From contig USQE01000002.1 of the NCBI GenBank assembly GCA_900556675.1, positions 1 through 23,616 on the forward strand: a stretch of DNA of 23,616 bases, in the 5' to 3' direction. A program made the translations under genes and the position numbers. The first letter of the stretch is position 1. Every line of letters starts with the position of its first letter. Source of the stretch: an uncultured Collinsella sp. (GTDB lineage: Bacteria; Actinomycetota; Coriobacteriia; Coriobacteriales; Coriobacteriaceae). This document shows, in pieces, positions 1 to 23,616 of this stretch. The notes beneath the pieces were generated by a model, which saw only the letters and a list, made by a program, of their open reading frames with translations, did no database searches and was not told the origin of the DNA.

Positions 1-7
1 CCCAGAT

Positions 8-48
8 AAAACCTGCCAAAATAAACCTGTCCCTAAATGGCAGGTTTT
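8..48 (-). terminator. Terminator downstream of proC
   Basis: An 11-bp perfect inverted repeat (8-18 with 38-48) encloses a 19-nt loop and overlaps the proC stop codon. The stem ends in four A/T pairs on both sides, so it could work in either direction. The U-tract is short, so strength is uncertain. Confidence 0.6.
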
Positions 49-817
49 ACTGGAGGGTGGCGTCGATGGCCTTGACCAGGGCGCTGCGCATGCCGGCGTC
101 CTCGAGCGCGACGACGCCCTTGATGGTGGCGCCACCGGGTGAGCATACGGCATCCTTCATCGCCGCAGGATGCTGGCCAGTCGCAAGCTGTAGCTTTGCC
201 GTGCCCAGCACCATCTGGCTCACAATGCGATAGGCATCGGCGCGCGGGATACCGTGCTTGACGGCCGCGTCGCCCAAGGCCTCAATCGCCATGGCGACAA
301 ATGCCGGTGCGCAACCGCCCACGGTACCGCCCACAAACAGCAGACTCGAATCGAGCTCGACGACGGTGCCAAGCTTTCCGAGCAGACCGAGCACCGTGGC
401 ACGCTGCTCATCGCTAAGCGTGGAAGCCTTCTCGCAGGCGATAACGCCCTCGCCCACCGAAACCGGTGTGTTGGGCACCGTCGAGATGTGTGCGACACCC
501 GGCAGGACCTGCTCCCACTTGGCGCTATCCCAGGTCCAGGCGACCGAAAGGACAACCTTGTCGGCAAGGGTTTCTTTGAGCGGAGCGAAGACCTTCTCAA
601 TCATGTATGGCTTGACCGCAGCAACCACGATATCGGATGCGGCGACAACCTCCGCCGCATCACGACAGGCAACCATCCCACGTGCCTCACAACGCTCGAC
701 CAAGGCGTCGTAGTGGCCCGCGCAGGCGCACATATCGCTCGCAGACACACCGGCGGCGATCCAGCCATCGGCCATAGCGCTCGCCATATTGCCAAAACCG
801 ACAAATCCGATCTTCAT
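47..817 (-). CDS. proC: Pyrroline-5-carboxylate reductase
   Basis: Catalyses the last step of proline synthesis, the NAD(P)H-dependent reduction of 1-pyrroline-5-carboxylate to L-proline, in the cytoplasm. The 256-residue protein opens with a Rossmann dinucleotide-binding motif (MKIGFVGFGNMASAMADGW). It ends with the family signature in the C-terminal dimerisation domain (SPGGATIKGVVALEDAG). Both domains are complete and the length is close to the usual 260-280 residues. The ATG at 817 is preceded by AGAGGA seven bases upstream. It is the last gene of a probable SPFH-rlmH-proC unit and is closed by the hairpin at 8-48. The 73-base gap to rlmH has no clear terminator, so co-transcription is likely. 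Confidence 0.95.
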   Translation of the reverse strand: MKIGFVGFGNMASAMADGWIAAGVSASDMCACAGHYDALVERCEARGMVACRDAAEVVAASDIVVAAVKPYMIEKVFAPLKETLADKVVLSVAWTWDSAKWEQVLPGVAHISTVPNTPVSVGEGVIACEKASTLSDEQRATVLGLLGKLGTVVELDSSLLFVGGTVGGCAPAFVAMAIEALGDAAVKHGIPRADAYRIVSQMVLGTAKLQLATGQHPAAMKDAVCSPGGATIKGVVALEDAGMRSALVKAIDATLQ

Positions 818-890
818 ATCTCATAGTCCTCTCAGACACGCTCTTCAAAACGAAGGCTATTGTCCCACGGCATTGTTTCGTATTGCCGAC

Positions 891-1361
891 CTATTTGTGA
901 TACGGCTCGCCACGGCTGATCTTGCAGGCGCGGTAGATTTGCTCCAGCAGCACCACGCGCGCCAAGTTGTGCGGCAAGGTAATACGTCCAAAGCTGAGCA
1001 TCTCGTCGGCTCGTGTGCGCACGTCATCGCTCACGCCGTCCGATCCACCAATCACAAAGGCGATGTCGCTGTTACCACGCAGCATAAGATCGTCGAGCCG
1101 CGCCGAAAGCTCCTCGCTCGAGCGCTCTTTGCCCTCAATGGCAAGCAGGATCACATGCGCTCGAGGCGGCAGGGCTGCGAGAATCGCCGCACCCTCCTTG
1201 TCGCGTGCGGCATCCACGCCGCCCGCCTTAGCCGGGTCGATATCGGCCACCTCGCGGATATCCACCTTGGCATAGGCACCTAGGCGCTTGGTGTACTCAG
1301 CGCACGCGTCCTTCCAAAAGCGCTCCTTGAGCTTACCGACGCAAACGACGGTGTATTTCAC
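891..1361 (-). CDS. rlmH: 23S rRNA pseudouridine-1915 N3-methyltransferase RlmH
   Basis: A SPOUT-class methyltransferase that methylates N3 of pseudouridine 1915 in helix 69 of 23S rRNA, using S-adenosylmethionine and acting on assembled 70S ribosomes. The 156-residue length is the family norm. The N-terminus (MKYTVVCVGKLKE), the central LLAIEGKERSSEE and FVIGGSDGV segments, and the C-terminal knot region (LPHNLARVVLLEQIYRA, ending GEPYHK) are all typical. The start is GTG at 1361. Its AAGGAG ribosome site lies nine bases upstream, inside the last codons of the SPFH gene, and only six bases separate the two genes, which suggests translational coupling. Confidence 0.95.
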   Translation of the reverse strand: MKYTVVCVGKLKERFWKDACAEYTKRLGAYAKVDIREVADIDPAKAGGVDAARDKEGAAILAALPPRAHVILLAIEGKERSSEELSARLDDLMLRGNSDIAFVIGGSDGVSDDVRTRADEMLSFGRITLPHNLARVVLLEQIYRACKISRGEPYHK

Positions 1362-1367
1362 GCGCGT

Positions 1368-2306
1368 CTACTCCTTCGAATCGTTTTGAACTTTGCTGGC
1401 GGTCAGCATCTGCTCGAACATCGAGGCCGACTGCGAGAAATCGCTCGGCAGTACGACCGTCGATGTTTTACCCGTGCGAGCGAACTCTGTCATCATCTCG
1501 GACCACTGCGTAAACATGAACAGCTGGTTGGCCTCGTCGTTACCGACACCCGTCTCCTGGATGATCTCGAGCGAATCCTTGATGCCCAGCGCGATGGCCT
1601 TGCGCTGGTTGGCGATGCCTTCGCCCGCCTTTTCCATCGCCTCGGCCTCGGCGGTCGCCTCGGTGACGCGCTTGATGCGGTCGGCCTCGGCGAGCTCCTG
1701 CGCAGCAGCGCGCTTTCGCTGGGCAGCATTGATGTCGTTCATGGAGTTCTCGACCTCGGTCGGCAGCGCGATCTTGGTGATGAGTGTCGACACGAGGGTA
1801 AAGCCGTAGGCAGCCATCTGCTCGGACACGGTGGCATTAACGTCCTTGGCGATGTCATCCTTCTTGGCAAAGACCTCATCGAGCGTATAGACAGGGATGG
1901 AAGAGCGCAGGGCGTCGGTGATGAAATCACGCATCTGGTCGACGGGCTCCTGCAGCATGTAGTAGCTCTTGTAGATGCCCGAATCTGCCGGGCCGGCGCC
2001 CATGTCATAGCTCACGTGGTACTGAGCAGAGACCTCAAGGCCGATGGTCACGTTGTCCTGGGTCTTAACGTCGATGCCAAAACCGTTTTTCATGGTGCGC
2101 AGACTCACCGTGGCGGCCTTGCGGTCGATCACGGGCACCTTCATGTGGAAGCCCGCGTTGACGATGCGGTTAAACTTGCCCAGACGCTCGATGATCACGG
2201 CATGCTGCTGTTCAACGACATAGCAGGCGTTGGGGAGCAGCAGCAACAAAATGATGATGGGAAGTAGAAAGCTCGTAAGAGCAGCGATAATACCGGACAA
2301 CAGCAT
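1368..2306 (-). CDS. SPFH/band 7 (stomatin-prohibitin) membrane protein
   Basis: A membrane-anchored SPFH protein of 312 residues, probably a membrane-microdomain scaffold or partner of a membrane protease; the exact role is unknown. One N-terminal transmembrane segment (residues about 3-22) is followed by the band 7 domain, which begins near VEQQHAVIIERLGKFNRI and contains the usual KTQDNVTIGLEV strand. A long Ala/Glu-rich coiled coil (about residues 190-240, with QRKRAAAQELAEADRIKR) and a C-terminal tail follow. I chose the ATG at 2306 because GGAGAG sits just upstream. An in-frame GTG at 2327 lacks such a site. It is the first gene of the unit with rlmH and proC. A TATCCT -10-like hexamer lies at 2339-2344 without a convincing -35. 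Confidence 0.85.
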   Translation of the reverse strand: MLLSGIIAALTSFLLPIIILLLLLPNACYVVEQQHAVIIERLGKFNRIVNAGFHMKVPVIDRKAATVSLRTMKNGFGIDVKTQDNVTIGLEVSAQYHVSYDMGAGPADSGIYKSYYMLQEPVDQMRDFITDALRSSIPVYTLDEVFAKKDDIAKDVNATVSEQMAAYGFTLVSTLITKIALPTEVENSMNDINAAQRKRAAAQELAEADRIKRVTEATAEAEAMEKAGEGIANQRKAIALGIKDSLEIIQETGVGNDEANQLFMFTQWSEMMTEFARTGKTSTVVLPSDFSQSASMFEQMLTASKVQNDSKE

Positions 2307-2387
2307 GGTCTCTCCTCTGATAGGCACACGTTGGCACTAGGATACCCGCACGAAGCAGCCACGTGACACCAACAGGAGGCCCATAAC

Positions 2388-2412
2388 AAAAAAGCTCCCA
2401 TTGCTGGGAGCT
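2388..2412 (-). terminator. Intrinsic terminator after tRNA-Leu
   Basis: An 8-bp perfect stem (2393-2400 with 2405-2412) with a 4-base loop is followed on the minus strand by six T residues. It lies 11 bases beyond the tRNA-Leu 3' end and also insulates the SPFH operon. Confidence 0.9.
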
Positions 2413-2423
2413 CTTTCAATCAA

Positions 2424-2510
2424 TGGTGCGGGCGAAAGGACTTGAACCTTCATGGGGTTGCCCCCATACGGACCTGAACCGTACGCGTCTGCCAATTCCG
2501 CCACGCCCGC
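2424..2510 (-). tRNA. tRNA-Leu (anticodon CAG)
   Basis: An 87-nt class II tRNA with an encoded CCA end (2424-2426). The acceptor stem GCGGGCG/CGCCCGC is perfect. The D arm contains TGGCAGACGCG. The anticodon stem TACGG/CCGTA encloses the loop TTCAGGT, giving anticodon CAG, which reads CUG. A long variable arm (ATGGGGG-CAAC-CCCAT region) and a T arm with GGTTCAAGTCC complete the Leu pattern. Confidence 0.96.
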
Positions 2511-2521
2511 GTGCAGGAATT

Positions 2522-2550
2522 AGAATAACGGAGCGCCATCGCGAACGCAA
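2522..2550 (-). promoter_or_regulatory. Promoter of tRNA-Leu
   Basis: A TTGCGT -35 element (2545-2550) and a TATTCT -10 element (2522-2527) are separated by exactly 17 bases on the minus strand. The -10 lies 11 bases before the mature tRNA end. It sits in the short gap after the tatD stop codon. Confidence 0.7.
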
Positions 2551-2553
2551 GAA

Positions 2554-3471
2554 CTATTTTTGAAAAAGTTTGCAGGCATTTTCCCAAGCTGCTCGCGCGA
2601 TTGCCTCAGCATCCTCGCCGGTACGATCGACACGGTCGTTGACCAGCGTGTTTGCCGTGATAGAAATCATTGCCGGCTCGCACTCAAGACCACGAATGGG
2701 CTCCGGCGCCATATACGGGCAATCCGTCTCGAACAAAATGCGATCGAGCGGGGTCGCCGCAAATGCCTCGCGCACGTCTTCGTTGCGCTTAAAGGTGGCC
2801 GCGCCGCCATAGGCGATATAGCAGCCCAAACCCACAAAGCGCTCCATCGTGACTCGATCCTCGCCAAAGCAGTGCAGCACGCAACCGGCCTGAGGCACAC
2901 CCACCTCGCGCAACACGTTGTACGCATCCATATGCGAGGTGCGCTCCCCATCCGAGTCCTCATGCCGCAGGTGCAGCTCCACCGGCACATTGCGGCGCAC
3001 GGCAACTTCGAGCTGACGTGCCATGCAATCAATCTGCACGCTATGGGGCGCCGGCGCGATGTCGTCATCGTAATCCATGTGGTAGTCCAGGCCGATCTCG
3101 CCGATACCGGCGCACAAAGGGTCATCGAGCGCGGCAACGACCTGTGCGTGAATGTCGTCGGTATAATCCGGCGCGCCATAGGGGTGAACGCCAGCGAGAT
3201 ACTTGATCTGCGGAATATCCCGCATCGGCAGAATTTCGCGCACGAGCCAGTCGCTATAGTCCGTCACGCTGCGCTTGTCGGCGATGGGGTCGAGCATCGT
3301 CACCAGCAGGTCGACGCCCGCGGCTTTGGCGCGCACGAGCGTCTCGGGCACCTCCTTGCCCCAGAACGAAAGCAGATGCGCATGCGTGTCGGCAAGCGGT
3401 GCCAAGGGCACGGGACAAGCAGCCGTCTTCTTTTTCTTGGTAAACGTCACGCGTTCGGCATTAGGCATCAT
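2554..3471 (-). CDS. tatD: TatD-family metal-dependent hydrolase (DNase)
   Basis: A cytoplasmic TIM-barrel hydrolase of the TatD/YcfH family; known members are Mg2+-dependent 3'-5' exonucleases. The 305 residues include a basic N-terminal extension of about 25 residues (TKKKK) that the core family lacks. The metal ligands then follow: DTHAHL (D28, H30, H32), the GIGEIGLDYH glutamate, ELHLRHED, VLHCFGED and ETDCPYMAP near the C-terminus. An AGGAG site precedes the tandem ATG codons at 3471 and 3468. The start overlaps the last codons of the ksgA reading frame by 11 bases, and tatD-ksgA adjacency is common in Gram-positive bacteria. A tRNA-Leu gene with its own promoter follows. Confidence 0.9.
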   Translation of the reverse strand: MMPNAERVTFTKKKKTAACPVPLAPLADTHAHLLSFWGKEVPETLVRAKAAGVDLLVTMLDPIADKRSVTDYSDWLVREILPMRDIPQIKYLAGVHPYGAPDYTDDIHAQVVAALDDPLCAGIGEIGLDYHMDYDDDIAPAPHSVQIDCMARQLEVAVRRNVPVELHLRHEDSDGERTSHMDAYNVLREVGVPQAGCVLHCFGEDRVTMERFVGLGCYIAYGGAATFKRNEDVREAFAATPLDRILFETDCPYMAPEPIRGLECEPAMISITANTLVNDRVDRTGEDAEAIARAAWENACKLFQK

Positions 3472-4317
3472 GGATTAGCTCCTGGGCCAGGCGGACAAAG
3501 TCAGCAACATCGAGCGTCTCGGCGCGCGTGGTGGGTGCGATACCGCAAGCCTCAAAGGCGGCATCGAGCACGTCCTTGGCAAAGCCGTTGGCGCTCATGG
3601 ACGGATGGTCTTGCGACGCTGAGCAAATGCGGCGTCAATCACGCGGGCCACGAACTCGCGATCGAGTCCTTCGGGCACCACGCCGTCAGCACGGTCGATA
3701 CGCACGACGGCCGAGTCCACGTGCGGCGCCGGCATAAAGCAACGCGGCGGCACCTCAAAGCGACCCGTAACCTGCGCATACAGGCCCAGCTTTGCCGTAT
3801 AGCCGCCATAGGTCTTGTTGCCCGGCGTTGCGGCAATGCGATCGGCAACCTCCTTTTGAACCATGACGACGGCGCGCTTGAGCGCGGGCATCGTCTGGAA
3901 GAACTGAAGGATGATCGTCGCCGCCACGTTATAGGGCAGATTCGCGACAAACACCGTGGGTTCACCACCGGCGGCCTGCTTAATCTGCTCCAGCGTCACC
4001 TTGAGCGCGTCGCCCATAATAAAGCGGAAGTTGGCATAGTCGGCGGCGTGGGCATCGAGCACCGGCTCGAGCTCGGGATCGGCCTCGATCGACGTGACGC
4101 ACGCCGCCTCCTGCAGCAGCGCAAGCGTGAGTGTGCCAACGCCCGGGCCAACCTCGAGCACACGCTCATCGCCCGCAAGCTCGGAAAGCTCGCAGATGCG
4201 CTCAATTACATGATTGTCGATCAGGAAGTTCTGGCCCAGGCGATGCTTGGTCGCAAGGCCAAACTCCTCCAGCAGTTCCCTTGTTGCCGTGGGGTTTGCC
4301 AAAGGCGAAGTTGTCAT
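3461..4317 (-). pseudogene. ksgA: 16S rRNA dimethyladenosine transferase, split by a frameshift
   Basis: RsmA/KsgA dimethylates A1518 and A1519 of 16S rRNA. The first frame (4317 to stop at 3595, 240 residues) carries the start region with HRLGQNFLID, SAM motif LEVGPGVGTLTLALL (residues 54-68) and catalytic NLPYNV (126-131). It stops right after FAQRRKTIR, a motif that is normally internal. The missing C-terminal lobe is present in another frame from ATG 3598 to stop TAA 3461 (45 residues, starting MSANGFAKDVLDAAF and containing TTRAETLDV). Joined, they give about 285 residues, the normal length. The whole span is 857 nt, not a multiple of three, which fits a net one-base loss (or four bases) near 3598. 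The first stop and the second start overlap as ATGA, so re-initiation could produce two chains. A sequencing error is also possible. The start has AAGGAGG five bases before ATG 4317. Confidence 0.88.
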
Positions 4318-4353
4318 AGTTGCCTCCTTAGCATGGTGGCGGCGTCTTGAAGC

Positions 4354-4383
4354 AAAAGGGCATGGACCGTTGCGGCCATGCCC
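4354..4383 (-). terminator. Hairpin between metG and ksgA
   Basis: An 8-bp stem GGGCATGG/CCATGCCC (4358-4365 with 4376-4383) is followed on the minus strand by only four T residues. It lies between the metG stop and the ksgA ribosome site, which starts about 26 bases further on. With so little room for a ksgA promoter, I read it as a partial terminator that lowers ksgA-tatD expression relative to metG. Confidence 0.6.
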
Positions 4384-4424
4384 TTACATCTAAACAGCAA
4401 ATTGCCGATATGGCGCGCGGCGGC

Positions 4425-6026
4425 TTAGCCCAGACGCGGGAACAGCGGCTCGCCCTTCTCGACGGGCTGACCACCGGCAAGCAAGCCCCAAGCGCAAATG
4501 CCCTTGAGGTCGTCGCTCGCGGCCTCGTCCTCGCACGACAGGCGGCGCAGGGCCTCGGCAGAAGTCTGGGGCATGAGCGGCATCAGCAGGTGAGCGGCAA
4601 TGCGGATAGCCTCGAGCAGGTTGTAGATCACAAATGCCAGCTCGTCAGCCTTGGTCTCGTCCTTGGCAAGCGCCCAGGGCTCGGAGTCCTCGATGTAGTG
4701 GTTGGCGGCATGGATGAGCTCCATGACCTCGTCCTTAGCTCCACCGTAATCGAGCACGTCCATCTTGGCCATGTAGCGCTCGACCAGGCCATCGGCGATC
4801 TTTGCCAGCGGGTTTTCGAACGCATCGAACGACGCGGGCTTGGCGGGCGCGCAACCGTCAAAGTACTTGCCGCTCATGTTGAGCGAACGCGAGATAAGGT
4901 TGCCCCAGCTGTTGGCCAGGTCGGCGTTGTAGACCTGCTCCATGCGATCGAAGCTGATGGCACCGTCGGTGCCGGGGACGACGTCGGTCATGAAGTAATA
5001 GCGATAGCCCTCGACGCCCAGCATGTCGATAACGTCCTGCGGAGCGATGGCGTTGCCGCGGCTCTTGGACATCTTCTCGGCCTTGCCGGTCTCGGCATTG
5101 CGCACGGTCAGGAAGCCGTGGGCAAAGACGTGCTCGGGCAGGGCCTCGCCGATGGCCATGAGCATGGCGGGCCAAATGACGCAGTGGAAGCGGATGATGT
5201 CCTTGCCCACGATGTGGAACTGCGCGGGCCAGCGATAGGCCAGCTCGGCACGCGCCTCGTCGGTGTCGACACCGTAGCCGACGGCCGTCATATAGTTGAG
5301 CAGCGCATCGAACCACACGTAGGTCACGTGGCCCTCGTCAAACGGAACCTGAATGCCCCAGTCAAAGCTCGTGCGGCTCACGGAAAGGTCGTTAAGGCCG
5401 CCCTCGACAAAGCTACGTACCTCGTTCATGCGGAACGCGGGCTCGACAAAGTCGGGGTGCTCGTCATAGAGCTTGAGCAGCTTGTCCTGGAAGGCGGAAA
5501 GCTTAAAGAAGTAGGACTCCTCCTGCACGCGCTCAAGCGGACGGTGGCAGTCGGGGCACAGGTGCTGGCCGACGCTCCCGTACTCCTCGTCGCCCTTCTG
5601 GACCTGCGTATCGGTGAAGTAGGTCTCGTCAGGCACGCAATACCAGCCGTCGTAGCTGCCCTTATACAGGTAACCGGACTCCTTCATGCGCTCCCACAGG
5701 TACTGCACGGCATGATGCTGGCGCGGCTCGGTGGTGCGAATGAAGTCATCGTTGGAAATCTCGAGCTTGCTCCAAAGCTCCTTGAAGTGCGGAGCCTGGC
5801 TGTCGGTCCACTCCTGCGGCGTCATGCCATGCTTGGCTGCGGCCTCGGCGACCTTCTCGCCGTGCTCGTCCATGCCGGTCAGGAACTTAACGTTGTAGCC
5901 AGCGGAGCGGCGATAGCGAGCCTGAACGTCGGCGATGATGGTGGAATAAGCCGTGCCCAGGTGCGGATCGGCGTTGACGTAGTAGATGGGCGTCGTGATA
6001 AAGAACGAAGGCTTGCTTTGATCCAT
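4425..6026 (-). CDS. metG: Methionyl-tRNA synthetase
   Basis: Class I synthetase that charges tRNA-Met with methionine. The 533-residue protein starts with ITTPIYYVNADPHLGTAYS, where PHLGTA is the HIGH-motif equivalent (residues 21-26). A single zinc knuckle (CPDCHRPL) sits in the connective peptide, and the KMSKSRGN catalytic loop is intact. The anticodon-binding helical domain occupies the last 170 residues or so. There is no C-terminal EMAP/Trbp111 tRNA-binding domain, so this is the short form. GGAGGAC lies eight bases before the ATG. The gap to rsmI is 69 bases and contains no terminator, so both are probably co-transcribed. Confidence 0.97.
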   Translation of the reverse strand: MDQSKPSFFITTPIYYVNADPHLGTAYSTIIADVQARYRRSAGYNVKFLTGMDEHGEKVAEAAAKHGMTPQEWTDSQAPHFKELWSKLEISNDDFIRTTEPRQHHAVQYLWERMKESGYLYKGSYDGWYCVPDETYFTDTQVQKGDEEYGSVGQHLCPDCHRPLERVQEESYFFKLSAFQDKLLKLYDEHPDFVEPAFRMNEVRSFVEGGLNDLSVSRTSFDWGIQVPFDEGHVTYVWFDALLNYMTAVGYGVDTDEARAELAYRWPAQFHIVGKDIIRFHCVIWPAMLMAIGEALPEHVFAHGFLTVRNAETGKAEKMSKSRGNAIAPQDVIDMLGVEGYRYYFMTDVVPGTDGAISFDRMEQVYNADLANSWGNLISRSLNMSGKYFDGCAPAKPASFDAFENPLAKIADGLVERYMAKMDVLDYGGAKDEVMELIHAANHYIEDSEPWALAKDETKADELAFVIYNLLEAIRIAAHLLMPLMPQTSAEALRRLSCEDEAASDDLKGICAWGLLAGGQPVEKGEPLFPRLG

Positions 6027-6095
6027 GGGGTTTGTCCTCCAGAAAAACGTTGCATACAGGGGATGATTCTAGCGCAAGGGCTGGATATCCTCCAT

Positions 6096-6974
6096 CTATT
6101 GCATATCGAGCACCATGGCATAGACATCGCGCTTGCGGCGCGAATACTTCTGAGACAGGCGCTTGGCCACCGCAGAGGCGGGCTCCCCCTCCTCGAGCGC
6201 GGCGCGGATATCCTCGCGCAGGGCCTCGTCGGGATCCGCTGCCGCGGCGCCAACCGGTACGATACCGGCCTCCTCGTCCTCGCTCGGCGGCGCGATGACC
6301 AGCGCAATCTCGCCCTTTACCTCGCCGCGAGCACGCAGCTCCTCGGCGAGCTGGGCAGCGGGCCCGCGCAAGACCTCCTCGTGCAGCTTGGTGAGTTCGC
6401 GGCAGACGGCAACCTCACGCTGGGGAAAGACCTCCGCCACGGCCTCGAGCGTCGCCACGATGCGATGTGGAGACTCGTAGAAGATGAGCGCGCCGGGTAC
6501 TACGGCAAGGCGCTGCAAACGGCGCACGCGGTCACCATGTTTGCGACCCAAAAAGCCTTCGAAGAAGAAGTGCTCGCAGGGAATGCCGGACGACACGAGC
6601 GCCGTAACGCACGCGGAGGGCCCGGGGATGACCTCAACAGGCACATCGGCCTCACGCGCCGCCTCGACCAGCGCCTGGCCGGGATCGGACACACTCGGCA
6701 TGCCGGCGTCCGAGGCAAAAGCGAGGGTCTCCCCCGTCAGCAGACGGTCGACCAGGCCGGCGGCGCGGCTGGCGATCACATTCTCGTCGCAACGGACAAG
6801 CGGCTTGGAAATGCCCAGGTGCATCAGCAGCTTTGACGTCACACGCGTGTCTTCGCAGCAGATGGCATCGGCAGCGGCAAAGGCCTCGCCAACGCGCGGG
6901 GACAGGTCGCCCAAGTTGCCGATGGGCGTGCCGACCACATAGAGTTTGCCCGTATGGGCGCTGTTTTGCGTCAT
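6096..6974 (-). CDS. rsmI: 16S rRNA 2'-O-ribose C1402 methyltransferase
   Basis: Tetrapyrrole-methylase-fold enzyme that 2'-O-methylates C1402 of 16S rRNA with SAM. The 292-residue protein has all family blocks in order: YVVGTPIGNLGDLSPR (residues 12-27), AICCEDTRVTSKLL, FASDAGMPSVSDPGQAL, VIPGPSACVTALVSSG, FFFEGFLGRK, IFYESPHRIVATLEA and CRELTKLHEEV. A C-terminal extension ends in an Arg/Lys-rich helix. The ATG at 6974 is six bases after the stop of the GH5-like gene, with a weak AGGTTG ribosome site, so translation is probably coupled to that gene. It forms an rRNA/tRNA cluster with metG and ksgA. Confidence 0.95.
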   Translation of the reverse strand: MTQNSAHTGKLYVVGTPIGNLGDLSPRVGEAFAAADAICCEDTRVTSKLLMHLGISKPLVRCDENVIASRAAGLVDRLLTGETLAFASDAGMPSVSDPGQALVEAAREADVPVEVIPGPSACVTALVSSGIPCEHFFFEGFLGRKHGDRVRRLQRLAVVPGALIFYESPHRIVATLEAVAEVFPQREVAVCRELTKLHEEVLRGPAAQLAEELRARGEVKGEIALVIAPPSEDEEAGIVPVGAAAADPDEALREDIRAALEEGEPASAVAKRLSQKYSRRKRDVYAMVLDMQ

Positions 6975-6980
6975 ATCAAC

Positions 6981-8042
6981 CTATTCAATCATGCCGCGCT
7001 CGAGCGTACCGAGTGCCGCGCGGGCGTCCCATGCTGCAATGCGCTTCTCGGTCTTCCACGTTTGGAAGAACCAACCGGCAGCCGGCGCAAACGAAGCCAG
7101 CTGGTTGGCGATAAACACGCGCTCGTAGGCATTGCGGCCCTCGGGCGTAACCGACGAGTTGGCAAAGATCGCCGCGCCCGACCATTCGCCCACCAGCACG
7201 GGGAACCCTGTCGAGATCGCTTCTTTAAGCTCGCGCTTGTTACGCGAAATCGCCGTCGTCAGCCCGCGGGGGCTCGTGATGTCGAGCGCATACTCGTCGC
7301 GGTAATGGTACAGGTGAAGGTCCATGTAGACGTTCTTGTACTTGGCACCGCGCATAAAATGCTTCCACTCGCTGGGATGCCCCGAAGACGAGAAGACGAC
7401 GATCTTGTCCTCGGGCATATACGAACGGACGAGCTCGTAGGCATCGCGATAGAAATTGCGCAAGTAGTGGGCCGGAATTCCATCCGTCATGGTAAAGAGG
7501 CTCTTGCGGACGCTCATCTGCGGCGTGTCCAGCAGCTCAATGCCCAGCAGGCTCTCGGCCTCGCCGTAGCGATCGGCCAAGCGCTCGAGCACGTCGAGTG
7601 CGACATGACGGCCGTTGGTGGACGAATGCCACTCGGCAACAGCCTCCGGCGTGGTGGGCGAATCGTTGGAATCGCCCTGGCCACCGGGCACCGTCGCCAG
7701 ATCGAGCAGCACGCGGATGTCGTACTTGGCAGCCCACTCAATTGCACGGTCGATGTAGTCGACAACCGAGATGTAGGACGCATCGGCCTCCTGCGAACCA
7801 AAGGCATACCAGGGCACCGGCAGACGCACGGCATTGAGACCGATCTGCGCCATGCGGCGAAAATCGTCCTCACTCACAAACGTCTCGTAATGACGGCGCA
7901 TGCGCTCGTTATAGGCGGCGGTGCCCATGGCCTCCTGCAGCTCGGCCGCGTTGGATGCACCGGTCGCCGCGTATAGCGACGGGGTCACCCAAGGCTCGGG
8001 AATAAACCAGCCAGAGAGATTAACGCCGAGTATCCTCTCCAT
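6981..8042 (-). CDS. Glycoside hydrolase family 5-like protein with altered active site
   Basis: A 353-residue TIM-barrel protein resembling GH5 exo-1,3-beta-glucanases. I see no signal peptide, so it is probably cytoplasmic. GH5 landmarks include GLNAVRLPVPW (68-78, with the conserved Arg), DLATVPGGQGDSND (114-127), DLHLYHY (241-247) and the nucleophile segment VLVGEWSG (282-289, E286), then WFFQTWKTE (324-332). The acid/base segment, normally ending LNEP, reads ELLDTP (169-174), so the catalytic Glu is Thr173. The usual His of the DLHG-type segment is Ala116. The protein may therefore be inactive or use altered chemistry. The ATG at 8042 has AGGGGG upstream; longer in-frame starts lack a site. 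It heads the rsmI-metG-ksgA-tatD cluster. Confidence 0.8.
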   Translation of the reverse strand: MERILGVNLSGWFIPEPWVTPSLYAATGASNAAELQEAMGTAAYNERMRRHYETFVSEDDFRRMAQIGLNAVRLPVPWYAFGSQEADASYISVVDYIDRAIEWAAKYDIRVLLDLATVPGGQGDSNDSPTTPEAVAEWHSSTNGRHVALDVLERLADRYGEAESLLGIELLDTPQMSVRKSLFTMTDGIPAHYLRNFYRDAYELVRSYMPEDKIVVFSSSGHPSEWKHFMRGAKYKNVYMDLHLYHYRDEYALDITSPRGLTTAISRNKRELKEAISTGFPVLVGEWSGAAIFANSSVTPEGRNAYERVFIANQLASFAPAAGWFFQTWKTEKRIAAWDARAALGTLERGMIE

Positions 8043-8107
8043 CACTGCCCCCTTCGGATCGTGCAGGCCAAACCTGCATCGTATTGCATAGGAAAAGTAT
8101 CGTTTTG

Positions 8108-8147
8108 AGTATACCCGCGCGTGCGGACAGACGACCGAACGGTCTGT
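8108..8147 (-). promoter_or_regulatory. Possible promoter and operator of the GH5-like gene
   Basis: A TATACT -10 element (8108-8113) lies 66 bases before the GH5-like start. No good -35 hexamer is present at 17 bases. An imperfect palindrome (ACAGAC-GACCGAACGGT-CTGT, 8127-8147) covers the -35 zone, which would fit an activator or repressor site. A hairpin (TGCAGG/CCTGCA, 8062-8078) lies in the leader. Confidence 0.35.
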
Positions 8148-8234
8148 AAAGTGGCGCAAAAGCGGGAGGAATGTCTGGGGCGAGCGGGGTCAAGATGACG
8201 TACCGAGATGCGCATACACGCCGAGGGCAGGCGC

Positions 8235-8282
8235 CGGAAAGCGCATTCCATTCTTTCGCTCAATAATGGGATGCGCTTTCCG
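8235..8282. repeat. 18-bp-arm inverted repeat
   Basis: Arms 8235-8252 and 8265-8282 (core GGAAAGCGCAT) match with one mismatch, which is a G-T wobble in a plus-strand RNA. The loop is 12 bases. No T-tract follows on either side, so it is not an obvious terminator. It sits just outside the tRNA-Phe-derived repeat. Confidence 0.75.
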
Positions 8283-8284
8283 CG

Positions 8285-8354
8285 GGTCCACATAAAAGAA
8301 AAGGACCCCTTTGCAAAGGTCCTAGTCAATTCGAGGTGGCGGGGAAGGGAATCG
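8285..8354 (-). repeat. Direct repeat copy A: tRNA-Phe 3' end plus terminator
   Basis: This is a 70-bp copy of 8471-8540 with two mismatches. On the minus strand it contains the last 18 nt of tRNA-Phe (8337-8354), the spacer, and the terminator hairpin with TTTTCTTTT. It looks like an attachment-site duplication left by an element that used the tRNA-Phe 3' end, or a local duplication. Confidence 0.85.
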
Positions 8355-8470
8355 CGTCCGCGCGCTGCGCGGACGGACCGCCGCGGCGCTTGCGCGCCTT
8401 GCGAGCTACGCTGGAAAACGCTTGCGCGTTTCCTCAGCTCCGCGCCCTCACGGGGTTCGATTCCATGCAT
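8355..8470. other. Palindrome-rich insert between the direct repeats
   Basis: This 116-bp GC-rich stretch has no credible gene. It contains a 9-bp perfect palindrome with a 3-base loop (8355-8375), GGCGC-TTGC-GCGCC (8385-8398), and a longer hairpin also closed by a TTGC loop (8413-8433). At 8452-8464 a 13-base piece matches the tRNA-Phe T arm in the opposite orientation. No integrase or transposase fragment is visible. Confidence 0.6.
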
Positions 8471-8522
8471 GGTCCACATAAAAGAAAAGGACCCCTTTGC
8501 AGAGGTCCTAGTCAATTCAAGG

Positions 8523-8540
<18 letters not shown>
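8471..8540 (-). repeat. Direct repeat copy B overlapping the tRNA-Phe 3' end
   Basis: The partner of 8285-8354, offset by 186 bases. It includes the genuine 3' 18 nt of tRNA-Phe (8523-8540) and its terminator. Confidence 0.85.
8480..8509 (-). terminator. Terminator of tRNA-Phe
   Basis: The stem AGGACC/GGTCCT (8488-8493 with 8504-8509) is followed on the minus strand by a T-rich tract (TTTTCTTT). It begins 13 bases after the tRNA. An equivalent hairpin is in repeat copy A. Confidence 0.7.
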
Positions 8541-8595
<55 letters not shown>

Positions 8596-8627
8596 ATTTG
8601 AGGTGTGCCTTGTTTCAAGGCTTGATT

Positions 8628-8655
8628 AGTATAACCAAGGACGCGCTCCGGTCAA
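8628..8655 (-). promoter_or_regulatory. Promoter of tRNA-Phe
   Basis: TTGACC (8650-8655) and TATACT (8628-8633) lie 16 bases apart on the minus strand (17 if the -35 is shifted by one). The predicted 5' leader holds a perfect 6-bp hairpin GCCTTG/CAAGGC (8607-8621) just before the mature tRNA. Confidence 0.75.
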
Positions 8656-8730
8656 CCGAGAATTTGAAAAAAGTTTTTGAGCACGGCGCCAGCCACAAGG
8701 CCGACCCTATAGAACAGCACGTTAGAGACA

Positions 8731-9018
8731 TCAACCCACCGCAAGAAGTTTTTCGCTCAAGGCTGCACGGGCAAACTCACTTGGCGTCATTCCTTCAGCC
8801 GCCGCCCGACGACGAATCGCCTCCTTCATCCCTAGGGGAATCTTGACCGATAGCGTTGCCGTCCCTTCGCTTGAGAGCGGAGGCCGCCCGTGCACGATCC
8901 CCCCAACGGTATGCTCGCCGTCCGGAAACCCGCCATGCTCGTACGACTCGCACCACGCGTCAATCATTTCATCCGTTACAACCTGACCATTGGCAGCCGT
9001 ATACGCCTTGCTCATCAT
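8731..9018 (-). CDS. Ribbon-helix-helix antitoxin-like protein (orphan)
   Basis: A 95-residue protein. The C-terminal third (LSVKIPLGMKEAIRRRAAAE then GMTPSEFARAALSEKL) fits a ribbon-helix-helix DNA-binding domain: a short strand, then two helices. The N-terminal part (SKAYTAANGQVVTDEMIDAW ... GGIVHGRPPLSSEG) is probably the toxin-contacting region. A GGAAGGGG ribosome site precedes tandem ATG codons at 9018 and 9015. The start lies inside the 3' end of a 33-codon frame that looks like the stub of the cognate toxin. It would normally act as antitoxin and operon autorepressor. With no intact toxin here it may be relic or act on another locus. The family assignment comes from the fold pattern. 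Confidence 0.7.
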   Translation of the reverse strand: MMSKAYTAANGQVVTDEMIDAWCESYEHGGFPDGEHTVGGIVHGRPPLSSEGTATLSVKIPLGMKEAIRRRAAAEGMTPSEFARAALSEKLLAVG

Positions 9019-9070
9019 CGACCCCTTCCGTCAGGTGCTTTTTAGCGTTGGGATGGATCTCAACATCCAT
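8969..9070 (-). pseudogene. Toxin gene remnant (N-terminal stub)
   Basis: This 33-codon frame starts at ATG 9070 with a strong GGAGGAG site seven bases upstream and begins MDVEIHPNAKKHLTEG, which resembles the N-terminus of a small RNase-type toxin. After about 16 residues it runs into the antitoxin's ribosome site and first codons in another frame (VDDEQGVYGCQWSGCNG). A complete toxin would need some 60-80 more residues, so an internal deletion is the simplest reading. The good ribosome site argues that this was once an expressed first gene of a toxin-antitoxin pair. It might still act as a leader peptide for the antitoxin. Confidence 0.5.
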
Positions 9071-9128
9071 GCATCTTCTCCTCCATCTTACCCAATTTCG
9101 TATGACGAAAGTCCGCTGTCGCCAATTC

Positions 9129-9488
9129 TTACGCCGGCACTTGTTGAAAGGCGGGAGGTGTAGCGAGGATTGAAGGGCGTTCCAGCACCGCCCAGGCACC
9201 GGGACAGGAACACATGCGCCAAGGACGGACGTTTTCGTAGCACGCGAGGATGCTGCCGTTTCGATCGATAAAGGCAATGTCGATGGGATAGGCCATAAAG
9301 CAGGTGTGGACCGAAGAGCAGCGTGGAAACGCCATGACGAGCGGCAACCCGTTGGCGGCAATCGGCGACCGCCCCAGCATGCCACGCAGGCGCACGGCAA
9401 ACGACTCCGCCACCACAAACTCCGCAGGCGTCCAACCCAGCCTGCTGAGCGCCCGCGCGTAGGCAATATAGGATGAGACCGCGTTCAC
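9129..9488 (-). CDS. DUF192 domain protein at the end of the tad operon
   Basis: A 119-residue protein of the DUF192 family, function unknown. Landmarks are the opening ESFAVRLRGMLGRSP (28-42), LPLVMAFPRCSSVHTCFMAY (48-67) and the IDIAFIDRNGSIL strand pair (69-81), followed by WRMCSCPGAWAVLE. Cysteines 57, 63, 93 and 95 are candidates for a metal or disulfide cluster. The GTG start at 9488 overlaps the TGA stop of the preceding TadE-like gene (GTGA), so it is translationally coupled and is the last gene of the operon. No terminator is evident in the 58 bases before the toxin stub. DUF192 proteins are often found beside actinobacterial tad genes; their role there is not known to me. Confidence 0.8.
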   Translation of the reverse strand: MNAVSSYIAYARALSRLGWTPAEFVVAESFAVRLRGMLGRSPIAANGLPLVMAFPRCSSVHTCFMAYPIDIAFIDRNGSILACYENVRPWRMCSCPGAWAVLERPSILATPPAFQQVPA

Positions 9489-9961
9489 GTGACCACCCCC
9501 GGACGCCACGGGTCGACTGTCACTGCGCGCTCGTGCGACAACTGTGCCGGTGCCCCCAGCGAAACGCCGGCGATGCTGAGCGAGCTCGGCCACGGCTCGT
9601 AGCGCATGGTGCAGGTATAGGTCCTAAACGTGCCGGAAAGCGAAAGCAGACCGCCATCCGATGTCGTCGCACCCTGCTCGCTTGAGACCTCGATCTGCAA
9701 GTCATAGCCTTCCATGGCATGTTGGATCTGAGCCTGAACGGTCGCGGAGGAATCGATGGAGTTGCCATCGCCCTCCCCGCTCGGCGCCACGGCATGCGCT
9801 AGCACGATATCGGGCACCACGCGATCGAAGCGCGCGACCGCGTCGGCAAAGACCATGACGTTGTACACGATAAGCGCCAGAACCAGCAGGACGGGCGTGA
9901 CCACGGCCATCTCGACCGTCGCCTGGGCGCGCTCCTCGCACAGGCGCGTGCGGATGCCCAT
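9485..9961 (-). CDS. TadE-like pseudopilin (second copy)
   Basis: A 158-residue minor pilin-like protein. A short positive leader with EERAQATVEMAVV at residues 9-21 is followed by one transmembrane helix (about 18-42, VVTPVLLVLALIVYN) and an extracytoplasmic domain. The putative prepilin peptidase site is A-Q-A-T-V-E, with Glu at +5 but Ala instead of Gly at -1. The ATG at 9961 overlaps the TAA stop of the TadG-like gene by one base (TAATG). The stop overlaps the next start (GTGA). TadE proteins are processed like Flp and are needed for pilus assembly in studied systems; this one probably forms a subcomplex with its TadE and TadG neighbours. Confidence 0.78.
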   Translation of the reverse strand: MGIRTRLCEERAQATVEMAVVTPVLLVLALIVYNVMVFADAVARFDRVVPDIVLAHAVAPSGEGDGNSIDSSATVQAQIQHAMEGYDLQIEVSSEQGATTSDGGLLSLSGTFRTYTCTMRYEPWPSSLSIAGVSLGAPAQLSHERAVTVDPWRPGVVT

Positions 9962-12126
9962 TACGACCCACCGCCCAAGGCACCCGCCAGCGTGGCGACA
10001 TCGACGGTAAGTGGGATGGAACCGCCGCCGGGCAGCGGAATCTCCGCAAGCGTGAACACCGTGCCGCTGATGGTGCGCTCGACTTGATATTCCAGCGCCT
10101 CGCAAAGCGCCTTGGGATCGGTCACGCCCAGCGGAATACTTCGTAGCTTGTCCTGCGCATTAGAAAGACCTGTGATGTCAGACCCCGGGCTCTTGATGAC
10201 GTTGGCGGTGTCGGTCAACACCGGCTTTCGCAGGCGCAAATCGCACGGTTCCAAGCCCAGCGCCGCCACGGACGCCGAAACGGTATCGCCGAGCCACGAC
10301 GCAATGGAGCCCAGCGCGCCACTGTCCCCTCCCAGGTCATCGATCATCTCATCCATAAGCTCGTCGGCCGAGCCCTGGATGTCTCCGTATCCCACAAGCA
10401 GCCGTCCCCAAACATCCATGACGTCATCGAGTACACCGGCAACGCCACCCGAACGCTCCTCCAGCGTCGAGAAAAACCGCGAGAGAACGTTGTTCTGCGC
10501 CGTCGCGTCATCGGGCGCCAGCACCGCAGCAGAGATCGCGCCGCGATCGCCAAGCCTGACTGTCGTGTTAAACGAAGAGTTGAGCTCATCGGGGCTCGAG
10601 ATGGCACCCGAAACCGCAAGGGCGACCACGCCATTGCGGCCGGGCGGGGCGATACGCGGACGCTCGCCCGAAAGCGCTTTAATGGCCTCGTCAAACGCAT
10701 TGCCCGCACGGTCAGCCTCGTCCTCGGTCTGGCGCATGAGCTCGAGCTCTTTGTTGCGGCATTCGACGTAGTCTTCCAGAGCGCCTTTGAACTCATCAAA
10801 GTGGTACTCGAAGCCGTTTTCGATAGAAGTCGAAGGAGCCGCAACGGCGCCGAGCGACGAAACACCAAAATGGCATCTGTTGCATTTGTCCTGCCCGTCA
10901 TAAGCAGCGACCGAGGCTAGCCCGCCTGGCGTCCCTTTCTTATAGTTGGGGCAGCTCGTTCCATAATGCAGATACGTTTTGCCATCGTTGGTACTAGTTG
11001 GCCACGCCGCATCGGTATAGAGTTCCGTCGCTCGCACCTCGTCAGTGTTGCGCGGCAACAGCGGAATATAGGAAGTGGTCCGGTCTCCGTCTTTGGTTAT
11101 ATATGCGCGATTGACCTCTGCGCTCGCATAGGTATAGAACGCCTTGCGCGCCGCCGACTCCGCCTTCGTCTCGACGCTTGAGCCTTGAGGCGCCTCGTTT
11201 GCAAGGCGCAAGCGGTAATAGGCCTTCGCGCGATCGAGCGCCACTTGCGGCTCCCATGTGACGCTCGAGGCATAGTGCGGATTCTCAATATCCGAAAGCT
11301 TCGCCAAACTCCTCGCGCGTTCCCACATGCATGAGCAACTGCCGACCGAAGCCGGATCCGACCCGCCGCAATCCGCAAGCCAGGCGCGCTCTTTTGCTTT
11401 CGCCGTCTCCTCCGAGGCCTTCTGCAGCTCATCTGCTGCGCGTTCCAGATCTTTCGATGTGTCTTTAATGACATCGGTCGAGATCTCGGACCCCTCGAGC
11501 GCAACGAAATCCGACTCGGACGTCCTGGGCACGGCAAGCGCCGTACCGGTATAGGTCGCACCCTCGGTATCCTGCGCCGACACGGCCTGCGTAGCTCGCG
11601 CGGCAACCAGATACGGTAGAGCCGTCTCGATTTTCTGCAGGCCCTTGGAGGCGCTTTTGGCAAACTTATTGCGCGTTTTAATGATCTCGATCCCCGTGTC
11701 GACCATATCGCCCGCGGCAAGCTCGGCACCCGGAATAAGGATGGCGACCAAGCCGGTGCCGATCGTGGCAAACCCCGCTAGGCCCAAGCTCAATATGCTC
11801 GCATCCACCACTGTCGCAGCCGTATGGTAGGACGACACCACATTGGCGCCTGCCAGCGCGCCGCTATCGGCAGCCGCCTGGGTGTCCCCGGCACGCGACA
11901 TGCTCCATATCGCCGCCGTCGACGAAAACAGCAACGTGAGCACCACCAAGATGACCACCGCAGAGGAGAGCGTGGTATAGGCACCGTCTTCGATAAACAG
12001 GTCGATCCCGGCTCGACCCATAAAGCCGCCTCGCTTGCAGCGAGCACGCGGTCGGCAACGGCCCGCAAGCCCCCTCGTCACCTTCAACAGGCAGCGCTTA
12101 ATCCCATGCAGCAATCCATGAATCAT
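9961..12126 (-). CDS. Large TadG-like surface protein of the Flp pilus locus
   Basis: 721 residues. A basic N-terminus leads to EDGAYTTLSSAVVIL and one transmembrane helix (about 52-76), then a large extracytoplasmic region. GDTQAAADSGALAGAN (80-94) is the usual segment after the TadG helix. A coiled-coil stretch spans about 222-250. Cysteines cluster unusually: C253, C264, C266, C392 and a CNRCH motif at 415-419. I see no von Willebrand A signature. I chose ATG 12126 because GGAGGGA lies just upstream; it overlaps the preceding gene by 29 bases. A later ATG at 12021 is possible. In studied Tad systems TadG anchors the pilus or regulates it. Its place between two TadE genes supports that role. 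Confidence 0.75.
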   Translation of the reverse strand: MIHGLLHGIKRCLLKVTRGLAGRCRPRARCKRGGFMGRAGIDLFIEDGAYTTLSSAVVILVVLTLLFSSTAAIWSMSRAGDTQAAADSGALAGANVVSSYHTAATVVDASILSLGLAGFATIGTGLVAILIPGAELAAGDMVDTGIEIIKTRNKFAKSASKGLQKIETALPYLVAARATQAVSAQDTEGATYTGTALAVPRTSESDFVALEGSEISTDVIKDTSKDLERAADELQKASEETAKAKERAWLADCGGSDPASVGSCSCMWERARSLAKLSDIENPHYASSVTWEPQVALDRAKAYYRLRLANEAPQGSSVETKAESAARKAFYTYASAEVNRAYITKDGDRTTSYIPLLPRNTDEVRATELYTDAAWPTSTNDGKTYLHYGTSCPNYKKGTPGGLASVAAYDGQDKCNRCHFGVSSLGAVAAPSTSIENGFEYHFDEFKGALEDYVECRNKELELMRQTEDEADRAGNAFDEAIKALSGERPRIAPPGRNGVVALAVSGAISSPDELNSSFNTTVRLGDRGAISAAVLAPDDATAQNNVLSRFFSTLEERSGGVAGVLDDVMDVWGRLLVGYGDIQGSADELMDEMIDDLGGDSGALGSIASWLGDTVSASVAALGLEPCDLRLRKPVLTDTANVIKSPGSDITGLSNAQDKLRSIPLGVTDPKALCEALEYQVERTISGTVFTLAEIPLPGGGSIPLTVDVATLAGALGGGS

Positions 12127-12598
12127 AATCTCCCTCCAGCCACTCGGGACGCGATCGATACGAGACGTCGACCTTAAGCTCGACATAGCCGTTATGGCCT
12201 GCGCCACCCATAGCCTGCGCAAACGCACCGATCACGGGCAGCGGTTTAACCTCGCCGGTAACGGAAACGGACGAGACGCCGCCCGCATCGGCCCGACCAA
12301 GCTCGATATCCCACGACAGGGGCCCGCCGGCATGGAAAATCGAAACGTCGGGAACCGCGGCAAGACGGCGGCGGGCAAACTCCTTAATATCCTCGTCATC
12401 CCCCACCGTCGTCGTGGTCATGAGCCGCGCGGTCTCGGCGGCGGCAGACTCCATGACCGCGCGTGTATAGAGCAGGCACACCGGCTGCAGCGCCAACAGG
12501 ACGAGCGTCAGAAACGTCGGCAGTAGGAATGCCGCCTCGACCGTAGACTGCGCCCGGTCCTCGCGCGTGACATCAATAGAGCACGATGTCCTTAGCAC
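12098..12598 (-). CDS. tadE: TadE-like pseudopilin
   Basis: A minor pseudopilin-like protein: leader, then REDRAQSTVEAAFLLPTFL with one transmembrane helix, then an extracytoplasmic domain of about 115 residues. The peptidase site again reads A-Q-S-T-V-E. The start is uncertain. No in-frame ATG occurs near the leader. I give GTG 12598 (166 residues), which overlaps the preceding gene by 26 bases but has no good ribosome site. A non-standard ATT at 12577, just before that gene's stop, would give a shorter leader. The stop at 12098 lies inside the TadG-like gene, whose ribosome site is in the final codons here, so translation of the two is coupled. Confidence 0.72.
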   Translation of the reverse strand: MLRTSCSIDVTREDRAQSTVEAAFLLPTFLTLVLLALQPVCLLYTRAVMESAAAETARLMTTTTVGDDEDIKEFARRRLAAVPDVSIFHAGGPLSWDIELGRADAGGVSSVSVTGEVKPLPVIGAFAQAMGGAGHNGYVELKVDVSYRSRPEWLEGDYDSWIAAWD

Positions 12599-12791
12599 CC
12601 GCAGCAGCGTCGACAACCGATGTCGAGGTGACGCCGTGAGACGCCGTCCTCTCGACCAGCGCCGCCAAGCGCCCATCGGCACCGGCACGCCAAAGCCCTG
12701 CGATCGCCAGCACGATGGAAAGCAGTGCCACCGTGACGATGGCGTATTCGACCGTTGCCTGGGCAGATTCCTCACGCAGGACATCATGCAT
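12573..12791 (-). CDS. Second Flp-like prepilin
   Basis: A 72-residue protein with LREESAQATVEYAIVTV (5-21) and a transmembrane helix to about residue 32, then a short polar tail ending KDIVLY. The Glu-Tyr pair at the +5/+6 position is the Flp hallmark, while the A-x-V-E core resembles TadE, so it sits between the two types. The leader before the predicted cut is only about 10 residues, against about 35 in the main Flp. ATG 12791 directly follows the previous stop (one base gap), with a GGAGG-like site (AGGAGGGG) upstream. It could be a minor pilin or an alternative major subunit. Confidence 0.75.
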   Translation of the reverse strand: MHDVLREESAQATVEYAIVTVALLSIVLAIAGLWRAGADGRLAALVERTASHGVTSTSVVDAAAGAKDIVLY

Positions 12792-12792
12792 T

Positions 12793-13356
12793 TCACGACC
12801 CCTCCTTTGAGTTCATTGTCTGCGGGGTCAGGCGGACCACGCGCAGACGACACGAAGTATCACCAGCATCCGCGGCAACCGTCACCATATCGACCCAGCC
12901 GCGTCCGTCACGCACGATGGCGCCCCACACGTTGCCCTTGATGTCAAGATAGCCGCTCAGAGCAAGTTGTGCCGTGGGCACCTCGCGATAGGCACGCAGC
13001 ATATCCGCCGCCGCTTCGGTCATCGGTCGGCACTCGGACCATGCGAGACGAACAGCGACGGCATTGTTTGCAGATGAACCCGTTGCAGCGTCCGCTCGCT
13101 CGTCGAGTGCTTGCAAGAACGTTTGCGCCGTGACGGCGGCATTCGCATCGGCCGCGTCTCGCGCATCGTCTATTTGAGACGCCGCAGCCGAACCCGATCC
13201 CGCATCCGCGGCAGCCCCTAAACGTTGTTGCCGTGCTGCGTTAAGCCCCCAAACCGCCACTGCCACCGCCACGACCGCACAGGCGAGCACCAGCAACGCG
13301 CCGACGGGACGGGCGCCCTCTACAGGCTGTTGATGCCCTCGCTGATAGCGCTCCAT
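12793..13356 (-). CDS. Membrane-anchored protein of unknown function in the tad operon
   Basis: A 187-residue protein that I do not recognise. It has one N-terminal transmembrane helix (about 18-39, VGALLVLACAVVAVAVAVWG). An Ala/Asp-rich, possibly helical stalk (45-95) follows, and then a C-terminal domain with two cysteines (in SECRPMTEA and DTSCRLRVV). It lacks the A-Q-x-T-x-E pilin motif. ATG 13356 overlaps flp by 37 bases and has only a weak AAGG site, so the true start may be later. It ends one base before the Flp-like gene. Position between two pilin genes suggests an assembly or minor-subunit role; that is inference. Confidence 0.62.
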   Translation of the reverse strand: MERYQRGHQQPVEGARPVGALLVLACAVVAVAVAVWGLNAARQQRLGAAADAGSGSAAASQIDDARDAADANAAVTAQTFLQALDERADAATGSSANNAVAVRLAWSECRPMTEAAADMLRAYREVPTAQLALSGYLDIKGNVWGAIVRDGRGWVDMVTVAADAGDTSCRLRVVRLTPQTMNSKEGS

Positions 13357-13553
13357 AGATCTTGGACCTTGCCCTTAAATGCGACGATGGCAATGATGGC
13401 GATCACCACGAGCACACCGACCAGGATGGCGTACTCGGTGGTGCCCTGCGCGCTCTCCTCCCGCAGCAGTTCCTCGGCACGCTGGCGAGCGTGAATTGAC
13501 TGGCAAAACGCCCAGCTCCAGACCTTGCCAGCAACGTCAGTCATCGTATTCAT
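13320..13553 (-). CDS. flp: Flp-type major pilin
   Basis: A 77-residue prepilin with a leader of about 35 residues, longer than usual for Flp. EESAQGTTEYAILVGVLVV (32-50) then carries the +5/+6 Glu-Tyr pair, and a continuous hydrophobic helix runs to residue 59 (IAIIAIVAFKG). A short amphipathic tail ends SEGINSL. The mature pilin would be about 42 residues. The predicted peptidase site has Ala35 at -1 instead of the usual Gly. The ATG at 13553 has a GAGGA site four bases upstream. The gene lies ten bases after tadC. Flp subunits are processed by a TadV-type peptidase (not in this window) and polymerised by the CpaF/TadB/TadC machine encoded just upstream. Confidence 0.88.
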   Translation of the reverse strand: MNTMTDVAGKVWSWAFCQSIHARQRAEELLREESAQGTTEYAILVGVLVVIAIIAIVAFKGKVQDLWSAISEGINSL

Positions 13554-13563
13554 GTATTCCTCC

Positions 13564-14205
13564 CTACATCATCCCGCCTGCTCCCAGCAGCGGGCCCAAT
13601 ATGGACAGAAGCAACGCCGGCAAGATGAGCGTGCCGGTGGGAATCAGCAGCTTGACCGGCGCGCGCTCAATCTCGCGCTCGACTGCAGCGCGATGGGCCG
13701 CGCGAATCTCGCGACTTTGAGCCGCCAGCGTCTCGGCAAGCGGGGCACCGAGGGCAAGCGCCTGCCCCGCTGTGATGGCAAAGGTCTCGAGCGCCCGCAC
13801 ATCCAGGTCGCGCGCGGCCGCCAGAAGCTCGTCCTCGCGCGTCCCCACGCCCACCTGCCACGCCATGCAGGCTCGCTCAAGGCGGATCGCCAACGTCGAT
13901 CGGCGATTGGCGCAAAAAACCTCAAGCGCCGCATCGAACGAAAGGCCGGCCGAAAGCCCCAGACGCACCACGTCGATCATCTCGGACACCTCGCCAAGCG
14001 ACACCTGCGCCGTACCACCCGTGCCGAGCATGCCCTTCAACCGTGTTACCAGGACATCGGTCACCGAGCGGGCAGCCGCGACAACCAGCAGCGCCTCGCA
14101 TTTGCAGACCTGGGCGATCTTGCATGCGTCCGCACGATTGAGCCCCGTCGCGACAAACACGCTGAGCGCGCACAGGCATGCCGCGACCCCGACCAGGGCG
14201 CTCAT
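13564..14205 (-). CDS. tadC: Flp pilus inner-membrane platform protein TadC
   Basis: One of the two GspF-type membrane proteins on which the CpaF ATPase acts. The 213 residues contain an N-terminal helix (2-20), a cytoplasmic four-helix GspF-like segment (about 65-170, with EMIDVVRLGLSAGLSFDAAL and AITAGQALALGAPLAETL) and a C-terminal hydrophobic helix (LLIPTGTLILPALLLSILG, about 188-206). It is shorter than proteobacterial TadC (about 300 residues), in line with compact actinobacterial versions. ATG 14205 overlaps the tadB stop as ATGA, with GTGGAG just upstream. Confidence 0.85.
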   Translation of the reverse strand: MSALVGVAACLCALSVFVATGLNRADACKIAQVCKCEALLVVAAARSVTDVLVTRLKGMLGTGGTAQVSLGEVSEMIDVVRLGLSAGLSFDAALEVFCANRRSTLAIRLERACMAWQVGVGTREDELLAAARDLDVRALETFAITAGQALALGAPLAETLAAQSREIRAAHRAAVEREIERAPVKLLIPTGTLILPALLLSILGPLLGAGGMM

Positions 14206-15128
14206 AGCTCCACCCGCATAATGCGCCGGATAACCACCAGCGCGACGGCGTTGAGGGCAAGTCCCAGTACCACGGCACCGGCACCCGCCGGCGTTGCAAG
14301 GCCGCGGCGAAAGTCGGCCGAAAGCAGCGCCAGCACCGCGCACATCCCCGCCGGCATCGCCGAGACCATGTGTGCCGACATACGAGCCTGCGATGTCTTG
14401 ACGTCCAAGCGGCGCTTGAGCTCAATGCGCTCCCCCACCATGCTCGACGCCTCGGACAACAGGTCGGCAAGCGGGGCACCGGTTCGCTGCGACACCTTAA
14501 GCGCCAAGGTGACAAGCGAAAGGCCGGGGGCATCGATACGGTCGAGTAGGTCATCCAACGCATCAGTCGCCGAGACGCCGCAGTCGATCGCCGCCGCCAC
14601 GCGCAAAAACTCGGTATGCACCGGCTCTTGCGCGTGAGTTCCCACAAACCTCATGCCCTGGGCCAGCGAATGACCCGAGGCGAGCGACATAGAGAGCGCC
14701 GTAAAGGCCTCGGGCATGGCTTCTTCCACATCGTGTTGCTCGCGGCGACGGTCGAAGGTGTCGCGAGCGGCACCTACGCCAAACGGTGCGAGCAGCCCCA
14801 GGACAAAGCCGATGGGCGACAGCGATACGACAGTCAGGGCAATGCCGCAGACACCACTCGACAGCAGTAAGCATGCCAGTCGCGCCTTGTCATCCTCGAT
14901 GACAAGGCCAACGCGATGTGCCGGAACCAGCGCCGCCCAGGAGTGGGCAATCTTTTTTAGCAGGTCGTTTTCTACCAACTCGCGCGGCAGCCTCTCGGCA
15001 ACCGACTCAAGCGCATGACTGACCAGCTCCGCCGGCGGCACGCGCGGCGCACGAGGCTCCGCCCCACACGCCACCGCGGCCGAAAGCCCCGTCAAGCCCC
15101 CTACGACGAGGGGCACAGCGACCTCCAT
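14202..15128 (-). CDS. tadB: Flp pilus inner-membrane platform protein TadB
   Basis: The partner GspF-family protein of TadC, 308 residues. It has an N-terminal helix, a central pair of hydrophobic helices (about 88-122, CLLLSSGVCGIALTVVSL), a GspF-type segment (EAMPEAFTALSMSLASGHSL then LDRIDAPGLSLVTLALKVSQ) and a C-terminal helix pair near 260-300. ATG 15128 overlaps the cpaF end by 28 bases and has a strong GAGGAGG ribosome site inside the cpaF coding sequence. The stop overlaps tadC (ATGA). Gene order tadZ-cpaF-tadB-tadC is the classic one. Confidence 0.87.
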   Translation of the reverse strand: MEVAVPLVVGGLTGLSAAVACGAEPRAPRVPPAELVSHALESVAERLPRELVENDLLKKIAHSWAALVPAHRVGLVIEDDKARLACLLLSSGVCGIALTVVSLSPIGFVLGLLAPFGVGAARDTFDRRREQHDVEEAMPEAFTALSMSLASGHSLAQGMRFVGTHAQEPVHTEFLRVAAAIDCGVSATDALDDLLDRIDAPGLSLVTLALKVSQRTGAPLADLLSEASSMVGERIELKRRLDVKTSQARMSAHMVSAMPAGMCAVLALLSADFRRGLATPAGAGAVVLGLALNAVALVVIRRIMRVEL

Positions 15129-16429
15129 TCGTCCACCTCCTCTTGTGTGAGCGTCCCCGACCGCAGGCCTTCTGCGATAAACGGCGGCTCGCGGTCAAGC
15201 GTCCAGGTGCGCTCGGCGGCATCGAAAGTCACATAGCGCTCGAGCTCTACGCCGCCCGACGCGGCGCGACGCACTCCCGAATACGAGGAGACGAAACGCC
15301 TGCCATCGGCGTGGCGCTCAGACATCACGATGCCGTCGAGCGCCATGGCAATCTGCTCCTCGATGAGCTCGCTCGGCAGATCGATGCCATAACGTGCAAG
15401 CAACGTCAGACGCACCACGGTCTCCTGTTCTGAGCCCGCATGAAGTGTGGTGAGCGACCCGTCGTGGCCCGTGTTCATGGCCTGCAACATGTCGCAGCAC
15501 TCCGCACCGCGCACCTCGCCCACCACGATGCGGTCGGGGCGCATGCGCAGGGCATTGGTCACCAGGTCGCGGATCGTCACCGCGCCCTCGCCCTCAATTG
15601 AAGCCTCGCGCGCCTCTAGACGCACCACGTGCGGATGATGCGCAAACTTGAGCTCGGCAGAGTCCTCGATCGTCACGATGCGCTCGCCGGTGGAAATCTC
15701 GCATGACAATGCGTTGAGCAGGGTGGTCTTACCAGATCCCGTGCCTCCCGCAACCGCCAGATCCTGTCGCAGCGACACCGCGCACGACAGCAGCTGCGCA
15801 TACCAAAGCGGCAGCGACCCCAGGCCCACAAGCTCGTCCAACGAACAGATGCGATCTGAGAACTTGCGAATGGTGAGGATTGGTCCATCAATCGCCACGG
15901 GCGGGATCACCGCGTTGACGCGATAGCCCGTCTTGAGGCGGGCGTTGACAATGGGGCTGCGCTCGTCGATGCGCCTGCCCAGCGGCGAGATGATGCGGTC
16001 GATGAGCACGCGGATCTGCTCGTCATCCTCAAATGCATGCTCGATGGGATATAAGACGCCGCCGCGTTCAAAGAAAGCCGAGCGGCAACCGTTGACCATG
16101 ATCTCGGTGACGGTGTCGTCCTCGATGAGCGGCTGCAGCGGGCCCAGGCCCACCACGTCGTCCAAGATCTCGTCGATGATGGTCTCGCGCTCGGGCGTCG
16201 CCAGGTCGCCCGGCTCCTCCACGTTGAGCGCCGCCTCCACCGCAGGACGCAATTCCGAGCGGGCGCGCGCCGGATCGATGTATGCGCTGATACGCGCCAC
16301 CTCGTCATAGCCCATGCGGTCCATCACGGCGCGCTTGGTGCGGCGCTTGACGGCACGGTGGCGCCCCGCATCAACAGGCGCCGCCGCCGCGGCCGCACCG
16401 GCTTCCTTAATCCTTGTTTGCAAGCTCAT
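15101..16429 (-). CDS. cpaF: Flp pilus assembly ATPase CpaF/TadA
   Basis: Secretion-type hexameric ATPase that powers Flp pilus polymerisation. In 442 residues: an N-terminal helical domain with [16 protein letters not shown]; the [20 protein letters not shown] segment (94-113); Walker [15 protein letters not shown] (228-241); the Asp box TIEDSAEL (253-260); the Walker B-like VGEVRGAE (303-310); and the His box [13 protein letters not shown] (321-333). All catalytic motifs are intact. ATG 16429 overlaps the tadZ stop as ATGA. I see no second CpaF-type ATPase, so the same enzyme must drive both extension and any retraction. Confidence 0.95.
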
Positions 16430-18072
16430 CGCGAATCACCCTCGCGCGACCAGGGAAGACGGATACGTGGGCGCTCGGTGCGCGTCGCGCGGTCGGTGAC
16501 CATGTCGCTCCAGGGACCGACGGCGCAGCCCAGCTCCACGAGCATCTCGCGCGTGGCTTCGCGCACGCTGGTGGCAAAAGCGCTGGTCTGGCCCACCGCC
16601 TCGTCAGCACGGCCGAATGCCATGAGCGCCGTCAAGTCCTGCCCGCCGTCGGCGATGCGAATCTTGGAGCTCAACGCGCAGGCAATCTCAAAGCGCATGG
16701 CGACATCCTCGTCGGCGCCGCGCGCGCCAAACCGGTTGAATACGGCGCTCATGCGCGTACGCGGCACGCCCACACGGCTCGCCAGCTCGATGACGCGCGC
16801 CGCGGACGTCGCAGACGACACCGATGGATCGCCCACGACCAGGCAGCGGTCGCTTGCCGCCACTGCGGCCGCCACGGCGTCGCCCCAAAAGACCGAGGTG
16901 TCGACAAGCACCACGTCGGATTCACGGCGCAAGACGTCGAGCAGCAGCTCCACCGGGCGCGCCATGAGCTCGGCCTGTTCGGGCGCGGCGACCGGGCCCC
17001 AAAGCGTGACGCCCGGGGCAACACGCATCGAGGCGGCCACGATGTCCGATTCGGCAAGTGCACCCGCAGCCGATGGCTCGATAAGCGTCGCCATGTCATG
17101 CGGGGCATCGGCACCCAACAGGTCGTAAAGGTTTCCAAACATCAGGTCCAAGTCGAGCACGGCGGCACGCAGGCCCAGCAGCGACGCCGCGTGCGCCATG
17201 GTGGCGACGATCGTCGACTTGCCGCAACCGCCCGAACCCGAGACGGCGCAGACAACCGGGGCTCGATGCGCCGGGGCGGCGGCATCCGCCGGCGGCGTGG
17301 GGGCAGGCGGCGCCGACACGGGCGGCAACGTTCCCGTCTCCCCGGCAGCGCTCATATGCTGCGCCCAAGCCGGCATGGCAGGTTGATCGGCCCGCGGGGC
17401 CGAGTCTGGAGACTTCACGGCCGCATCGGCACGAACATTGTCGTTCCCGGCAAGCCCCTCAACCTCGTCGAGCTCATCGACCAGGCTCACGCCATGCACG
17501 TATCCCATATCTACAGTCAGAAGCTCCTCGCCATACGGCACCGGCTCTCCGGCATCATCGTATGCAAGGGGATCCCGGGGGCACCGACCATGCTCGGCTT
17601 CCGCTTTTCCACAATCATCAACACGCGGGCCTCTTGTAGCGCGAGGCGCCCCGGGTTCCCTATCAACAAAAGCATCGGGCTCAATCGTCAGACACCGGTC
17701 GTAATCAACCGTTCCCTCGCCCGCGCGCCCGTTGCCGCATATGCTGCGCGCTGCGATAACCTCGGTCGCCCCCGCGCGAAACAGCCCCTCGATATCCGAA
17801 GGATCGAGCGTCTCTATCAGTACGACCACGCGGCTCACACGGCCCTCGGCCGTCAGGCGTGCAACAGTCTTTCGCACGTCTTCGGCATCGAACAGGGCTG
17901 CCGCGATAATCGCCGCCCCGCGACGCGACGGAAACGCCCGCGCCATGGACACCAGCCCATCCAGGTCGCCCACGCGAAGCACCTGCGCGCCCGCATCGCG
18001 ACCCTCGACTTCCCGCTGCAGCAATCCGTAATCACCACACGCGCAGCATGCAAGCCAGATCGCCTTCATCAC
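16426..18072 (-). CDS. tadZ: TadZ/CpaE-like MinD-family ATPase
   Basis: Pilus-locus localisation ATPase, 548 residues. An N-terminal receiver-like, non-phosphorylating region (1-115) is followed by a long low-complexity acidic and Pro/Ala-rich linker (about 120-270). The C-terminal MinD/ParA-type domain has a deviant Walker A GSGGCGKST (279-287), LDLDLMFGN (306-314) and VVLVDTSVF. TadZ places the Tad machine at the cell pole in studied species. GTG 18072 has a GGAGG site six bases upstream. ATG 18069, which overlaps the cpaB stop as TGATG, is the alternative. Linker length is well above that of typical TadZ (about 375-400 residues). Confidence 0.85.
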   Translation of the reverse strand: MMKAIWLACCACGDYGLLQREVEGRDAGAQVLRVGDLDGLVSMARAFPSRRGAAIIAAALFDAEDVRKTVARLTAEGRVSRVVVLIETLDPSDIEGLFRAGATEVIAARSICGNGRAGEGTVDYDRCLTIEPDAFVDREPGAPRATRGPRVDDCGKAEAEHGRCPRDPLAYDDAGEPVPYGEELLTVDMGYVHGVSLVDELDEVEGLAGNDNVRADAAVKSPDSAPRADQPAMPAWAQHMSAAGETGTLPPVSAPPAPTPPADAAAPAHRAPVVCAVSGSGGCGKSTIVATMAHAASLLGLRAAVLDLDLMFGNLYDLLGADAPHDMATLIEPSAAGALAESDIVAASMRVAPGVTLWGPVAAPEQAELMARPVELLLDVLRRESDVVLVDTSVFWGDAVAAAVAASDRCLVVGDPSVSSATSAARVIELASRVGVPRTRMSAVFNRFGARGADEDVAMRFEIACALSSKIRIADGGQDLTALMAFGRADEAVGQTSAFATSVREATREMLVELGCAVGPWSDMVTDRATRTERPRIRLPWSREGDSR

Positions 18073-18728
18073 TCGTCGCCTCCGCTCTTTTTGCCGCGCA
18101 CCGTGGCGGGAATCGTCAAACTGACCGTCCCCTTGCCCGAGGCCCCCAGCAATTCCTTAACGTCTTCGGGGTCGGCCGCCAGCGTCACCCATTCGATCTT
18201 GCCCTCGCGCGTGGCGCCGGCCACTTCGCTGGTATCGATCACGCGCGCGCCGCACAGCCGATCGGTCACGCCGTCCTTTTGCACGTACACGTCCACGTAG
18301 CTGCCCACGCCCGTGGCGCCCCCGACCGAATGCTCGGCATCGACCGCCACCGAAACGGCGACCTTGCCTTTGGGCACCTCGAACGTGTGGCTTTCGGCCT
18401 TGGTGTAGACATCGCAAATCACGGCATTTTTAGGGATGCGTGAGGTCGTCACGTCGCCGCGCACCTGGCGCAACTCGGTCGCCGCATCGCGCGGCAGTAG
18501 GCTCGCCAGCCATTCCTGGGTTATGACATTGGTCTCGTCAAGCGTCTCGCCCGCATCGATATCGCGTGCCGCGACGCACACCTCGACGCGATCGCCGCCA
18601 TACTTGGCCAGCGTCTCGGCCTGGGCCTGCTCAGCCCGCGAGCGGATCGACGATGCGTAGACCATGCAGAGCAACGCGGCGAGCACGCCCGCGATCAGAC
18701 TGATGGCGATGCGCTTGCTCTTGTTCAC
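18069..18728 (-). CDS. cpaB: Flp pilus assembly protein CpaB (SAF domain)
   Basis: First gene of the tad operon, 219 residues. One N-terminal transmembrane helix (about 6-25) is followed by an SAF domain (VEVCVAARDIDAGETLDETN, about 48-67) and a C-terminal CpaB/RcpC domain (KVAVSVAVDAEHSVGGATG, GSYVDVYVQ). It ends in a Lys-rich tail. In Gram-negative systems CpaB works with a secretin; here no secretin gene is present, in line with a single-membrane envelope, so it probably organises the pilus base. GTG 18728 is chosen because AGGAG lies five bases upstream; a TTG at 18743 is less likely. Confidence 0.85.
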   Translation of the reverse strand: MNKSKRIAISLIAGVLAALLCMVYASSIRSRAEQAQAETLAKYGGDRVEVCVAARDIDAGETLDETNVITQEWLASLLPRDAATELRQVRGDVTTSRIPKNAVICDVYTKAESHTFEVPKGKVAVSVAVDAEHSVGGATGVGSYVDVYVQKDGVTDRLCGARVIDTSEVAGATREGKIEWVTLAADPEDVKELLGASGKGTVSLTIPATVRGKKSGGDE

Positions 18729-18743
18729 GGCCGCTCCTCTCAA

Positions 18744-18898
18744 GGTAGCACCGGGCGGATGCCCGTACCACCATTGTCCGAGCGGGCAAGCAGCAAAACG
18801 ACGCGATCGCGATCTTGGTTTTGAGTGTCAAACCAATTGCCGACCAAAAGCTGACCGGCCCGTCAAGCTCGTGGCAAGGTTTTGGTCAGCACGTCGGC
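18744..18898 (-). promoter_or_regulatory. Structured leader region upstream of the tad operon
   Basis: The 252-base gap between rsgA and cpaB holds no gene. On the minus strand three hairpins follow one another: an interrupted stem (GCCGAC/GTCGGC with GCTGACC/GGTCAGC, 18839-18898), TTGGTTT-N8-AAACCAA (18815-18836), and GGTA-CGGGC/GCCCG-TACC (18744-18769), which ends 6 bases before the AGGAG of cpaB. The middle repeat contains TTGACA, a perfect -35 hexamer, but no good -10 follows. The tad promoter must lie in or near here. Whether the repeats act as RNA or as protein-binding sites is unknown. Confidence 0.4.
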
Positions 18899-18928
18899 AA
18901 AACGCACGTTTAGGGGCGCATCGGCAAT

Positions 18929-18963
18929 AAAAAAGCCGCCTCCCGTGCCATTGGGAGACGGCT
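18929..18963 (-). terminator. Terminator of rsgA
   Basis: An 11-bp stem with one mismatch (18934-18944 with 18953-18963) is followed on the minus strand by six T residues. It begins 18 bases after the rsgA stop and separates rsgA from the tad operon. Confidence 0.9.
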
Positions 18964-18980
18964 GTCATAGGTAGATTCGA

Positions 18981-20165
18981 TTACAGATGGACATCGGGAT
19001 CGAGCATCTGCGCACTCACACGCATGGATGACGCCAGATTTTGGAACGTCTCCAGGCGCAGGCTGTCGATCTGCCCGGCATCCTCGGCCTCACGAACGGC
19101 GCAGCCCGGTTCGTGGGTATGCGTGCAGTCGCCAAACCGGCACGCACGCGACGCCTCGACGATCTCGGGAAACGCGCGTGCCAAGCCCCGCTCATGCCCC
19201 ACGAGCGGCAGGCTGCGAAGGCCCGGCGCGTCAGCAATAACGCCGGCTTCGCCCGGCAGCGCCACCATCACGCGCGCGACCGTGGTGTGACGACCCTGGT
19301 CATCGCGCTCACGCACGCCGCCGGTCGCCAATGTATCGTGACCCAGCAGCGCGTTGAGCAGCGTCGATTTGCCGGCACCCGACTCGCCCAGGATCATGGC
19401 GCAGCTCCCGGCGGGCACGCAGACGCGCACCTCGTCCAGGCCACGGCCCTCGGCAGAAGATGTCACGATTACGCGCACGTCCGGACCCACCAGGCGGTGT
19501 ACGCGGTCCAAATCGCGCTCGAGCTCATCGGTGTCGCAGCGGTCGGCCTTGGTGAGTACCACCACCGGCTCGGCATCGCAGTCGAGTGCCAGCACCAGCG
19601 AGCGCGCCACGCGGTCGAGCAGCACCTCGCCGGCGCCGAGCGCCTGCACGATCAGCACGCTATCCACGTTGGAGCAAAGCACCTGACGCTCACCGCGAGC
19701 GCGTCCGCGCCAGCGCTCAAAACTCGTGCGGCGCGGCAGCACGCACTCGATCACGCCCATGTCATGCCCGGGCGCACGGCGCACCGCCACGCGGTCGCCC
19801 ACGGCGGGCAGCAGAACCTCATCCTCGCCACGCGACTTGGCAAACCCCACGGCATGCTCGGCACGAAAGGTGTCATCGGCAGTCGCCACCAGCGGAAACC
19901 CACGATCCAGGCGCACCACGGCACCAAGCTGCATCTGCTCGGGCTCCTCGGCCCGAGCACAAAAATCATCGAAGGCAGCCCGCTGAGCATCATCGACCGG
20001 CAGATCGTCGAACGCCGGAACATCCTGCAGCGCATCGAGTCCCGGCACGCTTGCCAGCAGCTCCTCGGCGGACGCGGGAGCTTCGGTCGCAAGCTTCCGA
20101 CGACGATCGCGCTTAGCCCGCGCCCCCGTCGTCTTTTTCTTCGCCTTAGCCTTCGCCTTGCCCAC
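18981..20165 (-). CDS. rsgA: Ribosome small-subunit-dependent GTPase A
   Basis: Circularly permuted GTPase that helps mature the 30S subunit. In 394 residues: a Lys/Arg-rich N-terminal extension (GKAKAKAKKKTTGARAKRDR) typical of RNA contact, an OB-fold region, G4 TKAD (205-208), G1 GESGAGKSTLLNALLG (260-275), G2 HTT (293-295), G3 DAPG (312-315), and a zinc site (C342, C347, H349, C355). The G4-G1-G3 order shows the permutation. GTG 20165 is preferred because GGGAGG lies five bases upstream; no site precedes the longer in-frame start at 20279, which would overlap a terminator. Monocistronic, closed by 18929-18963. Confidence 0.93.
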   Translation of the reverse strand: MGKAKAKAKKKTTGARAKRDRRRKLATEAPASAEELLASVPGLDALQDVPAFDDLPVDDAQRAAFDDFCARAEEPEQMQLGAVVRLDRGFPLVATADDTFRAEHAVGFAKSRGEDEVLLPAVGDRVAVRRAPGHDMGVIECVLPRRTSFERWRGRARGERQVLCSNVDSVLIVQALGAGEVLLDRVARSLVLALDCDAEPVVVLTKADRCDTDELERDLDRVHRLVGPDVRVIVTSSAEGRGLDEVRVCVPAGSCAMILGESGAGKSTLLNALLGHDTLATGGVRERDDQGRHTTVARVMVALPGEAGVIADAPGLRSLPLVGHERGLARAFPEIVEASRACRFGDCTHTHEPGCAVREAEDAGQIDSLRLETFQNLASSMRVSAQMLDPDVHL

Positions 20166-20213
20166 AAGCGCCTCCCAGCACCACAAATCACAACTGAGCA
20201 GGTATTTTAAATC

Positions 20214-20247
20214 AAAAAGAGCTGGCCGGGCAAAGCCCGACCAGCTC
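20214..20247 (-). terminator. Terminator between the P-type ATPase and rsgA
   Basis: A 13-bp stem with one mismatch (20219-20231 with 20235-20247) and a 3-base loop is followed by five T residues on the minus strand. It is 166 bases beyond the ATPase stop, after the large inverted repeat. The rsgA ribosome site is only about 40 bases further on. Confidence 0.9.
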
Positions 20248-20306
20248 ACATACTTTCCCTCAGCCCTTTTCATCCGCACGGGAGAAAAGCCAGCAAGGAT
20301 ACCGCA

Positions 20307-20401
20307 GGGCCCGCCCGTCGGGAGGGGTTTCCTAAGGGCACATCCCGCAGCCGCAAAGCGGCGAGGACGTGCCCGTGGAAACCCCGCAGGCGGTCGGGCC
20401 C
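20307..20401. repeat. 95-nt stacked inverted repeat
   Basis: Four nested perfect stems share one axis: GGGCCCG/CGGGCCC (20307-20313 with 20395-20401), GGGGTTTCC/GGAAACCCC (20324-20332 with 20377-20385), GGGCAC/GTGCCC (20336-20341 with 20369-20374) and GCCGC/GCGGC (20350-20354 with 20358-20362). This gives 27 pairs around an AAA loop. It starts 11 bases after the ATPase stop codon and has no T-tract on either strand. It may be a palindromic repeat element or an mRNA 3' stabiliser. Confidence 0.8.
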
Positions 20402-20412
20402 GGACAGGTGCG

Positions 20413-23094
20413 TTACTCTTTCTCCACGGCGCGCATGATCGCCTTGTAGATCTCCATCAACGGAATGATCAGGAAGGCAAGGCCCAGGGCGGCGATAACG
20501 CCCTTGAGCTCAAGCGTCACGGGGCCAAAGAACATCTCGGCAAGCGTCGGCTGAACGGTCACGATAACCGTCAGCACCAGCGCCAGCGCGGCAGATGCCC
20601 ACAGCCACTTGTTCTGCTTCTTCATGCTAAACAGCGACGCACGACGGCTGCGCATATTGAAGCAGTGGAAGATCTCGACCATGTTGAGCGTGATGAAGGC
20701 CATCATCACGCCTTCCTCGTCGGCGTTGCCGGCGATCATATCGGCGATGTGGATGTAGCCCATGTCAAAGTACACGCCCACAAAGAAGCTCGCCAGCACC
20801 AGCACGGTGATGATCAAACCCTGGACCACACAGTCCAGGCCCATATTACCGGCAAAGACGCCGTCCTTGGCGTTGCGCGGCTTACGCTTCATGATGTCGC
20901 CCTCGGCATCCTCCATGCCCAGCGCGAGCGCGGGGAAGCAGTCGGTGACCAGGTTCACCCACAGCAGCTGCACCGGCTGGAAGATGGTAAAGCCGATGAG
21001 TGTGGCGATAAACACCGAGAACACCTCGGCAAGGTTAGCCGAAAGCAGGAACTGGATGACCTTGCGGATGTTGTCGTAGATGCGACGGCCCTCTTCGCAC
21101 GCACCGATGATGGTGGCGAAGTTGTCGTCGGCGAGCACCATGTCGGCGACGTTCTTGGTAACGTCGGTACCGGTGATGCCCATGCCCACGCCGATGTCGG
21201 CGCGCTTGATGGACGGGGCGTCGTTGACGCCGTCGCCCGTCATGGCCACGATCTGGTCGCGCGACTTCCAGGCCTCGACGATGCGGGTCTTGTGCTCGGG
21301 CTGGACGCGGGCGTACACGCCGTAGTCCTCGATGTGCGCGTCGAGCTCCTCGTCGCTCATGCGATCGAGGTCGGCACCGGTGATGGCATGGCTGCGATCG
21401 GCGACGATGCCCAGCTGCTTGGCAATGGCCACGGCGGTGTCGATATGGTCGCCCGTGATCATGACGGTGCGGATACCGGCATCGTGGGCCTCGCGGATGG
21501 CGTCGGCGACCTCGGGGCGGACAGGGTCGATCATGCCGGATAGGCCGCAGAAGACCAGGTCGTGCTCGAGCGCAGCGGGGCTGCAGTCGCTCGGGACCTC
21601 GGTGTAAGTGCGGCTTGCCAGCGCCAGCACGCGCAGGGCCTCGTCGGCCATGGCCTTGTTGGCAGCCACGAGCTCGGCGCGACGCTCCTCGGTCAGCGGG
21701 ACGACCTTTTCGCCCTCGTAGATATGGGTGCACAGGCCGATCACCACGTCGGGCGCGCCCTTGGTGTACTGCTCGTACTCGCCGTCCAGGGTCTCGACGA
21801 CCACGGACATCATCTTGCGGCCCGAGTCGAACGGGGCCTCGCCCACGCGCGGGTGCTCGGCAGTCAGGCCAGTGAGACCAGCCTTGCCGGCATCGTTGAC
21901 GAGCGCGCACTCAGTCGGCTCGCCCACGGCCTCGCCCAGCTCCTCGTCCCACTGGGCATCGGAGCACAGTGCCATACCGGCCAGGAACTTCTCCTTGGGC
22001 GCAGCGAGCTCGTGCTTGACGACGGTCATCTTGTTCTGGGTCAGGGTGCCGGTCTTGTCGGAGCAGATGGTCTGCGTGCAGCCAAGGGTCTCGACGGCAG
22101 AAAGCTTGCGGATGATCGCCTGGCGCTTGGCCATCTTGGTCACGCCGAGCGAAAGCACGATGGTCACGACGGCGACCAGGCCCTCGGGGATGGCGGCGAC
22201 GGCAAGCGAGACGGCGACCATAAAGGTGTCGAGCAGGGCAGTCGGGTCGGTGAGGACGTTGCCCACGCCGTGACGGATGATGTCGACGCCAAAGATGACG
22301 ACGCAGATGACGATAACCATAATGGTAAGGATGCGGCTGAGCTCGGCGAGCTTCACCTGCAGCGGCGTGAGCTCTTCCTTGGCCTCGGCCAGGGCGCCGG
22401 CAATCTTGCCCATCTCGGTGTTCATGCCGGTGCCGACCACGACGGCGCGACCACGGCCGTACACAACGGTGGAACCCATATAGCACATGTTCTTGCGGTC
22501 GCCGAGCGGCACGTCATCGGTGCCCGCGGCGAGCTCGATCACGTTGGTATGCTTCTCGACGGGCACGGACTCGCCGGTAAGGGCGGCCTCTTCGATCTTC
22601 ATCGTGGCGCTCTCGAGGACGCGGCAGTCGGCCGGAACGGAGTCGCCCGCCTCGAGCATGATCACGTCACCGGGCACGAGCTCGGCGCTCGGCAGGTGCA
22701 CGAGCTTGCCGTCGCGCAGTACCTTGGACTGCGCCGCGCTCATCTCCTGCAGGGCCTCGAGGGCTTCTTCGCTCTTGGCTTCCTGGACCACGCCCAGCAC
22801 CGAGTTGACGATAACGACGAACATGATAATGACGACATCGGCAAAGTCGGGCTCGCCCTTGACCATGCCCGTGAGCGCACTGATGACGGCGGCAACGATC
22901 AGCATGATGACCATGGGATCGGCCATCTGCTCAAAGAAACGCTTCCACAGCGGCGTCTTCTCGGCTTCCTCGAGCTTGTTAGGGCCTGTCTTAGCGAGGC
23001 GCGACGACGCCTCGTCGTCGCTCAGGCCGAGGTTCTCATCGACACCCTGGTCGCTGAGCACCTCCGCCGCGGCGGACAGGTATTCCTTTTGCAT
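20413..23094 (-). CDS. P-type calcium-transporting ATPase
   Basis: Type II P-type ATPase, 893 residues, in the cytoplasmic membrane, expected to export Ca2+. In order: cation ATPase N domain (1-75); TM1-2 (about 60-105); actuator with TGES (173-176); TM3-4 with PEGL (303-306); phosphorylation site CSDKTGTLTQNK (D346); nucleotide domain with KGAPDV; hinge TGDGVNDAP (619-627); TM5-10. Ca2+ ligands match SERCA: E304, N687 and E690 in SANLAE, and N714, T717 and D718 in WVNLVTDCFPALALG. A TM8 Glu (NMVEIF) is also present, so both sites look intact. ATG 23094 has AGGAGGGG seven bases upstream. It has its own promoter and a structured leader. Mn2+ export is a less likely alternative. Confidence 0.92.
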   Translation of the reverse strand: MQKEYLSAAAEVLSDQGVDENLGLSDDEASSRLAKTGPNKLEEAEKTPLWKRFFEQMADPMVIMLIVAAVISALTGMVKGEPDFADVVIIMFVVIVNSVLGVVQEAKSEEALEALQEMSAAQSKVLRDGKLVHLPSAELVPGDVIMLEAGDSVPADCRVLESATMKIEEAALTGESVPVEKHTNVIELAAGTDDVPLGDRKNMCYMGSTVVYGRGRAVVVGTGMNTEMGKIAGALAEAKEELTPLQVKLAELSRILTIMVIVICVVIFGVDIIRHGVGNVLTDPTALLDTFMVAVSLAVAAIPEGLVAVVTIVLSLGVTKMAKRQAIIRKLSAVETLGCTQTICSDKTGTLTQNKMTVVKHELAAPKEKFLAGMALCSDAQWDEELGEAVGEPTECALVNDAGKAGLTGLTAEHPRVGEAPFDSGRKMMSVVVETLDGEYEQYTKGAPDVVIGLCTHIYEGEKVVPLTEERRAELVAANKAMADEALRVLALASRTYTEVPSDCSPAALEHDLVFCGLSGMIDPVRPEVADAIREAHDAGIRTVMITGDHIDTAVAIAKQLGIVADRSHAITGADLDRMSDEELDAHIEDYGVYARVQPEHKTRIVEAWKSRDQIVAMTGDGVNDAPSIKRADIGVGMGITGTDVTKNVADMVLADDNFATIIGACEEGRRIYDNIRKVIQFLLSANLAEVFSVFIATLIGFTIFQPVQLLWVNLVTDCFPALALGMEDAEGDIMKRKPRNAKDGVFAGNMGLDCVVQGLIITVLVLASFFVGVYFDMGYIHIADMIAGNADEEGVMMAFITLNMVEIFHCFNMRSRRASLFSMKKQNKWLWASAALALVLTVIVTVQPTLAEMFFGPVTLELKGVIAALGLAFLIIPLMEIYKAIMRAVEKE

Positions 23095-23101
23095 ATAGAG
23101 T

Positions 23102-23206
23102 CCCCTCCTGGGATTCGGGCCACTCAGCAGATTGATGCCCGATCATAATTCCCAGGAGAAGGGCAAGGGCTCATCAAGGCTGCCGTGCTGAGCGGCAGTT
23201 GATAGT
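23102..23206 (-). ncRNA. Candidate cis-regulatory leader RNA of the P-type ATPase
   Basis: The predicted transcript starts near 23206. Hairpin 1 (23173-23203) has stem ATCAA-CTGCCG/CGGCAG-CC-TTGAT and a 7-nt loop, CTCAGCA on the minus strand. Hairpin 2 (23106-23157) has stem TCCTGGGA/TCCCAGGA with an inner CGGGC/GCCCG. Its loop contains TGCTGAG (23123-23129), perfectly complementary to the whole loop of hairpin 1 (23186-23192), which would allow a kissing interaction. The 3' arm of hairpin 2 includes the first AGGA of the AGGAGGGG ribosome site, so folding should restrict translation. I do not recognise a known riboswitch class. Confidence 0.55.
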
Positions 23207-23212
23207 GGAGCT

Positions 23213-23242
23213 ATGGTACCCCAAAGCAACGCGTCTAGCCAA
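23213..23242 (-). promoter_or_regulatory. Promoter of the P-type ATPase
   Basis: TTGGCT (23237-23242) and TACCAT (23213-23218) are 18 bases apart on the minus strand. The -10 fits the TANNNT pattern. The predicted start, about seven bases further at 23206, lies three bases before the first leader hairpin. Confidence 0.55.
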
Positions 23243-23489
23243 AACAATCCATTTGGAAATATGGTCCATAAGCAACGGTGCAGGCCGTGTGATGCTCAAC
23301 ATTGATAAAACGTTTTTTCTTCGGCGCATCATCAAACTGAAATATCGCCCAGATAGCAGCGGTTAGAACGGTTGGTAAAGTTTTTGCATATACCGTTTTT
23401 CCGCAAAAAATGAACTTCTAATTCGGCATACGGTCGATTTTTTGGGGTATTCGGTCGCCATTTCGTTATAATCAACTCAGTTTTATCTT
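23243..23489. other. Intergenic region with repeats, no gene seen
   Basis: I see no convincing gene in this stretch, which is poorer in GC than the genes to its left. It has an inverted repeat TTTTTGC/GCAAAAA (23381-23387 with 23403-23409) and two CGGTCG copies about 21 bases apart (23431 and 23452). TATAAT lies on the plus strand (23467-23472), but no plus-strand gene follows within the window. Short frames on the minus strand lack ribosome sites. Confidence 0.5.
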
Positions 23490-23506
23490 TTACATTAAAT
23501 CCTCCT
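23490..23506 (-). promoter_or_regulatory. Shine-Dalgarno with ATG-TAA start-stop element
   Basis: A perfect AGGAGG (23501-23506) is followed, five bases later, by ATG (23493-23495) and immediately by TAA (23490-23492). It may be the remains of a gene start broken by a base change, because the frame one base over from the stop continues for about 50 codons. It could instead be a regulatory start-stop site. Confidence 0.4.
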
Positions 23507-23538
23507 ATATAAAAAACTAATAAAAAATATAATATAAC

Positions 23539-23616
23539 TTACGTTCCAAAAACGAATTCTAATAGAAAAAGCAACAGTTCATATAATGTAAATGGTGGTA
23601 CTATTATAGAAGTTGC
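23539..23616 (-). CDS. Possible C-terminal end of a gene running off the right edge
   Basis: From the window edge one minus-strand frame stays open for 25 codons to TAA at 23539 and encodes a hydrophobic tail (VPPFTLYELLLFLLEFVFGT). The other two frames close earlier. The region is about 24% GC, unlike the rest of the window, so the adjacent locus may be horizontally acquired, such as a membrane protein gene in a surface-polysaccharide cluster. The stretch is too short to identify and could be chance in AT-rich DNA. Confidence 0.3.
   Translation of the reverse strand, partial: ATSIIVPPFTLYELLLFLLEFVFGT

Follow-up and report, generated by a model that had tools for sequence, protein, structure and literature searches.

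The metal riboswitch is the nearest known kind of RNA to the leader described here. The yybP-ykoY (manganese) riboswitches (RF00080) turn export genes on, and in streptococci and lactic acid bacteria they stand before P-ATPases of the Ca2+/Mn2+ type; the M-box (Mg2+) and NiCo riboswitches are metal-sensing RNAs that control transporters and have larger or multi-junction architectures. The Li+ (nhaA-I/II) riboswitches, a recently recognized orphan class, are ion-responsive leaders of ion transporters; they and the Na+ riboswitches differ from the new RNA in gene and architecture. We know of no Ca2+-sensing riboswitch class. According to parts of PMC9337991, the Na+ (DUF1646) riboswitch is likewise an ion-responsive transporter leader of a recently recognized orphan class, and a 2022 review of riboswitch discovery regards K+, Ca2+ and Zn2+ as ions for which undiscovered classes may well exist, calling them strong candidates (PMC10043782).

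Here we report a leader RNA in front of a Ca2+-type P-ATPase gene, located near the right end of the window (the whole stretch of DNA that was analysed, 23,616 nucleotides). It is probably an orphan translational ON riboswitch-like RNA which adopts two mutually exclusive folds in response to the cation exported by the pump, Ca2+ being the leading guess for this ligand. Its features are listed in Table 1. Like yybP-ykoY it would be a metal riboswitch preceding a Ca2+/Mn2+-type P-ATPase; unlike yybP-ykoY it forms one interrupted rod that contains a large asymmetric loop, and it serves one type of gene.

Table 1. Features of the ATPase locus and its leader RNA (window positions)
Feature	Position	Strand	Remarks
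P-type ATPase, Ca2+-transporting type	20413..23094	minus	893 aa, ATG at 23094; regulated gene
Structured leader RNA	about 23206-23095	minus	5′ of the Ca2+-type P-ATPase 20413-23094
Weak −35-like TTGGCT	23237..23242	minus	18-nt spacer to −10; from sequence only
−10 element TACCAT	23213..23218	minus	predicted transcript start about 23206; conserved across species
Alternative hairpin H1 (hairpin 1 of the earlier note plus outer pairs)	23172..23204	minus	by folding; incompatible with P1 and P2; belongs to the predicted OFF state
P1 5′ strand GCCGCTCAGCA	23186..23196	minus	two-sided changes in 10/11 P1 pairs (MAFFT alignment)
P1 3′ strand TGCTGAGTGGC	23119..23129	minus	same basis as P1 5′ strand
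P1b GG	23183..23184	minus	pairs with TC 23130-23131; RNAalifold and model-fitted alignment
P2 5′ strand TTGATG	23172..23177	minus	3′ strand CATCAA 23132-23137
Conserved 2-nt bulge (AG/GG) separating P2 from P3	23170..23171	minus	alignment
P3 5′ strand CCC	23167..23169	minus	3′ strand GGG 23138-23140; invariant in both alignments, hence no covariation information
Conserved UUG, 5′ side of asymmetric internal loop	23164..23166	minus	invariant in 41-leader alignment
P4 5′ strand CCC	23161..23163	minus	3′ strand GGG 23151-23153
AAUUAUGAUC, 3′ side of internal loop, putative ligand pocket	23141..23150	minus	conservation
Anti-Shine-Dalgarno strand CTTCTCCTGGGA, overlapping P4	23150..23161	minus	12 pairs with 23102-23113; covaries with SD context
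SD region TCCCAGGAGGGG	23102..23113	minus	AGGAGG at 23104-23109

That a Ca2+ ATPase lies downstream, as the earlier note had claimed, is supported by the closest solved relative of the encoded pump, the Listeria Ca2+ ATPase lmo0841 (6zhf; E 2.6e-204), which we take to be LMCA1. The pump scores 638 bits with the PMR1-type, 617 with the SERCA-type and 481 with the PMCA-type NCBIfam model, and thus falls below all three equivalog cut-offs (798, 703 and 507 respectively). In its M5, an Asn and a Glu stand at the positions of Asn and Ala in lmo0841, the Glu presumably occupying a SERCA Ca2+ ligand position, and its M6 carries N-L-V-T-D, residues that we likewise take to correspond to SERCA Ca2+ ligands. 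An Asn apparently replaces the SERCA M8 glutamate, which makes any assignment of the pump's ion site tentative. On the same strand, the next long frame downstream of the ATPase encodes an RsgA-like GTPase (18981-20279), whose match begins only at residue 160, such that the true start codon may be further in. What looks like a Tad/Flp pilus cluster occupies the minus strand at 14202-18743; its genes encode a T2SSF protein, a MinD-like ATPase, CpaB and, with a match below cut-off, a TadA-type ATPase. The right end of the window (23421-23616) is by eye AT-rich relative to the GC-rich genes; it may represent inserted DNA, or intergenic sequence that is rich in AT.

To follow the leader across species, we searched genome contigs for the N-terminus of the ATPase and confirmed 102 relatives. 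The core CCCTTGCC...A(A/G)TTANNANCGGG was present upstream of the ATPase without exception in the best 80 of these 102 loci (80/80), which include Collinsella, Olsenella, Thermophilibacter and Enorma among other genera; further upstream of the leader, the DNA differs among species (by eye). The core was found in 176/176 ATPase-linked loci overall, 80 of them gathered via the protein, with some genomes in both sets and one place doubled. A covariance model, R1, matched 124/247 genomes of the order, 105/246 of the class and 24/396 of the phylum (these sets overlap). These scans yielded 133 distinct match places, where the identical places L145/L207 and L185/L209 are each counted once. Of the 97 of these 133 places that were examined, 95 lie directly upstream of this ATPase. 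The other two were judged to be chance matches: G270 (class scan, E 0.009) has no ATPase within 5,001 bases, and G396 (phylum scan, E 7e-4) has none within 2,500 bases and lies opposite a 292-codon frame. Within the window's phylum, credible R1 matches are limited to two kinship families, f1 and f5, which the data suggest are the Coriobacteriaceae and Atopobiaceae.

Seven genomes carry two copies of the RNA, and in six of these an ATPase follows both leaders (one ATPase of G014 is cut at a contig end). The two leader copies of G073 are on separate contigs. We also inspected four genomes of the two families that gave no match. G219 carries a divergent leader that was missed by the genome-wide scans, whose stricter filters lose weak matches, and in G005 the ATPase gene is represented by its C-terminal part alone, at a contig end. 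The remaining two, G097 and G104 of one genus, have ATPase orthologues (L214 and L215; 67-68% identical) whose start codons have no leader RNA within 200 bases upstream; this natural loss of the leader could serve as a control.

By eye, seven ATPase leaders of the Collinsella group (L094, L107, L151, L152, L157, L171 and L186) form a type B, with the loop AAUUAAGAUC. Their P2 pairing is apparently gone, a local near-palindrome such as GCCTCTAGAGGC standing in its place, and their SD contexts follow the pattern of CCCAAGAGGGG, CCCAAAAGGGG or CCCATAAGGGG. Most type B genomes have a second ATPase nearby that is preceded by an ordinary leader, and type B is possibly a variant with a different ion preference. 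Another leader, L156 (G210), retains P1, P2-like and SD parts around a core altered to CCCTCGCCCC...GGGGACACGTACGTGGGC; it is a decaying or altered copy of the RNA.

As a single sequence, the window's leader folds moderately more stably than its shuffles (z = −2.15; 4/200 shuffles as good), and structure was therefore judged by comparison. Specifically, we aligned 41 of 53 distinct leaders with MAFFT (40 distinct rows), excluding 12 without the P1 5′ strand. The alignment has 24 invariant columns, and the P1-P4 fold leaves 90.4% of its cells paired, as compared with 25-46% for slid partners. Two-sided changes occur in 13/23 pairs. Ten of these are in P1, the 11-bp long-range helix (one G-U pair) that closes P2, P3 and P4, and the compensatory changes on which the earlier note had made a structured leader depend are thereby present. 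In P2, the column pair 30-70 reads U-A in 20, C-G in 17 and A-U in 1 of the 40 distinct rows. Likewise, RNAalifold, to which no structure was supplied, recovered P1b and seven of the pairs in P1; it also gave most of P2-P4, placing P4 one column off. A model-fitted alignment of 100 of 110 distinct leaders (10 near-duplicates dropped), which leans towards the model, gave 91.4% paired versus 28-47% for slid partners and two-sided changes in 19/25 pairs, including every one of the 13 outer-helix pairs (P1 and P1b); in P4, two pairs each show one C-G to U-G change. In these alignments P1 and P2 are shown to be supported by covariation, and P3 and P4, which hardly vary, by conservation. By such comparative evidence the leader is a conserved structured RNA.

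The helices P1-P4 enclose an almost invariant asymmetric loop, UUG/AAUUANNAUC. Its 3′ side has the form AAUUAUGAUC in 35/58 distinct leaders, the other 23 varying mainly at loop positions six and seven and seldom at positions two and nine. In several members the match to the model spans no more than 42-44 nt.

The position of the −10 element follows that of the RNA. In the earlier note a −10/−35 pair put the transcript start right before hairpin 1; such a pair is present in the window, and a start at this place is likely. A −10 element of the form TANNWT is present in 104/110 distinct leaders, with GG directly 5′ of it in 79 of the 104. Its distance to the core CCC is 42-48 nt in 37/41 leaders with P1 (38, 40, 60 and none in the remaining four) and 15-18 nt in 11/12 leaders without P1 (24 nt in the remaining one). 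The start site therefore appears, from these spacings, to shift with the 5′ edge of the RNA. A generic promoter scan gave a single plus-strand match and did not include the conserved −10 in its output.

We next consider how the rod could control translation. The 8-bp stem over the ribosome site that the earlier note had described, CTCCTGGG/CCCAGGAG (23158-23151 with 23112-23105), is present; it was said to cover half of the site, but with flanking pairs it can reach 12 bp, two further G-U pairs included, and then covers the whole of AGGAGGGG. Put differently, the window's P4 region CUUCUCCUGGGA is able to pair with UCCCAGGAGGGG. This potential recurs among relatives. CCTGG occurs in P4 in 83/108 distinct anti-SD/SD combinations, and CCAGG at the SD in 75 of these 83 and in 5 of the 25 combinations without P4 CCTGG. 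Cognate anti-SD/SD duplexes have a mean energy of −22.1 kcal/mol versus −21.1 kcal/mol when permuted (sd 0.17), a control that keeps phylogeny in place, and 0/2000 permutations were as low. Per-leader energies, which cover only the 25 combinations without CCTGG, show the cognate duplex to be weaker than the average of its own P4 over all SDs in 7/25, and weaker than the average of its own SD over all P4s in 18/25. In L104 and L149, P4 CTCCCGGGG is accompanied by SD CCCCGGGAGG, changes that look compensatory at the sequence level. Three leaders of one genus (L154, L161 and L164) have a P4 without CTCCT; here the AAGGAGG SD is preceded by GCCCGATC, the exact complement of core GATCGGGC or GATCGGG (the core loop/P3 strand), and to judge by their letters these leaders apparently join a different expression platform to the common core.

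Folding calculations point in the same direction. The unconstrained fold of the window's leader (−54.5 kcal/mol) buries the SD, whereas the enforced rod (−46.8 kcal/mol) leaves it open, the unpaired probability rising from ≤ 0.01 to 0.92-1.0 at five of six SD positions. When P3 and P4 were enforced in 108 of the 110 leaders, mean SD accessibility rose from 0.14 to 0.59; the gain exceeded 0.1 in 90/108 leaders, accessibility dropped in 3/108, and it was above 0.5 in 67/108 and not in the other 41. In truncated window transcripts, P1 is part of the best fold until the SD emerges, whereupon the two-hairpin fold wins. Before the SD is made, the full rod lies 1.4 kcal/mol above the best fold; the two have P1 and P4 in common but differ in part of P2 and P3. 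After transcription of the SD, the rod is about 8 kcal/mol above OFF and would thus persist only with the help of a ligand or of kinetics, as expected of a translational switch that its ligand holds in the ON state. The two-hairpin fold is thus modelled as an alternative state, probably OFF, and switching between the two states is predicted. The notion of a structured leader able to hide the ribosome site, put forward in the earlier note, is borne out by both comparison and folding. As expected of a riboswitch, the fold is conserved in 5′ leaders of related genes, and by computation the expression platform is mutually exclusive with the aptamer fold, if not clear-cut in every leader.

In the mechanism that we propose, the ON fold would be the P1-P4 rod built around the UUG/AAUUANNAUC loop, with the ribosome site free. 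In the OFF fold, the 3′ strand of P4 (CUCCUGGG) would pair with CCCAGGAG and hide the ribosome site, while in the window hairpin 1 would trap the 5′ strands of P1 and P2. Across the distinct leaders, the P2 5′ strand pairs upstream at a probability > 0.5 in 51/110 leaders. Transcription finishes the sequence of the rod before it reaches the ribosome site; a rod-stabilizing ligand would therefore keep translation on, and the RNA would relax to OFF when the ligand is missing. Ligand binding, the ON direction and the identity of the ion are what we infer here. The ligand is most likely the cation removed by the pump, because the gene encodes an ATPase of cation-export type; Ca2+ is our leading guess and Mn2+ its main rival.

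No catalogued RNA family accounts for the leader. At gathering score, Rfam 15 (4227 families) returned two tRNAs only for the whole window. Searches at E up to 10 (22900-23616) gave sR45 and mir-500, and at E up to 1 (18 related loci) mir-2041 (L052, both strands), IMPDH (L094) and sR5 (L189). All six sub-threshold rows lie outside the leaders, no riboswitch family overlaps the leader in the window or the 18 loci, and RF00080 has no match in any of them, consistent with the view in the earlier note that the layout is unlike a known class. The Na+ and Li+ riboswitches, and likewise M-box and NiCo, are set apart from the new RNA by this lack of an Rfam match. A large 2021 list of candidate structured RNAs from the human microbiome (PMC8040213) includes a Collinsella RNA; the one named in the main text lies in front of L7/L12, and neither 'ATPase' nor 'calcium' appears in that text, although the supplementary list may include our leader. 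The main texts of PMC11109978 and PMC8632094 mention no Collinsella, Coriobacteri-, Olsenella, Atopobium or P-type ATPase. A literature search, with supplements and most subscription papers outside its coverage, found no Ca2+ riboswitch and no paper joining riboswitch, Coriobacteria, ATPase and Collinsella.

Which ion would be sensed is the question on which the strongest rival turns. The RNA could be a sensor of Mn2+ (or another transition metal), an analogue of yybP-ykoY, with the ATPase exporting Mn2+ or several ions. PMR1-type pumps move both Ca2+ and Mn2+, and the PMR1-type model is the best NCBIfam match of the pump; moreover, yybP-ykoY is over cut-off in 0/39 relatives (24/24 of the window's genus are without it; G050 reaches 22 bits, below cut-off), so its role may be vacant. 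Against this, an MntP-family Mn exporter is present in 33/39 relatives (22/24 of the same genus), yet 95/95 credible matches are at the ATPase, and the pump has the M5 Glu where lmo0841 has Ala. A Na+/Ca2+-type exchanger is over the Pfam cut-off in 3/39 relatives (2/24 in the genus). With 0/95 credible examined matches away from the ATPase, the single gene partner of the RNA gives little ligand information. Collectively, the MntP, exchanger, gene-association and M5/M6 data favour Ca2+ over Mn2+ and do not decide the matter; an Mn2+ sensor seems unlikely to us, although it is the rival that survives best.

The leader might instead respond to something other than an ion, such as a protein or small RNA, a metabolite or temperature. 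Its single-stranded letters, which hardly vary, could be recognized by a protein or by another RNA, its narrow host range would suit a lineage-specific trans-factor, and an ion ligand is putative. However, constant asymmetric loop letters amid changing P1 and P2 are aptamer-like, several members match the model over 42-44 nt only, and a thermometer would have no need of an invariant loop. We consider a reader of this kind improbable.

The structure first suggested for this leader, two stable independent hairpins whose kissing loops modulate the SD stem, fares much worse. The underlying observation is accurate: on the minus strand, the heptamer CTCAGCA (23192-23186) has a perfect complement in TGCTGAG (23129-23123), about 0.002 such matches being expected in uniform random letters. 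The minimum-energy structure computed for the full leader also contains both hairpins, and hairpin 1 exceeds shuffles in cells paired (66.4% versus 62.4%; 0/500 as high) and in covariation score (0.223 versus 0.166; 3/500 as high), an excess that relatedness alone can produce, as our shuffle and permutation controls leave it in place. However, the complement reaches 11 bp, into the stem of hairpin 1, and covaries as a helix, P1, that is incompatible with this hairpin; 12/53 distinct leaders are without the P1 5′ strand altogether (by eye); and two-sided changes in hairpin 1 are not in excess (2 pairs versus a shuffle mean of 2.4; 5 cells versus 3.9). Such a hairpin is therefore common, and selection for it is not shown. 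A kissing contact between independent hairpins is thus highly improbable; in our model the two hairpins are most likely one of two mutually exclusive states, the OFF state, and the switch idea of the earlier note is correct in kind and wrong in anatomy. Finally, control by an upstream leader peptide starting at the ATG inside P2 can be dismissed almost entirely: in the window ATGAGCCCTTGC... is open to a TGA (a 16-codon frame, by eye), but neither start codon nor frame is conserved as an attenuator would have it, since ACG, ACA or GTG replaces the ATG in many relatives and the core varies from 28 to 35 nt among species, which breaks any frame.

This leaves an ion-responsive ON switch as the preferred reading of the leader. 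Taken one step further, the RNA may be the first natural Ca2+ riboswitch, in which the putative UUG/AAUUANNAUC pocket binds Ca2+ and turns on translation of a Ca2+-export ATPase, with a matched core of 42-44 nt in the smallest forms; we offer this tentatively, at somewhat less than even confidence. If the Ca2+ reading is true, the type B leaders of genomes with two ATPases could be tuned to another ion. The RNA is directly testable, given its aptamer-like core, readable switch, single Ca2+-type pump target and small size. In the window's genus, 22/24 genomes are without a Na+/Ca2+-type exchanger over the Pfam cut-off and 24/24 without the Mn2+ riboswitch, and the RNA would bear on ion sensing in gut Actinomycetota.
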